This document shows positions 1 to 64,000 of a stretch of 64,000 bases of DNA, in pieces. A model generated the notes under the pieces. It made no database searches. It was not told the DNA's origin and saw nothing but the letters and a program-made list of their open reading frames with translations. The DNA comes from Streptomyces sp. NBC_00239 (GTDB taxonomy: Bacteria; Actinomycetota; Actinomycetes; Streptomycetales; Streptomycetaceae), in contig NZ_CP108095.1 in the NCBI RefSeq assembly GCF_036194065.1, positions 806,001-870,000 on the forward strand, read 5' to 3'. The position numbers and the translations under genes were made by a program. Within the stretch, counting starts at the first letter, position 1, and each line of letters starts with the position of its first letter.

Positions 1-375
1 CATCGCGGAGCCGATCTCCGCCACCCTCCGCACGGGCAGCCGGCCCTGCCGGTGGATGGCCGCGGCGAGGGACTCGCCCCGGATGAACTCCATGACGATC
101 ACGGGGGCACCACGGTGCTCCACGACGTCGTGGATGGTGATGATGCCGGGATGGCTGAGAGTGACCGCCGCGCGGGCCTCGCCGGTGAAGCGCCCGACCA
201 GCGTGGCGCGGTCGCCGTCGTCGAGCCCCGGCGGGAAGAGGATCTCCTTGATGGCGACCTCGCGGTCGAAGAGCTGCTGGTCGACGCCCCGCCAGACGCG
301 GCCCATGCCGCCCTGGCCGATGCGTTCGACCAGCCGGTACCGGCCGGCGATGAGTTCGAAGTCGTGCTCGGTCAC
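1..375 (-). CDS. Ser/Thr protein kinase, N-terminal part (cut by left edge)
   Basis: First 125 codons of a Hanks-type eukaryotic-like Ser/Thr kinase. Read from a GTG at 375 it shows the glycine loop GQGGMGRVW near residue 20, the ATP-binding lysine in VAIKEI near residue 45, and the end of the N-lobe with the hinge-like stretch VIVMEFIRGE. The catalytic HRD and DFG motifs, any linker and any membrane or sensor domain lie outside the window, so its signal cannot be judged. In streptomycetes these kinases phosphorylate regulators, transporters and cell-wall enzymes. It is divergent from the two-component cassette that begins at 611, with about 235 bp between them. Confidence 0.85.
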   Translation of the reverse strand, partial: MTEHDFELIAGRYRLVERIGQGGMGRVWRGVDQQLFDREVAIKEILFPPGLDDGDRATLVGRFTGEARAAVTLSHPGIITIHDVVEHRGAPVIVMEFIRGESLAAAIHRQGRLPVRRVAEIGSAM

Positions 376-610
376 GCGGACACTCTAGGGCGTGCTGAGC
401 CGATCAGGTGACGGAACGGTGGCCTGATCACGTACCCCGACCCAGCAGCCCGCCGCGTCACCCCGAGCGCACGCTCCGCCGCGTTCCGCCACGTGGCATC
501 GCAGGGCGCCACGTCCCGGGGCGGGGCGGCGGGATCGAACATACGATGGGCGGGAGCCGGCGCGGGCAGCTCGACGTGCCGGCCGTCCGGAGCACGCAGG
601 GCGGAGAAGC

Positions 611-2305
611 ATGGCACAGGCCACCGACGCGACGCGGACCGTCATCCTGACGGTGGACGACGACCCGGGAGTCTCCCGGGCCATCGCCCGCGACCTGCGG
701 CGCCACTACGGCGGCGAGTACCGGATCGTGCGCGCCGAATCGGGCGAGTCCGCGCTGGAGGCACTGCACGAGCTGAAGCTGCGCGGCGACCTGGTCGCCG
801 TGATCCTCGCCGACTACCGCATGCCCCGGATGAACGGCATCGAGTTCCTGGAGCAGGCCCTCGGCGTGTACCCGGGGGCGCGGCGCGTCCTGCTGACCGC
901 GTACGCCGACACCGACGCGGCCATCGACGCGATCAACGTCGTCGACCTCGACCACTACCTGCTCAAGCCGTGGGACCCGCCGGAGGAGAAGCTGTACCCG
1001 GTCCTGGACGATCTCCTCGCGGTCTGGCGGACCGGCGACTACCGGCCGGTGCCCGCCACCAAAGTGGTGGGGCACCGCTGGTCGGCCGGCTCCTCGCGGG
1101 TCCGCGAATTCCTGGCCCGCAACCAGGTGCCGTACCGCTGGTACTCCTCCGACGAGCCCGAGGGACGGCGACTGCTGGAGGCCGCGGGGACCGACGGCCG
1201 CCGGCTGCCGGTGGTGATCACACCGGACTGCACCGTGCTGATCGAGCCGGAGGCGCCCGAGCTGGCCGCCCGCGTGGGGCTCGCGACCACGCCCACCGCC
1301 GAGTTCTACGACCTCGTCGTCATCGGCGGCGGACCGGCCGGCCTCGGCGCCGCGGTGTACGGGGCCTCCGAGGGGCTGCGGACCGTACTGGTCGAGCGGT
1401 CCGCGACCGGTGGGCAGGCCGGCCAGAGCTCCCGCATCGAGAACTACCTCGGCTTCCCGGACGGCGTGTCCGGCGCGCAGCTCATCGACCGCGCCCGCCG
1501 CCAGGCCGGCCGGTTCGGCGCGGAGATCCTCACCGCCCGGGAGGTCACGGGACTGGAGGTCGGCGGTCCGGCACGGGTCGTGCGGTTCTCCGACGGGTCC
1601 GCGGTCGCCGCGCACAGCGTCATCCTGGCGACGGGCGTGTCGTACCGGCAGCTGCGGGCGCCGGGCTGCGCGGACCTGACCGGGCGCGGCGTGTACTACG
1701 GCTCCTCCCTCACCGAGGCGTCGTCCTGCGAGGGCCAGGACGTGTACGTCGTCGGCGGCGCGAACTCCGCCGGGCAGGCGGCGGTGTACCTGGCGCGGGG
1801 CGCGAAGTCGGTGACGCTGCTGGTGCGCGGGGCGTCCCTCACCACGTCGATGTCGTACTACCTGATCCAGCAGATCGAGGAGACGCCGAACATCACCGTG
1901 CGGCTCGGGACGGTGCTGGAGGCGGCCCACGGCACGGACCACCTGGAGCAGCTGACCCTCCGGGACGCCTCGGCCGGATCGGACGGATCGGCCGGCGCCA
2001 CCGAAGTCGTGGACGCCCAGTGGGTGTTCGTCTTCATCGGTGCCGCCCCGCTCACCGACTGGCTGGAGGGGACCGTGCTGCGCGACGAACACGGCTTCAT
2101 CCTGGCCGGACCGGACCTCACACCGGACGGCCGGCCGCCGGCCGCATGGGAGCTGGACCGGCCGCCCTACCATTTGGAAACCAGCGTTCCCGGCGTGTTC
2201 GTGGCGGGCGACGCGCGCGCCCAGTCCGCCAAGCGCGTCGCGTCCGCCGTAGGCGAGGGGGCCATGGCCGTGATGCTCGTCCACCGCTACCTGGAGCAGT
2301 CGTGA
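611..2305 (+). CDS. Response regulator fused to thioredoxin-reductase-like flavoprotein
   Basis: A 564-residue fusion. Residues about 10-140 form a CheY-like receiver: acidic pair VDDD, likely phospho-acceptor Asp near residue 68 in ILADYRMP, and the conserved Lys in LLKPWD. Residues about 150-230 look like a small thioredoxin/glutaredoxin-fold linker. From about 237 to the end there is a pyridine nucleotide-disulfide oxidoreductase module with FAD site VIGGGPAGLGAA and NAD(P)H site VVGGANSAGQAA. The redox CxxC of true thioredoxin reductases is absent; the equivalent stretch reads GVYYGSSLTEASSCEG, leaving one cysteine. It is translationally coupled (GTGA) to the histidine kinase at 2302, the obvious partner. 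Output is probably redox or flavin chemistry, not DNA binding; that part is inference. Confidence 0.85.
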   Translation: MAQATDATRTVILTVDDDPGVSRAIARDLRRHYGGEYRIVRAESGESALEALHELKLRGDLVAVILADYRMPRMNGIEFLEQALGVYPGARRVLLTAYADTDAAIDAINVVDLDHYLLKPWDPPEEKLYPVLDDLLAVWRTGDYRPVPATKVVGHRWSAGSSRVREFLARNQVPYRWYSSDEPEGRRLLEAAGTDGRRLPVVITPDCTVLIEPEAPELAARVGLATTPTAEFYDLVVIGGGPAGLGAAVYGASEGLRTVLVERSATGGQAGQSSRIENYLGFPDGVSGAQLIDRARRQAGRFGAEILTAREVTGLEVGGPARVVRFSDGSAVAAHSVILATGVSYRQLRAPGCADLTGRGVYYGSSLTEASSCEGQDVYVVGGANSAGQAAVYLARGAKSVTLLVRGASLTTSMSYYLIQQIEETPNITVRLGTVLEAAHGTDHLEQLTLRDASAGSDGSAGATEVVDAQWVFVFIGAAPLTDWLEGTVLRDEHGFILAGPDLTPDGRPPAAWELDRPPYHLETSVPGVFVAGDARAQSAKRVASAVGEGAMAVMLVHRYLEQS

Positions 2306-3828
2306 ACGCGCAGGTCACGCCCTGCGACCCGCAGGAGATCGGCTCGCTGTTCCTCTTCGAGAAGCTCTCCCCGGAGCAGCTCGGGCGACTGTGCGCCGAG
2401 GGGCGGGAGCAGCGCTTCGACCCCGGTCCGGTCTACACCGAGGGCGAACCGGCCACCTGCTTCTACGTGATGATCGAGGGGACCGTCGTGCTGTACCGCC
2501 GGGTCGGCGGCGACGACGTGGAGGTCAGCCGCACCTCGCAGCGCGGCGTGTACGCGGGCGCCATGCAGGCGTACCTGGGTGACCGGGTGCCGCAGACGTA
2601 CGTCAACTCCATGCGGGTGACCGAGCCCACCCGGTTCTTCGTCCTGCCGGCGCAGTCGTTCGCGGACGTCATGCGGGAGTGGTTCCCTATGGCGGCGCAC
2701 CTGCTGGAGGGGCTCTTCTTCGGCTCCCAGAACACCCAGCGGGCCGTCGGACAGCGTGAACGCCTGCTGGCGCTCGGCTCGTTGTCCGCCGGTCTCACCC
2801 ACGAGCTCAACAACCCGGCGGCCGCCGCCGTGCGCGCCACCGAGGCGCTGCGCGAGCGGGTCGGCAAGATGCGGCACAAGTTGGCGCACATCGCGAAGGG
2901 CCCCTACTCGCGGGAGGCCCTCGGCGAACTGATCGAGATCCAGGAGCGCACCGCCGAACGCGTCGCCAAGGCCCCGGTGTTGAGCCCTCTGGAGGCATCG
3001 GACCGGGAGGACGCGCTGGCCGACTGGCTGGAGGACCACGGCATCCCGGAGGGCTGGCGGATCGCGCCCACCTTCGTCCAGGCGGGTCTGGACACGGACT
3101 GGCTGGAGCAGGTCGCGGCGACCGTCGCCGAGGACGTCCTGCCGGGGGCCGTCGGCTGGCTCAACTACACGGTCGAGACCGAGCTGCTGATGGACGAGAT
3201 CGGCGACGCCACGGCCCGCATCTCGCACCTGGTGGACGCGGCCAAGCAGTACGCGCAGCTCGACCGGGCCCCTCACCGCGACGTCGACATCCACGGACTG
3301 CTCGACAGCACGCTGCTGATGCTGTCCGGCAAGATCGGCCCCGGCGTGCGGGTGGTCAAGGACTACGACCGCTCCCTCCCGGACGTGCCCGCCTACCCGG
3401 CGGAGCTCAACCAGGTGTGGACCAACCTCATCGACAACGCGGTGGCCGCCATCGGGAGCACCGGCGGCGACGGCACCCTGACGGTCCGTACGGCCCGGGA
3501 GGGCGACCGGCTGCTCGTGGAGTTCCGCGACACCGGCCCCGGCGTGCCCGAGGCCATCCGCAACCGCATCTTCGACCCGTTCTTCACCACCAAACCGGTC
3601 GGTGAGGGCACCGGTCTCGGCCTCGACATCTCCTGGCGGATCGTCGTCGACAAGCATCACGGGAGCCTGCTCGTCGAGTCCGTCCCGGGCGACACCCGGT
3701 TCCAGGTGCTGCTGCCGCTGACCGCGCCCGACACCGGCGCCGATGGCGGCGCGGAGCCCGGAGCACAGGCCGAACCCGAACCCGAACCTGTAACCGAGAC
3801 GAAGACCGACGCCGCCGAGGAGACCTGA
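2302..3828 (+). CDS. Soluble histidine kinase with N-terminal cNMP-binding-like domain
   Basis: 508 residues, no membrane segment or signal peptide. Residues about 15-140 match a cyclic-nucleotide-binding (CRP-type) beta-barrel (FDPGPVYTEGEPATCFYVMIEG). The phospho-acceptor H box is LSAGLTHELNNP near residue 166, with NQVWTNLIDNA (N box, about 370), DTGPGVP (G1, about 410) and GEGTGLGLDIS (G2, about 434) forming an HATPase_c domain. The C-terminal about 35 residues are Glu/Pro/Ala-rich. The GTG start at 2302 overlaps the upstream stop as GTGA, and its stop overlaps the next ATG as ATGA, so three genes form one operon. It likely phosphorylates the receiver of the flavoprotein fusion. The ligand of the sensor domain is unknown. 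Confidence 0.88.
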   Translation: MNAQVTPCDPQEIGSLFLFEKLSPEQLGRLCAEGREQRFDPGPVYTEGEPATCFYVMIEGTVVLYRRVGGDDVEVSRTSQRGVYAGAMQAYLGDRVPQTYVNSMRVTEPTRFFVLPAQSFADVMREWFPMAAHLLEGLFFGSQNTQRAVGQRERLLALGSLSAGLTHELNNPAAAAVRATEALRERVGKMRHKLAHIAKGPYSREALGELIEIQERTAERVAKAPVLSPLEASDREDALADWLEDHGIPEGWRIAPTFVQAGLDTDWLEQVAATVAEDVLPGAVGWLNYTVETELLMDEIGDATARISHLVDAAKQYAQLDRAPHRDVDIHGLLDSTLLMLSGKIGPGVRVVKDYDRSLPDVPAYPAELNQVWTNLIDNAVAAIGSTGGDGTLTVRTAREGDRLLVEFRDTGPGVPEAIRNRIFDPFFTTKPVGEGTGLGLDISWRIVVDKHHGSLLVESVPGDTRFQVLLPLTAPDTGADGGAEPGAQAEPEPEPVTETKTDAAEET

Positions 3829-4181
3829 TGACCGAGATCGACGGGATCGACCCGAGCGCCCCGCCCAGCGGCGCCGGCTGCGGGGAGTGCGACGCGGTGG
3901 GCGGCTGGTGGTTCCACCTGCGGCGCTGCGCCCAGTGCGGCCACGTCGGCTGCTGCGACTCCTCGCCGGCCCAGCACGCCACCGCGCACTGGAAGTCCAC
4001 CGGACATCCGCTGGTGCAGAGCTTCGAGCCGGGCGAGGAGTGGTTCTGGAACTACGCCACCGACGCCGCGTACGACGCCGGACCCGCGCTGGCCCCGCCG
4101 ACCGACCACCCGGCCGACCAGCCCGCCCCCGGTCCGGCCGGCCGCGTCCCCGCGGACTGGCCGAACCGGATCCACCGCTGA
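3828..4181 (+). CDS. UBP-type zinc finger protein
   Basis: 117 residues with a complete Znf-UBP pattern in the first 75: CGEC, then CAQCGHVGCCDSS, then HATAHWKSTGH, with the aromatic WWFH and WFWNY positions of the fold. In eukaryotes this domain binds the free C-terminal Gly-Gly of ubiquitin. Here there is no ubiquitin gene nearby, and bacterial copies usually occur beside fused receiver/thioredoxin-reductase proteins, as in this operon. The tail is Pro/Ala-rich and ends in basic residues. Its ATG overlaps the kinase stop (ATGA), so it is co-translated with the cassette. It may recognise a C-terminal peptide, but no target can be inferred. Confidence 0.85.
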   Translation: MTEIDGIDPSAPPSGAGCGECDAVGGWWFHLRRCAQCGHVGCCDSSPAQHATAHWKSTGHPLVQSFEPGEEWFWNYATDAAYDAGPALAPPTDHPADQPAPGPAGRVPADWPNRIHR

Positions 4182-4248
4182 GGCAACGCCCGCGCGGCCA
4201 CGGCGTCGGGCCGCCGGCGTCGGTCCGGAGGGCCTGGTGCCGGGGCCG

Positions 4249-5085
4249 TCAGGCGACGGGCGGCGGGCCCTGTACGAGGGTCCGGGCGGCGGCGAGTTCG
4301 GCGCGGGACGCCTCTTCGGCCACGTCGAGGTAGCCGTAGGCGTCGTCGCCGACCGGGATCCGCACGGGCGCCGACGGGCCGGCGTCGACGATGTCGAGGA
4401 CCCGAGCCGCGAAGTCCTCGGGGCGGCCGGTCTCCGGGTGGTCCGCCAGGCCGCGTGCGCCTTCGAGCATCTCGCGGTTGGTGACGTCGTACGCCGGGAC
4501 CCGGTGGCGGGCTTCGGCCATGGAGGTGCCGTAGCGCGTGGCGAACATGCCCGGTTCGAGGACGGTGACGCGGATGTTGTGCGGGGCGGCCTCGGCGGCG
4601 AGGGCCTGGCTCATCCCTTCGAGGGCGTGCTTCCCGGCGATGTACGCGGCCAGGCCCGGGAAGGCCATCCGGCCGGCGACGGAGGACACGTTGACGACGT
4701 GGCCGTGTCCCTGGGCCCGCATCAGCGGCAGGACCAGCCGGGTCAGCCGCCACGGGCCCACGACCAAGGTCTCCAGCTGGTCGCGCAGCTCGGCGTCGGA
4801 GACCTCCTCGACCGCACCGAACAGTCCGACCGCGGCGTTGTTCACGAGGATGTCGACGCCGCCGAGGCGGTCGACGGCCGTCCGGACGGCCTCCTCACAG
4901 GAGCCCGCGTCCCGCAGCTCCAGCGGGACGGGGACGATCCGGCCGGGCCACGCGGCGGCCAGCTCCTCCAGGTCGGCGGTCTTCCGGGCGGTGACCACCA
5001 GTTCGTGCCCCGCGCCGGCCGCCGCGGCGGCCAGCGCGTGCCCGAGACCGGAGGAGCAGCCCGTGATCAGCCAGCGTCTGCCCAT
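4249..5085 (-). CDS. SDR family NAD(P)-dependent oxidoreductase
   Basis: 278-residue classical short-chain dehydrogenase/reductase. Cofactor motif TGCSSGLGHA at residues 8-17, NNAAVG around 87, catalytic Ser in NVSSVAG around 135, and Tyr/Lys in AYIAGKHA around 150. The Arg of TARK after beta-2 suggests NADP preference. Length and order are typical of cytosolic SDRs of the retinol-dehydrogenase-like group. It converges on the UBP zinc finger gene with about 67 bp between stops. Substrate unknown. Confidence 0.88.
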   Translation of the reverse strand: MGRRWLITGCSSGLGHALAAAAAGAGHELVVTARKTADLEELAAAWPGRIVPVPLELRDAGSCEEAVRTAVDRLGGVDILVNNAAVGLFGAVEEVSDAELRDQLETLVVGPWRLTRLVLPLMRAQGHGHVVNVSSVAGRMAFPGLAAYIAGKHALEGMSQALAAEAAPHNIRVTVLEPGMFATRYGTSMAEARHRVPAYDVTNREMLEGARGLADHPETGRPEDFAARVLDIVDAGPSAPVRIPVGDDAYGYLDVAEEASRAELAAARTLVQGPPPVA

Positions 5086-5293
5086 CGTTCCCCCATGACG
5101 TCCGAAACGCTCGTACGACCATCCGATCGTGACCGCTCATCGTCGGGGTCGGATCCGGCCACGGCCATCCCCCGCGCGGGGGCGCGCGGACGCACGGACC
5201 GGCGCAAGCCCAGCGCGCGGGACCGGCCCGGGAGCAGCCGCGGGCGGGCTCGGGGTAGCGGCTAGCGGGAGGTGCTCGGAAGCGCCGCGCCGG

Positions 5294-5746
5294 TCACATC
5301 CGCCAGTACGTGCCCGCCCGGGAATCCACGTGGACCAGGTGCCGGCCGACCCGCACCACGTGGTGGTCCGTACCGGACCAGGAGCCGGTGGCGTCGTCGT
5401 CGACGGGCAGCGGGGTCCAGACCTCCAGGAACGTGCTGCCGTCGGTGTTGGTGCCCCACTCGACGAGGTTCGCGCCCTCGCGGCGGAAGGTGCCCGTGTC
5501 CTCGCCGGGCTCTCCCGTGAGGTGGTGGAAGCGCACCCGGGAACCGTCGAAGGACGTGACGCCGGCGAAGCCCCGGCTGTCGGCGAAGTACGGTCCGGCC
5601 TGGAGCCACACCACCTCGCGGTCCTCGACCAGGGGTCCGCCGTTCCGGCTGATCCCGCGCCGCAGCCAAGCGCCCCGGTCGGGCACCGGAATGCCCGGCC
5701 CGCCCGCCACCGGGGCGCTCTCCGGGCCGACGGCCGGCTCAGTCAT
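5294..5746 (-). CDS. Conserved hypothetical protein
   Basis: 150 residues, no signal peptide or membrane segment. It has repeated short beta-strand patterns rich in Trp, Gly and Asp (VEWGTNTDGSTFLEVW and SWSGTDHHVVRVG) and may be a small beta-barrel or lipocalin-like fold; this is a shape-based guess. The start ATG overlaps the stop of the Ohr gene by 8 bp, so the two are translationally coupled and probably co-expressed in the peroxide response. I do not recognise a named family. Confidence 0.6.
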   Translation of the reverse strand: MTEPAVGPESAPVAGGPGIPVPDRGAWLRRGISRNGGPLVEDREVVWLQAGPYFADSRGFAGVTSFDGSRVRFHHLTGEPGEDTGTFRREGANLVEWGTNTDGSTFLEVWTPLPVDDDATGSWSGTDHHVVRVGRHLVHVDSRAGTYWRM

Positions 5747-6185
5747 CGGCTGCGGTGTCTTCCACGGCCGACAGGGACAGCTCGATGTTTCCCCGTACCG
5801 CCTGCGAGTAGGGGCAGACCTCGTCCGCCCGGTGGAGCAGGGGCAGCAGGTCCGCCGGGCGCCACCCCGGGAGGGAAACGGTGAGACCGACCGCGAGGCC
5901 GTAGCCGGCGGGGGTGTCCGTGGTGCCGAGCCGGACCTCGCAGGCGACGCGCGCGGCTGCGGCGTCCGCCCCGAACTCGGCGGCGACCTCGGCCAGCGCC
6001 GATGTGAAGCAGGCGGCGAATCCCGCCGCGAACAGCTGCTCGGGGTTGGTGGTGCCCGGCACCTTCTTGCGCGGCGGCGCCAGCCGGACGTCGAGCCGGC
6101 CGTCGTCGGTGACGACCGATCCGGTACGGCCGCCGTCGGCGTGCGCGGTGGTCCGGTAGAGGGTGCTGGTGAGGGGCACGGTCAT
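5739..6185 (-). CDS. ohr: Organic hydroperoxide resistance protein (Ohr/OsmC family)
   Basis: 148-residue thiol peroxidase reducing organic hydroperoxides. Both catalytic cysteines are present: the peroxidatic Cys in FAACFTSAL near residue 62 and the resolving Cys in EVCPYSQAV near residue 124. The Ohr signature NPEQLFAAGFAAC distinguishes it from plain OsmC. The ATG at 6185 gives the typical MTVPLTSTLYRTTAHADGGR start; longer frames upstream have no family similarity. A MarR-type OhrR gene is not adjacent, so regulation is not visible here. It overlaps the following hypothetical gene. Confidence 0.9.
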   Translation of the reverse strand: MTVPLTSTLYRTTAHADGGRTGSVVTDDGRLDVRLAPPRKKVPGTTNPEQLFAAGFAACFTSALAEVAAEFGADAAAARVACEVRLGTTDTPAGYGLAVGLTVSLPGWRPADLLPLLHRADEVCPYSQAVRGNIELSLSAVEDTAADD

Positions 6186-6467
6186 GTGTGCAGCCCATCT
6201 GTGCGACGAGGGAACACTGCCCGGGGCCGGACAGCGCTTCGGCACTGCCGGTGGGACGGTGCCTGGCGCGTCGTCGTGCGTAACCGGGTACGGCGCATCT
6301 CGTCCGGGGCCTCGGGACCGGGCCGCCGGACAATCTAGCAACCAAGCCGGGCCGCCGGGACCGGGCCCGCCGGTGAGCCTCCTCACCCGCCCGGGGACCG
6401 CGGCACGCGGGCGGCGGACCGGCGGCCGGTGCGCGGCGCTGGGCGCTCGGCGCTGGGTGCGGTCGGC

Positions 6468-6749
6468 TCAGCCCGCCGCGCGCATCGACAGGGCGCGCCG
6501 CTCCTCCTGGGTCAGGCCGCCCCACACCCCGTAGGGCTCCTGCACGCGCAGTGCGTGTCGCAGGCACTCGGTCCGTACCGGACACAGTGCGCAGACCTGC
6601 TTGGCCGCCTCGTCGCGGACCGAGCGGTCCTCGGCGCGCTCCCCCGCCGGGTGGAAGAACCTGTCCGTGCCGAGATTGCGACACGCGGCGCGCTCCTGCC
6701 ACATCCAGTGGTGCTCCGCCGTGCCCGGCAGCCGTGACACGTTCGACAT
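6468..6749 (-). CDS. WhiB-family [4Fe-4S] regulator, WhiD-like
   Basis: 93 residues with the four iron-sulfur cysteines (AACRN, then VCALCPVRTEC) and the GVWGG turn followed by basic residues. N-terminal SRLPG, FFHPAGER and REPYGVWGGLTQEER resemble WhiD, the late-sporulation Wbl protein that binds the primary sigma factor, more than WhiB or WblE. The ATG at 6749 has a good GAGAGGAG ribosome site 7 bases upstream. Its 5' region carries the direct repeats described separately. Whether it is the WhiD orthologue or a paralogue needs synteny. Confidence 0.88.
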   Translation of the reverse strand: MSNVSRLPGTAEHHWMWQERAACRNLGTDRFFHPAGERAEDRSVRDEAAKQVCALCPVRTECLRHALRVQEPYGVWGGLTQEERRALSMRAAG

Positions 6750-6780
6750 GTGTCGACTCCTCTCCTCTCTCGTTCTCTTT

Positions 6781-6842
6781 CGTGTCTCTCGTGCTTGTTC
6801 GTGCGTGTCTCTCGTGCTTATTCGTGCTGTTTCGTGCTCACA
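6781..6842. repeat. Direct repeats in the WhiD-like gene leader
   Basis: Two exact 16-bp copies of CGTGTCTCTCGTGCTT at 6781-6796 and 6804-6819, 23 bp apart, followed by shorter TTCGTGCT copies up to the DUF1206 stop. On the minus strand this is an AG/AC-rich leader just upstream of the WhiD-like start. It could be a 5' UTR element, an operator array or simple slippage. Confidence 0.6.
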
Positions 6843-7656
6843 CGCGCCGCCAGGCCGCCTGGGCCCACGAGAACAGGCCGAACAGCAGCAGTCCGATCGC
6901 GACGGCGACCAGCAGCCAGGGTCCGGCGGAGGTCTGCGCGAAGGTGCGGAGCGTGTCGTCCACGCCCTTGGCCTTGTCCGGGTCGTACGACACGGACGCG
7001 TAGACGAGGAATCCGCCGGCGGTCGTGAACACGGCGCCGCGCGCGATCCCGCCCACGACGCCCAGCACGTCCACGCCCCGGCGAACGCGCTCGGGCAGAT
7101 GCCCGGTGTCCATGTCCTCGCGGAAGGAGAGCCGGGCCGCGCCCACCATGATCGCGATGCCGCCGATGGCGATGCCGATGCCCGCGGCGGCCACGAGCCA
7201 TTGGCCCGCCGGCACGTCCAGGAGCTTCGCCGTCACGTCCCGCGACTGCTCGTCGCTGGAGCGGTTGGCGCCGTGCCCCGCGGCGAAGGACAGCGTCGAG
7301 AAGGCGATCACGCCGTAGAAGACGGCGCGGGCGGCGGACCCGGCGCGCTTGGTGAGCTTGCGGCCGTCGGCTCCGGCGGCGCCGAAGACGGCTTCCGACA
7401 GCCGCCACAGCGCCATCGCCACCAGACCGATGCCGACGGCCCACACGAGCAGCCGTCCCGACGCACTGTCGGCGAGCGTGTCGAGCGCGCCCGCACGGTC
7501 GGCGGCCTCTCCGGTGTCCCCGAACGCGATCTGCAGCGCCAGCGCACCCACCAGCACGTACAGCACCCCGCGCGTGGCCAGCCCGCACCGGCCGGCCACG
7601 GCCACCACGTCACGGGTGCCGCGGTGCTGCCGGCCCCTGCCTGTGGACGCCCCCAT
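6838..7656 (-). CDS. DUF1206 domain membrane protein
   Basis: 272 residues with about six hydrophobic helices arranged as three similar two-helix units (GVLYVLVGALALQIAFG, AVFYGVIAFSTLSFAAGHG, GAVFTTAGGFLVYASVSYD), the hallmark of DUF1206. The start at 7656 was chosen for its GAGGGAGGG ribosome site; a longer frame reaches 7719. It is a polytopic membrane protein of unknown function, often linked to stress sigma regulons in actinobacteria. It sits between a Wbl gene and a SigB/F-family sigma gene, both on the same strand. Confidence 0.85.
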   Translation of the reverse strand: MGASTGRGRQHRGTRDVVAVAGRCGLATRGVLYVLVGALALQIAFGDTGEAADRAGALDTLADSASGRLLVWAVGIGLVAMALWRLSEAVFGAAGADGRKLTKRAGSAARAVFYGVIAFSTLSFAAGHGANRSSDEQSRDVTAKLLDVPAGQWLVAAAGIGIAIGGIAIMVGAARLSFREDMDTGHLPERVRRGVDVLGVVGGIARGAVFTTAGGFLVYASVSYDPDKAKGVDDTLRTFAQTSAGPWLLVAVAIGLLLFGLFSWAQAAWRRV

Positions 7657-7741
7657 GGACCCTCCCTCGCCTGCGCGTCTCATGCTGCGCGCCTGCCCGC
7701 GGAGGCCCGAGCCATGCACCGGCCGGGCGGCCGTGGGCCCG

Positions 7742-8734
7742 TCACTCGTCGGACAGCAGCTGTGCGCGCAGGTCGCGCAGGGTGCGGGAGAGGATGCGGG
7801 AGACGTGCATCTGGGAGAGGCCCAGCTCGGCGCCGATCTCCGCCTGGGTCATCTCCTGGCCGAAGCGGAGCCGCAGGACGCGGCTGGAGCGTTCGTCCAG
7901 GCCGGCCAGGAGCGGCGCCAGCGCGTGCCAGTCCTCGACGGCTTCCAGGGCGGGGTCGGTGTCACCGAGGGTCTCGGCGAGGCTGTGCGCCGAATCGGTG
8001 GCCGCTGCGGCCTGGGCGCCGTCGCCGGCGGAGCCGTGCGGGGTGTCGAGGGACTGGGCCGAGTACCCGTTGGCCGCCACCAGGCCCTGGCGGACCTCGT
8101 CCTCGGTGATGTCCAGGCGCGCGGCCAGTTCCGCGTGGGTGGGGGCGTGGTCGAGGAGGGCGGTGAGTTCCTCGGTGGCCTTCGCCAGTTCCACGCGCAG
8201 TTCCTGCAGGCGGCGGGGCACCCGTACGGCCCAGGCGGTGTCCCGGAAGTGGCGTTTGATCTCGCCGGTGATGTAGGGCAGGGCGAGCGTCGTGAACTGG
8301 GTGTTGCGGTCCGGGTCGTACCGGTTGATCGCCTTGATCAGACCGATGATGCCGACCTGAACGATGTCCTCGTTCTCCGGGCCGCCGGGGCGGTTGCGGA
8401 ACCCGCGGGCGGCGAAGTTCACCAGCGAGATGTTCATTTCGATCAGTGTGTTGCGTACGTACTGGTACTCGCGGGTGCCCTCTTCGAGGCTGTGGAGCCG
8501 TTCGAAGAACAGCCGGGTCAGCTGCCGGGCGTCGCGGGGGGCCAGTTCCCGGGGGCAGCGCACGTCCGGCAGCCCGCTCAGCGCGGGCGTGTCGGCGGTG
8601 CGGGTCGGGAGTGCGACCTCCCGCGCGGGGAGACCGGCCTCGGTCTCCGCTCCGGTGTCCGCTCCGGTCTCCGCGTAGGTCGCGGCCGGGATCGTGGCCT
8701 GGTCGGTCGTCTCGGTCGGGGCGGTGGAAAACAT
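7742..8734 (-). CDS. SigB/SigF-family RNA polymerase sigma factor
   Basis: About 330 residues. Region 2 is clear (NEDIVQVGIIGLIKAINRYDP then YITGEIKRHFRD), region 3 follows, and region 4 ends with the helix-turn-helix AEIGAELGLSQMHVSRILSRTLRDLRAQL. The lack of region 1.1 and the GEIKRHFRDT signature place it in the stress/sporulation SigB/F/G group of actinobacteria. The ATG at 8734 has AAGGAG at proper spacing; frames extend to 8842 without a better site. The N-terminal 60 residues are Thr/Ala/Glu-rich and atypical. No anti-sigma or anti-anti-sigma gene is adjacent, so control is probably in trans. Confidence 0.9.
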   Translation of the reverse strand: MFSTAPTETTDQATIPAATYAETGADTGAETEAGLPAREVALPTRTADTPALSGLPDVRCPRELAPRDARQLTRLFFERLHSLEEGTREYQYVRNTLIEMNISLVNFAARGFRNRPGGPENEDIVQVGIIGLIKAINRYDPDRNTQFTTLALPYITGEIKRHFRDTAWAVRVPRRLQELRVELAKATEELTALLDHAPTHAELAARLDITEDEVRQGLVAANGYSAQSLDTPHGSAGDGAQAAAATDSAHSLAETLGDTDPALEAVEDWHALAPLLAGLDERSSRVLRLRFGQEMTQAEIGAELGLSQMHVSRILSRTLRDLRAQLLSDE

Positions 8735-8908
8735 CGTCTTCGCTCCTTGGGCACGGATGCTTGCGGCGCGTTGCGCGATCGCTGTGGACATGCGGAGTAG
8801 TGGTTCCGCATGCCCTGCACCCTGCCTGGATGACGGACACACGTCAAGGGATACCGGAAAAGCAGTTCTGGATTTGTCTTTCGCGAGTCAGCACTCAAGA
8901 ATGGCGCC

Positions 8909-9337
8909 GTGGAAACTGAGCACACCGGATCGCGCCGGAGCAACTGGACGTTCCTGACGAACCACGCCCGGGTCCTGATCGCGATCGCGCGCGACCCGGG
9001 TGTCCGGCTGCGCGACATCGCGGCGGTCTGCGACCTCACGGAGCGCACGGTCCAGGCGATCGTCACGGACCTGCAGGCGGACGGCTACCTCACCCGGATG
9101 CGCGACGGCCGGCGCAACCGCTACGAGATCGCGCCCGGGGCACGCTTCCGCCACCCCGCGGAGTCCGGGCGCGAGATCACCGGGCTCCTCGCCTACCTCG
9201 CCGCGCCGCTTACGGCTCCGCCACGCACGGACGGCGAGGCGCCGTACGCCGGACCCGAAGACGACGGAGCCGAAGACGCCGGACCCGAGGGCCCCGGACC
9301 CGAGGACGCCGGCCACGGGTCTGACAACGCCCGCTAG
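8909..9337 (+). CDS. Winged helix-turn-helix regulator (MarR-like)
   Basis: 142 residues from a GTG at 8909. Residues 10-75 form a winged helix: HARVLIAIARDPGVRLRDIAAV, then recognition helix TERTVQAIVTDLQADGYL and wing RMRDGRRNRYEI. The last 45 residues are acidic and repetitive (Pro/Glu/Asp/Gly), with repeats of the type GPEDAGPE, unlike a normal ligand domain. It is divergent from the SigB/F-family sigma gene (174 bp apart), so it may control that promoter; this is inference. Confidence 0.75.
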   Translation: METEHTGSRRSNWTFLTNHARVLIAIARDPGVRLRDIAAVCDLTERTVQAIVTDLQADGYLTRMRDGRRNRYEIAPGARFRHPAESGREITGLLAYLAAPLTAPPRTDGEAPYAGPEDDGAEDAGPEGPGPEDAGHGSDNAR

Positions 9338-9507
9338 CGCGGGGCCCGTTGGCTCCGCACGGTCGCGGCGGGGGCGGCGTCCGGCCTTCCCGCGCGGCCC
9401 AACGCCCTTGTCCGCGAACCGGTTCCGCCGGGCCGAACCGTTTCGCCCGGGGCATCCGGGGTAGCCGCGCGGCCAGAGACGACGCATCCGACGAGGAGGC
9501 AACACTC

Positions 9508-9720
9508 ATGGCCGGCATAAGCGGTTGCATCGCCCTGATCGTGGTGGGGGCCGTGCTCACCTTCGCGAGCGACTGGCACGTGGACAACGTCAACCTCGAT
9601 GTGGCGGGCGTGATCATGATGCTCGCCGGACTGCTCGGACTCGGCGTCTACCGCAGCGTCCTGCGCCGCCGCCGCGTCCCCGCCCTCCCGGTGATCGACG
9701 AGACCCGCGACCGGACCTGA
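9508..9720 (+). CDS. DUF6458-type small membrane protein
   Basis: 70 residues with two hydrophobic helices separated by the hallmark segment DWHVDNVNLDVAG and ending in a basic tail (RSVLRRRR). GAGGAGG lies 8-14 bases before the ATG at 9508. Such proteins are widespread single-copy actinobacterial membrane proteins of unknown role. It converges on the NRPS gene with a gap of only 28 bp. Confidence 0.8.
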   Translation: MAGISGCIALIVVGAVLTFASDWHVDNVNLDVAGVIMMLAGLLGLGVYRSVLRRRRVPALPVIDETRDRT

Positions 9721-9748
9721 GGCGGTCCGGCCGGGGCCGGGCCGGGTG

Positions 9749-12700
9749 TCAGTCGAGCTCTCCGACTGCTTCCAGGTGCTGCCAGAAGTCCCGGATCATC
9801 CGCTCGTCGACATCGGGCAGGGCCACGCCGAGCCGTTCCAGGGCGCGCACGGTCCGGTCGTTGCGGTAGGTGTCGGCCGGGAGGCCCTCGACATCCCCGG
9901 CATCCCCGGCATCCGAGGCGTCCGCCGCGTCCGCGGCTCGCGGCGCGTGCTCCGAGGCCTCGACGTGCTGCTGGAACATGTCCAGGTACGGCAGGAACGG
10001 CAGGTCGCGCCCCTCTTCGCTCGCCCGCCTGAGGCGGCGCAGCCACACGTCGAGCCCGACCGGTTCCGACCGCGTCCCGCGCCACGCGTCGAAGACCCGC
10101 AGGAACGCGCCCACACCGGTCTGCCGGGGGTGCTGGAGGTGGTGCACGGCGGCCGGTTCCGGGCCCTCCCCCGCCAGGGCGAGGGCCACCAGCGCGCGGG
10201 CCGCGACGTCGGCGGGCAGCAGGTCGACCCGCAGCGCGTCGCCCTCCGGGTAGCAGCCGAGGGCGGCGCAGCTGAGGAGCAGCCGGCAGAACATGTCGTC
10301 CGGGTTGATGGCGCCCCGCTCCGACTCCGCCCAGATCCGGCCTAGCCGGTAGACCCGCGCGGACGCACCGCGGGCGACGGCGTCCTTGACCATCAGGTCG
10401 GCCACCCACTTGCTCGCGAGGTAGCCGTCGGCGGCGCCGTGCCGCGCGTCCTCGACCGGGGAGTCCTCGGTGAGGAGCCTCGGTGTCGCCGCGCTGCCGA
10501 AGATGCCCAGCGTGGAGACGTGGTGGAAGCGCTTGGGCCGGCCCTCGGCCGCGAGCCGCAGCAGGGTGCGCGTGCCTTCGACGTTGGCCGCCTTCAGGCG
10601 CTCGTACGCCGACACGTGGTGCACGTACGCGCCCGAGTGGACGATCGTGTCCACCTCGTCCCGCAGCCCGCGCCAGTGCGCCGCGTCGATGCCGAGGCCT
10701 TCGCGGGCGAGGTCGCCGGGCACGAGGCGCACGCGCTCGGCGGCGACGCCCAGGTCGATGCCGTACGAGTCCAATACCGCGTGCAGGCGGGCACGCCCGG
10801 CCCGCTCCGTGTCGGCCCGTACCAGGCAGTGCACCTGGGCGTCGGTCTGCGCGAGGAGTTCCCGGAGCAGGAAGGCTCCCACGAATCCGGTGGCGCCGGT
10901 GAGCAGGACGTGGCGCGGGGGTGCGGCGAAGCCGCCGGCGTCCGGAAACCGCAGGCCGGGCGCGAGCCGCGCCTCCGACGGCGGCACGACCGAGGGCGCG
11001 CCGGACGCGCGGCCCGTCGCGCCGGCCGCGAGCAGGGCGGCGAGGTCGGCGGGCCGCGGGGCGGTGAGGAAGTCCTGCACGGCGATGCGGGCACCGAGTT
11101 CGGCGGCGACGCGGGCGAGCAGCCGCACGATCAGCAGGGAGTGGCCGCCGAGGGCGAAGAAGTCGTCGTCGACGCCGACCCGTTCCGCGCCCAGCACCTC
11201 CGCGAACAGGGCGCACAGGGTCTCCTCCTGCGCCGTGCGCGGGGCCCGGTACGCGCCGGTGCCGGTGGTGGGGTCCGGGGCGGGCAGCGCGGCGCGGTCG
11301 AGCTTGCCGTTGGGGGTGAGCGGGAGCCGGTCCAGGGCCACGAAGGCCGAGGGGACCATGAAGTCGGGCAGCCGCGCCGCCACGAAGGCGCGCAGCGCTC
11401 CGGCGTCGACGGCTTCCCCCGTGGTGTAGGCCACGAGTTGTTTCCCGGTGGGCGCGTCCCGCACGACGGCCGCGGCCCGGGTCACGGCGGGATGGGCGGC
11501 GAGGGCGGCCTCGACCTCGCCGGGTTCGACGCGGAAGCCGCGGATCTTGATCTGGGTGTCGGTGCGTCCCGCGTACTCCAGTTGCCCGTCGCCGTTGCGG
11601 CGGGCGAGGTCGCCGGTGCGGTACATCCGGGAGCCGGGCGGCCCGTAGGGGTCGGCGACGAAGCGTTCGGCGGTCAGCGCCGACCGGCCGAGATAGCCGC
11701 GGGCGAGGCGGCCCGCGACGTACAACTCGCCGACGACACCGGCGGGAACGGGCTTCAGCCAGGGACCGAGCACGTAGGCGCGCATGCCGGGCAGCGGGGT
11801 GCCGATGGGCGCGCTGCCCCCACCGCTCCGGGTGCCGTCGGCGGTGAAGGCGGTGGCGTAGAAGGACTCCGTCTGGCCGTAGGCGTTGACGATCCGGACG
11901 CCGGGGAACGCCTTCCGCGCGCGCCGGACGAGGGTCGAAGGGAGGTGCTCTCCCGCGAAGACGAGGGTGTCGACGCTGGTGGTGGGGGCGATCTGGTCGA
12001 GGAGCTCGGTGAACGCGGACGGCACGGTGCTGATGAGGCTGCCGTTCCAGGTGCCGCGTTCGGCGAGTTCGAGCACGTCCTGGGCGAGGTCCAGGGTGCC
12101 GCCGTGGCACAGGGTGGTGAAGGTCTCGAAGACGGACACGTCGAAGTTGATGGAGGTGGAGGCCAGCACGGGCGAACCGGCTCGGATGCCGGTCTGGTGC
12201 GCGAGGTGGTGGATGCCGTGGGTGAGGGTGGCGTGGTCGAGCAGGACGCCCTTGGGGGTGCCGGTGGAGCCGGAGGTGTACATCACGTACGCCAGCGCGC
12301 GGGGGTCCGGGCGGCCGCCGGCGGGCGCGGGCGGCCGGCCGGGGGTGACCGGGGCCGGGCCGGCGCCCGGCCCGCGGGGCGCGTCGGGGTCGCCCAGGTA
12401 CAGGACCGGGACGGTGGCTTCGGGCAGCACGCCGGCCGTCGCCCTGTCGGTGAGGATCAGGGCCGGGGCGGCGTCGCCGAGGATGAAGTCCAGGCGTGCG
12501 CTCGGGTACTTGGGGTCGATCGGCAGGTAGGCGGCGCCCGCCTTGAGGACCGCGAGCAGGGCGACGACCAGGTCGGGCGAGCGCGGCAGCGCGAGGGCCA
12601 CCACGGTCTCCGGGCCGGCGCCGTGGGCGGCCAGTTCCCGGGCGAGGCGGTCGGCGCGCGCGTCGAGCTCCGCGTACGAGAGGGCTTCGCCGTCGCAGAC

Positions 12701-13717
12701 GAGGGCGGTCGCGTCCGGTGTCGCCGCCGCCTGCCGCTCGAAGAGCTCGGGGAGCGTCGCCGTCGGGGCCTGTGCCTGAGGCCGGGCAGGCGCGTGAGCC
12801 TCGACATGAGCATGAGCATGAGCCTGCGCCCGCGTGTGCGTGTGCGTCTGAGCCTCTGCCTGGGTGGCTCCGATGCCTCGGAGGAAGTGGTCGCGGTCCG
12901 CCGGGGGCAGGACGTCGACGCGGGCCAGCGGCTCGTGGGCGGCGGTCAGGACCAGGCGCAGGACGTCGGGCAGGCACGCGGCGATGTGGTCGACCGTGGC
13001 CCGGTCGAGCGCGGACGGCCGGTACTGGAGCGACAGGCTCAGGTGCGGGGCGAGAGCCGCCATCAGGCTGAGCGTGTAGTGGGTGCCGGTGAACGGGCGC
13101 AGGCCCGTGATGGCGATCCCGGCCGCCGTGGCCGCGTCGGCGGCCTCGTCCTCGTCCACCGGGTAGGACTCGAACACCACGAGCGTGTCGAAGAGTTCCT
13201 TGAGGCCGGTGGCCTGCTGGATCGCGGACAGGCTGTAGTGGTGGTGGTCGAACAGGGCGGCCTGCCGCTCCTGGAGCGTGGTCAGGACCTGCGCGAACGA
13301 GGTGCCAGGGGCGCACCGTACGCGTACCGGCAGGGTGTTGATGAACAGGCCGACCATCGACTCGACACCGGCGACGGCGGGCGGGCGTCCGGAGACGGTG
13401 GCTCCGAAGACCACGTCGTCCCGGCCCGTGAGCCCGGCGAGCAGTACCGCCCAGGCGCCCTGGACCAGGGTGTTGACGGTCACGCCGAGCTCGGTGGCAC
13501 GGCGTTGCAGAGCCCGGGCATCCGCCGCGTCCAGCGCCACCTCGACCTGCTCCAGGCCGGTGTGCTCGAAGCCGCTCTGCTCGACGCCGGTCCGCTCGAA
13601 GCCGGACGCATCGAAGCCGGGCGTATCGAAGCCGGGCGTATCGGCGGAGCCGCGCTGCCGGGCCGGCATGAGGCTTTCGTGAGCGACGGAAACGCCTAAC
13701 GGACGCAATGGGATCAT
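9749..13717 (-). CDS. NRPS with half condensation domain, A, T and terminal reductase (C*-A-T-R)
   Basis: About 1322 residues. Residues 55-300 match only the second lobe of a condensation domain ([21 protein letters not shown]); the first lobe with HHxxxDG is missing and no trace lies upstream. Adenylation domain about 318-820: [18 protein letters not shown] (not the usual GPTE), [15 protein letters not shown]. Carrier site LGGHSL near 855. The C-terminal 390 residues are a thioester reductase: [13 protein letters not shown] site and the YLASK Tyr/Lys pair, predicting release as aldehyde or alcohol. The A-T-R order resembles Lys2 and carboxylic acid reductases. The ATG at 13717 includes a TTA codon (codon 7); an alternative ATG at 13669 would exclude it. 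A His/Ala-rich linker precedes the A domain. No tailoring genes adjoin it. Confidence 0.85.
13560..13650. repeat. 15-bp minisatellite in the NRPS 5' end
   Basis: Degenerate tandem 15-bp units built on TCGAAGCCGGGCGTA encode repeated pentapeptides of the pattern D/E-x-x-G-F near residues 22-52 of the NRPS. The clearest copies, at 13613-13642, are adjacent and nearly identical. This low-complexity stretch stands in place of the missing N-lobe of the condensation domain. Confidence 0.7.
13697..13699 (-). promoter_or_regulatory. TTA (bldA-dependent) codon in the NRPS
   Basis: Leucine codon TTA at codon 7 if translation starts at the ATG at 13717. In Streptomyces the only tRNA for TTA is bldA, which matures late, so TTA codons usually mark developmentally gated genes. 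If the true start is the ATG at 13669 the codon lies outside the gene. Confidence 0.55.
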
Positions 13718-14323
13718 CCCCCAGATGACGGGTGCGGTGTCGGCGAGGGGGTTCGCGGCTGTGTCGGGCCGCCCTCCACTCGCCCTGCGAGGGCAGCAGA
13801 AGGGAGCCCCCTGAAGGCAGTTAACGTATCGATAGCGCGTGATGTCCAGACAAGTACGGCAGCGGCAGCGGCAGGGCATGGGCCCGGGGCGGGTGGGGTA
13901 AACAGGCGCAGCACGGCCGGCGGCCTCGGTGGTCGGGACGTAGGCGGTGGGGCGAGGTGTCCCGGCGCCGGGACACGGGAATTCGACGGAAACGGCGACC
14001 ACGGCCACGGCCACGGCCACGACCACGACACGTCCACGACGGCGGCCACGACGGCGACACCGCCGTCAGCCTGCTCCGATGTGGAGCGCAGGTGGCCGGT
14101 TGGTGACTGGTGGCTGTGGGGCTTCTGTGGTTGTACGGGGCCGTGTTGCGATTGGGGCGCCCTCGGGTCTCACCGCAATCACGATCTCCCCACCAAGGTC
14201 TTTTCGCGCAGGACCGACCCCGTGACGACCGTAGATTGTTGATCACCGCAGTTCTCCGTGAGCGCCTTCCCATCGTCGCGCGCCCGGGCTGCCGTCTTGT
14301 GAGTCCTAGGGGAGATCCAGCCC
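13718..14323. other. Divergent intergenic region, NRPS / lipoprotein
   Basis: 606 bp with no supported gene. It holds an AT-richer patch at 13818-13845 (GTTAACGTATCGATAG) that could carry the NRPS promoter, a CCACGG hexamer run at 13999-14030, and a lower-GC stretch near 14228-14250 (TAGATT) upstream of the lipoprotein. No convincing -35/-10 pair was fixed. Confidence 0.5.
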
Positions 14324-15043
14324 ATGCGTACGACCCTCGTCCGCCGTTCTGTCATGACCGCGTCCGCCGTGTGCCTGGCCCTGGTGGCCACCGCCTGCGG
14401 CTCGGACGAGCCCGCCGCGAAGGACGGGGCCAAGAGCCCGTCCAAGGACGGCTCGTCCGCCCCGGCGGCGAAGGCGCTGACATCGGCCGAGCTGGAGAAG
14501 CTCGTGCTGGCGCAGGGCGACGTCCCCAAGCACCAGATCACGAAGTCGAAGGAAGTGATCAAGAGCTCCGACATCGTGACCGACAAGGCCGAGTGCAAGC
14601 CCATCGGCGACGCGATGATGCTGCTCCCCGTCGGTACGGCGGCCGCGTCGGCCGCCCGGGTCGCGGCGGGCGAGCCCACGAAGCCGGGCGACCTGCTGTC
14701 CGTCACGGCCACCTCGGTGCTCATCGCCTCGTACGAGGGCGATGGCGCCGAGCAGGCCGTCGCGCAGCTCAAGAACGCCGGCCAGGCCTGCGCGGGCGGC
14801 TTCACCGTGACCGCCAAGGGCGAGAAGAACGAGGTCACCGGGCTCGCCCCGGCCACGGTCACGGGCGGCGACGAGGCCGTGGCGGCGACCGTGTCCCGGA
14901 AGCTCGACGGCGAGTCCGCGCAGACCAAGCTGGTGGTCATCCGCAAGGGCAACACCCTGGTGACCCTGCACGCGATCAACTTCTCCGGCAAGACCGAGCT
15001 CCCGACCGCCCTCATGGAGGCCCAGCTCAAGAAGCTGGGCTGA
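14324..15043 (+). CDS. Putative lipoprotein
   Basis: 239 residues. Basic n-region (MRTTLVRR), hydrophobic core and lipobox LVATAC, with the modified Cys at residue 25, followed by a Ser/Ala/Lys-rich linker. The mature part (about residues 55-239) has a mixed alpha/beta pattern with Cys residues in KAECKPIG and GQACAGGF that could form a disulfide. It is similar in build to PknH-sensor-like or LppX-like extracytoplasmic proteins of actinobacteria, but I cannot assign a family. A GC-rich hairpin follows the stop. Confidence 0.75.
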   Translation: MRTTLVRRSVMTASAVCLALVATACGSDEPAAKDGAKSPSKDGSSAPAAKALTSAELEKLVLAQGDVPKHQITKSKEVIKSSDIVTDKAECKPIGDAMMLLPVGTAAASAARVAAGEPTKPGDLLSVTATSVLIASYEGDGAEQAVAQLKNAGQACAGGFTVTAKGEKNEVTGLAPATVTGGDEAVAATVSRKLDGESAQTKLVVIRKGNTLVTLHAINFSGKTELPTALMEAQLKKLG

Positions 15044-15068
15044 CGGCACGGCCCGGGGCCGCTCGACG

Positions 15069-15096
15069 GGGGTCGCTCGCCCGGGCGGGCGACCCC
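15069..15096 (+). terminator. GC hairpin after lipoprotein gene
   Basis: Arms GGGGTCGCTCGCC (15069-15081) and GGCGGGCGACCCC (15084-15096) pair with one wobble; the innermost pairs would open as the loop. It lies 26 bp after the stop at 15043. There is no T-run, as is usual in Streptomyces. Confidence 0.5.
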
Positions 15097-15179
15097 GGGG
15101 CGGAACCGGGCACGTGGGTACTGCATCCTTCTCTCCACAGGCGCCCGGCCGGGGCGGCCGGTTCGGGGGGAAGACAACG

Positions 15180-15713
15180 ATGCTGGACGTGGAAGGAATC
15201 GGGGGCGCGTTCGGTGTCGTCTTCGGGATGATCGGGCTGCTGTTCGCGGCCATCGGGGTGACCATGGCGGTCGTCCTGGTGCGCCGGACGGTGCTGCGCA
15301 GCCGGACTCTGGCGCGCGGGCTGACCGCGGAGGCCCGCTGCCTGGACACGTACGTGACGCAGCACCGGGACACCGAGCACAGGCGCCGCACCGCCCGCCA
15401 CGTGATCCTCGGCTTCCGGACCCAGGACGGGCAGGACATCCGCTTCGAGGACACCTCGGGCGTGCCGCGCGTGGTCGGCGACTTCGTCCCGGTCCGCTAC
15501 CTCGCCCACCGTCCGCAGCAGGCGGTGGCCCTCGGTCCGGTCGCTCCCGGGCTGCGGATCGGGACGGTTCTCGGGCTGGCGTTCTGCACGGTCTTCGCGT
15601 GCGTCGGGCTCTTCTTCGCCGCGATCGGCTTCGGCGTGGGGTACCTGGCGGGCACGTCGGACCTGCCGGGTGACCCCGACGAGGTGTTCACGGAAACCGT
15701 CACCCGGCCCTGA
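15180..15713 (+). CDS. DUF3592-like membrane protein
   Basis: 177 residues with one N-terminal membrane helix (VVFGMIGLLFAAIGVTMAVVLV), an extracytoplasmic or cytosolic beta-rich domain (HVILGFRTQDGQDIRFEDTSG, VGDFVPVRYLAHRPQQA) and a second C-terminal helix pair, the DUF3592 pattern. The ATG at 15180 follows a GGGGGGAAG ribosome site; a longer frame from 15114 has none. Function unknown. Confidence 0.72.
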   Translation: MLDVEGIGGAFGVVFGMIGLLFAAIGVTMAVVLVRRTVLRSRTLARGLTAEARCLDTYVTQHRDTEHRRRTARHVILGFRTQDGQDIRFEDTSGVPRVVGDFVPVRYLAHRPQQAVALGPVAPGLRIGTVLGLAFCTVFACVGLFFAAIGFGVGYLAGTSDLPGDPDEVFTETVTRP

Positions 15714-15989
15714 CCTTTCGACCTGGACACCGGCACCACCCACCGCCTCCCCGCGGGCCGGCGTCCCCTGGGCATCGCCGTTCTCCGACCGGCAGACCAC
15801 GCAGGGATCGCGCTGGTATTCCAGCGGTGGATCGTCATCACGCCGGTGGTCGCCGACACTTGCCCGAGGTGGAGCCCGGGTGGCGGACAGCGTGGGGGAC
15901 GTGCTGCGGGCCCACGGGACGGACGCGGTCGCCGCCCGGCCCGCCGAGGAGGAGCGGCAGCCGCCGGGAGCGTGATCCCGCGGGCCGGA

Positions 15990-16610
15990 TCACAGGCTCG
16001 CGAAGAGGTCCTCCAGGGGCGCCGGCACCCGTGCGTCGTCGAGGGCCTCGACGAGGAGGTGGCCGTAGCGGATCTTGCGGCCCTTCTTCGTGCCGAGGAA
16101 GCGGCGCAGCTGCTGCTGCCGGGGGCGGCCGTGCTGGGCGGGCTGGCGCAGGAAGGTCTGCCAGGCCCGGAGGTCGCCCTCGGCACTGACGACCTCCTCG
16201 ACCCGGTCCGTGCCCAGCGCGCGGATGAACTCGTCCTCCAGGTCCGCCCCGCACACGAACACGTCCCGGTGCGAGGCCCCCGCCCGCGCCAGGCCGCGGT
16301 CGAAGAACGGCTGTTCCCGCGCGTCGCACAGCCCCACCAGGCGCAGGCCGAGACCGGGCGGCCCGAGGAGACCGGCGTAGCGGGCGACGTTCATCGCCCC
16401 GCCCATCGACACCACGCACACCCCCTCGGCGGCGAGGTCGCGGCCACGGCGAGCGGCGAGCGCCTCGACCGCCGCGAGGTCGCTCAGCCCCTCCAGCAGC
16501 ACCGCCGTACGCACTCCCAGCCGCGCCGCCAGCTCACCGGCCGTCGGCCCGTCGGGCCCACCGGCAGCCCTGCGGGCGATCTCGTCCCTGAACGCTTGTA
16601 TGTCCGCCAT
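15990..16610 (-). CDS. TOPRIM-domain protein (OLD-nuclease-like TOPRIM, no ATPase)
   Basis: 206 residues. After about 35 residues it shows a TOPRIM fold: the acidic start VLLEGLSDLAAVEALAAR (conserved Glu), VVSMGGAMNVARYAGLL, then GLCDAREQ as the DxD-like acidic motif, and VEEVVSAEGD. This TOPRIM type accompanies an ABC-ATPase in OLD nucleases; here it stands alone with no ATPase neighbour. The C-terminus is basic (RFLGTKKGRKIRYGHLL). Likely a metal-dependent nuclease or nucleotidyl-transferase/hydrolase. An in-frame ATG 15 bases upstream is a possible alternative start. Confidence 0.75.
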   Translation of the reverse strand: MADIQAFRDEIARRAAGGPDGPTAGELAARLGVRTAVLLEGLSDLAAVEALAARRGRDLAAEGVCVVSMGGAMNVARYAGLLGPPGLGLRLVGLCDAREQPFFDRGLARAGASHRDVFVCGADLEDEFIRALGTDRVEEVVSAEGDLRAWQTFLRQPAQHGRPRQQQLRRFLGTKKGRKIRYGHLLVEALDDARVPAPLEDLFASL

Positions 16611-16684
16611 GCAGCGAGTCTGCATCTCCGCAGACGGCCCGGCACGGAATTTTCGACAGGGGCAAGGGCCCGGGGGCGGCGCCG

Positions 16685-18577
16685 TTACGGCGTGCCGGTC
16701 AGGGCGAGGCGGAACGTGGTGAGGACGGCGGCGTGGTCCGAGGGCCAGCCGTTGTGGCGGACGTCCGGCCAGGGTCGGGGGGATCCGGCGGTCACCGTGG
16801 TCGAGCCGGTGACGGTGAGGGCGCGGCCCGCGCAGAGGACGTGGTCGATGCGGTCCTGGGGCTCCGGGCGGCCGCTGCCGTCCTCGTGGAACGGGTGGAC
16901 GGGCGACCAGGTGGGGCCGGGTTCGGTCACCGGGTCCGGGTGGGCCTCGCGGAACGAGTCGCGCAATCCGGCGGCCTCGACGGCCCGCGAGACGGGCCAG
17001 GCGACCGGCCCGTAGCCGGCGTGCAGCGGCGCGGCGGCGTCCGTCCAGTCCAGGTGCGAGGGGGCGTTGAAGTCGCCGAGCAGCAGCACGGGCGTGGTGT
17101 CTCGCTGCGCCAGGTCGTCGGCCATGTCGGTGAGGACGGCCTCGATCTCGGCGACCCGGTGCGCTTCGTGCTCGCGGGTGAGGAGGGTGGCGGCCGGCAG
17201 CCCGGCGAAGTGCGCGTCGTACGGGCCGTACGGGGTGTGGTTGAGGTGGGCGTTCCAGACCGCGACCTCCTGGCCGTGGGGCAGCCGGACGCGGGCACCC
17301 ATGCCGCCGTAGAAGCCGGGGGCCGGGTCTCCGAGGGTCCCGGTGATGGTGTGGCGGGTGAGGACGGCGAGGTTCGGCCCGGCCTGGTGGTGGTCCCAGC
17401 CGAGCGCGTCGGCGAGTTCCCGGGCGGCGTGGGCGCCGGTCTCCTGCAGGCCGACGATGTCGGCGTCCGACTCCAGCAGGGTGATGAGCTGCTTGTCGCG
17501 GGCGCCGTCGACGCGGTCGCCGCCCAGCCAGAGGTTCCACGTCATGACCCGCAGCTCGGCCGCCCCTGCGACCTCTTCGGCTGCTGCCGAAGCCGCCGTG
17601 GCCACCGTGGGGATGTGCACCGTCACGGTCGCCATCTCGTCCGCGGTCACGGTGATACGGGTCCCCGAGCCCGCCGGGTCCGCTGCCGACACGCCCACGC
17701 CCGTCGGGACGCCGGTCAGTTCACCGCCGGGCGTGATCCGCGCCCACGCCGGCCCCTCGCTGATCCGCCACCGCACCGCGTCGGCGTCCGCGACCCCCCG
17801 CAGCAGCCCGCCCAGCGCGCAGCGGTACGGCTGTCCCGGTACGGCCGGGCGGGCCCGGAACTCCCGTACGAGGAAGTGCGGCCGGGGCTGGAGTGTGGCG
17901 AGCAGGGCCGGGGTGACGCCCGTCAGGGAGGCGCGTACGAGCCGGCCCGGGGCGTGGGCGATGGGCGCGAGGGAGGGCACGGCGAGCACCGGGCAGCCGG
18001 CGGCCTCGGCGGAGGTGACACCGGTCATGGTGTCTTCGACGGCCACGCAGGCGGCGGGCGGCAGGCCGAGCGCGCGGGCGGCCTCGCGGTACGGGTCCGG
18101 GGCGGGTTTGGTGCGCTCGGTGTCCTCCGCCGCGAAGGTGACGGTGAACCGGCCGGCCCCCAGGGCCCGTACGACGAGGTCGACGACGGACCGCGGCGAG
18201 GCCGAGACCAGGGCGATCGGGATGCCCCGGGCGTGCAGGTCGTCGAGGAGCGCGAGGGCGCCGGGCCGGGGTTCGATGCGGGCCGACACACGGGCGGCGA
18301 AGGCCTGGTGGAGCTCTTCGGCGACGTCGGCCGCGGGACGGCCGGTGCCGGACGCGGTGTGCAGGTGTGCGGCGGTGTGTTCGACGGGCCTGCCCAGCAC
18401 GTCGGGCAGGTCCCGGTCGGTGACGGTGTACGGGAGTCCGGCCGCGACCTCCCCGACCGCGTCCCACCACAGGCCCTCGGTGTCCACGAGCGTGCCGTCC
18501 ATGTCGAAGAGGACGGCTCTGGGCAGGACCGGGTCGGGCGCGGCGGCGGAGGCGGGAGCGGTCACGGGGGCGGTCAC
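16685..18577 (-). CDS. HAD phosphatase - Ig-like - endonuclease/exonuclease/phosphatase fusion
   Basis: 630 residues from a GTG. Residues 18-220: HAD hydrolase of the beta-phosphoglucomutase-like branch (FDMDGTLVDT, VSASPRS, KPAPDPY, VEDTMTG). Residues about 235-345: a short Ig/cadherin-like repeat with the GPAWARITPGGELTGVP pattern. Residues about 345-630: EEP metal-dependent phosphodiesterase (MTWNLWLGG, GLQETG, WNAHLNHTPYG, LLGDFNAPSH, DRIDHVL, WPSDHAA), all catalytic motifs intact. No signal peptide is seen, although Ig-like repeats are usually secreted. It closes the ABC importer operon (45 bp after the ATPase), suggesting a phosphodiester and then a phosphomonoester are cleaved after uptake; this is inference. 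Confidence 0.85.
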   Translation of the reverse strand: MTAPVTAPASAAAPDPVLPRAVLFDMDGTLVDTEGLWWDAVGEVAAGLPYTVTDRDLPDVLGRPVEHTAAHLHTASGTGRPAADVAEELHQAFAARVSARIEPRPGALALLDDLHARGIPIALVSASPRSVVDLVVRALGAGRFTVTFAAEDTERTKPAPDPYREAARALGLPPAACVAVEDTMTGVTSAEAAGCPVLAVPSLAPIAHAPGRLVRASLTGVTPALLATLQPRPHFLVREFRARPAVPGQPYRCALGGLLRGVADADAVRWRISEGPAWARITPGGELTGVPTGVGVSAADPAGSGTRITVTADEMATVTVHIPTVATAASAAAEEVAGAAELRVMTWNLWLGGDRVDGARDKQLITLLESDADIVGLQETGAHAARELADALGWDHHQAGPNLAVLTRHTITGTLGDPAPGFYGGMGARVRLPHGQEVAVWNAHLNHTPYGPYDAHFAGLPAATLLTREHEAHRVAEIEAVLTDMADDLAQRDTTPVLLLGDFNAPSHLDWTDAAAPLHAGYGPVAWPVSRAVEAAGLRDSFREAHPDPVTEPGPTWSPVHPFHEDGSGRPEPQDRIDHVLCAGRALTVTGSTTVTAGSPRPWPDVRHNGWPSDHAAVLTTFRLALTGTP

Positions 18578-18622
18578 GGGGTTCTCTTTCTGCTGGTGGA
18601 ACGGTTGCCGGGCGGGGCCGGG

Positions 18623-19732
18623 TCAGGCGGGGCGCGGGGCGGTCAGCACCGGGCCGTGGGGCAGCGCGAGGGACACGGCCGCTCCCGGGGGCAGGGCCGC
18701 GGCGGCCGGGGTGGGCAGGTCCGCCTTGACGGTGGTGCCGTCGGCGAGCCGGACGGTCAGCCGGGTGGTGGCGCCCAGGAAGGCGGTCGCGGTGACGTGG
18801 GACGCGCCGTACGGATCGGCGTCGACGCGTACGGACTCGGGCCGCAGCAGCACGTCGACGCGGCCGCCCTCGCCGGCGGCGGGCTCGCCCTGGACGGGCA
18901 GGTGGTGGCCGAGGACCTCCACCGTGCGCCCGTCGGCGGCGATGCGGCCGGGGACGCGGCTGGTGGTGCCGACGAACTCGGCGACGAAGGCGGTGGCGGG
19001 GCGCTCGTACAGCTCGGCGGGGGCGGCGATCTGCTCCAGTCGGCCACCGCGCATGACCGCGACCCGGTCGGCCATGGAGAGCGCCTCCTCCTGGTCGTGG
19101 GTGACGAAGAGGGTGGTGATGCCGAGTTCGAGCTGGAGGCGGCGGATCTCCTCGCGCAGGTTCGTGCGGACCTTGGCGTCGAGCGCGGACAGCGGCTCGT
19201 CGAGGAGGAGGACGCGCGGGCGCAGGGCCAGGGCTCGGGCGAGCGCGACGCGCTGCTGCTGGCCGCCGGAGAGCTGGTGGGGGTAGCGGCCGCCCTGGTC
19301 GGGCAGGCCGACGAGGTCCAGGAGTTCGGCGGCCCGGGCGCGGCGCTCGGCGGGCCGCACCTTGCGGATGCGCATGCCGAAGGCGACGTTGTCGGCCGCG
19401 GTGAGGTGCGGGAAGAGGCTGTACGACTGGAAGACCATGCCGGCGTCGCGGCGGTGGGCCGGGACGGCGGTGATGTCCTGGCCGTCGACGAGGACCTGGC
19501 CGGAGTCGGGGTGTTCGAAGCCGGCGAGCACGCGCAGGGCGGTGGTCTTGCCGCAGCCGGAGGGGCCCAGGAGGGCGAGGAGTTCGCCGGGACGGACGGT
19601 CAGGTCGAGGCCGTCGAGGGCGGTGGTGGTGCCGAAGGAGCGGCGCAGGGCGCGCAGTTCCACGGTGGCGGCCTGGGTGCCGGCGGCCGTGGGCGCGGGC
19701 GTGTGGAGGGTCTTGGGCATCGGCTCGGTCAC
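18623..19732 (-). CDS. ABC transporter ATP-binding protein (Fe/polyamine/AEP type)
   Basis: 369 residues: Walker A GPSGCGKTT, Q-loop VFQSYSLFPHLT, signature LSGGQQQR, Walker B VLLLDEPLSALDAK, H-loop FVTHDQEEALSMADR, and a C-terminal TOBE domain (about 285-360, VDVLLRPESVRV). This is the PotA/FbpC/PhnT class. It overlaps the downstream-strand permease gene by 4 bp (ATGA) and energises uptake through the two permeases. Expression presumably follows the GntR regulator of the operon. Confidence 0.9.
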   Translation of the reverse strand: MTEPMPKTLHTPAPTAAGTQAATVELRALRRSFGTTTALDGLDLTVRPGELLALLGPSGCGKTTALRVLAGFEHPDSGQVLVDGQDITAVPAHRRDAGMVFQSYSLFPHLTAADNVAFGMRIRKVRPAERRARAAELLDLVGLPDQGGRYPHQLSGGQQQRVALARALALRPRVLLLDEPLSALDAKVRTNLREEIRRLQLELGITTLFVTHDQEEALSMADRVAVMRGGRLEQIAAPAELYERPATAFVAEFVGTTSRVPGRIAADGRTVEVLGHHLPVQGEPAAGEGGRVDVLLRPESVRVDADPYGASHVTATAFLGATTRLTVRLADGTTVKADLPTPAAAALPPGAAVSLALPHGPVLTAPRPA

Positions 19733-20655
19733 TTCCGGAGGGTGGTGCGCTGGCGTGCGGTGGGGGACGCGGTGGTGTCACGGCCGCCGAGGGAGGCCAG
19801 GGCGAGCAGCAGGATCCAGGTGAGGACCAGGCTGAGGACGGACACGGCGACGGACAGCTGGGCCTGGGAGCCGCTGATGCCGACGATCCACACGGCGAAG
19901 GGGCCGAATCCCAGCAGTTGGGCGACGGTGAACTCGCCCAGGACCAGGGCGAGGGTGAGGAAGGCCGCGTTCATCAGGGCGCGGCGCAGGTTGGGCAGGA
20001 CGGCCAGGAGCAGCGCGCGGACGGGTCCGGCTCCGCAGCTGCGGGCGGCTTCGACGAGGGTGCGTACGTCGACGGCGCGCAGTCCGGCGTCCAGCGCGCG
20101 GTACACGAAGGGCAGTGCCATCACGGTGTAGGCGAGAACGAGGACCACGGGGAAGTCGGGGTTCTGGACGGCCACGAAGGTCTGGAAGAACGGTGTGGCG
20201 GCCAGGTGGTCGGGGCCCCATCGCAGGACGGTGCCGATGCCGGCGACGAAGGCGATCGGGGGGACGACCAGCGGCAGGGAGCAGACGGTTTCGACGACGG
20301 GGCGCAGCCGGGGCGCGCCGAGCCGCAGCGCGACCATGGCGGGCACCATCAGGAGCAGCACGAGGGCGATGGTGGCGGCGGCGAGGCCGAGGGAGAGCAG
20401 CAGGCTGGTCGCGAAGCCGTCCGCGGAGAGGATCTTCCCGTACGCCTCGAAGGTGATGCCCTGGGCGGGCACGTCGACGGTGAAGATCACCGAGGCGGCG
20501 AGCGGGACGAGGAAGTAGAGGCCGGCGAGGGCGAGGGTCAGGCCGCGCCAGGGGAACCGGCGGGCCGGGGCGGCGGCCGCGCGGGCCGGAGTCCGTACGG
20601 GAGCGGGTACGGCTTCGGGCGCGGCGGCGGGGGCGGCTTCGGTCAGTCGAGCCAT
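19729..20655 (-). CDS. ABC transporter permease, second subunit
   Basis: 308 residues with an Ala/Pro-rich cytosolic N-terminus and six predicted helices. The EAA loop reads LVEAARSCGAGPVRALLLAVLPNL, the ATPase-docking motif of this importer class. The chosen ATG at 20655 overlaps the preceding permease stop by 13 bp. Together with the 20643-21611 gene it should form the heterodimeric channel of a PhnUV/PotBC-type importer. Confidence 0.88.
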   Translation of the reverse strand: MARLTEAAPAAAPEAVPAPVRTPARAAAAPARRFPWRGLTLALAGLYFLVPLAASVIFTVDVPAQGITFEAYGKILSADGFATSLLLSLGLAAATIALVLLLMVPAMVALRLGAPRLRPVVETVCSLPLVVPPIAFVAGIGTVLRWGPDHLAATPFFQTFVAVQNPDFPVVLVLAYTVMALPFVYRALDAGLRAVDVRTLVEAARSCGAGPVRALLLAVLPNLRRALMNAAFLTLALVLGEFTVAQLLGFGPFAVWIVGISGSQAQLSVAVSVLSLVLTWILLLALASLGGRDTTASPTARQRTTLRK

Positions 20656-21611
20656 CGGGCGCTCCGTCGTTGCAGGGGCAGGTACACGGCCATGACCAGG
20701 CCCGCCACGACGACCATGTCGAGGCTGAGGGCGAGGGCCACGTTCTCCTGGCCGACGAGCACGTTCCCCGAGATGGCGTCGGCGATCTGGAGCGTGACCA
20801 GGGGAACGGAGCTGCCGACCATGGCGGCGGCGGTGGCGTAGGCGGCGAAGGCGCTGCCGAAGAGGAGGACGAGTCCGCCGAGGAGGGAGGGCGCGAGGAC
20901 CGGCAGGGCGACGTGGCGCCAGTACTGGACGGTGGTGGCGCCGTTGTTCTGGGCGGCTTCGCGCCACTGGGTGCGCAGGCCGTCCAGGGCAGGGGTGATG
21001 GTGAGCACCATGAGCGGGATGAGGAAGTACAGGTAGGTGAGGGTCAGTCCCCAGAAGCTGTACAGGCTCCAGCCGCGCTCGGCGAGGCCGAATCGCGTGG
21101 TGAGCACGCCCGCGTTGCCGAGGGTGGCGACGAAGGCGAAGGCGAGGGGGACGCCGCCGAAGTTGGCGAGGACGCCGGAGGCGGTCAGGACGGCTTCGCG
21201 CAGGGCGCGGAACGGGGACGCGACGACAGCCTGGGCGATCAGCAGTCCGAGTACGGCGGCGAGGACGGCGGAGACCGCGGACAGCTTGACGCTTCCGATC
21301 AGGGCGGTCAGGTAGGCGCCCTGGAGGGAGGCGGTCAGGTTGGCGGTGGTGTAGGCGGTGGCTCCGGTGGCGGGGTCCTTGACGGTGAAGGCGCCGTTGA
21401 GCATCGCGACGGCCGGCAGGCCGAAGGCCACGCCGACGAAGAGGAAGAGCGGCAGCAGGGGCAGGAGGCCCAGGGCGCGGCCCCGCCCGGCCCGTCCGGC
21501 CCGGCGGGGCCGGGCGGCGGCCCCCGCCGCGACCGGGGCGGACCCGGTCGCGGCGGGGTCCGGCAGGGCCGCGGAGGCGTCTGCGCGGCGTGCGGTGTGT
21601 ACGTCGTTCAC
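20643..21611 (-). CDS. ABC transporter permease, first subunit
   Basis: 322 residues from a GTG that overlaps the solute-binding-protein stop (GTGA). After a basic Ala/Arg-rich N-terminus come six hydrophobic helices and the EAA loop (WREAAQNNGATTVQYWRHVALPVLAPSLL). Family and order match the first permease of 2-aminoethylphosphonate or iron/polyamine importers. Co-translated with its neighbours. Confidence 0.88.
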   Translation of the reverse strand: MNDVHTARRADASAALPDPAATGSAPVAAGAAARPRRAGRAGRGRALGLLPLLPLFLFVGVAFGLPAVAMLNGAFTVKDPATGATAYTTANLTASLQGAYLTALIGSVKLSAVSAVLAAVLGLLIAQAVVASPFRALREAVLTASGVLANFGGVPLAFAFVATLGNAGVLTTRFGLAERGWSLYSFWGLTLTYLYFLIPLMVLTITPALDGLRTQWREAAQNNGATTVQYWRHVALPVLAPSLLGGLVLLFGSAFAAYATAAAMVGSSVPLVTLQIADAISGNVLVGQENVALALSLDMVVVAGLVMAVYLPLQRRSARWLD

Positions 21612-22774
21612 CCGGAGACGGCCTTGCCCCAGCCCTGGGCCAGCGTCTTCTTCGCCTCGGCCTGCTGCTGCTCGGTCGGGAAGGTCGGGTTGCCGGAGAC
21701 GGCGGGCAGCTTGTCGGCGGCCTCCTTGTTCAGGGTGCCGTCCTGGCGCATCGCGCCCATCAGCGCGGGGCGCGCGTAGCCCGCGAGGTAGTGGTTCTGG
21801 CCCTCGGCGCTGTACACGTACTCCTGCCACAGGCGGGCGGCGGCCGGGTGCGGGGCGTTCTTGTTGATCGCCTGCGAGTAGAACTGGGCGAACTTGCCGT
21901 CGGCGGGGACGACGACCTTGAATTCGAGGCCCTTCTTGGCGAACTCCTGCGCATAGCCGGCGTTCAGGTAGTCCCAGTCGATCGAGATCGGGGTCTCGCC
22001 CTTCTCGATCGTCGCGGGCGAGGACTCGACGGGCGTGTAGTTGCCGGCCTTCTTCAGTTCGGCGAAGAAGTCCAGGCCGGGCTGGATGCTGTCGTAGGAG
22101 CCGCCCTTGGCGAGCGCGGCGGCGAAGACGCCGGCGTACGCCGAACCGGACTTGGTCGGATTGCCGTTGAGGGCTACCTTCCCCTTGTACTCGGGCTTGA
22201 GCAGGTCCGCGAAGGTCTGCGGGCAGTGCTTGACGCGCTTGGCGTCGCAGCCGATGGAGACGTAGCCGCCGTAGTCGTTGTACCAGCGTGCCTGCGGGTC
22301 CTTCTGCCCGACGGGCAGCTTGTCGTACGAGGCGACCTTGTACGGGGCGAGCAGGCCCTGCTGCGCGGCGCTGATCGCGAAGGAGCTGCCGAGGTCGAGG
22401 ACGTCGGGGGCGCGGCCCTGGCCCTTGCGGGAGGTGACGGCGTTGATCTCGTCCTGGCTGCTGCCGTCGGGGTTCTCGACGGTGACCTTGATGCCGTACT
22501 TCTTCTCGAAGCCGTCGAGCAGGGCGCCGTAGTTGGCCCAGTCGCGGGGCAGGGCGATCGCGTTGAGTCCGCCCTCCTTCTTCGCGGCGGCGACCAGGGC
22601 GTCCATGCCGCCGAGGTCGGCGGCCGAGACGGCCTGGGCGGCGTTCTTGCCGGCCCCGCCGTTCTTCCCGGTGCCGGCCGCGCCGGTGTCGGCGGCACCG
22701 CAAGCGGTGAGGGCGAGGGTGGCGGCTGCGATGCTGCCGACGAGGACTGCGGTCCGCCGAGGGGACACGGTCAC
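21608..22774 (-). CDS. ABC transporter substrate-binding lipoprotein
   Basis: 388 residues with a lipoprotein signal (lipobox LALTAC, Cys about 25) and a type-II periplasmic-binding fold (GLNAIALPRDWANYGALLDGFE, PDVLDLGSSFAISAAQQGLLAPYK, PISIDWDYLNAGYAQEFAKKG). The GTG at 22774 has AGGAGAG upstream. It matches PhnS/AfuA/PotD-like binders. With the phosphoesterase fusion at the operon end, a phosphonate or phosphodiester ligand is more likely than iron or polyamine, but the ligand is not proven by sequence. Confidence 0.85.
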   Translation of the reverse strand: MTVSPRRTAVLVGSIAAATLALTACGAADTGAAGTGKNGGAGKNAAQAVSAADLGGMDALVAAAKKEGGLNAIALPRDWANYGALLDGFEKKYGIKVTVENPDGSSQDEINAVTSRKGQGRAPDVLDLGSSFAISAAQQGLLAPYKVASYDKLPVGQKDPQARWYNDYGGYVSIGCDAKRVKHCPQTFADLLKPEYKGKVALNGNPTKSGSAYAGVFAAALAKGGSYDSIQPGLDFFAELKKAGNYTPVESSPATIEKGETPISIDWDYLNAGYAQEFAKKGLEFKVVVPADGKFAQFYSQAINKNAPHPAAARLWQEYVYSAEGQNHYLAGYARPALMGAMRQDGTLNKEAADKLPAVSGNPTFPTEQQQAEAKKTLAQGWGKAVSG

Positions 22775-22825
22775 GTTCTCTCCTGAGGGGACGCCCGCGA
22801 GGGAACGGGCGAGCTGTGGCTTCGA

Positions 22826-22847
22826 TCAACTTGTCCGAACAAGTTGA
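22826..22847. promoter_or_regulatory. Palindromic operator near importer operon
   Basis: Perfect inverted repeat with 9-bp arms TCAACTTGT and ACAAGTTGA around CCGA, about 52 bp upstream of the solute-binding-protein start. Position and symmetry fit a dimeric repressor; the GntR protein is the obvious candidate, although the sequence differs from the second palindrome at 23038. Confidence 0.65.
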
Positions 22848-23037
22848 CGCCAGTAGGCCCGGCCCTGATGGCCTTCCGGTGAACGGCGGCCGAAGTCGGG
22901 CCGGTGCCCGATGAACACTCCAGATAGCCAATCAGCCAGGAAACGAAGGGTTCCAGCCGCACTCTTCGCGCAGCTCACCACAATCCGGACAGTCGCCCGA
23001 CGGCGGCTCCACAGCCCTGCCGACAGCTGCGTGCATG

Positions 23038-23054
23038 GTGCACACTGTGTGCAC
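23038..23054. promoter_or_regulatory. Palindromic operator just upstream of GntR start
   Basis: GTGCACA-CTG-TGTGCAC, 7-bp perfect arms, 25 bp before the ATG at 23080. It has the size and symmetry of a GntR/HutC-type site and would block the regulator's own transcription or initiation. Confidence 0.6.
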
Positions 23055-23079
23055 GGCAACTGGTGGAGGGGGCAGCAGC

Positions 23080-23835
23080 ATGGCACCGCGGCACGAGCAG
23101 GTCGCCGACGAGTTGAGGCGGGCGATCGCCCGTGAGGAGTTCCCGGTCGGCGCGCAGCTCCCGTCGGAGACACAGCTCGCGGCCCGGTACGGCGTCTCCC
23201 GCGGCACCGTCCGGCAGGCCGTGGCGACCCTGACCGCGGACGGCATGATCGGCTCCCGCCAGGGCGCACGCCACGTGGTCCTGGCCGGCCGCCGCAGCCA
23301 GAGTTTCGCCGAGCTGCGCAGCTTCGCCCAGTGGGCCGAGGCGATGGGCCGCGAGGCCACCGGCTCCGTCGTCTCCTCGGAGTACCTGCCCGCCTCGTCC
23401 GAGGACGCGACCCGGCTCCAGCTGGCCGAGGGCGTGCCCGTCCTGCACGTCCTGCGCGTGCGCGGCCTGGACGGCGAGAACGTCCTGCTGGAACGGACCG
23501 TGTACGCGGACTGGGTGGCGCCCTCCGTGGCACGTATCCCCGCCGACTGCCCGTCCGTCACCCGGCGGCTGTACGAGGACGACGGACTGGTCTTCGCGTA
23601 CGGCGAGCACCTCATCGACGCGGTCGCAGCGGGCGCGCTCGACGCCGAACTCCTCGGCGTACGGCGCACGAGCCCGCTGCTGCGGGTGCGGCGGGTCACG
23701 ACCACGCAGACCGGCCGCCCCGTCGAGTGGTCCGACGACCGGTACCGCTCCGACGCGGTGAGCTTCAGCGTGCACAACTCGATAGGCGCCAACCCCCTGG
23801 CCCGCCGCACCGGCCCGGGACTCACACCGTCCTGA
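23080..23835 (+). CDS. GntR-family regulator with UTRA domain (HutC/PhnF-like)
   Basis: 251 residues. Winged helix at residues 5-70 (YGVSRGTVRQAVATLTADGMIGSRQG) and a UTRA ligand-binding domain from about 85 to 235 (VLHVLRVRGLDGENVLLERTVY, SPLLRVRRVTTTQTGRPVEWSDDRYRSD). The ATG at 23080 follows GGAGGG. Divergent from the importer operon, it is the likely repressor responding to the imported substrate or its product. UTRA domains of this group bind sugars, phosphosugars, histidine-pathway or phosphonate-type ligands. Confidence 0.88.
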   Translation: MAPRHEQVADELRRAIAREEFPVGAQLPSETQLAARYGVSRGTVRQAVATLTADGMIGSRQGARHVVLAGRRSQSFAELRSFAQWAEAMGREATGSVVSSEYLPASSEDATRLQLAEGVPVLHVLRVRGLDGENVLLERTVYADWVAPSVARIPADCPSVTRRLYEDDGLVFAYGEHLIDAVAAGALDAELLGVRRTSPLLRVRRVTTTQTGRPVEWSDDRYRSDAVSFSVHNSIGANPLARRTGPGLTPS

Positions 23836-23986
23836 TCCCCGGCCCGCGCGACGGGCCCGGGTGGTCACCGTGATCGTCACAGTTCGTCAACGGTGCCAAC
23901 CGAACGGGCGGGTCCGCCCCTCTCACCGTGGGGGGCCGACGGCCCCGTTCCCCTTTCCCCGTGCACCTGTTGAGGAGACACTCCAC

Positions 23987-24940
23987 ATGCCCGAGACCTC
24001 CACGTCCGTGATCCGGCGCCTGCGCGGCCGCGCCACGGGGCTCGCCGTGGCCGGTACGGTCCTCGCCCTCGCCGCCCCGGTCCCGGCGACGGCCCTGACG
24101 GCGGCGGCCGTGACGGCGGCGGTGCCGGTGGCGGACCGGGCCGGTGCCGCCGCGGCCGACCCGGTCTCCGTCCTGAAGTACACCGCGAAGGAACGCCGCG
24201 AAGCCCTCGCGTACTGGACTCCCGCCCGGATGAAGGCCGTCGGGAGGACCGTGGACCTCGGCCCGACCGGGCCGAAGTCCAAGCCGTGGCGGGGCACCGT
24301 CCTCAAGAGCGTGGGGCGGCTCTTCTTCGTCAACGCGAGCGGCGCCGACACCTGGTGCACGGCCACCGCCGTGCGGAGCGCCAACCGTTCGACCGTGATG
24401 ACCGCGGCGCACTGTGTGCGCCGGGGCTCCTCCCCCTTCAACACCAACACCTCGATGGTGTTCGTCCCCGCCTACGGCAAGGGCAAGGTTCCGTACGGGG
24501 CGTTCGCGGTCCGCTCCGCCGCGACCCCGCGCACCTGGCAGACGGACTCCACCAACGACATGTCCGCGCTGACCGTCGACGCCGGCCGGAACGGGAAGAA
24601 GCTCACCGACGTCGTCGGAAGCCAGGCCATCGCCTTCCACCGGCCCGTCGGCGCCGCCGTCTCCGCCTTCGGCTACCCCGCCACCCGCCCGCAGCGGGGC
24701 GAGGAGCTCCTGCACTGCGTCGGCACCGCGAAGAAGGAGCACGGCACGCAGTTCATCCCCTGCGACATGAGCGGCGGCTCCAGCGGCGGCCCGTGGCTGG
24801 CCGACTTCGACGCCGCCACCGGCAAGGGCGTCCTGATCTCGGTCAACAGCGCGCTGGACTCCCTGACCCCGACCAAGATGTACGGGGAGATCTGGCGGGA
24901 CACGGCGAAGAAGGTGTACGACCGGGCCCAGCGCGGCTGA
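23987..24940 (+). CDS. Secreted trypsin-like (S1) serine peptidase
   Basis: 317 residues with a Sec-type signal (hydrophobic core about 20-40, Ala-rich cleavage region). The catalytic triad is complete: His in TAAHC, Asp in TNDMSAL, Ser in SGGSSGGPW, with the oxyanion glycines and cysteines that can pair (WCTAT with AHC; LHC with IPC). The ATG at 23987 follows TGAGGAGA. It resembles the V8/trypsin-like secreted peptidases common in Streptomyces. It ends in a strong terminator shared with the opposite-strand immunity gene. Confidence 0.88.
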   Translation: MPETSTSVIRRLRGRATGLAVAGTVLALAAPVPATALTAAAVTAAVPVADRAGAAAADPVSVLKYTAKERREALAYWTPARMKAVGRTVDLGPTGPKSKPWRGTVLKSVGRLFFVNASGADTWCTATAVRSANRSTVMTAAHCVRRGSSPFNTNTSMVFVPAYGKGKVPYGAFAVRSAATPRTWQTDSTNDMSALTVDAGRNGKKLTDVVGSQAIAFHRPVGAAVSAFGYPATRPQRGEELLHCVGTAKKEHGTQFIPCDMSGGSSGGPWLADFDAATGKGVLISVNSALDSLTPTKMYGEIWRDTAKKVYDRAQRG

Positions 24941-24989
24941 CCCGGCACCCCGAGCACACCACCGCCTCGCGACCGGTCCCCACGCAAAC

Positions 24990-25025
24990 GAAACGGCGGG
25001 CACTCGTGTGAGTGCCCGCCGTTTC
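24990..25025. terminator. Strong bidirectional hairpin terminator
   Basis: Perfect 16-bp stem GAAACGGCGGGCACTC / GAGTGCCCGCCGTTTC with a GTGT tetraloop, between convergent genes ending at 24940 (+) and 25060 (-). The AAAC/GTTT ends give partial A/T tracts on both strands, consistent with function in both directions. Confidence 0.88.
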
Positions 25026-25059
25026 GGGTCTGACGGATGTCACGGCGAATGACGTGCCG

Positions 25060-25404
25060 TCAGCCCTCCTGCTCCGCCCCTGCCTCCAGGAACTTGCTGT
25101 ACACCACGTGCATCAGCGCTGCGTACGCGTGCTGGGAGCGAGCGATCTCCTGGGTTTCCGGACCGCCGTTGTCGCTCAGCCTCTCGATGCGTTCCAGGAC
25201 CTCTTCAAGGAACGCGAGAACATCCGGAACCGCCGGCTTGAAGATGCCGCGCTCGACGAAGCGGATCACTGTCGTCACATATTCGTCCGCGAGGGCCAGA
25301 TCACTGCGAATCGTGATCGATTCCTCAAGGGGTCCGCTTCGCGGGAACGGCAGCGATCTCCACAACGTGTAAGCGTCCATGAAGCTCAGCAATGATCTGC
25401 CCAT
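25060..25404 (-). CDS. Small helical protein, likely immunity protein for the adjacent toxin
   Basis: 114 residues, mostly helical and acidic (pI looks low), no signal peptide: the protein should be cytosolic. It starts 5 bp after the stop of the HINT toxin on the same strand, so it is in the same transcript. Small acidic ORFs directly 3' of a polymorphic toxin are almost always cognate immunity genes; that is the basis of the call, as the sequence matches no immunity family I can name. Its base composition is lower in GC than that of most neighbours. Confidence 0.6.
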   Translation of the reverse strand: MGRSLLSFMDAYTLWRSLPFPRSGPLEESITIRSDLALADEYVTTVIRFVERGIFKPAVPDVLAFLEEVLERIERLSDNGGPETQEIARSQHAYAALMHVVYSKFLEAGAEQEG

Positions 25405-25409
25405 CCGCT

Positions 25410-28400
25410 CTAGTGGTCGTTGTCGTACCAGAAGGTGACGACCTTTCCGTTCGCGATGATGCCCCCCGGGCCACCGTTCGGGTCCGTGAACTTGACACCC
25501 CAGGAGCCGTCCGCGATCTGGACGCGCGCCTGATTCACCCTACTGCGGGCCGGGTTCGATTCGAGCCACGCCTTGGCGTCGGCCTGGTACTGCTGGGGAG
25601 TCTTCCCGAGCGTCAGACCGTGCTTGTCGAAGTGGTACTTGAACGTGGCCTCGGGGGTGTCGAAGCTCGCCGGGTGCCAGGTGTCCTGGACTCCGATCGG
25701 GCACGCGAACTCGTTGTGGACCAGTACCGGCGACGTGCCCGCGAGCACGTAGTAGGTGTGGATCTCGCCGACCGTCAGGTTGTACACCCGCATCGGCTCG
25801 GTCCACGCGCGCGTGCCGACGAGCTCCTTGAGCTCACCCTCCGGGGTGCGCAACCGGTCGCCGGCCCTGAGGTCGGCGGCGTCCACCCAGGCGTGCCGAT
25901 CGGCAACCCAGAACCGGTGCCCGCCCGTGGCCGTGATGACGCCCGTGGCATCACCGGCGGCACCATCGGTGTCGATGGTGAGCTCGCGCAGGCTCTTCTC
26001 GCCCTCGCCGACGATCAGGTCGATGACGGCGCGGCCCGTGGTCCGGCCGGTCTCCGGGTCGGTGGCCAGAACCTGTTCGCCGACCCGCACGTCCTGGATC
26101 GGCTTGCGCGTGCCGTCGGCCATGAGAACCGGGGTGCCCGGCGCGAAGCTGTTCTTGGGCTTCGCACCCACCTCGCACCCGGGCGTCTTGCGGATCTTTT
26201 CGAGGATCTCCTCGCTCTTCGCAATCAGCTTCTTCGCAGCGGCTGACTTGTCGAGGAAGTCGTCGAGGCCGCCGACGATGCGAGCGATGGCCTTGGCGAT
26301 CGCGGGCGTCTCCTTGATGACCTTGAGCGCCTTGCCCCACGGCAGGCTGCCGACCACAGCCCAGAAGCAGCTTTCGAAGTTGCCTTCGGTGAAGCACTTC
26401 TTGATGTCCTCAAAGAGGAGGTCGACAATGATCTGACCGCCGTTCTCGATGAGGAAGTCGACGATGTCCTTCTCCGCGAGCTGGCGGGCCTTCTCGTACT
26501 CCTCCGGCGAAATGCCCGCGCTCTTCAGCGCATCGAGCACGTCCTCGGTCAGCTTCGGGGCGTTGCCCTTGGTCTCGGCCTCCTTCGCCGCCGCCTCGCG
26601 GGCCTTGCGTTCCTGCTCGCGCTGGTACTCCTCGGCCTTCTTCGCCGCCTCGTCCGCCTCGCGGGCGTACGTGTTGGCGTTCTTCGCCGCAGCCTCCGCG
26701 GACTTCGCGTGGCCCTCCGCCGACTCGGCGAACTTGTTCGCGTCCGCGGCGTCCTTCTCGGCCTGGGCGGCTGCGCCCTGGGCGACGCTGGCCTCGTTCT
26801 CGGCGAGGGTGGCGGCGCTGTTCGCGGCGACCGCGTGGTTGTCGGCCTCCGCGGCGGCTCCGCGGGCGCGGGACGCTTCCGCCTCCGCCTGATTGGCGGC
26901 GTTACGGGCCGCGGTCGCGTCCGCGTAGGCCTGGTTGGCGGCCTGACGGGCCAGCTGCGCGTCGACCTGGGCCTGCGCGTCGGCCTGCTGGGCACGGGCC
27001 GCGGCCGCGCGGGCCTTGGCACCCTCCTCGGCGGCCTCCGCCGCCGACTTCATCGCGGCCGCGGCCGAACGCGCGGCGTCCGCCGACGAACGCGCCGCGT
27101 CCGCGGCGGCCTTGAACGCCGGGGCGACCTGGGCGTTGGCCCGCTTGGCCGCGGCCTCCGCGGCTTCGGCGGCCTTCACGGCCTCCGCGGCTTTCGCCTC
27201 GGCCGAGGCGACCTGCTCCGCGCCCATGTCCTGCGCGGCGGCGGCAACCGCGGCAGCGAAGTCCGCGTCGACGTCCTTGCCGGCGAACGGCGCGGTCAGC
27301 ACGATGGCCGTGTTGGCGGGCTCGGCGATGCCGGCTGCCGTGCTGCGGGCCGCGGCGGACGCGGCGACGGCGATGCCGGCCTGCACCCGCGCCATGGCCG
27401 CCTCGCGGACGGCGCCCTGTGCCTCTTCCTTGGTGCGGTTCGCGGCCTGGAGCGAGTTGTTCGCCTCCCGGGCGGCGAGCCCGGCGAGCCGGGCGGCTTC
27501 GTGCGCGGCGATGCCGGCACGGGCCTCCTGGGCGGTGGCCTCCGCGGCCTTCTGGATGGCGCGCTGGGCGGCCGCGTGCGTGAGCGCCGCCTCCGCCTCC
27601 GCCTTGTTCGCCGCCGCGTTGGCGGCGGCGGCAGCGGCCTCGGCCTTGTTGGCGGCAGCGTTCGCACGGGCGGCGTGCGCGGTGGCCTCGGCCGCCGCGG
27701 CTCGCGCACGGGCAGCGGCACCGGCGGCTTCCGTCGCCGCGGACCGGGCGCGTACGGCCGCACCGCTGGCGGTGTTGGCGGCGCCACGAGCCTGACCCGC
27801 CGCCACACCCGCGGTGTCGGCGTCGGCGCGCGCCGCGTCGGCCGCGGCCCGGGCCACGCCCGCATCGATCGTGCCGCGGCCGGAGGCGGCGATCGCCTCG
27901 GTCGCCTTGGCACGGGCCTCCTGCGCCTGGTGCCGCTGCTCGGCCGCGTACGCGGCGTTGCGGGCCTCGCGGGCGTTGCCCTCCTCGGTCTGCGCCCGGC
28001 GGTCGGCCTCGGCGGCGATGCCGTCCTGGGCCTGGGCGCTGGCGCGGGCCGAGGCGGCGGTCGCGGCGGCGGCCTGGGCCTGCGCGCGGGCGGCGGACGC
28101 GGTCCGGGCCTCGGCCTCGGCGCGCGCACGGGCCGCGGCGGCGATGTCGCGCTCACGCTCGGCGCGGGCCCGGGCGGCGGCTGCGAGGTCCCGCTCACGC
28201 TCGGCGATCTTGCGCTGCTCGGCGGCTATCTGCGCCTGGCGCTGCGCCTCGATGCGGGCCTCGCGGGTCTTGCGGGCGTGCTCCCACGCCTCCCGCTCCG
28301 CCTGCTCGGCCGCAAGACGCGCGTCCTTCGCACGGGCGGCAGCGGTCGCGGCGATCTTCGCCTGCTTGTCGGCGGCCTCCGCCAGACGGGCCGCGGCCTT

Positions 28401-29681
28401 CGCGTGCTCCTCGGCGTTCGCACGCCACTTCTTGGCCTGCGCCTCGTGCAGCTCGGCCTGGTTCTTGGCGTTCAGTCCGGCCGCGTCGGCGGCCGTCGCG
28501 TCCACCGCGTGCTGCGCGGTCTGCGTGGCCTTCACCGCCGCGTCCGCGGCGGCCGCGATGCCCGCGGCGACCTCGGACCACTGGGTCCCGTGCTCCAGCC
28601 CGGTCTCCACCAGCACACCGGCCTGGACCTTCGCCTGCGCGGCGGCGACCCCGGCCGCCTTCGCGGCGTCCTCGGCGTAACCGACCTGACGGGCGACCTC
28701 TGCCTTGACCTGGGCGTAGTCCGACAGACGCTTGCCCGCCCGGTCCGCGGACAGCATCCGGTCGGCCTCACGCGAGGCCGAAGCCGCCGACGACATCGCG
28801 TTCGAGGCCTTCTTCAGCGCCTTGACGGCGTCGCCGTGCGCGGCGATGAGCTTGGTGCGGGCCTCGGCGGCGACGGCCGCCTTGCGGGCCAGCTCGCGGA
28901 GCTTCTCCGCGGCTTCCTGGGCCTCCTTCTGCTCCTTCTCGTAAGCGGCCCGGTCGTCGGCGTCCTGCTGCGCCGCGACCTGGTAGCCCTTCTCCAGGAA
29001 CAACGCGATGACCGCGGCGTCCTTGGAGTCGAGGGCGGCCTGCGCGGCCCGCTTCACCGCGGGACCGCCGGCCGACGCCAGCATCTCGACGCGCTTGCGG
29101 TTCTCTTCGGCGCGCTTGGCGGCGTTCTGCTTGTCCGCCTCGTCGCGCTGCTTGGCGATGTCGGCGCCGAAGGCGAGGAAGTCGGCGCGGTCCTGCGCCG
29201 TGCCCTTCAGGACCCGCTCGACCTCCGCGTTGAAGAACGGGCCACCCGTCCCGCGGAGCTTCTCGATCTGCGCGCGGTTGGCAACGTCGGCGCCGGCGCG
29301 CTTGTCCTTCGCCCGCTGCCGGGCCTCGGCCTCGCCGCGTTCCAGGAACTCCCGGATCGCGTTCGGGTCGGCGCTCGCCAGTGCCTTCTTGGCGGCTTCC
29401 CGGACCTCTTCTTCCTCGTCGAACTCGGCGAAGTCCTCCACCAGTTGCCGGTCCCGCTCGTCGCTGATGCGGTCGAGCTCGGACTGCGCGGCGGGAGGCG
29501 CGGCGCCGGGCGCCGGCTTCAGCGCCGCGGCCAGCCGGTCCAGCGACGCCACGGTCTGCGTCAGCGACGCCTTCTGGTCACCTGCGGCGGTCGCGGCGGC
29601 GGCCTCGCCGGTGGCGGTGCCCAGCACCGCCACCACCACCGCCGCGGACACTGCCTTGCGTACGTTCGCGGCCACGCCCAC
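25410..29681 (-). CDS. Polymorphic toxin: ALF repeats, Ala-rich rod, HINT domain, C-terminal toxin
   Basis: About 1423 residues. The GTG at 29681 follows GGAGGG and opens a Sec signal (VRKAVSAAVVVAVLGTATGEAAAA). Residues 85-290 carry ALF repeats (ADPNAIREFLERGEAEARQRAKDK, SKDAAVIALFLEKGYQVAAQQD). Residues about 300-1080 are an Ala/Glu/Arg coiled-coil rod. About 1085-1175 is a pretoxin-like helical segment (CFTEGNFESCFWAVVGSLPWGKALKVI). Residues about 1179-1322 are a HINT self-cleaving domain (FAPGTPVLMADG, TGGHRFWV, TYYVLAGTSPVLVHNE). The final 100 residues form the variable toxin tip with FKYHFDKHGLTLGKTPQQYQADA and GKVVTFWYDND, resembling BECR-fold RNase toxins. HINT ends in VHN, as expected for release of the tip. 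Confidence 0.85.
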   Translation of the reverse strand: MGVAANVRKAVSAAVVVAVLGTATGEAAAATAAGDQKASLTQTVASLDRLAAALKPAPGAAPPAAQSELDRISDERDRQLVEDFAEFDEEEEVREAAKKALASADPNAIREFLERGEAEARQRAKDKRAGADVANRAQIEKLRGTGGPFFNAEVERVLKGTAQDRADFLAFGADIAKQRDEADKQNAAKRAEENRKRVEMLASAGGPAVKRAAQAALDSKDAAVIALFLEKGYQVAAQQDADDRAAYEKEQKEAQEAAEKLRELARKAAVAAEARTKLIAAHGDAVKALKKASNAMSSAASASREADRMLSADRAGKRLSDYAQVKAEVARQVGYAEDAAKAAGVAAAQAKVQAGVLVETGLEHGTQWSEVAAGIAAAADAAVKATQTAQHAVDATAADAAGLNAKNQAELHEAQAKKWRANAEEHAKAAARLAEAADKQAKIAATAAARAKDARLAAEQAEREAWEHARKTREARIEAQRQAQIAAEQRKIAERERDLAAAARARAERERDIAAAARARAEAEARTASAARAQAQAAAATAASARASAQAQDGIAAEADRRAQTEEGNAREARNAAYAAEQRHQAQEARAKATEAIAASGRGTIDAGVARAAADAARADADTAGVAAGQARGAANTASGAAVRARSAATEAAGAAARARAAAAEATAHAARANAAANKAEAAAAAANAAANKAEAEAALTHAAAQRAIQKAAEATAQEARAGIAAHEAARLAGLAAREANNSLQAANRTKEEAQGAVREAAMARVQAGIAVAASAAARSTAAGIAEPANTAIVLTAPFAGKDVDADFAAAVAAAAQDMGAEQVASAEAKAAEAVKAAEAAEAAAKRANAQVAPAFKAAADAARSSADAARSAAAAMKSAAEAAEEGAKARAAAARAQQADAQAQVDAQLARQAANQAYADATAARNAANQAEAEASRARGAAAEADNHAVAANSAATLAENEASVAQGAAAQAEKDAADANKFAESAEGHAKSAEAAAKNANTYAREADEAAKKAEEYQREQERKAREAAAKEAETKGNAPKLTEDVLDALKSAGISPEEYEKARQLAEKDIVDFLIENGGQIIVDLLFEDIKKCFTEGNFESCFWAVVGSLPWGKALKVIKETPAIAKAIARIVGGLDDFLDKSAAAKKLIAKSEEILEKIRKTPGCEVGAKPKNSFAPGTPVLMADGTRKPIQDVRVGEQVLATDPETGRTTGRAVIDLIVGEGEKSLRELTIDTDGAAGDATGVITATGGHRFWVADRHAWVDAADLRAGDRLRTPEGELKELVGTRAWTEPMRVYNLTVGEIHTYYVLAGTSPVLVHNEFACPIGVQDTWHPASFDTPEATFKYHFDKHGLTLGKTPQQYQADAKAWLESNPARSRVNQARVQIADGSWGVKFTDPNGGPGGIIANGKVVTFWYDNDH

Positions 29682-29751
29682 GCGTAGCCCTCCGGCCCTG
29701 GGCCGGATCCTTCCCCACACGGGAAACCCCCTAGACGAATGGATCGAGAAA

Positions 29752-29776
29752 CCCCCGCCCAGGTCAGCGGGCGGGG
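29752..29776 (-). terminator. Hairpin after the 376-residue ALF gene
   Basis: Stem CCCCGCCC / GGGCGGGG with an 8-nt loop, 86 bp beyond the ALF gene stop at 29862 and upstream of the toxin gene start. It would separate the two transcription units at least partly. Confidence 0.45.
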
Positions 29777-29861
29777 TGGTCGAATGGGGCGCAGGCCCTG
29801 CCCACGCCGCCGAAATGCCGTTCGGCCGGCCCCGGTCACGGGCCGGCCGGACCACCTGGGA

Positions 29862-30992
29862 TCAGACCCGGGTACGGTCCTCGCCCTCCCGGGCGCGGTC
29901 GTACATGGCCTGCCAGAACGCCGCAGCTTCCTCGGCGCCGGCCTGTTCCCCGGCCCAGGCGTCCTGGTTGCCCTCGGCGGTGCCCGAGATGACCTTCCAG
30001 AGCTGCTCGGCGGACTCGCGGGACAGCGCGGCGATAGCCCGCCAGTTCTGCGCCTGCGCGGTGGCGGCGGCCTGTTCGGCCAGCCAGGCGCGCTGCGCCG
30101 CGCCGGCGTGCTCCGACACCGCCTGCCAGGCGCGCTCCGCCTCGGCGCGGGCCTTCGCGGCGTCGGCCGCGCCCTTGACGGCCGCCTCGGCGGCCGTGGC
30201 CTCGCGGATCAGACGCGTCAGCGCGTGGTGCCGCATCGTTTCCGCGTCGGCGACACGCACCCGGTACGCCTCCAGGTCCAGTGCCGCGCCGGTGGCCCAG
30301 CCGTAGCCGAAGAACTCCGCCACGTCCGGCTCCGCGGCACCGGGCCGCACGGCCCACTGCGCCGCGACCCGAACCTGCTCGCCCGGGTCCTGCTCACCGA
30401 GCGCGCGTACGAACTCGCGGTCCTTGGCGGCGACCTCCAGCCGCTGCTGCTCCCCCGCCTCGCGCGCCGTACGGTCGCGCCGCTGCGCGTCGGCGTACCC
30501 GGTCTTCACGAAAGCCGCCTGCTCGGCGGCGCTCCCCTTCAACGCCCGTGCCGCCGCAGCGCGCACCTCCGGGGAGAACCCCGTCGTGTGCGTCGCGGCC
30601 ACCCGTTCGCAGAACGCCCGGTTGCGGGCGCGGGTCTCGCGCGCTCGCTGCCTCGCGTAGTCGAAGCCGCCGCCGGGCGCGAGCCACTCGAAGAGCGCCT
30701 CGTCGCCGCGGGAGCTGCGCAGCGCGTTCCACGCCGACGTGCGTACCTCGGCGGCCGGGTGCGTCTTCGCCGTCAGCGTGACCCGCTTGCGCGCCTCGGC
30801 GATCGCCTCGGCCAACTCGGGCGACAGCGTCTGCCCCGGCTGGTCGGCCGGAGCGAGGGACGAGGCGGCCGTCACGGACGAGGGAGCGGCCGTGCGGGCA
30901 TCCGCCCAGGCCGGGGCCAGGCCCGCGACCGCGATTCCGCCGGCCAGCACGCCGGCGGTCAACGCCCGTGCACCCCAACACTGAAGACTCAA
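29862..30992 (-). CDS. Secreted ALF-repeat protein
   Basis: 376 residues from a TTG at 30992 preceded by a G-rich ribosome site (GGGGGGG, 6-base spacing); no ATG or GTG gives the signal peptide. N-terminal signal GARALTAGVLAGGIAVAGLAPAWADA. Residues 60-260 hold ALF-type repeats (RTSAWNALRSSRGDEALFEWLAPGGGFDYARQRA, RAAAARALKGSAAEQAAFVKTGYADAQRRD). The C-terminal 120 residues are an Ala/Glu helical segment with Trp at regular places (AWQAVSEHAG, RAWLAEQAA, NWRAIAALS). No catalytic domain is visible. It may be a partner or a shortened relative of the toxin's N-terminal part. Confidence 0.75.
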   Translation of the reverse strand: MSLQCWGARALTAGVLAGGIAVAGLAPAWADARTAAPSSVTAASSLAPADQPGQTLSPELAEAIAEARKRVTLTAKTHPAAEVRTSAWNALRSSRGDEALFEWLAPGGGFDYARQRARETRARNRAFCERVAATHTTGFSPEVRAAAARALKGSAAEQAAFVKTGYADAQRRDRTAREAGEQQRLEVAAKDREFVRALGEQDPGEQVRVAAQWAVRPGAAEPDVAEFFGYGWATGAALDLEAYRVRVADAETMRHHALTRLIREATAAEAAVKGAADAAKARAEAERAWQAVSEHAGAAQRAWLAEQAAATAQAQNWRAIAALSRESAEQLWKVISGTAEGNQDAWAGEQAGAEEAAAFWQAMYDRAREGEDRTRV

Positions 30993-31047
30993 CTCAGACC
31001 CCCCCTTTGAAACCGAATAACTGTTGTCGAAAACGTGCTGAAGCCGT

Positions 31048-31085
31048 GGAGGGGCAGGGCGCCGTACGGCCGGCCCTGCCCCTCC
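31048..31085 (-). terminator. Long hairpin terminator after RICIN gene
   Basis: Perfect 13-bp arms GGAGGGGCAGGGC and GCCCTGCCCCTCC around a 12-nt loop that is itself nearly palindromic (GCCGTACGGC). It lies 45 bp beyond the stop at 31130. Confidence 0.75.
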
Positions 31086-31129
31086 TCGACGTTCGGCGGG
31101 GTGCGTTTTACGCGCTCCGCCGGGCAGGC

Positions 31130-31816
31130 TCACTTGGCCTGCTGGACCTTCCACAGCTGGGCGGTGGACCGGTTGCAGGTCCACAGCTGGGTGTTGACGC
31201 CGTCGTCGGTCTTGGAGCTGGGGATGTCCAGGCACATCTCGTCGACGTGCTTGGGCTGCAGCTCGTACAGCTTCTCGACCGGGTCGACGAGCTGGAGTTC
31301 CCAGCGCATGTTGCCGCCGCCCGAGCACTTCCAGCTCTGGATGACCGCACCCGGCTTGATACCGCTGTTCTCGACCTCGATGCACTTGTCGCTGACCGCG
31401 GACCGCAGCTCGAAGCTGCCGCCGCCCTTGGCGACGGCCTTCCACTTCTGCGCGTTGGTACCCGTGCAGGTGTACTGCTGAACCGGCACACCGTCAGTGG
31501 TCTTGGAGCCTTCGAGGTCCAGGCACTTGCCGCTGTTCGCAGCCGTGATCGTAAGAACCGTCTGCGGCATGGCAGCACGGTTGCGCGCCTCCATCGCCGC
31601 GGCCTGCGCGGTGATGGCAGCCTCCGCCGCAGCCTCCGCGGGGTCACCCGAGGCAGCACGCGCAGCCGCGGCGGCACGGGCGGCCGCGGCGGCACGGGCG
31701 GCGGCCGCGGCGCGGGCCGCGTCGTCGGCGTCGTCAGCCTGAACGGCGGTCGCGGTACCGGCCAGCACCGCAACGGTGGCGCCTACCGCCAGAACGGCCT
31801 TGATGATCCGGGACAT
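31130..31816 (-). CDS. Secreted RICIN-type beta-trefoil lectin with Ala/Arg repeat
   Basis: 228 residues. Signal peptide (MSRIIKAVLAVGATVAVLAGTATAVQA), then an (ARAAAA)n stretch at residues 33-57 encoded by near-perfect 18-bp repeats, then a RICIN trefoil at 85-226 with the three Q/N-x-W-type closing motifs AQKWK, MRWEL and AQLWK and cysteine pairs. Such domains bind galactose or other glycans. No enzyme domain. It is 35 bp downstream of a second RICIN gene. Confidence 0.85.
   Translation of the reverse strand: MSRIIKAVLAVGATVAVLAGTATAVQADDADDAARAAAAARAAAAARAAAAARAASGDPAEAAAEAAITAQAAAMEARNRAAMPQTVLTITAANSGKCLDLEGSKTTDGVPVQQYTCTGTNAQKWKAVAKGGGSFELRSAVSDKCIEVENSGIKPGAVIQSWKCSGGGNMRWELQLVDPVEKLYELQPKHVDEMCLDIPSSKTDDGVNTQLWTCNRSTAQLWKVQQAK
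31668..31726. repeat. 18-bp tandem repeat coding for ARAAAA units
   Basis: About three copies of an 18-bp unit (GCGGCACGGGCGGCCGCG and variants) inside the RICIN gene. Copy number is likely to vary between strains and would change the length of the stalk between signal peptide and lectin domain. Confidence 0.75.
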
Positions 31817-31851
31817 GATGGGATCCGTTTCCTCTCGCGTGTTCAGGATGC

Positions 31852-32427
31852 TCAGGCGGCCGAAACCGGCTTGATACGCCACTGCTGGGCGCTCGTGCCG
31901 TTGCACGCATACAGCTGCGCGATCGCGCCGTCGTCCTTGGCGCTGGACTTGATCTCCAGGCAGCGGCCGGGCTTGCCGATCAGGTGCGCGGGCCGCAGCT
32001 CGTACAGCTCCTTGGCGATGTCGACCATGATCAGACGCCAGCGCTGCTGCTGCTGGCCCACACACCACCACTGCTGCACGACGGTGCCGGTCTTGATGCC
32101 GGCGCCCTCCACATCAAGGCACTTGCCGGCATGCTTGAACTGCACCTCGAGGGTGCCCGCGCCGGTGGCCTTCAGATCGAACTGCTGGTTCTCCGCACCC
32201 TCGGCGCACGCCGACTGCACGGCGTTGACACCATTACGCAGACTGCCCGAGGGAACGGTCAGGCACTGGCCACTGTGCTGGGCCTGGAGCTGCACAGCCG
32301 CCGGGGCCGCGGCAGCCACCGGCTCGGCGCGCTGAGCGGGCTCGCCCGCGACAGCGAACGTCACACTGGCAGCGATCGCCGCGGCACCCGCGCCGACAGC
32401 CAGGACGGATCGAATGGTCCGGGACAT
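31852..32427 (-). CDS. Secreted RICIN-type beta-trefoil lectin
   Basis: 191 residues: signal peptide to about 28, short Ala/Pro linker, then a single trefoil (about 45-188) with NQQFDLKATG, QQQRWRLIMV and AQQWRIKPV as the three QxW-like closures. Starts (MSRTIRSVLAVGA) and ends are clearly paralogous to the next gene downstream (MSRIIKAVLAVGA), so the pair arose by duplication. Likely co-transcribed with the ALF-AbfB gene 53 bp upstream. Confidence 0.85.
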   Translation of the reverse strand: MSRTIRSVLAVGAGAAAIAASVTFAVAGEPAQRAEPVAAAAPAAVQLQAQHSGQCLTVPSGSLRNGVNAVQSACAEGAENQQFDLKATGAGTLEVQFKHAGKCLDVEGAGIKTGTVVQQWWCVGQQQQRWRLIMVDIAKELYELRPAHLIGKPGRCLEIKSSAKDDGAIAQLYACNGTSAQQWRIKPVSAA

Positions 32428-32480
32428 GAGGTGATTTCCGTTCTGTCAGGTCTGAGAGGGGAAGGGCTCTGCGGCGCAGG

Positions 32481-34061
32481 TCAGCGCGCCAGCGGAGTGG
32501 CGATCTTCCACGTGGCGTCCTGGACGAACTCCGTCGCCGTGTCGAAACGGTTCGCGCCGCCGGCCTTGTTGCCCGCGTACATGTCGCCCCAGTGCTGCCG
32601 CAGGAAACGACCGGGCTGCCCCGCCGACTCGAACGAGATACCGGTACCGGACAGGCCCTTCTTCGCGCACCAGGAGGCGTCCTTGCGGAACTGCGCACTG
32701 TTGTCACTGGCCGTCAGCTTGACCCGCAGGTCCTTCTGGGCCAGGTAGTGGCCGGGCTTGCGGGCGGACTCGAAGGACCAGCAGCCGGGCTGCCCGCCCA
32801 GCGCGGGCACGATGACCCAGGTGCCGTCCTCACGGTCACTCTGCTTCGAGCTCGCAGAGACCGGGGCGAGGAAGGTTTCGCCGCCGTCGACGCTCGACTG
32901 GCGGACCACGAAGCCCGCCTTGCCGCTCACCGGCGCCAGCGTCTGCCGCCGGGCACGGTACTGACTGTCCTCCTTGAGGAACCCCGCGACCGCCTCGTCA
33001 CTGCCCGCCAGCGCCTGCTTCGCCAACGCCACCAGGTTCGGATGCACACCAGTCTGCTCCGCAGCCGCCTGAATCTGCAGCGCAAGCCGCCGGTTCGCGT
33101 CAGCGATCTTCTTACGACGCGCCTCGTCGTCCTTCTTGTACGCCTCCTCCGCACCCGTGTGGATGTACGCCTTCCACACCGCCGGATCCGGGCTCAGAAC
33201 CGCACGCTGACCCGCCGCATACAGCTCGCTCTCCTTCAGATCAGCCGGCACCGCACGCAACAGCTCACGAATGAAGTTGTCATCACTCAGAGCCAGCATC
33301 GCCTCGGACGGCGTGATCCGGAACAACGCAGCCGTATTACTGCGCGCAGCCAGCTCCTTACGACGCTCGGCCTCCGCCCGGTTCCTCTCCTCCAACTCCT
33401 TGATCTCCGCAGCCACATCACGCTGATGCGCCTCACGGGCACCATTGACGATGAACTCCAACCAAGCCGCCGGGTCACCGGCCAGAGCCTTCGCAGCGGC
33501 CGCGCGGACCTCAGGACCCGAAGCGGTGTGCCGCATCACGGCGCGGATGAAGTTGTCGTCACTGAGATCAAGCAGCTCAGGGCTGCTCGGAATACCGATC
33601 GTGATCAACGCCTGCGACTTCGCGAGGCGCGCCGCACGGGCGGCATCCGCCTTGTCCTTCTCACGCTGCTTGTCGACCGCATACGCCTCGTGGATGCCCG
33701 TGACGATGAACTGGACGTGGTCAGCGGCCAGCTCACTCGACATCGCAGCCTCGGCGGCCAGCCGCACGGCCTCGAAAGCCTCCCCGCCATCCCGGGCCTT
33801 CTGCCACAACGCATGGATGAAGTCGTGATCGCTCAACAGCAGCACGTCCGGGCTCGGATCCAGACGCACCACAGCAGCCGCATCCACCCGCTGCCTGTCA
33901 TCAGTCCCGATACCTGAAGCCGCGGCCACCGCCCCAGCCGGAGCCGCAACAGCCACCAACGGCACAGCCATACCACTGACAGAAGCCAAAGCGGTAGCGG
34001 TCACGAGCCCGCGCGAGACAGCCCTCCGCACACGAGCGGAGTTCGAGTGACTCTTCATCAT
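32481..34061 (-). CDS. Secreted ALF-repeat protein with C-terminal AbfB carbohydrate-binding domain
   Basis: 526 residues. Signal peptide in the first 48 (VTATALASVSGMAVPLVAVAA). Three clear ALF-type repeats of 75-80 residues, each beginning LLSDHDFIHALW / DLSDDNFIRAVM / ALSDDNFIRELL and each ending with a ...FIVTGIHEAYAVD-like helix. The C-terminal 150 residues are an AbfB-type beta-trefoil (CWSFESARKPGHYLAQKDL, ISFESAGQPGRFLRQ), an arabinose-binding fold. No catalytic module. First gene of the lectin/ALF run; the ATG at 34061 was chosen (a second ATG follows directly). Third codon positions look less GC-rich than in neighbouring housekeeping-like genes, which may indicate recent acquisition. 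Confidence 0.82.
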   Translation of the reverse strand: MMKSHSNSARVRRAVSRGLVTATALASVSGMAVPLVAVAAPAGAVAAASGIGTDDRQRVDAAAVVRLDPSPDVLLLSDHDFIHALWQKARDGGEAFEAVRLAAEAAMSSELAADHVQFIVTGIHEAYAVDKQREKDKADAARAARLAKSQALITIGIPSSPELLDLSDDNFIRAVMRHTASGPEVRAAAAKALAGDPAAWLEFIVNGAREAHQRDVAAEIKELEERNRAEAERRKELAARSNTAALFRITPSEAMLALSDDNFIRELLRAVPADLKESELYAAGQRAVLSPDPAVWKAYIHTGAEEAYKKDDEARRKKIADANRRLALQIQAAAEQTGVHPNLVALAKQALAGSDEAVAGFLKEDSQYRARRQTLAPVSGKAGFVVRQSSVDGGETFLAPVSASSKQSDREDGTWVIVPALGGQPGCWSFESARKPGHYLAQKDLRVKLTASDNSAQFRKDASWCAKKGLSGTGISFESAGQPGRFLRQHWGDMYAGNKAGGANRFDTATEFVQDATWKIATPLAR

Positions 34062-34454
34062 TCTGCTTTTGGATCCCCCTGCTAGGCCCCGCACGCAGTT
34101 CCCGATGCGTGCGGGTGGTCGGAGGCGCAGTCTCGGAGATCGAAAAGTGGCCAGTCAAAGTGGAATTGACCGCTCCTGTCCCCTCACTCACTGATTTGGC
34201 AGAGTATTGGGCGACTTAGCGCCAGTCTTTGGCTCAAATTCACGTTGCGGGAGGCCGAATCGAACCGCTCAGTAACTTGGAATGGCCGATTCCGAACGGC
34301 CCGACCGTCCACCCTCCCCCGAGTTACAGCGGGTGACCCGGGGTAACCAAGAGGCGCGGGCGGACAGTGTGGGCTGGTCCACACCAACGTTTACGGCGTC
34401 ACTGACGGGGTATCATGCCGCACCCTCCGCGACGCCGCGACGCCGAAAATCCGC

Positions 34455-34484
34455 AAGACGAGACGGTTCGGATCGCAGTAGGCT
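34455..34484 (+). promoter_or_regulatory. Predicted promoter of ABC-F leader
   Basis: AAGACG at 34455-34460 (-35 like, GAC core) and TAGGCT at 34479-34484 (-10 like), spaced 18 bp. The expected start would fall at about 34491, the A of the upstream ORF ATG, so that ORF would be leaderless. Confidence 0.5.
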
Positions 34485-34490
34485 GGTCGC

Positions 34491-34517
34491 ATGTGCGTGC
34501 ACTACTTCTTCCTCTGA
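34491..34517 (+). CDS. Short upstream ORF (8-residue leader peptide) of the ABC-F gene
   Basis: ATG-TGC-GTG-CAC-TAC-TTC-TTC-CTC-TGA encodes MCVHYFFL. It begins at the predicted transcription start, has no room for a ribosome site, and is followed 7 bases later by a hairpin that precedes the ABC-F start. This is the arrangement of ribosome-mediated attenuation known for ABC-F and other ribosome-protection genes, where antibiotic stalling on a short leader releases the downstream gene. Call rests on position and layout only. Confidence 0.6.
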   Translation: MCVHYFFL

Positions 34518-34524
34518 CCGAGCT

Positions 34525-34564
34525 GCGCGATCCGGACCCCGGCCACCGCGTCGCCGGCTCGCGC
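34525..34564 (+). promoter_or_regulatory. Leader hairpin between upstream ORF and ABC-F start
   Basis: Arms GCGCGA-t-CCGG (34525-34535) and CCGG-c-TCGCGC (34554-34564) pair with one mismatch around an 18-nt loop that itself contains an alternative CCGGC/GCCGG stem. It starts 7 nt after the leader stop and ends about 44 nt before the ABC-F ATG; alternative stems fit an attenuator. Confidence 0.5.
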
Positions 34565-34608
34565 TGCCCGCCGCCAGGAAGCAGGTACCACGCCCGTAGA
34601 GGATTCCC

Positions 34609-36306
34609 ATGCGCACCACCCATCCCACCGCCCGTCCCACCGCCGCCCCCGCCACCGCCGACCCGGCCGCCCCGGTCTCGCAGCTCGCCCTCGCCGACGT
34701 CTCCAAGACCTACGGCGACCGCACCGTGCTCGACCAGGTCTCCTTCACGCTGCGCCCCGGCGAGAAGGCCGCCGTCATCGGCGAGAACGGCTCCGGCAAG
34801 TCGACCCTCATGCGGCTGATCGCGGGGGCCGAGGCACCCGACCACGGCCGGATCACCCGCAGCTTCCCCGGCGGCACCGGCCACCTCGCGCAGACCCTCG
34901 GCCTCGGGCCGGACCGCACCGTACGGGACGCCGTCGACTCCGCGCTGCACGAGCTGCGGACCCTGGAGGCCCGCATCCGGGCCGCCGAGGCCGCACTCTC
35001 CGACGCCGGGCCCGCCGAGCTCGACGCGTACGGCGACCTGCTCGGCGCGTACGAGGCCCGCGACGGCTATTGCGCCGACGCCCGCACCGACGCGGCCCTG
35101 CACGGGCTCGGCATCGGGCACATCGGCCGCGAGCGGACCCTCGGCTCGCTGTCCGGCGGCGAGCAGTCCCGGCTCGCCCTGGCCTGCGTACTCGGCGCGT
35201 CCCCGGAACTGCTGCTGCTGGACGAACCGACCAACCACCTCGACGGACCGGCCGTGGCGTGGCTGGCGGAGCGGCTGCGCGCGCACCGGGGCACGCTGGT
35301 CGTCATCACGCACGACCGGGCGTTCGTGGAGGCCGTGGCGACTACCGTGCTGGAGGTCGACCGCGACCTGCGGACCGTCACGCGGTACGGGGACGGCTGG
35401 GCGGGCTACCGGGCCGCCCGGGCCGCGGCCCGTCGGGGACTCGAGCAGCGCCACCGGGAGTACCTCGACGAACTCGCCCGTACCCGGCGGCTCGTCGACG
35501 CCGCCGGAAGCCGGCTGGCCGGCACCGGCAAGGACCCGCGCGAGGGCTTCGGCAAGCACCGGCGCTCGCACGAGGCCAAGCTCTCCGGGCAGGTCCGGGC
35601 CGCGCGACGGCACCTGGACCGGCTGCTGCGGGAGCCGGTCGCGGCGCCGCCCGAGCCGCTCCGGTTCACCGCGCGCATCGACGAGGACGGTAGCGCCCTG
35701 CCGGAGGACACCCCGTACGTGGCGGAACTCGCCGCGGTCCGGGTCGACGGCCGGCTGAACGTGCCGGAGCTGGCGATCGGCCCGGGCGCGCGGCTGCTGG
35801 TCTCCGGCCCGAACGGGGCCGGCAAGTCCACCCTGCTGCGGGTGCTCGCCGGCGACCTCGCGCCGGACCGGGGCACGGTGCGGTGCGGGACGTCGGTGGG
35901 CTACCTCCCGCAGGAAGTCGCCTTCGACCCGGGCCGGCACCCGCTGCTGCACGGCTTCGCGGCCGGACGCCCCGGCGACCCTGAGGAGTACGCCGACCAG
36001 CTCCTCGGCCTCGGCCTGTTCCGCGCTGAGGACCTGCACGTGCCGGTTGCCGCGCTCTCGGTCGGCCAGCGCCGGCGGCTGGAACTGGCCCGCCTGGTGA
36101 CCCGCCCCGCCGGGCTGCTCGTACTGGACGAACCGACCAACCACGTGTCCCCCGCGCTGGTGGAGGAGTTGGAGGAGGCCCTGGCCGCCTTCCCGGGCGC
36201 GGTGGTCGCGGTCTCCCACGACTCCCGCTTCCGCTCCGCCTTCACCGGCCCCGGCCTGGAACTCTCCGCGGGCTCCCCGGTACCCGGCTCGGTACGGCAC
36301 GTCTAG
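34609..36306 (+). CDS. ABC-F family ATPase (antibiotic resistance / ribosome protection type)
   Basis: 565 residues, two ABC modules and no membrane segment. Module 1: GENGSGKST, LSGGEQSR, LLLDEPTNHLD. Module 2: GPNGAGKST, variant signature LSVGQRRR, LVLDEPTNHVS (Ser replaces the usual Asp). The linker between modules (about 255-345) is Arg-rich and helical, as in the P-site-tRNA interaction motif. It groups by layout with TlrC/OleB/LmrC-like proteins that dislodge macrolides, lincosamides or streptogramins from the ribosome. No biosynthetic cluster for such drugs is adjacent, so it looks like intrinsic resistance or drug signalling. Confidence 0.85.
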   Translation: MRTTHPTARPTAAPATADPAAPVSQLALADVSKTYGDRTVLDQVSFTLRPGEKAAVIGENGSGKSTLMRLIAGAEAPDHGRITRSFPGGTGHLAQTLGLGPDRTVRDAVDSALHELRTLEARIRAAEAALSDAGPAELDAYGDLLGAYEARDGYCADARTDAALHGLGIGHIGRERTLGSLSGGEQSRLALACVLGASPELLLLDEPTNHLDGPAVAWLAERLRAHRGTLVVITHDRAFVEAVATTVLEVDRDLRTVTRYGDGWAGYRAARAAARRGLEQRHREYLDELARTRRLVDAAGSRLAGTGKDPREGFGKHRRSHEAKLSGQVRAARRHLDRLLREPVAAPPEPLRFTARIDEDGSALPEDTPYVAELAAVRVDGRLNVPELAIGPGARLLVSGPNGAGKSTLLRVLAGDLAPDRGTVRCGTSVGYLPQEVAFDPGRHPLLHGFAAGRPGDPEEYADQLLGLGLFRAEDLHVPVAALSVGQRRRLELARLVTRPAGLLVLDEPTNHVSPALVEELEEALAAFPGAVVAVSHDSRFRSAFTGPGLELSAGSPVPGSVRHV

Positions 36307-36572
36307 TACTGCTGCCGGAAGGGCCCGCCGGGGTGCGGCCTCCGGTGCGGTGCATCGCAAGGCGGAGACGCCGCAGCTCGTACCGGACGTACTCGCGCGG
36401 TCCGACAACGCGACGAGGTGCCGTGCCCGGGGGCACCTCCCGGCGGGAGCGGGGAGAGCGTCGCAACCCGGTGAACCGTACCGGTCACAGCACGAGGTCG
36501 ACAGCCGCCCGATCGGCCGCTCGGGCCGTGTCGGCGAAGGTGTCGGCGGGGGTGGCGTGGAAACGTCTGCGC

Positions 36573-36809
36573 ATGACCGAAGGCTCTGCACCACACATCT
36601 CGCCGGCGCGCATCACCGTCCTGGGTGTCCAACCCGGCCATCCGCCGTTCCGCATCGTGGAGGTCGACGGCGAGTTCGTCGGCAGGGCCACGTCGATGAC
36701 CGACGTGCTGTTGATCGCCGCGGAGATGGGGATCCCGATCCACGACCTGGACGACCTGGACGTGGTCCGGTGGGTCGGAGGCGGCAAGTTCAGCTGGACG
36801 CCCTCCTGA
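36573..36809 (+). CDS. Small conserved hypothetical protein
   Basis: 78 residues, soluble, slightly acidic. Regular beta/alpha pattern (ITVLGVQPG, FRIVEVDGEFVGRATSMTDVLLIAAEMG, VVRWVGGGKFSW). The start ATG at 36573 lacks a strong ribosome site; in-frame GTGs lie upstream. Coding bias is good and the frame is compact, so it is likely real. Function unknown. Confidence 0.55.
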   Translation: MTEGSAPHISPARITVLGVQPGHPPFRIVEVDGEFVGRATSMTDVLLIAAEMGIPIHDLDDLDVVRWVGGGKFSWTPS

Positions 36810-36862
36810 GGGCGCCGCGCGAGGGCCCGCAGCACCGGGGGGCGCTGCGCCGGGCCGCCGCG

Positions 36863-37489
36863 TCAGGGGGCGACGGTCTGCGAGACGGGCTCCCAGGCGA
36901 AGCCGTCCGGGTCGGTGCAGGGGGTGGCGCCGCCGCCGATGAGCAGGCGGTGGGATCCCGTGCCCTCGGGCGGGACGCCGACGTCCTTGGCCAGGGCGCG
37001 GCGCCGGTACAGGGCGAGCTTGACTGGGCCGGACCCGGCGTCGAACTCGGCGTACATGCGGCTGAAGCTCTTCGAGACCGTGAGGCCGCGGGCCGTGTAG
37101 AAGCGCTTGGTGGCGGCCATGTCGTCGACGCCGAGCAGGATGACGAACTCGTCGATGGTCCCGGTGGCGGGGCCGGTGTTCTTCTTCGCGGACGTCGCGA
37201 TCTTCCAGATGGTCCCGTCGGGGGCCTGGATCACGGCACCGTAGCCCCAGAAGGACTTCGTGACGGGCTTGAGGGAGGTGGCGCCGGCGGCGAGGGCCGC
37301 GGAGGCGAGCCGGTCGACGTCGGCGGGCTGGGAGACGGTGAGCGCGAGGATGAATCCGCGGAAGCCGTCCGTGGGTGCGTGCGAGGCGCGCAGCCGCAGC
37401 GGCGTGTCCGGGCCGAAGGCCTCGGTGTAGAAGCGGTGGGCGGCCGTGGTGTCGGCCACTTCGAGGGTGACGGTGTCGATGGTTGCCAT
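36863..37489 (-). CDS. VOC/glyoxalase superfamily protein, two-domain
   Basis: 208 residues containing two tandem VOC modules: TIDTVTLEVADTTAAHRFYTEAFG (residues 2-25) and TIDEFVILLGVDDMAATKRFYT (about 112-133), the typical beta-alpha-beta-beta-beta starts. Members bind a metal and act as dioxygenases, isomerases or antibiotic-binding proteins. The expected metal ligands are not all obvious. The ATG at 37489 was chosen because similarity begins at MATIDTV. Confidence 0.78.
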   Translation of the reverse strand: MATIDTVTLEVADTTAAHRFYTEAFGPDTPLRLRASHAPTDGFRGFILALTVSQPADVDRLASAALAAGATSLKPVTKSFWGYGAVIQAPDGTIWKIATSAKKNTGPATGTIDEFVILLGVDDMAATKRFYTARGLTVSKSFSRMYAEFDAGSGPVKLALYRRRALAKDVGVPPEGTGSHRLLIGGGATPCTDPDGFAWEPVSQTVAP

Positions 37490-37712
37490 GTCCTTCACGT
37501 TAGTGAGGGGCCGGGCAGGGGTGCTTCTTGATTCCTGATCGATGCGCCGGACGCGGCCCCTCCTGGAGGACCGCCTGGAGGAGTCCCTGGAGGAATGCTT
37601 GCGGAAGACCGTATTCAGCCCCATCGGAGCGAATCGGTTCATACGATCACATGCCCGAGCGCGTCCACGTGCGTGCACGGGAACACCGACGCATCACCAC
37701 GGAGGGGAAACC

Positions 37713-38075
37713 ATGTCAGGCATTTCACGGCGCTCGCTACTAGGGTATTCGGGAACCGCGGCGGCCGGCGCGGCACTGAGCAGCGCCGGGTCGGCGCAGG
37801 CGGCCGACGCCGAGGCGCAGGCGGTGGACCAGGCCCAGGCGGCTCAGGCCGCGCCCGCGTTCCCGTCGGGGACCGAGTTCAAGGGCAGGGTTTCCCTCCC
37901 CGACTACAGCGGGGAGCTGACCATCACGTTCAGCGTCGCGATGGTGGACGCCGCGCCCGCCCACGGCGTCGCGCCGCTGGAGATCGCCAACGCGCTCAGC
38001 CAGCTCGCCCAGCAGCGCGGCTGGCTGCCGGTCACCTTCTACGGCACTCCCGCCCCCGCCCCGCTCACGGCCTGA
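37713..38075 (+). CDS. Tat-exported small hypothetical protein
   Basis: 120 residues. Twin-arginine signal (SRRSLLGYSG then a weakly hydrophobic Ala-rich core and AQA cleavage site). Mature part has a Gln/Ala-rich linker and a compact beta-alpha domain (FKGRVSLPDYSGELTITFSVAMV, LEIANALSQLAQQRGWLPVTFYG). Ribosome site GGAGGGG precedes the ATG. No family recognised. Confidence 0.65.
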   Translation: MSGISRRSLLGYSGTAAAGAALSSAGSAQAADAEAQAVDQAQAAQAAPAFPSGTEFKGRVSLPDYSGELTITFSVAMVDAAPAHGVAPLEIANALSQLAQQRGWLPVTFYGTPAPAPLTA

Positions 38076-38124
38076 GCCGCCGCGCCGGGGGCGGCGGCCG
38101 TCCGCCGCGTCCGGCGCCCCGGTC

Positions 38125-39522
38125 TCAGAACCAGGCGCGCTTCGCGCGTGCGCCGGCCCGGCCCTTGGAGGTGTCCTTCGCGGGCGCGGCGCCCGGGTGC
38201 GGCTGTGGCAGCGGCGGGAGCTGCGGGGCGTGCAGCCAGGCCGCGAAGAGGTCGTCCACCGGGCCGGTCGCGTGGCGGGCGACGTGCCCGGCGAAGGCAC
38301 TCGTGGTGACCACGCCGTGCCGGTGCACGGTGGCCCACTCGCGCAGCATGGGGAAGAACGCCGCGTCGCCCAGGGCGCAGCGGATCGCGTGCAGCACGAG
38401 CCCGCCCCGCTGGTAGAGCCGGTCGTCGAACATCAGCTTGCGGCCCGGGTCGGCCAGGTGCAGGTCCTGCGGGAGCGCGGCCAGCAGCCGGTGTGCGGCG
38501 GCGGCGTGCTCGTGCGCGGTGCGGCCGCCGGAGCGCTCGGACCAGAGCCATTCCGCGTACTTCGCGAAGCCCTCGTTCAGCCAGATGTGCCGCCAGTCGG
38601 CGATGGTCACGCTGTTGCCGAACCATTGGTGGGCCAGCTCGTGGGCGACGAGCCGCTCGGAACCGCGTACGCCGTCCACGTGGTTGACGCCGAACAGGGA
38701 GAGGCCCTGGGCTTCCACCGGGACGTCGAGCTCCTCGTCGGCGACGACCACCGTGTACTCGCCGAAGGGGTACGGCCCGAAGAGCTCCTCGAAGAGCCGC
38801 ATCATGGCGGGCTGCCGGGCGAAGTCGCGGGAGAACTCCGCCAGCAGGTGCGCCGGGACGTGGGCGGTCTGCGGGACCCCGCTGAGCCCGGGGTCGCCGA
38901 GGAGCACCGTCTGGTACATGCCGATGGCCAGGCCGACGAGGTAGCTGGAGGTCGGCGCGGACTGCTCGTACACCCAGGTCGTCGTGCTGGCCTTCGTGGT
39001 CCGGGTGAGCAGTCGGCCGCCGGCCACGACCGTGTAGGCGGACGGGATGTTGACGGAGATCTGGTACGAGGCCTTGTCGGCGGGGCGGTCGTTGCACGGG
39101 TACCACGACGGGGCGCCGACGGGCTGGCTGGCGACCAGCGCGCCGTCGGTCAGCTCCTCCCAGCCGAGGCCGCCCCAGGGGCTGCGCACCGGCTTGGGGT
39201 TCCCCGCCCAGTGGACCTCCACGGTGAAGGCGGCGCCGGCCGGCAGCGGTTTGGCGGGACGCAGGCGGAGCTTGCCGCCGCGGTGCGTGTACTGCGGGGC
39301 GCGGCCGTTGACCAGGACCCGGCCGACCTTGAACTCGGCCAGGTTCAGGTGGAACTCGGAGAGCGGCGCCCGTCCCGCTATGGCACTGAGCCGGGCCGTC
39401 CCGGCCAGCCGGTTGGGGCCGGGACGGTATTCCAGGGCGAGTTCGTACCGGTGCACGCGGTAACGGGAGTCTCCGTTGGCCGGGAAGTACGGGTCCGCTG
39501 CCGGTGTCTGCTGGCCGTTCAC
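38125..39522 (-). CDS. M1-family zinc metallopeptidase
   Basis: 465 residues with the gluzincin site HELAHQW (about residue 294) and the third ligand in NEGFAKY 18 residues later. The upstream GxMEN-type segment is modified (VEAQGLSLFG). N-terminal half is the M1 beta-sandwich (YRVHRYELALEYRPGPNRLAGTARL). It lacks the C-terminal helical domain of full aminopeptidase N. It begins 22 bp after the stop of the Pls-type synthetase on the same strand, so it is in its operon. Known epsilon-polylysine-degrading enzymes are zinc aminopeptidases, so a role in trimming or self-protection from the polymer is plausible. Confidence 0.88.
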   Translation of the reverse strand: MNGQQTPAADPYFPANGDSRYRVHRYELALEYRPGPNRLAGTARLSAIAGRAPLSEFHLNLAEFKVGRVLVNGRAPQYTHRGGKLRLRPAKPLPAGAAFTVEVHWAGNPKPVRSPWGGLGWEELTDGALVASQPVGAPSWYPCNDRPADKASYQISVNIPSAYTVVAGGRLLTRTTKASTTTWVYEQSAPTSSYLVGLAIGMYQTVLLGDPGLSGVPQTAHVPAHLLAEFSRDFARQPAMMRLFEELFGPYPFGEYTVVVADEELDVPVEAQGLSLFGVNHVDGVRGSERLVAHELAHQWFGNSVTIADWRHIWLNEGFAKYAEWLWSERSGGRTAHEHAAAAHRLLAALPQDLHLADPGRKLMFDDRLYQRGGLVLHAIRCALGDAAFFPMLREWATVHRHGVVTTSAFAGHVARHATGPVDDLFAAWLHAPQLPPLPQPHPGAAPAKDTSKGRAGARAKRAWF

Positions 39523-39544
39523 TGCCGCTTCCGTTCTGGCCCTG

Positions 39545-42500
39545 TCAGGACCGCCACGCCTCGATCGGATTGCCCAGCCACCGGGAGTCGGCGGGCACGG
39601 ATTCCCCGGCCATCACGAGGGAGGCGGGACCCAGGGTGCTGCGGGCCCCGACCGTGCTCCCGGGCAGGACGATTCCGCCCGGGCCCAGGGTGGCGCCCGC
39701 ATGGAGGACCACAGTATCCGTCCTCAAGATCCGGTCGTGGAAGAGGTGTGTCTGCAACACGCATCCCCGGTTCACGCTGACCGCGTCACCCAGAACCACC
39801 AGGTCCGTTTCGGGCAGCCAGTAGCTTTCGCACCACACTCCGCGGCCGACGCGGGCGCCGAGTCCGCGCAGCCACAGGGCCAGCGCGGGCGTGCCGGGCA
39901 CCGATCCGGCCAGCCACGGCACGGCCAGTACCTCGACGAAGGTGTCGGCCAGTTCGTTGCGCCACACGAAGCCGCTCCACAGCGGGTGCTCGCCCGTCCG
40001 GTGGCGGCCCACCAGCAGCCACTTCGCGGCGATCGAGACCAGGCACGCGGCCAGGCCGGCGGCGAGCAGGACCGCTCCCGACAGCAGGGCGGTGCCCCAG
40101 TTCCCCAGGCCGGTGGCCGTCATCAGCGCGCAGAACGCCGCCACGGTCAGGACGGCGAGCGCCGCCGAGGAGAACACCGGGACGAGCCGGCACAGCTCCA
40201 CCAGGCCGCGCGCCCACAGCAGCCGCGCGGGCGGGTCGTACGTCCGGCTCTGGTCGGCGTCGGCGGCGGACCTCGGCAGCTTGACGGGCGGCAGGCCCAG
40301 GTAGGAGCTGCCCTTCTTGGCCTTCTTCGGGGTGGCGGACAGCACGCCGACCAGGCCGTCGTCGGGGACGGTGCGGCCGGGCGCGGTCATGCCGGAGTTG
40401 CCGAGGAACGCCCGGCGGCCGATCTCGGACTCGCCGATCCGCATCCAGCCGCCGCCCAGTTCGTAGGGGGCGGTGAGGGTGTCGTCGGCGAGGAAGGCGC
40501 CTTCGCCGACGGTGGTGAGGCTCGGCAGCGCGAGCACCGTGGACACCTCGGCACCCCGGCCGATCTTCATGCCGAGCAGCCGCAGCCACACCGGGGTGAT
40601 CAGCCCGGCGTACAGGGGGAAGAGCGTCTCGCGCGACAGGTCCATGAGCTGGGTGACCGTCCAGGCCTGCCAGCCGATCCGGCTGTGCGTCGGGTGGGTG
40701 CCGGTGCGCAGCCCGAGGCTGAGCAGGCGTACGGAGACCAGCAGGAGCAGCGCGTACGCGAATCCGTACGCGAGCGCCCCGGGCACCACGGCGAGCAGCG
40801 CTCCGCGCAGGGCGGGGACCAGCCCGGCGTCGGCGGGCACGAACCGGCTCACCACGAGCAGGGCGGGCACGGTGGCGACCACGGGCAGGGCCGTGAGGCA
40901 GAAGCCGGTCGCCCCGTACATGGTCCGCCAGGCGAGCCCGCGCGGCGGGCGTTCCTTGGGCCAGTTCCGCTTGGCCTTGCCGAGTTTGCCTGCGGGCGCT
41001 CCGGCCCAGCGCTGGCCGGTCGGGATCTGTCCGACGACGGCGGAGCCGGGGGCCACCTCGGCGCCCTTGCCGACCCGGGCGCCGGGGAAGAGGATGCTGC
41101 GGGTGCCGACGACGGCGCCCGCGCCGACCTTGACCGGGCCGATCTCCAGGCGGTCCCCGTCCAGCCAGTGTCCGGAGAGGTCCACCTCGGACTCCACGGC
41201 GCAGCCGCGGCCCAGTTTGAGCATGCCGGTGACCGGCGGGAGGGAGTGCAGGTCCACGTCGGGGCCGATCTTGGCGCCGAGGGCCCGGGCGTAGCGCTCC
41301 AGCCAGGAGCCGGTCAGCGAGGTCGCGCCGACGTACTCGGCCAGCCGCTCGGCCGTCCACAGCCTGAGGTGGACGCTGCCGCCGCGCGGGTAGTGGCCGG
41401 CCTTCACGCCGCGCAGCAGCAGGCGGGCGCCGCCCGCGGCGATCGCGAGGCGGCCCGGCGGGCTGAAGAGCAGTGCCGCGCCCGCGGCGACGAGCCACCA
41501 CGAGGCGGTCGGCGCCCACGGGTAGGCCCCGATCCGGTGCAGTACGTTGCCCAGGGCGAGCAGCGCGACCGTCCAGCGCAGGCCGACCAGGGTGAACAGC
41601 GGGATCAGGAGCAGCGACTGGATCGCCTGGGAGCGGAGCGGGACCGGCGTGACGGTGCGGGCCTCGCCGTCGCCCTGCGCCGATTTCTCCAGCCGCCGGG
41701 CCAGCTTGCGCAGGGTGGGCTGCTGGTAGATGTCGAGGACGGCCGCGCTCGGGTAGCGGGCGCGCAGCCGGGTGGTGAGCTGGGCGGCGGCGAGGCTGTT
41801 GCCGCCGATGGCGAAGAAGTCGTCGGCGGCGCCGGTGACGGAGACTCCGAGGGTCTCGGTCCACTGTTCGGCGAGCCAGGCCTCGGTCCCGTAGAGCTGC
41901 TCGGCGGGGCCGCCGGTGTCCTGTTCGGGCAGCGGCCAGGGCAGGGCGTTGCGGTCGACCTTGCCGGAGGTGCGGGTGGGCAGTTCGTCGACCTGGGCGA
42001 GCAGCGGCACGAGGGCCGCGGGCAGTTCGGTGCGCAGGCGTGCGACGGCTGCCGCGTGGTCCCAGCCCTCCTGGGTGACGAGGTAGCCGACGAGCAGCTG
42101 GTTGCCGCTGCGTGCGGTGCGCACGGCGGCGGCCGCGCCGGCGACGCAGGGCAGGGCCTGGAGGGCGGCGTCGACCTCGCCGAGTTCGATCCGGCGGCCG
42201 CCGAGTTTGATCTGTTCGTCGCCGCGGCCGAGGAAGACCAGTCCTTCCGGTTCGGCGCGGACGAGGTCGCCGCTGCGGTAGGCGCGCTGCCAGCCGAGGG
42301 AGTCCAGCGGGGCGTACTTCTCGGCGTCCTTCTCGGGGTCGAGGTAGCGTGCCAGGCCGACGCCGCCGATGACGAGCTGGCCGCTGCCGCCCATGGGGAC
42401 GGGCTCGCCGGACTCGTCGACGACGGCGAGTTCCCAGCCGTTCAGCGGGAGGCCGATGCGGATCGGTTCCTCGCCGGTGAGCAGGGAGGCGCAGGCGACG

Positions 42501-43489
42501 ACGGTGGCCTCGGTGGGGCCGTACGTGTTCCAGACCTCGCGGCCCTCGGTTACCAGGCGCTGGGTGAGTTCGGGCGGGCAGGCCTCGCCGCCGAAGATCA
42601 GCAGGCGGACTTCGTTGAGGGTCTCGGGCTCCCAGAGTGCGGCCAGGGTCGGCACCGTGGACACCACGGTGATCTCCTGTTCCACCAGCCAGGGGCCGAG
42701 GTCGGCGCCGCTGCGGACCTGGGAGCGGGGGACGGGGACGAGGCAGGCGCCGTAGCGCCAGGCCAGCCACATCTCCTCGCAGGATGCGTCGAAGGCGACG
42801 GACAGTCCGGCCATGACCCGGTCGCCGGGGCCGATCGGCTCTTCGGCGAGGAACAGCGCGGCTTCGGCGTCGACGAAGGCGGCGGCGCTGCGGTGGCTGA
42901 CGGCGACGCCCTTGGGCTTGCCGGTGGAGCCGGAGGTGAAGATGATCCACGCGTCGTGCTCGGGGCCGGGGCGGGCGGCGGCCGCTGCGGCGCCGGCGGC
43001 GGGTCCGGTGACCTCGATGCGCTGTCCGGCGCCGAGGACCGCTCGTACGCCGGCTTCGCCGAAGACCAGTTCGGCCCGTTCGTCCGGGTCCTCGGCGTCG
43101 ACCGGGACGTAGGCGGCGCCGGCGGCGAGTACCGCGAGGATGGCCACGTACAGCTCGTTGGTGCCGGAGGGCACGCGGACGCCGACGCGGTCGCCGCGTC
43201 CCACTCCGGCGGCCGCGAGGGCGCGCCGCCTGCGTTCGACCTCGGCGGCCAGTGCCCGGTAGGTCAGTTGGGCGGTGCCGTCGTCCAGGGCGGGCTCGTC
43301 GGGGTGTTCCCGTACGGAGGCGTCGAGGATGTCGACGAGGGTGCGGGGCGGGGCGGCAGGGCCCGCGGCGAACAGGGCGGATTTTCCGGAGTCTTCGGGC
43401 GTTTCAGCGTCGGGTGCCGCCCCGCTGTCGGGGGCTGCTGCCCCGCTGTCGAGCAGAGTGAGTTCACCGTGCTCTGGTGTGACTGCCAT
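39545..43489 (-). CDS. Pls/PosA-family poly-amino-acid synthetase (membrane NRPS)
   Basis: 1314 residues, close to the 1319 of epsilon-poly-L-lysine synthetase. Adenylation domain 45-520 ([42 protein letters not shown]), carrier protein about 535-610 with IGGNSLAAA. From 640 on, six membrane helices in three pairs alternate with three tandem soluble C-like domains that have left-handed beta-helix acetyltransferase character ([46 protein letters not shown]). These join the monomers into short isopeptide-linked chains. The Asp at the start of the substrate pocket (FDAS) suits an amino-acid substrate; which one (lysine, ornithine, diaminobutyrate) cannot be read safely. ATG at 43489 has GAGGG upstream. 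Confidence 0.9.
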
Positions 43490-43661
43490 CGGCCCTCGCG
43501 TCTCGTTCCCGGCAACGTCCGGGGTCGCCGGCGGAGCCCGGGAATGCCCGGGTTGTTCCGGTCCGGCGCCAAACAACCCTTCAGTTTAGTCCGCGGGACC
43601 GGCTCTCCCGCCGAAGACGGGGGCGTGGCCGGGAAGAACCGGCCGTGCCGTCGGTCACGGG

Positions 43662-44252
43662 TCAGGCGGCGCGGCACAGCCCGGCGGGGGTGAGCGGGGC
43701 GGCGGCGCGGGCCACGGTCGCGGGGACGGCGGGGGCCGGGGCGGGGGCCGGGCGGGCGGGGGCGGCGGCGAGGTCGGTGGCGGCGGGGACGGTGGCGGCG
43801 GCAGTGGCCTCGGGGGCCTCGGCCTGGGTGCGGCCGCGGGCGAAAACGACGAGGCGCAGCACCGCGAACCGGGCGACACCGGCGAGCGCGGAGGCGGACA
43901 GGTAGACGACCTGCTGGAGCACCGCGCCGGGCTCCGCGGCCAGTTGCTGGAGGAGGAGCATCGCCCCGCAGGTCACGGCGTACGCGGCCGCCGCGGATCC
44001 GGCCGACTGGGTGTGCTGGCGCCAGGTCGCGCGGCCGCCGGCGCCGAAGGTGAAGCGGGCGTGCAGCTCGGTGGCGAGGAGCGTGGAGACCACGGTGATC
44101 AGGGCGTTGGCCAGGACCCAGGGAATCCAGGAGGCGAGGGCCGCCACGGCGAAGCTGGAGGCGATCCCCACTCCCCCGCCGCAGAGCGCGAATCGGGCGA
44201 AGGCGGTGACGGCGCCGGTCGCTGCCTGCTGCCGGTTCTGTGCTGTCTCCAT
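43662..44252 (-). CDS. GtrA-like membrane protein
   Basis: 196 residues, four predicted helices in the first 145 (FARFALCGGGVGIASSFAVAALASW, LANALITVVSTLLATELHARFTFG, AAYAVTCGAMLLL, LSASALAGVARFAVLRLVVFARGR) matching GtrA/flippase-like proteins that help move lipid-linked sugars. The last 55 residues are an unusual Ala/Pro-rich tail. It lies upstream of the Pls gene on the same strand but 170 bp away. Confidence 0.75.
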   Translation of the reverse strand: METAQNRQQAATGAVTAFARFALCGGGVGIASSFAVAALASWIPWVLANALITVVSTLLATELHARFTFGAGGRATWRQHTQSAGSAAAAYAVTCGAMLLLQQLAAEPGAVLQQVVYLSASALAGVARFAVLRLVVFARGRTQAEAPEATAAATVPAATDLAAAPARPAPAPAPAVPATVARAAAPLTPAGLCRAA

Positions 44253-44546
44253 GACCCCACCCCTTCGCCATCGTTTCTTATGACGGAAACGCTACGTTGC
44301 ATTCACGGATCGAGCAACAACATTGGTGCACTGGATCGACATTCCCGCAGGTAGATAGCATGAAATCGTTGCAATGGTTTTGAATCTAATGCAACAACCT
44401 CGCCCTGATTCGTTGCAATGAAATGAGCGTGAACGCTCTGCCGCCGGCCCGCCACCGGCTGCGGGCCCCAGGAGGCGGCTCCACACTGGGACGAGGGCGC
44501 GGCCATCGGCCGTGTCCTGACGGCGTCGGCTGAGAGGACCGCCCCC
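44253..44546. other. AT-richer intergenic region with GTTGCA repeats
   Basis: 294 bp, noticeably AT-rich for this genome. GTTGCA occurs at 44296, 44368 and 44412 and as TGCAAC at 44390-44395. TCGTTGCAATG is repeated exactly at 44366-44376 and 44410-44420 (44 bp apart). Probably a regulator-binding region between the GtrA gene and the MFS remnant. Confidence 0.55.
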
Positions 44547-45330
44547 ATGCGCGCTGAGTCTTCGGCCGCGACGCGGAAAGGGGCCTTCATCGCGGTCGCC
44601 GTCGCGCTGTTCTGCATCCAGCTCGACTCTTCGCCCTCAACCTCGCCGTTCCCGGCATCGCGGCGGAGTTCGGCGTGACGGTGTCGGCCGCGCAGTGGAC
44701 CCTGTCCGCCCACATGCTCCCGCGCTCGGGCCGTTCGTGGGCGGCGGGTTCACCGAGGGGCCCGGCTGGCGCTGGATCTTCTGGCTGATGGTGCCGCTGG
44801 GACTGCTCTCCCTGCTCACGGCCCTCGCCTGCGTACCGGACTCGCGCGACACGTCGGCGCCGCGCGCGCTCGACCTTCCGGGCTGCGCCCTGGTCGTCTG
44901 CTCACCGGCCGCGCTCACCGTGGCCGTGGAGCGCGGCGACGCCTGGGGCTGGGACAGCCCCCGCACCATGGGCTTCCTCGCACCGGCCGTGGTGGCCGGC
45001 GGCCTGTTCCTGGTGCGGGAACGACTTGCCCGGCACCCGCTGATCGACCTGCGGCTGTTCCGCAACGTCCCGTACGTCGTGGTGACCGGGATGGGCTCGC
45101 TCTCGAACATGGGATACGGCGTCACCGTCTTCCTCGCCACGCTCTACCTCCAGGGCGTCCGCGGCCTCTCCCCCCTCGTGGCGGGCACCGTATTCCTCGC
45201 CCCGGCGCTGCTGGTGGCGCTCAGCGGGCCGCTCGGGGCGCGGCTGGCCCGGCACCTGCGGCCGACCGCGGTGATGGCACTGGCCGGGGCCGTCGCGGGC
45301 ACCGGGTTCGCGTGCAGCCGGTCTTCCGTC
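44547..45330 (+). pseudogene. Decayed MFS (DHA2/EmrB-type) efflux transporter
   Basis: Begins normally (MRAESSAATRKGAFIAVAVALFCIQLD), then a frameshift near 44627 shifts FALNLAVPGIAAEFGVTVSAAQWTLSAHML into another frame; helices 2-4 are deleted near 44715, and the reading resumes as GPFVGGGFTEGPGWRWIFWLMVPLGLL through ATLYLQGVRGLSPLVAGTVFLAPALL. It stops after about helix 9, where the convergent PHP gene begins (about 45310-45330). With one frameshift, an internal deletion and a lost 3' end it cannot be functional. It was a drug:H+ antiporter by family. Confidence 0.85.
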
Positions 45331-46804
45331 AGGCGGCCAGCCAGATCGGGTTGGTGAAGGCGGCCGGCGGGCCCGGCAGCGGCGGGGTCGGGGAGGGGTG
45401 GCGGACCTCCGCGCGGACGTACGCGGCCCGCTGCGGCGTCGTACGCCACTCCAGGGACGTCGCCTGTGGCGCGGTGAAGGCCAGGCCCTGGTCGGTGACC
45501 AGCCGCAGGTCACAGCCCTCCGCTCCGGTCACCGACAGCCGGACGAGGACCTCGGTGCCGGGATCGGCGCACCGCAGCCGCTCCCCAATGCCGGCGTGGC
45601 CGCCGCGCGGGGTGACGGCGCTGAAGTCGACGGAGACGGCGCAGGACTCGGCGGCGTACGCACGTCCGGCGCGCAGGCCCGCCAGGATCGCCGTGCGCGA
45701 CAGGTCGTCGGCCAGGACCACGGTCTGCGGCCCGCCGATCCGGTCCGGGTCGCGGTGGTAGTCGCTGTGTGCGAGCGCCGGCAGCCACTGTTCGCCGTGG
45801 GAGCCGCGCAGGGTGGCGTCCCAGGACGCCAGGGACACCTCGTCGTCGGGGGTCCAGGCGCCGTTCCATATCTCCACGGCGTCGGCCTCCCCGAAGCCGA
45901 ACTTCCAGGCGCAGCCCACGCAGGTGGCGTGCGGGTGGGCCGGTACGACGAGCCCGCCGGCCCGCCGGACGGCGCGGGCGAAGCGCTCGAAGCGGCCGTC
46001 GCGCGCGCGGTAGCGCCAGTCGACGAACGTGCCCGGGTCGGTGCCCACGGCCAGGACGTGGCCGGTGCGGGTGGTGACCTCCTCCCCGGTGAGGACGAGC
46101 AGACCGGTCGCGGCGGCGCCGGACCAGGCGGTGTGGGCGCTGTGGGTGTTGTGCTCGGAGCTGTTGATGAAGTCCAGGCCCGCGGCCCGGGCGAGCCCCG
46201 CGATCTCGGCGGGCGTGCGGCGGCCGTCGGAGTGGACGGAGTGGACGTGGCAGTCACCGCGGTACCAGGCGCGGCCGCGGCCCGCCACGCGCTCGGGCGG
46301 GTAGGCCGCCGGGACGACGGGCGCCGCATCACCGAACGCGAAGGTGGCGGTGATCTCGTACGGCAGGCCCTGCGGGGCCACGCCGTACGGGCCGAGCGCG
46401 ATGTACCAGCGGCCGGGCTCCAGCGGGCCGGGCAGATAGCCGGGGGTGGCGTCGTCGGTCCGGAGGAAGAACTCGCTGCGGGCGCCGCCGGACCAGCCGC
46501 GGAAACCGCGGCCGCCGAGCGCGGTGCCGCGCTGGTCGAACAGGCCGATGTCGAGGGCGTTGCCCGGGGTGCCCGGCGGGGTGGGCGGCTTGTCGTAGCG
46601 GTAGGAGACGCGTAACTCGCGTATGCCCGGCGGGACGTCCAGCGGGACGTACACGAAGTCCGGTGCGCCGGGCGGGATCGTGCCGCTCAGGGTCGTCGTG
46701 GTGGTGTCCGGATCCGGTTCCGCGGCCGCGGCCGTGACGGAGGGGGTGGCGGCGGTGGCCGCCACGGTTGCCTGTGCCAGCAGTGCTCGTCTACTGAGGG
46801 CCAT
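45329..46804 (-). CDS. Secreted CehA/McbA-like PHP-domain metallohydrolase
   Basis: 491 residues. Tat-like signal (ALSRRALLAQATVAATAATPS). A beta-sandwich domain (about 35-165) precedes a PHP phosphoesterase domain from about 175: GDCHVHSVHSDG, INSSEHNTH, VPAHPHA, and ALAHSDYHRD supply the metal ligands. CehA/McbA relatives hydrolyse carbamate or phosphoester bonds. The ATG at 46804 was chosen as the first one giving the signal peptide. Its 3' end abuts the decayed MFS gene. Confidence 0.85.
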   Translation of the reverse strand: MALSRRALLAQATVAATAATPSVTAAAAEPDPDTTTTTLSGTIPPGAPDFVYVPLDVPPGIRELRVSYRYDKPPTPPGTPGNALDIGLFDQRGTALGGRGFRGWSGGARSEFFLRTDDATPGYLPGPLEPGRWYIALGPYGVAPQGLPYEITATFAFGDAAPVVPAAYPPERVAGRGRAWYRGDCHVHSVHSDGRRTPAEIAGLARAAGLDFINSSEHNTHSAHTAWSGAAATGLLVLTGEEVTTRTGHVLAVGTDPGTFVDWRYRARDGRFERFARAVRRAGGLVVPAHPHATCVGCAWKFGFGEADAVEIWNGAWTPDDEVSLASWDATLRGSHGEQWLPALAHSDYHRDPDRIGGPQTVVLADDLSRTAILAGLRAGRAYAAESCAVSVDFSAVTPRGGHAGIGERLRCADPGTEVLVRLSVTGAEGCDLRLVTDQGLAFTAPQATSLEWRTTPQRAAYVRAEVRHPSPTPPLPGPPAAFTNPIWLAA

Positions 46805-47017
46805 GGCACCGAGGATGGGCGGGGAAGGTGAATCCGGCGTGAACGCCCCGGCCCTCCGTGCCGGGCCCGGCCGTGAAGCCGCCGGGCCGGTGCGGTCCGC
46901 GCGCGGCCTCTCCCGCGGCCCCCGCGGCGATGATTTCCGGCCGGGTTGCTCATCTGCGGTGAGCGTCGTGGGACATCGTGCGACGCTGCCCAGCACGACA
47001 TTCCACGGGAGGACCCC

Positions 47018-47830
47018 ATGACGACCACCCCCGCCGGGCCGAGCAGCGATCTCCCCGGCAAACCGCCCGTCGTCGACCTGGCCACCTGGCAGGCGGCGCG
47101 CGCGGAACTGCTGGTCCGCGAGAAGGCGCACACCCGTGAGGGCGACGCGATCGCCGCGGCCCGGCGGCGGCTGCCGATGGTCGAGTTCGACGGCAAGACG
47201 GAAGTCACCGGGCCGGACGGGCCGGTCCCGTTCCTCGACCTGTTCCAGGGCCGCGACGAACTCGTCGTCTACAAGCACATGTGGCACGACGGGGCACCGC
47301 ACCAGGGCCAGTGCGAGGGCTGCACCACCGTGGCCTGGCACGTGCGGGACGCCGTGTACCTCCATGCCCGGGGCGTCTCGTTCGCCGTCGTGACCACCGG
47401 CCGGTGGGACGAGGTGGCCGACTTCGTCTCGTTCATGGGGTACACCCAGCCCTGGTACTCGGTGAGGGACGTGGCGGCGCCGGTCGGCGGGGAGATGGGC
47501 CACATCACGTGCTTCCTGCGCGACGGCGACCGCGTGTTCCTCACCTACGCCACGACGGGCCGCGGCAACGAGTCGGCCAACGGGACCTTCGGCCTGCTCG
47601 ACATGACGCCCTACGGCCGCGGCGAGGGATGGGAGGACAACCCCGAGGGCTGGCCCGTGATCGGCGACGTCCGGGACGGCTACCCCGCCGAGGGCCGCCA
47701 GGCGTGCTGGTACTGGCGCACGGACGCCGACGGCGTCGCCACCTGGGGCCCCACCAGCCGGCCCGTGCCGCAGTGGACCCGCCCCGGCGCGACCCCCGAG
47801 GAGACCCTGGGCCGGACCGGCCACCACTGA
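47018..47830 (+). CDS. DUF899 family (thioredoxin-like) protein
   Basis: 270 residues, the typical DUF899 order: VDLATWQAARAELLVREKAHTREGDAIAAARRRLPMV, KHMWHDG, then the CEGC dithiol in HQGQCEGCTTVAWHV, and FLTYATTGRGNESANGTFGLLDMTPYGRGEGW. These proteins have a thioredoxin-like fold, and the CxxC supports redox activity. The ATG at 47018 follows GGGAGGA. No operon partner. Confidence 0.85.
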   Translation: MTTTPAGPSSDLPGKPPVVDLATWQAARAELLVREKAHTREGDAIAAARRRLPMVEFDGKTEVTGPDGPVPFLDLFQGRDELVVYKHMWHDGAPHQGQCEGCTTVAWHVRDAVYLHARGVSFAVVTTGRWDEVADFVSFMGYTQPWYSVRDVAAPVGGEMGHITCFLRDGDRVFLTYATTGRGNESANGTFGLLDMTPYGRGEGWEDNPEGWPVIGDVRDGYPAEGRQACWYWRTDADGVATWGPTSRPVPQWTRPGATPEETLGRTGHH

Positions 47831-47856
47831 CACGCCTTCGGTACGGAGACGGGGCA

Positions 47857-47896
47857 CGGGCGCCCCGCCGGTCCGGCCCGAAGGGCGGGGTGCCCG
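47857..47896. terminator. Hairpin terminator between convergent genes
   Basis: 13-bp stem CGGGCGCCCCGCC / GGCGGGGTGCCCG (one G-T wobble) with a 14-nt loop, between the DUF899 stop at 47830 (+) and the membrane-protein stop at 47907 (-). Confidence 0.65.
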
Positions 47897-47906
47897 CGCG
47901 GGCCCC

Positions 47907-48512
47907 TCAGGAGCGCGGGGTCGGCTGGGCCGATGACGGTGGTGCGGACGGCGGGGGTTCCGAGGAGACTCCCGGCCGCGGTGAGCCGGACGGTCCTGAC
48001 GACGGCCCCGGCCCCGGCCCGGGGCGCTCGACCGCGCCCGGGCCCGTGCGCACGGACCCGGGCGGAACCGCGGACGGTCCCGGGCGCACCGACGCGGACC
48101 GCTCCGGCTCCGGCGTGGGCGAGAGCCCCTGCCGGGGCCGGCCCGGGTCCGGGGCGGGGGTGGTGATCTCCGGCGGGGCGGCCGGAGGCACCGGCCGGGG
48201 CGCCGGAGACTGCGGGGCCAGCGCGAGGTAGCCGGCCGCGAGGGCGGCGGCGGTGGCCAGTCCGGCCAGCGGAAGGCCCATCCGGCGCAGCCGCTCCAGG
48301 GGCAGCCGCCTGAGGTGCGGGCCGGGCGGGTCCGCGGGGCGCAGGTCCCGGACGGTGACGCCCTCGGCGCGTGCCTCGAACGCCTCGCGCAACCGCCGCT
48401 CCACGGGCCGCGGCGGAACGGCACCCGGCCCGGACCCATGCCCGTAGCCGGAGCCGTGGCCGGACCCGTATCCGCGCACGTCGTCGTGGTCGTGGTCGTG
48501 ATCGTGGGTCAT
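47907..48512 (-). CDS. Single-pass membrane protein coupled to ECF sigma gene (anti-sigma-like position)
   Basis: 201 residues: His/Asp- and Gly/His-rich N-terminus, an Arg-rich cytosolic part, one membrane helix at about 80-98 (LPLAGLATAAALAAGYLAL), and a long Pro/Ser/Gly-rich outer tail. The ATG overlaps the sigma stop (ATGA). Position and topology fit an anti-sigma factor, but no zinc-binding anti-sigma (HxxxCxxC) motif is present, so it may be a degenerate or unrelated partner. The His-rich start could bind metal. Confidence 0.65.
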   Translation of the reverse strand: MTHDHDHDHDDVRGYGSGHGSGYGHGSGPGAVPPRPVERRLREAFEARAEGVTVRDLRPADPPGPHLRRLPLERLRRMGLPLAGLATAAALAAGYLALAPQSPAPRPVPPAAPPEITTPAPDPGRPRQGLSPTPEPERSASVRPGPSAVPPGSVRTGPGAVERPGPGPGPSSGPSGSPRPGVSSEPPPSAPPSSAQPTPRS

Positions 48513-49267
48513 ACCCGGCCCTCCAGAAGCTTTTCCAGCGCGTCCAGGGCGCGGCTCGCGTTGGATTTCACCGCGCCCCGGCTGATGCCGAGGGTCGTGG
48601 CGATCTCGGCCTCGCTCAGGTCGGCCCAGTACCGGAGGACCAGCACCTGGCGGCGGCGCGGTGTCAGCCGTGCGAGGGCGGCGAGCACCTCGCGGTGGGC
48701 CTCGTCGAGGACGACGTGATCGGCGGCGGAGGGCACGTCCACCGGGGCCGGCGGGATCCAGGCGCGAGCCGTACGGCGGCGCCGCAGCACGGAACGGGAC
48801 GTGTTGACCACGGCCATGCGCAGGTAGGCCAGGGCGTTGTCGACCTCGCGGGGGTGCTCGCCGTGGCGCCGGTAGAGAGCGGTGAAGGCGTCCTGGACGA
48901 CGTCCTCGGCGGTGGCCAGGTCGTCGACCAGCAGCACGGCCAGACGCACCATGCGCAGCCGGTGCGCGTGGTAGAGCTCGCTGACGGTCGGGGGCCGGTC
49001 GGCCGGGGGCCATTCCACCGGGGGCCGCTCGTCCGGGAAACGGCCGTCCGTGGCAGGGCCGTCCGAGAAACGGCCGGCCCCGCCGTCGGCGTACGGCTGC
49101 CCGGGTACGGCCGTATCCGGGTTCCGCGGGGCGACGAGGCGTTCGCGGCGCAGCAGCCCGGGCAGCAGGACCCGCACCGCACGGCGGAGGCCGTGCGGTG
49201 CGGGCGCGCTCGGCGGCGCGAAGTGCGGTAGGGCGAGGTGGAGCACAGGATTCCTAGAGCGGAGCAC
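48509..49267 (-). CDS. SigE-family ECF RNA polymerase sigma factor
   Basis: 252 residues. Region 2: LYHAHRLRMVRLAVLLVDDLATAEDVVQDAFTALYRRHG; region 4: LPP-type hinge then VLVLRYWADLSEAEIATTLGISRGAVKSNASRALDALEKLLEG, as in the SigE family of actinobacterial ECF factors. The first 90 residues are an unusual Pro/Arg/Asp-rich extension not found in short ECF factors, so the real start may be further in. The GTG at 49267 lies 1 bp after the LAHTG gene stop, and the stop overlaps the membrane-protein gene. Confidence 0.88.
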   Translation of the reverse strand: MLRSRNPVLHLALPHFAPPSAPAPHGLRRAVRVLLPGLLRRERLVAPRNPDTAVPGQPYADGGAGRFSDGPATDGRFPDERPPVEWPPADRPPTVSELYHAHRLRMVRLAVLLVDDLATAEDVVQDAFTALYRRHGEHPREVDNALAYLRMAVVNTSRSVLRRRRTARAWIPPAPVDVPSAADHVVLDEAHREVLAALARLTPRRRQVLVLRYWADLSEAEIATTLGISRGAVKSNASRALDALEKLLEGRV

Positions 49268-49268
49268 G

Positions 49269-49703
49269 TCAGCGGTGCGCGCCGCGCCGCCGTACGGCGT
49301 ACAGGGATCCGGCGCCGGCGGCGATCAGCGCGGCGGCCCCGGCGCCGAGGGCGGCGGTGGTCGCGGTCGAGCCAGTATGCGCGAGCTCCGGCGCGGAGCC
49401 GTCGGCGGGGGCGGGCGCGGGGGCGGCGGAGCTCTCCGGGGTCGCGTCGCCCGGGGTCTCCACGCCGGGAGCGGCGGACGGCGCCGCCGACGGTGCGGTG
49501 GAGGGCTGCACCGCGGGGGCCGGTTCGGACGGGCCGGTCGGCTCGGCGCTCGGCCGGACGCTGGCGGCCGGCGCGGGAGCCGGGGTCGCCGACACGACGG
49601 CGGGCGCCGGAGCGGCGGAGGCGGCCGTGGCCGGGGCTGCGGCGAGGGAGGCGAGCACTCCGGCCGCGAGAGCCGCACCGTAAACGTGCCTGAGGTTCTT
49701 CAC
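49269..49703 (-). CDS. LAHTG sortase-anchored surface protein
   Basis: 144 residues. Sec signal (about 1-28), a Pro/Ala/Ser-rich stalk with no fold, then the sorting signal LAHTG at about residue 112, a hydrophobic helix and a basic end (YAVRRRGAHR). LAxTG is the class E sortase motif of Streptomyces, also used by long chaplins. The GTG at 49703 follows GGAGAACC. First gene of the operon with the ECF sigma factor. Confidence 0.8.
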   Translation of the reverse strand: MKNLRHVYGAALAAGVLASLAAAPATAASAAPAPAVVSATPAPAPAASVRPSAEPTGPSEPAPAVQPSTAPSAAPSAAPGVETPGDATPESSAAPAPAPADGSAPELAHTGSTATTAALGAGAAALIAAGAGSLYAVRRRGAHR

Positions 49704-50114
49704 GTGGTTCTCCAGGGTCGGGTGAGGGGCACGGAACCGTGCCCCTCACCCCCCACGACGTGCGACCCGCCGGGAGGTTGCCGCGCGCCGCGGACTTTTT
49801 TCGGCACGCGGCCGGCCGCCTGGCCGTCCCCTCCCGCGGCAGGCTGTTCGATCTTCACGCAGGACGGTGGCGCGGCGGGGGCGGTGACCGCGGGCGGACC
49901 GCCGGGCGCCGGCGCCGTCCGCTTCGGCTGCCCGCCGTCGGAGTTCCAGCCGATTCCCGGTGACGCCCCGGGCGGCACACGGGCACCCGCTCCGCCACTC
50001 GATGGCGCCCGTTCGGGGGAGGTGGGGGCCGGTACGGGGTCGCCGGCGGCCCGGCGGGATACGGATGCGACCGGCACACCCTGCCCACGCCCTGCCGCAT
50101 CCCGGGAGACCACC
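49704..50114. other. Divergent intergenic region, LAHTG operon / DoxX
   Basis: 411 bp. Contains the long palindrome at 49720-49751 next to the LAHTG start; the rest is high-GC with no supported gene. Promoters for both directions should lie here, but no consensus hexamers stand out. Confidence 0.5.
49720..49751 (-). promoter_or_regulatory. 32-bp palindrome in the LAHTG operon leader
   Basis: Perfect 15-bp arms GGGTGAGGGGCACGG (49720-49734) and CCGTGCCCCTCACCC (49737-49751) with AA between, 17 bp upstream of the GTG at 49703. As RNA the stem would sit directly 5' of the ribosome site; as DNA it could be an operator. Confidence 0.65.
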
Positions 50115-50642
50115 ATGAGCTGCATCAATCGACGCGACCTCGCTCTGCTCGCCCTTCGGGCCGGTACCGGGGCGGTGCTCATGGCGCACGGTACGCAGAA
50201 GCTGTTCGGGTGGTTCGGCGGTGGCGGCCTGGACAAGACGGCGGCCGCGATGGAGCAGATGGGCTTCACGCCCGGCCGGCGCAGCGCCCTCGCCGCGGGG
50301 CTCGGGGAGACCGGGGGCGGGGCGCTGCTCGTACTGGGCCTCGCCACCCCCGCCGCCGGCGCCGCGGCCGCGGGGGCCATGGCGGGCGCGGTGGCCGTCC
50401 ACGCCCCCGCCGGGTTCTTCGCCCAGAGCGGCGGATTCGAGTACCCGGCCTTCCTCGGGTTCACCGCAGCCGCGATCGGCCTGGCCGGCGCCGGCCGCTA
50501 CTCCCTCGACCACGCCACCGGCCACACCTTCGACCAGCGGTGGATGCTCGCGTCGGCGTTCGCCGTGAGCGCCGCCGCGGCCGCCGCGGTGGTGACCAAG
50601 CGCGCACAGGACCAGCAGGAGGACGACCCGCAGGACGCCTGA
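50115..50642 (+). CDS. DoxX family membrane protein
   Basis: 175 residues with four hydrophobic helices and the DoxX signature LALLALRAGTGAVLMAHGTQKLFGWFGGGGLDKTA. Actinobacterial DoxX-type proteins assemble with redox partners in the membrane oxidative-stress response. ATG at 50115 follows GGGAGACC. The C-terminus is acidic. It is followed by a T-free stretch and then phospholipase C. Confidence 0.82.
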   Translation: MSCINRRDLALLALRAGTGAVLMAHGTQKLFGWFGGGGLDKTAAAMEQMGFTPGRRSALAAGLGETGGGALLVLGLATPAAGAAAAGAMAGAVAVHAPAGFFAQSGGFEYPAFLGFTAAAIGLAGAGRYSLDHATGHTFDQRWMLASAFAVSAAAAAAVVTKRAQDQQEDDPQDA

Positions 50643-50782
50643 CCCGAAAGCGAAAGCGAAGACGAAGGCCGAGGAGAAGGCCAAGGGGGCGACCAGAGCG
50701 AGGGCGAAGACGAGGGACGGGGGACGAGGAGCAGGCGAAGACGAGGGGCGAGCAGCGGGAGAGGACGAGGGGCGAGCGGCGG
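50641..50782. repeat. 142-bp T-free, purine-rich tract
   Basis: Not one T on the plus strand from 50641 to 50782; the tract is a run of GA-rich units (GACGAGGGGCGAGC and GGGCGAAGACGAG recur). No gene. It begins immediately after the T of the DoxX stop codon. Confidence 0.8.
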
Positions 50783-50831
50783 TCACCGGCGGCGGAGTTG
50801 GCCGAACTCCGACGGAATCCGGCTGCCGTTC

Positions 50832-50862
50832 GCCTGGTGTATCCCCTGCCGTCACACCAGGC
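50832..50862. promoter_or_regulatory. Inverted repeat upstream of phospholipase C
   Basis: 9-bp perfect arms GCCTGGTGT (50832-50840) and ACACCAGGC (50854-50862), 13-nt spacer, 74 bp before the ATG at 50937. GTTCGCCTGGT at 50828-50838 weakly resembles a PhoP direct-repeat unit, but the second unit is not convincing. Confidence 0.45.
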
Positions 50863-50936
50863 TCCCCCTTCGGTACCCCGAGCCCGCTGTCCTGGGTACG
50901 CACAACACCCCTCAACCCGCAGAGGTCGTCTTCACC

Positions 50937-53003
50937 ATGGCAGAACTCAATCGCCGCCGCTTCCTGCAGCTCACCGGCGGCGCCGCCGCGCTGACCATGC
51001 TCAACGAGAGCATCGCGCGCGCCGCCTCCATCCCCGCCCAGGGGACCACCGGCACCATCGCCGACGTCGAGCACATCGTGGTGCTCATGCAGGAGAACCG
51101 GTCCTTCGACCACTACTTCGGCGCCCTGCGCGGCGTCCGCGGCTTCGGCGACCCCCGCCCGGTGACGCTGCCCAGCGGCAAGTCCGTCTTCCACCAGTCC
51201 GACGGCGTCAAGGAGACGCTGCCCTTCCGGCCGCCGTCCGAGGACCTCGGCATGGAGTTCCTCCAGGGCCTCAACCACGACTGGGCGGGCGGCCAGAGCG
51301 CGTTCAACAAGGGCAAGTACGACAACTGGGTGCCGGCCAAGACGCCCACCACGATGGCGTACCTGACGCGCGACGACATCCCGTTCCACTACGCGCTCGC
51401 CGACGCGTTCACCATCTGCGACGCGTACCACTGCTCGTTCATCGGCTCCACCGACCCCAACCGGTACTACCTCTGGTCGGGCCACACCGGCAACGACGGC
51501 AAGGGCGGCGGCCCGGTCCTCAACAACGCCGAGGCCGGCTACGACTGGACCACCTATCCCGAGCGCCTTGAAGCGGCGGGCATCTCCTGGAAGGTCTACC
51601 AGGACATAGGCGACGGCCTCGACGCGGCCGGCTCGTGGGGCTGGATCAACGACGCCTACCGCGGCAACTACGGCGACAACTCCCTGCTGTACTTCAACAA
51701 GTACCGCAACGCCCAGCCCGGCAACCCGCTCTACGACAAGGCCCGCACCGGCACCGACGCCAAGGCGGGCGAAGGCTACTTCGACCGGCTGCGCGCCGAC
51801 GTCACCGCGGGCACCCTCCCCCAGGTCTCCTGGATCGCGTCCCCCGAGGCGTTCAGCGAGCACTCCAACTGGCCCTCGAACTACGGCGCCTGGTACATCT
51901 CGCAGGTCCTGGACGCCCTCACCTCCAACCCGGACGTGTGGGCCCGTACCGCGCTGTTCATCACGTACGACGAGAACGACGGCTTCTTCGACCACGTCGT
52001 CCCGCCGTACGCCCCCGCCAACGCCAACGAGGGCCTGTCGACCACGCCCACCGCGCTGGACGTCTTCCCCGGCAAGCCCGGTTACGTCGCCGGCCCGTAC
52101 GGTCTGGGCCCGCGCGTGCCGATGCTCGTCGTCTCCCCGTGGAGCACCGGTGGCTACTCGTGCTCGGAGACCCTCGACCACACCTCCGTCATCCGCTTCA
52201 TGGAGCAGCGCTTCGGCGTGACGGAGCCCAACATCTCGCCCTGGCGCCGCGCCGTCTGCGGTGACCTGACCTCCGCCTTCGACTTCGCGCGCAAGGACAC
52301 GGGCGCGGTCGAGCTGCCCGACACCGGCGCGTGGGAGCCGCAGGACCGTGAGCGCCACCCCGACTTCGTGGCTCCCGCCCCGGCCGTAGGCTCCATGCCG
52401 CGCCAGGAGAAGGGCCTGCGCCCCACCCGTGCGCTGAAGTACGCCCCGTACGTGGACGGCGCGGCGCTCGTCGCGGAGGGCAAGTTCCGGCTGACGTTCA
52501 GCGGCGGCCCGGACCTGGGCGCGCAGTTCTACGTGACCTCCGGCAACCGCACCGACGCCCCGTGGACGTACACCACCGAGGCCGGCAAGTCGATCGCGGA
52601 CACCTGGAACACCCGCTACTCGGCCGGGGTCACGGACCTGACCGTGCACGGCCCCAACGGCTTCCTGCGCGGCTTCCGCAACCCCGGCACCACCGCCGGC
52701 CCCGAGGTCACCGCCCGCCACAACGCGGCCACCGGCAACCTCGACCTCACGCTCACCAACGCCGGCGCGTCGACCGCGACCCTCACGGTCACCAACGCGT
52801 ACGGCGGCGGACCCAAGCGCCTCACGGTCGCGAAGGGCGCGACCGTCACGTACAGCGTCCCGCTGCGGAACACGCGGCGCTGGTACGACGTGACGGTGAC
52901 CGCGTCCGCGACGCCGGACTTCGAGCGGCGCTTCGCGGGCAAGGTCGAGACGGGCGCGGCCGGCTTCTCGGACCCGGCGATCCTGACGGAGCAGTCCTCC
53001 TGA
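50937..53003 (+). CDS. Phosphocholine-specific phospholipase C (Tat-exported)
   Basis: 688 residues. Twin-arginine signal NRRRFLQLTGG at the start. Phosphoesterase domain (about 40-420): VEHIVVLMQENRSFDHYFGALRG, CSFIGSTDPNRYYLWSG, DENDGFFDHVVPP, and a C-terminal pair of DUF756 beta-sandwich repeats (about 480-575 and 585-675). This is the PlcC family that cleaves phosphatidylcholine and sphingomyelin to release phosphocholine and is often induced by phosphate starvation. A strong terminator follows. Confidence 0.92.
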   Translation: MAELNRRRFLQLTGGAAALTMLNESIARAASIPAQGTTGTIADVEHIVVLMQENRSFDHYFGALRGVRGFGDPRPVTLPSGKSVFHQSDGVKETLPFRPPSEDLGMEFLQGLNHDWAGGQSAFNKGKYDNWVPAKTPTTMAYLTRDDIPFHYALADAFTICDAYHCSFIGSTDPNRYYLWSGHTGNDGKGGGPVLNNAEAGYDWTTYPERLEAAGISWKVYQDIGDGLDAAGSWGWINDAYRGNYGDNSLLYFNKYRNAQPGNPLYDKARTGTDAKAGEGYFDRLRADVTAGTLPQVSWIASPEAFSEHSNWPSNYGAWYISQVLDALTSNPDVWARTALFITYDENDGFFDHVVPPYAPANANEGLSTTPTALDVFPGKPGYVAGPYGLGPRVPMLVVSPWSTGGYSCSETLDHTSVIRFMEQRFGVTEPNISPWRRAVCGDLTSAFDFARKDTGAVELPDTGAWEPQDRERHPDFVAPAPAVGSMPRQEKGLRPTRALKYAPYVDGAALVAEGKFRLTFSGGPDLGAQFYVTSGNRTDAPWTYTTEAGKSIADTWNTRYSAGVTDLTVHGPNGFLRGFRNPGTTAGPEVTARHNAATGNLDLTLTNAGASTATLTVTNAYGGGPKRLTVAKGATVTYSVPLRNTRRWYDVTVTASATPDFERRFAGKVETGAAGFSDPAILTEQSS

Positions 53004-53029
53004 CCCGCCCCTTCCGCAAGGTGACCCGT

Positions 53030-53043
53030 TGATCACGTGATCA
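53030..53043. other. 14-bp palindrome TGATCACGTGATCA
   Basis: Perfect palindrome, 26 bp after the phospholipase C stop and well away from either start in this convergent interval. It could be a small regulatory site or a structural element next to the terminator; nothing else supports a function. Confidence 0.4.
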
Positions 53044-53077
53044 GCTCGGGTCCCGGGGCTTGCCACGTGACCCGACG

Positions 53078-53108
53078 CCGACGCCGGCCCGCACCGGGCC
53101 GGCGTCGG
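53078..53108. terminator. Strong hairpin terminator between convergent genes
   Basis: Perfect 14-bp stem CCGACGCCGGCCCG / CGGGCCGGCGTCGG with a 3-nt loop (the innermost pair probably opens), between the phospholipase C stop at 53003 (+) and the monooxygenase stop at 53155 (-). Confidence 0.82.
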
Positions 53109-53154
53109 TCGTGGGCGCGGGGCCTTGAGGGCGCCCCCCTGCCGGTCCCCCGCG

Positions 53155-53472
53155 CTACTCGACGGCCGAGGGGTACGGGCTGTGCATGGTGAGGAAGCGG
53201 ATGTCGAGGTCGGTTTCCAGGTAGTCCATGCGCCGCTCCCAGAAGGCCCGCATGTGCGGGAGGGCGAGGTGGGCGTCGAGATCGGCCTCGGAGCGCCAGG
53301 CCTCGTAGAACACGAAGACGCCGGGGTCGTCGCGATCCTCGTGGAAGTGGTACGCGAGGCAGCCGGGCTCCTGCCGGGTCGGCTCGACGAACGAGAGCAG
53401 CAACTCCTTGAGTTCCTCGGCGCGTTCGGGAACGGGGCGGGCGGTGCCGACGAGCGTGAACGGCTGGGTCAT
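53155..53472 (-). CDS. Antibiotic biosynthesis monooxygenase (ABM) family protein
   Basis: 105 residues with the ABM ferredoxin-like fold: FTLVGTARPVPERAEELKELLLSFVEPTRQEPGCLAYHFHED, VFVFYEAWRSEADLDAHLALPHMRAFW. These cofactorless monooxygenases oxidise quinols and polyketides. It diverges from an ArsR-type regulator (107 bp) with two shared operators, so it is very likely the regulator's target. Confidence 0.85.
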   Translation of the reverse strand: MTQPFTLVGTARPVPERAEELKELLLSFVEPTRQEPGCLAYHFHEDRDDPGVFVFYEAWRSEADLDAHLALPHMRAFWERRMDYLETDLDIRFLTMHSPYPSAVE

Positions 53473-53489
53473 GCGGGTTCCCCCTGGTA

Positions 53490-53509
53490 GGTACCATCAA
53501 TCTCGTACC
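53490..53509. promoter_or_regulatory. ArsR operator copy 1 (GGTAC-N10-GTACC)
   Basis: GGTAC-catcaatctc-GTACC; outward the arms extend to 9 bp (GGTAGGTAC at 53486 / GTACCTACC to 53513). Lies 17 bp upstream of the monooxygenase start. Confidence 0.75.
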
Positions 53510-53532
53510 TACCGGACGCTATCGAACGGGAA

Positions 53533-53552
53533 GGTACGATGCAATCCGTACC
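53533..53552. promoter_or_regulatory. ArsR operator copy 2 (GGTAC-N10-GTACC)
   Basis: GGTAC-gatgcaatcc-GTACC, same arm and spacer length as copy 1, 43 bp away (about four helical turns) and 27 bp upstream of the regulator's GTG. Both spacers share AATC near the same place. Confidence 0.75.
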
Positions 53553-53579
53553 TCACGAGACCTGGGAGAGGTTGTTCCC

Positions 53580-53897
53580 GTGCCCGACGAAGAAGGACAC
53601 CCGGACGTCGAGGAGATCGAGCTCGGCCCGGTCCTCTCCGCACTCGCCGATCCCCTGCGCCGCCGCGTGGTGCGCGAACTGGCCGCCGCACCCGACGGCA
53701 CGGCGCGGACGTGCAGCTCCTTCGGGCTGCCCGTCTCCAAGGCGACCGTCACGCACCACTTCCGCGCCCTGCGCGAAGCCGGTCTGATCCGGCAGGTCGA
53801 CCGGGGCAACAGCCGGATGGCCGGCCTGCGCCGCGCCGACATCGAGCGCCGCTTCCCCGGCCTGCTCGCCATCCTCGCGGCCGAACCCGACGAGTGA
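53580..53897 (+). CDS. ArsR-family winged-helix regulator
   Basis: 105 residues from a GTG at 53580 (GGGAGAGG upstream). Winged helix: VLSALADPLRRRVVRELAAAP, recognition helix SKATVTHHFRALREAGLIRQVDRGN. No CxC metal site, so probably a non-metal ArsR sensor. The single Cys lies in TCSSFG before the recognition helix, which could make it redox-sensitive. It presumably represses itself and the monooxygenase through the paired operators. Confidence 0.85.
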   Translation: MPDEEGHPDVEEIELGPVLSALADPLRRRVVRELAAAPDGTARTCSSFGLPVSKATVTHHFRALREAGLIRQVDRGNSRMAGLRRADIERRFPGLLAILAAEPDE

Positions 53898-53970
53898 CCT
53901 CCCGCACGGGCCGACCCCCGCCACGCCGGCTCCCCGAGCCGCACATGCGGACGCCCGCGCCCTCACGGGT

Positions 53971-54010
53971 GACCTCGACCGACAGTGATCGTTATGGACG
54001 CGTCGAGGTC
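53971..54010. promoter_or_regulatory. Inverted repeat upstream of the melanin-locus remnant
   Basis: 9-bp perfect arms GACCTCGAC (53971-53979) and GTCGAGGTC (54002-54010) with a 22-nt AT-richer spacer (CAGTGATCGTTATGG). It may be a promoter/operator now driving the cupin-P450 pair after loss of rppA. Confidence 0.45.
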
Positions 54011-54046
54011 AGCGGAGGCACGCGCGTGCCGGTGGGGTAGGACTGC

Positions 54047-54190
54047 ATGGCGAGCGCCGTCGTACTGGACGCGCTGCGCCGCCTGTTCGACGAGGGCGGC
54101 GCCGCCGAGCGGGCGCGCGGCCTTCCGGCCGGATTCGGCCCGGGCATCACGGCCGAGATGACGCCGGGCCGCTGGAGCCGTACGCCGTGA
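54047..54190 (+). pseudogene. rppA: 3' remnant of type III polyketide synthase (rppA)
   Basis: 47 codons (54047-54190) matching the extreme C-terminus of RppA-type synthases: ASAVVLDALRRLF, then GFGPGITAEMTPGRW, the GFGPG loop that closes the active site. A TAG stop lies two codons upstream in frame and nothing resembling the catalytic Cys/His/Asn core exists nearby, so about 300 residues are gone. RppA makes 1,3,6,8-tetrahydroxynaphthalene; the two following genes are its normal partners. The remnant ends where the cupin gene begins. Confidence 0.78.
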
Positions 54191-54210
54191 CGGCAGTGGA
54201 AGGAGACCCG

Positions 54211-54783
54211 ATGACCGCATGTCCCCTGACCTCGGTGGCGCCGGACAGCGGCCTGGTCGTGCCGCCGGGTGGAGGCCGTACGCTGCGCACCGCCGCCCAG
54301 CAGGTGACGTTCAAGGTGACCGGCGTGCAGTCCCGTACCGCGTCGAGCTTCGAGGTGCTCGTGCCCCCGGGCTTCGACGTCGGCGCGCACGTCCACGCGC
54401 GCAGCGAGGAGCTGTTCTACGTCCTCGACGGCGAACTCGACGTGCTCGCCTTCGAGCCGCGCGTCCGCACCCCGGACGGCTGGCGGGGCTGGCGGTCACC
54501 GAAGGGGGAGCGCGTGGTCCGCGCCACGCCCGGCACGGTCATCCTGGTCCCGCCCGGCTGCCCGCACGCCTTCGCCAACCCCACCGACGTCCCGGCTCGG
54601 ATGTTCTTCCAGTCGTCCCCTCCCCCGGACCACGAGCGGTACTTCGAGGAGCTGCTGGAGATCCTGTCCGCCGCCCCCGCCGACGGGCCCGCCGACCACG
54701 AGGCCATCGCCGCACTGCGCCGCCGCTACGACATCGAGCAGCTCACCCCGCTGCGCCACGACCGGCCGGCGGAGGGCCGGTGA
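54211..54783 (+). CDS. Cupin monooxygenase, MomA-like (THN to flaviolin)
   Basis: 190 residues. Single cupin: VPPGFDVGAHVHARSEELFYVLDGELDVLA (metal His and Glu) and second motif GTVILVPPGCPHAFANPTDVPARMFFQSSP. The ATG at 54211 has AAGGAG at ideal spacing; an in-frame GTG at 54187 overlaps the rppA remnant stop. Gene order after an rppA end and before P450mel matches MomA, which oxidises tetrahydroxynaphthalene to flaviolin. It ends in a GTGA overlap with the P450. Confidence 0.8.
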   Translation: MTACPLTSVAPDSGLVVPPGGGRTLRTAAQQVTFKVTGVQSRTASSFEVLVPPGFDVGAHVHARSEELFYVLDGELDVLAFEPRVRTPDGWRGWRSPKGERVVRATPGTVILVPPGCPHAFANPTDVPARMFFQSSPPPDHERYFEELLEILSAAPADGPADHEAIAALRRRYDIEQLTPLRHDRPAEGR

Positions 54784-55988
54784 CGGGGGACGGGGGCGCG
54801 CCCCTGTACGAGGTGTCGGACCTGGCCGCGCTGGATTTCGACCCGTTCCTGCGCGAGGCGTTGCGGGCCGGGCCGGTCGTACGGATCCGGCTGGCGCACG
54901 GCACCCCCGGCGAGTGCTGGCTGGCGGCCCGGCACGACATCGTCCGGTTCGTCACCTCCGATCCCCGGTTCAGCCGTGACATCGTCGGCCGCCCGCTGCC
55001 CAGCATGAACAGGTACCTCGTTCCGCTGGACCGCGCGGTCAGCTTCGTCGACCCGCCCGACCACACCCGCGTCCGCTCCGTGGTCTCCGCGGCGTTCAAC
55101 CGTTTCGGCACGGCGGCCCTGCGCCCGCGCGCCCAGGCCGTACTGGACGAGCGCATCGACGCGATGACGGCGGCCGGGTCGCCCGCCGACCTCGTCCGGC
55201 ACGTCACCTCCCCCTTCCCCCTGCACGTCATCGGGGACCTGCTGGGGATCCCGGACGCCGACCGGCCGCTCCTGTCCGGGTGGGCGGACAGCATCCTGAC
55301 CCGGGCGAAGGACGAGGCGGGGGTCGAGCGGGCGCGGCGGGCCAAGGACGAAGTCCGCGCCTTCTTCCGCGAACTGGCCCGCGAACGCCGGGACCGGCCG
55401 CGGCGCGACCTCGTCAGCGACCTGGGAGCCGCGGTCCACAACGGCAGGATCGAGGAGGAGGAACTCCTCGCCCTGGCCACGCTGATGGGGATCAACGGCT
55501 GGCACGCGGTGCGCAACCACACCTCCAACATGGTCTACCTCCTGCTCACCGACGACACCCTGATGCACCGGCTGCGGTCCGACCCGGACTCCGTCCCGGC
55601 GGCCGTGGAGGAACTGCTGCGTTGGATCCCCCACAAGCACGGCGTGGGTCAGGCCCGCGTCGCCACCGAGGACGTCGAGGTGGGAGGCAGCGTGATCCGC
55701 CGCGGCGAGGCCGTGTACGTGTCCTACGTGGCAGCCAACTGGGATGAGCGGCACTACCCCGAGCCGCACCGGATCGACATCGACCGAGCGGGCCCGCCCC
55801 ATCTCGCCTTCGGCTACGGCCCCCACCACTGCCTGGCGCCCATGCTGGCCCGCATGGAGGCCGAACTGCTCCTCGGCACCCTCGTCTCCCGCCTCCCGGG
55901 CCTGCGCCTGGCCGTCGATCCCGGCGAAGTGGCCTGGCAGAAGGACGTACTCATCCGGGGCCCCGTGGCCCTCCCCGTCACCTGGTGA
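54780..55988 (+). CDS. Cytochrome P450 of the P-450mel/CYP158A type
   Basis: 402 residues, soluble class I P450. Heme loop FGYGPHHCLAPMLARMEAELLL (Cys ligand about 350; Ala-Pro follows instead of Gly), ExxR in VEELLRW (about 280). The I-helix reads ALATLMGINGWHAVRNHTSN and lacks the usual acid/alcohol Thr pair, a known trait of flaviolin-coupling CYP158A enzymes. It would cross-link flaviolin or similar phenols into dark pigment. GTG start overlaps the cupin stop. With rppA lost, its native substrate must come from elsewhere in the genome or the pathway is dead. Confidence 0.85.
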   Translation: MTGDGGAPLYEVSDLAALDFDPFLREALRAGPVVRIRLAHGTPGECWLAARHDIVRFVTSDPRFSRDIVGRPLPSMNRYLVPLDRAVSFVDPPDHTRVRSVVSAAFNRFGTAALRPRAQAVLDERIDAMTAAGSPADLVRHVTSPFPLHVIGDLLGIPDADRPLLSGWADSILTRAKDEAGVERARRAKDEVRAFFRELARERRDRPRRDLVSDLGAAVHNGRIEEEELLALATLMGINGWHAVRNHTSNMVYLLLTDDTLMHRLRSDPDSVPAAVEELLRWIPHKHGVGQARVATEDVEVGGSVIRRGEAVYVSYVAANWDERHYPEPHRIDIDRAGPPHLAFGYGPHHCLAPMLARMEAELLLGTLVSRLPGLRLAVDPGEVAWQKDVLIRGPVALPVTW

Positions 55989-56076
55989 GACCGGGAGGCC
56001 AATGGGAGGGGGGCGGCCGGGGCGGGCTCCGGAGAGCCGCGGTGGGCGACGCTCCGGAGGCCGGCTGCGGGCGGGT

Positions 56077-57561
56077 TCAGGCGGCCGCTGCCGCCGGCTG
56101 CGCCGCGCGGGCGGAGAGCGCCCGGGTGTAGCGGCGCAGGAGGAGGACGGCGGTGGTGGCGAGGCCGGTGAGGAGGCCGAGCCAGATGCCGAGGGTGTCG
56201 AGGCCGAGCGCGTAGGCGAGCAGCCAGGACGCGGGCAGGCCGACGGCCCAGTAGCCGATGAGGGTGATGCGGAATCCGCTCTTGGTGTCGTCGAGGCCGC
56301 GCAGGAGTCCGACGCCGATGTTCTGTGCACAGTCGAAGAACTGGAGGAAGGCGGTGACGATCAGGAGCTGGGTGGCGATGGTGAGGGCCTGGTCTGATCC
56401 GGAGTCGAGGAACGGCGCGAGGACCAGCTTGGGGAGGGTGAGGTAGAGCAGTCCGACGACGGCCATGACGGCGGCGGCGCAGGTCAGGGCGGTGTTCTTG
56501 AGGCGGCGGGCGTCTTCGTACTTGCCGAGAGCGAGCTCGCGGCTGACGTTGATCGACGCGGCGTGGGAGAGGCCGACGGCGACCTGGAAGACGATGTAGA
56601 CGAGCTGGTTGACGGCGGTGTGGGCGGCGAGCGCGTCGGGGCCGAAGGAACCCGCCATGAGGGCGGTGAGGGAGAAGAAGCCGGCCTCGGATCCGTAGGT
56701 GGCGGCGATCGGGATGCCGAGGCCGACGAGGCGCTTGACGGTGGCCGGGTCGGCCTTGGTGATGTCCAGGCTGAGGAGCGGGGCCAGCTCCTTGTCCTTC
56801 CGCGCGGACGCGTACAGGGCGAGGAAGGAGAGCAGGTAGACGCTGGAGGTGGCGATGCCGACGCCGGTGAGTCCGAGGCGGGGCAGGCCGAAGGTGCCGT
56901 GGATGAGGACCCAGTTGAGGCCCGCGTTGATCGCGACGGAGGCGATCGTGATCTGGAGGAGTGCCTGGGGGCGGCGCATGCCGACGGTGAACTGACGGAT
57001 CGCCTGGAACCAGAGGCAGGGCAGCAGGCCGGGGGCGAGCGCGTAGAGCATGGTCCGGGTGAGGTCGACGACGTCGGCGTCCTGGCCGAGCCAGGCCAGG
57101 GCCTGGCCGATGAGGACCATCAGGACGGCTCCGGCGATGCCGGCGAGGGTGGCCACCGCCAGGCTGGCGCGGACGATGCCCCGGACCTCGTCGTGGGCCT
57201 GCCGCCCTGCTGCGGACGCGCCGCCGCGTATTCGGCCGGCGCGTGTTCCGTCCCCGTTCCCCCCGTCCGCGCCCGCTCCGTCGTGGTCCGCGCCGTTGCC
57301 GCCGGCTCCGTCGGCCAGTTCCGCTCGGGCGGCCGCGGCGGCGATCTGGTTGCCGACGGAGGTGACCAGGCCGACGCCCATGGTGCGCAGCTGGTTGAAG
57401 ATGACGATGGCCAGGCCGCCGGCGGCCAGCTCGGTGGTGCCGAGGAGGCCCATCATCACCGTGTCGGTGGTGGTCAGGGCCACTTGGGCGAGCTGGGTGA
57501 GGATCAGCGGCACGGCGAGCACGCCGAGGGCGCGGCTGTCGCGGAGGAGGGTGGTCAGCAT
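56077..57561 (-). CDS. MATE-family efflux transporter
   Basis: 494 residues, 12 helices in two bundles (LGVLAVPLILTQLAQVALTTTDTVMMGLLG start; PATVKRLVGLGIPIAATYGSEAGFFSL second half). A Gly/Asp/Asn-rich insert of about 40 residues (about 85-125) interrupts the loop after helix 2 and is unusual for MATE. Starts 4 bp after the SbnA-like stop, so it is the last gene of the iron-boxed operon and the likely exporter of the product. Confidence 0.88.
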   Translation of the reverse strand: MLTTLLRDSRALGVLAVPLILTQLAQVALTTTDTVMMGLLGTTELAAGGLAIVIFNQLRTMGVGLVTSVGNQIAAAAARAELADGAGGNGADHDGAGADGGNGDGTRAGRIRGGASAAGRQAHDEVRGIVRASLAVATLAGIAGAVLMVLIGQALAWLGQDADVVDLTRTMLYALAPGLLPCLWFQAIRQFTVGMRRPQALLQITIASVAINAGLNWVLIHGTFGLPRLGLTGVGIATSSVYLLSFLALYASARKDKELAPLLSLDITKADPATVKRLVGLGIPIAATYGSEAGFFSLTALMAGSFGPDALAAHTAVNQLVYIVFQVAVGLSHAASINVSRELALGKYEDARRLKNTALTCAAAVMAVVGLLYLTLPKLVLAPFLDSGSDQALTIATQLLIVTAFLQFFDCAQNIGVGLLRGLDDTKSGFRITLIGYWAVGLPASWLLAYALGLDTLGIWLGLLTGLATTAVLLLRRYTRALSARAAQPAAAAA

Positions 57562-57565
57562 GGGT

Positions 57566-58594
57566 TTATCGGTTCCCGCGGAGTTTGGTGAGCAACTCGT
57601 CGATTTCGCGTTCGGCCTCGGCGTTGAGGAGATCGCGGGCCTGCATCCAGTCGTCGTTGAAGACGGTGTCCATGTACTTTTCGCCGCCGTCGTTGATGAG
57701 GGCGACCATAGTCGTACCGGGGGGCAGGGAGGCCAGGCGGGTCAGCGCCTCGTAGACGACACCGCCGGCGGACCCGCCGATGAGGAGGCCCGTACGGGCG
57801 ACGGCGCGGCAGGTGGCGAACGCTTCGACGTCGCCGACCTTGACGCCTTCGTCGATGAGGTCGAAGTCGACGAGCGCGCCGATCTCGGCGCCTTCGGGGG
57901 TGCCGGTGCCGGACTGGTAGTAGTCGTGGGCGGGGCCGCCGAAGGCGATGGAGCCCTTGGGCTCGACGCCGATGACGGTGAAGCCGGACATCAGCTTGGT
58001 CAGCTCCCGGCTGGTGCCGCAGAGCGCGCCGCCGGTGCCGACGGCGCCGATGAGGACGTCGATCTTCCCTTCGAGGGCCTCGTGGAGTTCGTGGGCGACG
58101 GGGAAGTAGCCGACTCCGTTGGCGGGGTTGTTGTGCTGCTCGGTGAAGACGGTGTTGTCCTGGCCGCGCGCCATGTCCTCGGCGAGTTCCTCGCGGGCGG
58201 CGGTGGCGAGCTCCTCGGTGCCGTCGTCGACTACGTAGACGAGTTCGGTGCCGAGGGCCTTCATGCCGCGGAGTTTGTCGGTGCAGGCGTGGTTGTCGAC
58301 GACGGCGGTGAAGGTGTAGCCGCGTTCGGCGGCGATGACGGCGAGACCGAGGCCTGTGTTGCCCGAGGTCGACTCGATGATCCGGCCGCCTTCGCGCAGT
58401 TCGCCGGCGGTCTCGGCGGCGTCGATCATGGCGCGGGCCATGCGGATCTTCGCCGTACCGGTGGGGTTGAACATCTCCAGCTTGAGCAGGAGGCGGCTGC
58501 CGGTTTCGGTGGCGGCGAGTTCGAGCAGGGGGGTGTAGCCGATGAGATCGGATACGCGGGAGACCACGGCGGGGCGCTGAAGGGCTCCGGGCAT
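57566..58594 (-). CDS. sbnA: SbnA-like PLP enzyme (N-(2-amino-2-carboxyethyl)-L-glutamate synthase)
   Basis: 342 residues, fold-type II cysteine-synthase family. PLP Lys in NPTGTAKIRMA (cysteine synthases read NPxxSVKDR), phosphate/substrate loop STSGNTG, GTGGAL, and C-terminal GGSAGG. Together with an SbnB neighbour this identifies the phosphoserine- and glutamate-using branch making ACEGA, the precursor of L-2,3-diaminopropionate, not cysteine synthase. Lies 63 bp after the decarboxylase. Confidence 0.85.
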   Translation of the reverse strand: MPGALQRPAVVSRVSDLIGYTPLLELAATETGSRLLLKLEMFNPTGTAKIRMARAMIDAAETAGELREGGRIIESTSGNTGLGLAVIAAERGYTFTAVVDNHACTDKLRGMKALGTELVYVVDDGTEELATAAREELAEDMARGQDNTVFTEQHNNPANGVGYFPVAHELHEALEGKIDVLIGAVGTGGALCGTSRELTKLMSGFTVIGVEPKGSIAFGGPAHDYYQSGTGTPEGAEIGALVDFDLIDEGVKVGDVEAFATCRAVARTGLLIGGSAGGVVYEALTRLASLPPGTTMVALINDGGEKYMDTVFNDDWMQARDLLNAEAEREIDELLTKLRGNR

Positions 58595-58657
58595 CGGTAA
58601 CTCCAGAAGGCAGAAGGGTCGTGGGAGGCGGCAGGCCGGTGAGGGGCGCGCCGGGCG

Positions 58658-60022
58658 TCAGGTGAAGTGGCGGTCCAGGCGCCAGCGGGGGCGCGGCCGG
58701 TCGGTCCGGTCGATGACGACCTTGGGCGGCAGGGCCAGGTCGTGGAAGGGGGATTCGTTGGAGTCCATCTGGTAGCCGGCCGTGTTCGGGTAGACCAGCA
58801 GGTCTCCGGTACGGGGTTGGTGGCGCAGGGGGACCTTGCGCCAGGTGAGCATGTCCGACTCGAGGCAGGTGGCCGCACCGACGCTCGCCGGGAAGGTGCC
58901 CGCCGCGCGGTCCGGGTCCTGGGGAAGGAGGACGGGGTCGGGCAGGTACTCGCTGTTGAACCACTGCTCGGACAGGCTCAGGCTCGTGCCGTCGACGGTG
59001 AGGATCCGGTAGCCGTCGCGGTCCTTGACGCCCTGGATGCGGAAGACCGTGGCGCCGGCCTGGTCGAGCAGGGCCCGGCCGGGCTCCAGGAGGAGGGTGA
59101 CGCCGGCGTCCTTGAGGAGGTCCGCGACGGGGTGTTCGCGGCTCGCGGGCCGGGTGGCGAGGAGCGCGGCGAGGGCTTCGGCTCCGGCCACCGGGGAGTG
59201 GTAGGGGTAGAAGTCGCCGGGGTGGAACTTCTTGCCCGCGTGGTAGTGGCCGCTGTGCTGTTCGGCGAGGAAGGCGCGCCAGCTGTCGGCGTCGCTGTAG
59301 CTGACGGGCAGGCCCCCGCCGATGCTGATGCGGCTCGCTTCGAGGCCCTGGACGCGGGCCTTGAGGCACAGTTCGACCAGGTGGGCGGCGAGGTCGGCGC
59401 GCGGCTGGAGGGCGTAGCCGGACAGGTGGAAGGAGAACCCTTCCATGCGTACGGCGTCCCCGGCCTCCACGCACCGGTCCAGGGCCGTGGTCAGCTCGGC
59501 GCCGGTGAGTCCGAAGCGGCTGTGGGGCTGGGCCGCGGGCAGGACGCGCAGCAGGATGCGGGCGGGGCGGACGCGGCCGGTCGAGGCGGTGGTGACGACG
59601 GCGTCGAGCTCGTCGAGGGCGTCGACCGCGATCAGGGCGCCGTGCAGGACGGCCAGGTGCAGCAGCGCCGGGTCCTTGGCGGGGCCGGTGACGACGAGGT
59701 GTTCGCCGCGCACGCCGTGGCCGAGGGCCTCGCGCAGTTCGGCGACGGAGGCCACGTCCACACCGGCGCCGCCGGCGGCCGCGCGTTCGACGAAGACGGC
59801 GGCCTTGTTGGCCTTCTTCGCGAAGTACACGAAGCCGTCGACCCCGGCGGTGGCCACCGCGTCCTGCATCGCCCTCAGGTTGGTGTCGAAGGCGTCGGGC
59901 AGCAGGAAGTGGAACGGGCCGCCGAAGGCGTAGGCCAGTTCGGGGAGCAGGCCACTGGACAGGACCCGCTCGGCGGCGGGGTCGGCCAGCACCGGCAGGG
60001 TGGGCAGGGTGGGACCGTTCAC
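58658..60022 (-). CDS. Fold-type III PLP decarboxylase (SbnH/LysA-like)
   Basis: 454 residues. PLP Lys in VYFAKKANK (about 70), FHLSGY, ISIGGGLPVSY, EPGRALLDQAG, and catalytic Cys region GAATCLESDML with YPNTAGYQMDSNES. It matches diaminopimelate/ornithine-type and siderophore (SbnH) decarboxylases. The GTG at 60022 overlaps the SbnB stop as GTGA; a second GTG lies at 60028. In staphyloferrin B, SbnH decarboxylates a citryl-Dap intermediate; here the substrate is unknown, as no NIS synthetase is in view. Confidence 0.85.
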   Translation of the reverse strand: MNGPTLPTLPVLADPAAERVLSSGLLPELAYAFGGPFHFLLPDAFDTNLRAMQDAVATAGVDGFVYFAKKANKAAVFVERAAAGGAGVDVASVAELREALGHGVRGEHLVVTGPAKDPALLHLAVLHGALIAVDALDELDAVVTTASTGRVRPARILLRVLPAAQPHSRFGLTGAELTTALDRCVEAGDAVRMEGFSFHLSGYALQPRADLAAHLVELCLKARVQGLEASRISIGGGLPVSYSDADSWRAFLAEQHSGHYHAGKKFHPGDFYPYHSPVAGAEALAALLATRPASREHPVADLLKDAGVTLLLEPGRALLDQAGATVFRIQGVKDRDGYRILTVDGTSLSLSEQWFNSEYLPDPVLLPQDPDRAAGTFPASVGAATCLESDMLTWRKVPLRHQPRTGDLLVYPNTAGYQMDSNESPFHDLALPPKVVIDRTDRPRPRWRLDRHFT

Positions 60023-61032
60023 TGCCACAGCGCGACCTCGGTGCCCAGGCCCTGCGCGAGGGCGAGTTGGGCGAAGCGGTGGCCGAGGGCGATGTCGGTG
60101 ACGACGAGGCCGCTGTTGTATGCGAAGATCCGCTCCTCGGCGCCGGTGCGGCCGGCGGCGGCACCTGCGATGACGGGCGGGAACTCGGCGTCGACGGAGG
60201 GGAGTTTGCCCTCGGCGTCCGCCATGTCGGTGCCGGTGACGTTCATTTGGGCCTCGCTCGTGGCGATGACCCGGTCCGCCTCGTGGAGGGTGGACGGCGC
60301 GAGGCCGTGGCCGACGAGGATCGACAGCGCGCCGGGCTTCAGCCAGGAGGCTTCCACGGCGGCCTCGGTGTGCCCGCCGGCGGTGGCGACGATGACGTCG
60401 GCGTCCGCGGCGGCGGCCCGCAGGTCGGTGACGATCTCCACGTCCCGGTCGGGGAAGTGGGTGCGCAGTTGCTCGCGGACCGCGGCGATGCCCTCCGGGT
60501 GGGTGCCGGACAGCAGGAGGCGGTCGAGGTCCGGGAGGGTGGTGAGGAGGAACGGCAGCGCGAGCCGGCCCTGGGTTCCGGTGCCGATGACGAGCGCCGT
60601 TCGGGCTCCGGGGGCGGCCAGTTCCCGGGCGAGCAGGGCGGAGACGGCCGGGGTGCGCAGGGAGCCGATGCGGGAGCAGTCCATCATCGCGACCGGCAGG
60701 CCGGTGACGTCGTCGTAGATCGTCAGAGCGGTGTAGTAGTGCTGCTCCTCGCGGCCCTTGTCGAGGCCGTGCTTGTAGGAGGTCTTGATGGCGACGACTT
60801 CGCGGGAGCCGTCGCGGCCGAGCATCGCGTAGGAGACCGAGTGTCCGTCCTGCGGCTTGACGGTCAGTTTCCGGGGGTTGTCGGACTGGCCGGCCTGGAG
60901 GGTGCGGTAGGCGCCCTCCACCGTGGCCACCACGTCGGCCAGGGAGATGTCGATCCCGGCGAGGTCGCTGGTGGACAGGATGCGCAGGTGCTTGTCGTCG
61001 CCGGATATGTGGGCGGACGCGGTCTCGGTCAT
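60019..61032 (-). CDS. sbnB: SbnB-like dehydrogenase (ornithine cyclodeaminase/mu-crystallin family)
   Basis: 337 residues. Rossmann site ALVIGTGTQGRLALPFL (about 140-155), substrate Lys/Arg in KTSYKHG and DCSRIGSLRTPAVSALLAREL, NVTGTDMADAEGKLP near the C-terminal half. SbnB oxidises ACEGA to L-2,3-diaminopropionate plus 2-oxoglutarate; adjacency to SbnA in the same operon supports this against plain cyclodeaminase. ATG at 61032 has GGAGGA. 58 bp downstream of the oxygenase. Confidence 0.85.
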   Translation of the reverse strand: MTETASAHISGDDKHLRILSTSDLAGIDISLADVVATVEGAYRTLQAGQSDNPRKLTVKPQDGHSVSYAMLGRDGSREVVAIKTSYKHGLDKGREEQHYYTALTIYDDVTGLPVAMMDCSRIGSLRTPAVSALLARELAAPGARTALVIGTGTQGRLALPFLLTTLPDLDRLLLSGTHPEGIAAVREQLRTHFPDRDVEIVTDLRAAAADADVIVATAGGHTEAAVEASWLKPGALSILVGHGLAPSTLHEADRVIATSEAQMNVTGTDMADAEGKLPSVDAEFPPVIAGAAAGRTGAEERIFAYNSGLVVTDIALGHRFAQLALAQGLGTEVALWQ

Positions 61033-61090
61033 GGTGGTGTTCCTCCGGTGCGGGAGCGGCGGTGGTCGGTTCGCGTGCCGTCGAGGCCGG

Positions 61091-62086
61091 TCAGTTGGCG
61101 TGCGCTTCGAGGGCGCCCTGGCCGTAGCCGTGTTCGCCGGCTTCGGCCTCGGGGCGGGTACGGCGGCCCGGGACGCGCACGGAGGCGCGCTTGAGCCAGC
61201 GGTCGGTGCCGTCGTAGCGGGCTTGGAAGGGGACGCGGCCGTGGACCACGAGGTCGTTGTCGACGACGAGGACGTCACCCGGGGTGAGGCTGACGGCGAC
61301 GGAGACGCGGGCCAGTTCGGCCGAAAGTCGACCGTAGGCGGCCCGGTAGGCGTCGTCGGCCTGGTCGACGGGGGTGTACGCGGGGTCGTAGCGCAGGGTC
61401 ATGCCGTCTTCGGTCGCGAAGAGCGCCGGAACCGCGGGCGGGGCCTGTTCGGCGAAGCCCTGGGCCTCTTCGTAGGCGTCGTCGGGGAGGATCGGCAGGA
61501 CCGGCCGGACGAGGAGGTCGATGTCCTCGTCGGCGAGGCGGGTCTTGCGGATGCTGGCCGCCGTGGTGGCGATGTCGTCGTGGTTGCGCATGCAGCCGAG
61601 GATCAACAGGTGGGCGCGGCCCGGGTGGAAGGCGTCCTCGGTGTGCGGGCTGAGAAGCACCGTGCTGCTGGCGCCGGTCTGTGCGGTCTCGTGGCCGGGC
61701 GAGGGGACGATGTTGTGTACGAAACGCCCGTCCTGCTGGCCTTCCCAGGCGATGGGGTTGCCCATCACGGTGGAGAGCAGGAGCAGGGCGATGTCGTGGA
61801 CCGCTCCGCTGTCGCCGGCCGTGGCCCAGCTGGAGGGCGTGGTCCCGATGGCGGCGTCGTCCACTTCGATGCCGCGCAGGATGTACAGGCCGTCCTCGGT
61901 GTCGACCGGCCGGCAGTGCGCGCGCAGTTCGTCGCTCAGGCCGGCGGCGGTTTCGGCAACGCGGGCCAGGAGCTGGGGGCTTGTGGCGGACGTGCCGAAC
62001 TCGGCGAGGATCTTCTCCGCGGCCAGGCGGAGTTCACCCACGGTGTGGGGGTCGAGCTTGCGGACAGGTGCGGCTGCCGTGCTCAT
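61091..62086 (-). CDS. TauD/TfdA-like Fe(II)/2-oxoglutarate oxygenase (amino-acid hydroxylase)
   Basis: 331 residues of the clavaminate-synthase/arginine-asparagine-hydroxylase group. Metal ligands HTEDAFH (about 157, H-x-E/D) and distal His in VVDNDLVVHGRVPF (about 282), followed by RWLKRASVRV with the 2-oxoglutarate Arg. First gene of the operon; the product would hydroxylate an amino acid or peptide-like intermediate. The 2-oxoglutarate released by SbnB is also its co-substrate. ATG at 62086 has a modest ribosome site. Confidence 0.85.
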   Translation of the reverse strand: MSTAAAPVRKLDPHTVGELRLAAEKILAEFGTSATSPQLLARVAETAAGLSDELRAHCRPVDTEDGLYILRGIEVDDAAIGTTPSSWATAGDSGAVHDIALLLLSTVMGNPIAWEGQQDGRFVHNIVPSPGHETAQTGASSTVLLSPHTEDAFHPGRAHLLILGCMRNHDDIATTAASIRKTRLADEDIDLLVRPVLPILPDDAYEEAQGFAEQAPPAVPALFATEDGMTLRYDPAYTPVDQADDAYRAAYGRLSAELARVSVAVSLTPGDVLVVDNDLVVHGRVPFQARYDGTDRWLKRASVRVPGRRTRPEAEAGEHGYGQGALEAHAN

Positions 62087-62253
62087 GGCGGAGTGGTCCG
62101 TTTCGTCGGATGGCAGGGGAATCCCGCTTCTGCGGTACGGTCTCCGGCGGCCGGACGTCCGGGAGTTTCGTAACCGGCAGGATTCGACGGGTTGTTGAGG
62201 TTCCCGTCGGGGGATGCGGGGACAGGCGAACGTCCCGAACCGTAACACCGAAA

Positions 62254-62272
62254 TCAGGTAAGGCAAACCTTA
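62254..62272. promoter_or_regulatory. DmdR/IdeR iron box 1
   Basis: TCAGGTAAGGCAAACCTTA, 168 bp upstream of the oxygenase start, close to the actinobacterial iron-box consensus TTAGGTTAGGCTNACCTAA. Placed to control the leftward biosynthetic operon. Confidence 0.8.
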
Positions 62273-62345
62273 GCAATAAGACGTGACGTGGCGAGATTCG
62301 GACGTACGACCCACACTTGCACGGGACTTGCGGAAATGGTTGTCA

Positions 62346-62364
62346 TTAGGATAGGCAAACCTAA
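62346..62364. promoter_or_regulatory. DmdR/IdeR iron box 2
   Basis: TTAGGATAGGCAAACCTAA, nearly perfect match to the iron-box consensus, 99 bp upstream of the solute-binding-protein start. Controls the rightward transport operon; includes a TAGGAT that may serve as its -10. Confidence 0.88.
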
Positions 62365-62463
62365 GCACTTTGGCAGGTTCGGCCCGACCGGTTCGACGGA
62401 GAGATCCGGACGCGTGCCCGACACCCCTGCCACCCCCGTAGCTTCAGCGGAACGAGGACGTAC

Positions 62464-64000
62464 GTGAACTTCAACAGGCGCCAGGTGTTGTGGGCCGGCG
62501 GAGCGATGGGCACGGCGGCCCTGCTCGCCGCCTGCTCCTCGGGAAGCGGCGACAGCGCGACGGACAAGGCCCCGCAGGGTGACGGCAAGCCCAAGGCCGG
62601 CGGAACCCTGCGCATCGGCGCGCTCGGCCGCGCCGGCGCCATCACCCGCGACCCCCACGGCTCCCAGGCCAACGAGAGCGACTACCTCGTCATCGCGCTC
62701 GCCTTCGACACCCTCACGATGCCGGGCGCGAAGGCCAACACCGTTCCCCGTCTGGCCACTTCGTGGGAGTCCTCGGCCGACCTCAAGACCTGGAAGTTCA
62801 AGATCACCAAGGGTGCCGTCTTCCACGACGGCACCCCGGTGACCGCAGAAGACGTGGTGTGGTCCCTGCGCCGCCTGCGCGGCACCCCGTCCGGCGCCGC
62901 CCGCCTGCCCGGTGTCAAGGGCCCCGAGAGCATCACCGCCGAGGGCGCCGACACCGTCGTCATCGTCTCCGACTACGCCAACGCGGACTTCCCGCTCCTG
63001 ACGCGGCTCACCACCTTCGTCATGAAGAAGGGCACCTCCGACAAGGCGCTCGACAAGGCCCCGGGCACCGGCCCCTTCAAGCTCGACTGGTACCGCAACG
63101 GCAACGCCCGCCTCGTCCGCAACGACAAGTGGTACGGCGGCGCCGTGCACCTCGACGCCGTCGAGGTCACCATGTTCGAGACCCCCCAGGCCATGGCCAA
63201 CGCCCTGCTCGCCGGGCAGATCGACGTCGCCTCCAACGTCGGCGCGGTCGCCGCCCGTACCGCCGAGGCCCGCAAGGACATCCAGGTCGTGCGCCGCCCC
63301 GACGACATGGCCATGCCCATCGTCATGCGCGCCGCCAAGGGCAGCCCCTTCGCCGACCCGCGCGTCCGCGAGGCGATGCGCCTGGTCGTCGACCGCGACG
63401 CCATGGTCAAGCAGGTGCTGTCCGGCTACGGAGCCGTCGCCAACGACGTCATGGGCACCGGCGACCCCGCGTACGCCAAGGACATCCCGCAGCGCAAGCG
63501 GGACCTGGAGAAGGCCAAGAAGCTCCTCGCCGAGGCGAAGTTCGACCTGTCCAAGACCTACTCCCTGGTGACCACCGAGGACATCCCCGGCCTCGCCGAG
63601 TCCGCCACGCTCTTCGCCAACCAGGCCCGCGAGGCCGGCATCAAGGTCGAGGTCGTCAAGCAGGAGTCCGGCGCCTTCTGGGAGAAGACCTGGAAGACCG
63701 GCGATTTCTACACCACCTACTGGGGCACCAACGACTCGGTCGTCTTCTTCGCCTCGAAGACCATGGGCACCGCGGCCGGTCTGAACGAGGCCGGCTGGGC
63801 CGACCCCGGCTTCGACGCCGCCTACCGCAAGGCCATCGGCGCCGGCGACCCCGCCCAGCGCGCCGCCGCCCTCAAGGAGCTCCAGCAGATCGAACACGAG
63901 CGGTCCGGCTACCTGCTGTGGGGCATGGCCGACGGCATCGACCTCGCCGCCGCCAAGGTGCAGAACCTGCCCAAGCTCGCCGGCTACGGCCGCGTCCAGC
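62464..64000 (+). CDS. ABC transporter solute-binding lipoprotein, family 5 (cut by right edge)
   Basis: At least 512 residues from a GTG (GAGGAC upstream). Signal with twin Arg (NFNRRQVLWAGG) and lipobox LLAAC (Cys 25). SBP_bac_5 fold as in DppA/OppA/NikA: GGTLRIGAL, TVPRLATSWESSADLKTWKFKI, FHDGTPVTAEDVVWSLRRL, APGTGPFKL. Family-5 binders carry peptides, nickel and opine-type or peptide-like metallophores (CntA), not the FhuD-type siderophores. The iron box and divergence from a Dap operon argue for uptake of a metal-loaded product. Confidence 0.88.
   Translation, partial: MNFNRRQVLWAGGAMGTAALLAACSSGSGDSATDKAPQGDGKPKAGGTLRIGALGRAGAITRDPHGSQANESDYLVIALAFDTLTMPGAKANTVPRLATSWESSADLKTWKFKITKGAVFHDGTPVTAEDVVWSLRRLRGTPSGAARLPGVKGPESITAEGADTVVIVSDYANADFPLLTRLTTFVMKKGTSDKALDKAPGTGPFKLDWYRNGNARLVRNDKWYGGAVHLDAVEVTMFETPQAMANALLAGQIDVASNVGAVAARTAEARKDIQVVRRPDDMAMPIVMRAAKGSPFADPRVREAMRLVVDRDAMVKQVLSGYGAVANDVMGTGDPAYAKDIPQRKRDLEKAKKLLAEAKFDLSKTYSLVTTEDIPGLAESATLFANQAREAGIKVEVVKQESGAFWEKTWKTGDFYTTYWGTNDSVVFFASKTMGTAAGLNEAGWADPGFDAAYRKAIGAGDPAQRAAALKELQQIEHERSGYLLWGMADGIDLAAAKVQNLPKLAGYGRVQ

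Follow-up and report, generated by a model that had tools for sequence, protein, structure and literature searches.

We assign a nine-gene unit of 11.4 kb, lying across the right end of the window (the whole 64,000-nucleotide stretch of Streptomyces sp. NBC_00239 DNA analyzed here), to the EDHA-type aminopolycarboxylate siderophore clusters, operating by the mechanism proposed below, with a probability of about 0.9. EDHA is, as reportedly described by Spohn et al. in 2018, ethylenediaminesuccinic acid hydroxyarginine, an aminopolycarboxylate siderophore. Judged by sequence, the cluster is of a kind already known and published as EDHA, and the assignment follows from its synteny with the clusters of Streptomyces sp. 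MA5143a and Streptomyces scabiei 87-22; the product would be carried over from those strains by analogy.

Layout and borders of the unit

The original prediction described an iron-boxed SbnA/SbnB-type metallophore operon of five tightly spaced same-strand genes, with a divergent family-5 binding protein and iron boxes between them, and all of these features were found as described (Table 1). The minus-strand genes at 56077-62086 encode a VioC-type Fe/2OG oxygenase, an SbnB-like protein, a fold-III PLP decarboxylase, an SbnA-like protein, and a MATE exporter; the SbnB-like and decarboxylase genes overlap by 10 bases, and 4 bases separate the SbnA-like gene from the MATE gene. The plus-strand gene for the family-5 binding protein diverges from this operon across a gap holding two iron boxes, and the importer operon that it begins runs past the window end. 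Two permeases and a fused ATPase were found to the right of position 64000, where the original prediction had proposed to look. Across 80 named loci, the neighborhood comparison that had likewise been proposed found the nine genes together as an intact block in 64, including those of MA5143a and S. scabiei. As far as their flanks extend, the 80 loci lack any match above 50% identity to the cupin and P450 genes on the left or to the DinB-type gene on the right, and the unit is therefore bounded at nine genes.

Table 1. Positions of the genes and iron boxes of the unit, in window coordinates
Feature	Position	Strand	Basis or remark
VioC/OrfP/NapI-type Fe(II)/2-oxoglutarate oxygenase, probable arginine 3-hydroxylase; 331 aa	61091-62086	-	PF02668, best PDB relative
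SbnB-like NAD(P)-dependent enzyme, ornithine cyclodeaminase/mu-crystallin family	60019-61032	-	TIGR03944
PLP decarboxylase, fold type III, diaminopimelate/ornithine decarboxylase fold	58658-60028	-	PF02784
SbnA-like PLP beta-replacement enzyme	57566-58594	-	TIGR03945 best model
MATE family exporter	56077-57561	-	PF01554; operon end, position conserved
Family-5 solute-binding lipoprotein	62464-64023 (window stops at 64000)	+	Family match
Permease 1	From 64020, beyond window	+	Importer
Permease 2	From 65027, beyond window	+	Importer
Fused two-domain ATPase	65872-67446, beyond window	+	Importer
Iron box TCAGGTAAGGCAAACCTTA, DmdR/IdeR type, upstream of biosynthetic operon	62254-62272	.	4 mismatches
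Iron box TTAGGATAGGCAAACCTAA, DmdR/IdeR type, upstream of importer operon	62346-62364	.	2 mismatches

No NIS or NRPS gene lies inside the unit, as had been predicted. The nearest NRPS condensation domain (window 12890-13552) is ~43 kb away on the left side, outside the conserved block, and none of the 31 condensation matches falls within 480 kb to the right on the window's contig. Staphyloferrin B biosynthesis (sbnA-I) shares SbnA, SbnB, and a fold-III PLP decarboxylase, SbnH, with the window, and the genome contains five IucA/IucC matches, so that an NIS siderophore, staphyloferrin B-like or otherwise, could be imagined with its synthetases encoded elsewhere. However, a genome-wide search placed all five IucA/IucC matches more than 500 kb from the unit and found no SbnC/E/F-type NIS synthetase within it, and the nine genes recur as a block of their own in 64 of the 80 loci; we reject this explanation as scarcely conceivable. 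The unit further differs from the sbn cluster, whose exporter is of the MFS type, in having a MATE exporter and a family-5 importer, and the view that this is not staphyloferrin B stands. Staphylopine and pseudopaline are opine metallophores whose small metal complexes are imported by a family-5 (CntA-like) protein. The window resembles those systems in its family-5 import and, putatively, in a reductive N-alkylation step; the window binding protein scored 79 against the CntA model (cut-off 800), and among the families listed, no nicotianamine-synthase-like or classical opine dehydrogenase model was hit by any of the nine genes.

Correspondence with the published EDHA cluster

All nine genes are present in the same order in MA5143a (locus L145; 52-78% identity per protein) and in S. 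scabiei 87-22 (locus L136; 54-77%), where the block spans 10,969 bp at NC_013929 589813-600781. Orientation, a size of ~11 kb, and box-like sites in the divergent gap are also shared, and apart from the sequence divergence and the weaker boxes of those two strains, no further difference was found. Passages of the literature give MA5143a as the source of the EDHA reference sequence (PMC10702961), an EDHA cluster of 11 kb at scab_5231-5311 in S. scabiei (PMC8914351), and MIBiG entry BGC0002567 for the cluster (PMC11888242); according to PMC10320115, a rule for aminopolycarboxylic acid metallophores came in with antiSMASH 7. The S. scabiei block matches the scab_5231-5311 cluster by size, content, and rough position. 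The passage on EDHA genes in PMC10702961 names four, AesA-D, and leaves the oxygenase and importer unnamed there; AesA-D may correspond to the SbnB-like protein, decarboxylase, SbnA-like protein, and MATE exporter. The SbnB-like gene has a sole match at E <= 1e-10 in each of the two genomes (78% identity in MA5143a), and no close second copy of the SbnA or oxygenase genes was detected in either. The unit had been regarded as an unplaced system, a view that this synteny does not support.

Since the window proteins are just 52-78% identical to those of MA5143a, the unit could specify a congener of EDHA, built on the common scaffold with another hydroxylation pattern or another second amino acid, and three genomes do carry two distinct copies of the cluster: Streptomyces cinnamoneus (L102/L123), SAJ15 (L120/L135), and DSM 15324 (L128/L137). 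Against this, the catalytic and presumed substrate residues of the oxygenase (His148, Glu150, His282, Gln117, and Asp234) do not vary in any of the 78 sequences aligned, which include those of MA5143a and S. scabiei (84 candidates, less six lacking a long match), and among the aligned blocks listed, the SbnA and SbnB motif blocks agree with those of MA5143a. We consider a congener unlikely and EDHA itself the preferred reading.

Enzymes and proposed mechanism

The best NCBIfam models for the oxygenase were GntD (251 bits, cut-off 345) and VioC (211 bits, cut-off 418.6), both below cut-off, and in the PDB its closest relative is an L-arginine beta-hydroxylase. It is a probable arginine 3-hydroxylase, and its proximity to arginine hydroxylases fits the "hydroxyarginine" in the EDHA name. 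The SbnB-like protein is divergent, as its score of 97.7 bits against TIGR03944 (cut-off 326.9) indicates, and it matched no Pfam family at E 0.001. The SbnA-like protein likewise scored below cut-off against TIGR03945 (225, cut-off 350). The decarboxylase we take, by analogy, to fill the role of SbnH. The original prediction envisaged a hydroxylated, decarboxylated Dap product. This description is probably incomplete: going by the name EDHA, it is probably arginine and not Dap that carries the hydroxyl, and two amino-acid arms are probable in the product, with an ethylenediamine bridge joining arginine to a succinate arm.

We propose that at low iron, a DmdR/IdeR-type repressor would leave both iron boxes and both operons would be expressed. 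The oxygenase would hydroxylate L-arginine at C3, and the SbnA-like enzyme would link one amino acid, either hydroxyarginine or aspartate, through its α-amino group to the β carbon of activated serine, the carboxylate of which the decarboxylase would then remove to leave an aminoethyl group. Acting as an imine reductase, the SbnB-like enzyme would add the second arm as a 2-keto acid, for example oxaloacetate to give the succinate arm. This reductive C-N-forming step is assigned to the SbnB-like enzyme because atom counting leaves no other enzyme for the second C-N bond. The order of the steps and the direction of the SbnB reaction are likewise our reconstruction; among the open-access papers listed for EDDS with zincophore or with diaminopropionate and decarboxylase, we found none on the enzyme order. 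The MATE protein would export the product, and the family-5 binding protein and ABC importer would take up the iron complex again, a pairing of export and import that had been predicted and that fits the nine conserved genes. A broader idea, to which we would give slightly less than an even chance, is that SbnA, decarboxylase, and SbnB form a modular three-enzyme line releasing no free Dap, in which SbnA would form the first C-N bond, the decarboxylase would shorten the bridge, and SbnB, running in reverse as an imine reductase, would form the second; a swap of one amino acid (hydroxyarginine or aspartate) along with the metal box would then toggle between siderophore and zincophore.

Metal control and relatives of the unit

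Iron boxes were scored as mismatches to a DmdR/IdeR consensus. As a control for the box at 62346-62364, no match with three or fewer mismatches arose in 100 shuffles. Among 74 homologous gaps between oxygenase and binding-protein genes, 71 contain a match within four mismatches and 47 a match within three; three gaps have no match within four. At four mismatches, the control rate was 0 for shuffled sequence and 0.003 for stretches drawn at random from these loci. The best matches in MA5143a and S. scabiei 87-22 are weak, with 4 and 5 mismatches, respectively. These boxes suggest that the window unit is under iron-responsive control.

The SbnB marker was matched in 36 of 295 genomes, and three of the relatives found with it, L067, L070, and L071, have no oxygenase. 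L067 keeps the iron box and importer. In both L070 and L071, a Zur-like box with 2 mismatches lies immediately before the operon and the binding protein is of the Peripla_BP_2 type; L070 has an FecCD permease and CobW GTPase besides. These two loci are presumed from such features to be EDDS-like. One further locus, L207, has the SbnB-marker gene alone, the 13 kb read there holding nothing else of the cluster. Six loci (L072-L077) encode another family, with decarboxylase (33-35% identity) and SbnA-like (27-30%) proteins but no SbnB, oxygenase, or MATE matches.

The chelator [S,S]-ethylenediamine disuccinate (EDDS) is described in a passage of PMC4993170 as made by a biosynthesis distinct from NRPS or NIS and controlled by Zur (zinc). 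The EDDS cluster of Amycolatopsis japonicum (Spohn et al. 2016) presumably shares its core enzymes with the window, and the SbnA/SbnB/decarboxylase/MATE core is common to the window and L070/L071. A zinc chelator cluster of EDDS type with an incidental oxygenase would also accommodate a weak Zur-like match (3 mismatches) at 62331 in the window gap. That 3-mismatch site is, however, the only Zur-like match found in the gap; whereas EDDS is under Zur control, iron boxes and a gene resembling arginine hydroxylases are present in the window, and the SbnB proteins of L070/L071 are just 42-43% identical to that of the window. Given the iron boxes and oxygenase, we reject an EDDS identity for the window as very improbable, and EDDS is kept as the presumed type of L070/L071.

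A strict rule that hydroxylase goes with iron box is weakened by oxygenase-bearing loci outside the 74: the best iron-box matches of L182 and L183 have 6 and 5 mismatches, and L086, from which the importer is absent, has none. A Zur-like site with 3 mismatches, common to L183 and L208, precedes the oxygenase by 39 bases. The distribution suggests that the hydroxylase mostly accompanies iron boxes and, in two loci, its absence accompanies Zur-like boxes, a link that is not absolute.

Reading the window unit as an EDHA cluster gives a puzzling operon a place in a known siderophore family, with borders of nine genes and 11 kb, and provides a frequency in the genus for the SbnB-marked core. L067 is the exception and merits chemical study; if the modular assembly line is true, relatives such as this would make a still undescribed iron chelator.

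Organization of the locus

The original prediction described a tightly spaced operon of five genes on one strand, encoding an oxygenase, an SbnB-like enzyme, a decarboxylase, an SbnA-like enzyme, and a MATE exporter, with iron boxes separating it from a divergent binding-protein gene. All five genes were found in place, spaced by short gaps or overlapping, and two iron boxes lie within the 377 bases that separate the oxygenase and binding-protein genes. The window is G000:C1:806001-870000, and adjoining DNA was taken from the same genome. To the right of the window lie the permeases that had been proposed as a check: two BPD_transp_1 genes, followed by a gene for an ABC ATPase with two fused domains, which extends to 67446, so that the complete unit comprises nine genes and 11.4 kb. 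At window 54187-55988, a cupin gene and a cytochrome P450 gene overlap each other and face the MATE gene in convergent orientation.

Coordinates of the biosynthesis/export operon and the start of the importer (window numbering)
Feature	Coordinates	Strand or orientation
MATE exporter	56077-57561	minus
SbnA-like	57566-58594	minus
Decarboxylase	58658-60028	minus
SbnB-like	60019-61032	minus
Oxygenase	61091-62086	minus
Binding protein	start 62464	divergent from operon

Genome-wide searches detected five IucA/IucC (PF04183) matches, the nearest at ~1.383 Mb, >500 kb from the locus, and 31 condensation-domain (PF00668) matches. The nearest of the latter is a partial minus-strand match at window 12890-13552 in a 1438-aa open frame, ~43 kb left of the locus; rightward, the nearest is at ~1.360 Mb, and neither is part of the conserved nine-gene unit. 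The largest ORF right of the locus, among the GC-filtered ORFs listed for DNA to window coordinate 89,000, is 717 aa. With every IucA/IucC match >500 kb away and condensation domains outside the conserved unit, the description of the operon as one without NIS or NRPS genes was borne out.

Match to the EDHA cluster and recurrence among relatives

The locus is a real, conserved siderophore locus that has already been described. The earlier observation was sound, but the system is not an unplaced metallophore operon: homologous loci in Streptomyces sp. MA5143a (L145) and S. scabiei 87-22 (L136) are decisive for matching it to the published cluster for the siderophore ethylenediaminesuccinic acid hydroxyarginine (EDHA). 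In the literature, MA5143a is the reference strain for the EDHA operon, for which four genes, AesA-D, are counted (PMC10702961), the 11-kb cluster scab_5231-5311 is linked to EDHA in S. scabiei 87-22 (PMC8914351), and the EDHA cluster is MIBiG BGC0002567, with 597 Streptomyces members (PMC11888242). We infer that AesA-D are the SbnB, decarboxylase, SbnA, and MATE proteins. The S. scabiei block is 10,969 bp long, and scab_5231-5311, presumably numbered in steps of ten, would give nine locus tags, fitting nine genes; the EDHA source cited for that cluster is Spohn et al. 2018. Neither the MA5143a nor the S. scabiei genome yields more than one SbnB-like match at E <= 1e-10, and in both the next SbnA-like match is at 37-38%. 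The oxygenase is matched once in MA5143a, whereas S. scabiei has one further match, at 31%. Counted against the EDHA identity were the weak iron boxes of these two strains, with best matches at 4 and 5 mismatches, and the published count of only four genes, AesA-D.

The decarboxylase matches 78/295 same-genus genomes at E <= 1e-40, with at least 50% identity in 35 of those 78 (own genome counted). Gene content was compared in 40 loci taken around decarboxylase matches: 25 contain all nine genes (the decarboxylase match of L066 is split in two pieces), four are partial clusters (L052, L053, L056, and L065), two lack the importer (L068 and L069), only L067 has eight genes without the oxygenase, two have the SbnB/decarboxylase/SbnA/MATE set alone (L070 and L071), and six (L072-L077) have only a distant decarboxylase and SbnA-like pair, with a stray ATPase match in one. 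The SbnB marker matches 36/295 same-genus genomes and 6/396 genomes of the phylum sample, and the L070 SbnB query matches 12/394 genomes of the class sample, own genome counted each time.

When the best 80 of 324 relatives in a named-genome scan were compared, the nine genes were complete in 64 loci, above the identity thresholds used, and the five biosynthesis/export genes were present in 72. Many of the 16 incomplete loci are ended by a contig end; despite long flanks, importer genes are missing from L086, L111, and L142, and still more genes from L156. The flanks compared extended at most ~7 kb beyond MATE and ~3 kb beyond the ATPase (less in some loci); there, the left-hand cupin and P450 and right-hand DinB-type neighbors had no match >50% in these 80 loci, and matches above that level to a permease-like gene on the right (R_ABC3) occurred in L087 and L102. 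Two distinct cluster copies each are found in Streptomyces cinnamoneus (L102/L123), strain SAJ15 (L120/L135), and strain DSM 15324 (L128/L137).

Iron-box matches with <=4 mismatches occur in 71/74 oxygenase-binding protein gaps, and with <=3 mismatches in 47/74, against a background of 0 in shuffled gaps and 0.003 in random stretches of the same loci.

A second SbnB-like gene in the own genome (G000:C1:1104472-1105464; ~8473-9465 of L185) is 73% identical, with no other cluster biosynthetic gene in the 29 kb around it. Its version of the LRTPAVSA motif no longer contains the arginine found in iron-type copies, so it may be inactive or serve another role. An SbnB homolog at 3361-4317 of L207 (G014; 48-49%) adjoins a gene that by eye encodes a TetR-like regulator, and the other eight cluster genes are unmatched in the 13 kb around it.

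Variants and metal control

Scored against a Zur consensus, a box with 2 mismatches lies directly upstream of the operon in the oxygenase-free loci L070 and L071. A Peripla_BP_2 protein is encoded near both sets, and a FecCD permease and CobW GTPase near that of L070 too. These two loci, a small number to judge from, are probably EDDS-like zincophore loci, a type found in only 2/295 same-genus genomes; EDDS (ethylenediamine disuccinate) is placed under Zur control in PMC4993170. L067 (6474-17301) combines SbnB/decarboxylase/SbnA/MATE and a family-5 importer with an iron box at 3 mismatches and gave no oxygenase match, making it a possible undescribed iron-type aminopolycarboxylate cluster and one of the most useful leads from this comparison. 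Conversely, L182, L183, and L086 contain the oxygenase with a weak or absent iron box, and L183 (position 11431) and L208 (11460) both have a Zur-like site with 3 mismatches, located 39 bases before the oxygenase gene. Because of L067 on one side and L182, L183, L086, and L208 on the other, the pairing of hydroxylase with predicted iron box is a tendency, not a rule. The L183 and L208 genomes belong to another genus, with the Zur-like site there despite the oxygenase. In L156 (a Mycobacterium MAG) and L184 (same class), genes for SbnB, the decarboxylase, and MATE are accompanied by a strongly diverged SbnA-like gene (32-34%), and neither locus gave an importer or metal-box match.

Proposed biosynthesis

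The oxygenase is closest to L-arginine hydroxylases of solved structure, a kinship that fits the hydroxyarginine arm of EDHA. His148/Glu150/His282, Gln117, and Asp234, which we take from VioC work to be iron ligands and substrate contacts, are invariant in 78/78 aligned oxygenases (6/84 candidates were left out for want of a long match). By atom counting, the SbnA-like enzyme would add an amino acid to activated serine, giving one bridge nitrogen of the ethylenediamine, and the other would be the serine amino group after decarboxylation. The SbnB-like protein, as the only enzyme left, would perform the second C-N step, bonding the serine-derived nitrogen to the second arm as an imine reductase; either arm may come first. 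Between iron-type and the two presumed zinc-type loci compared, identity is 42-43% for SbnB, 48-50% for the decarboxylase, and 57-59% for SbnA; in these two loci, the greater divergence of SbnB agrees with a role for SbnB in processing the changed arm, whichever arm is added first.
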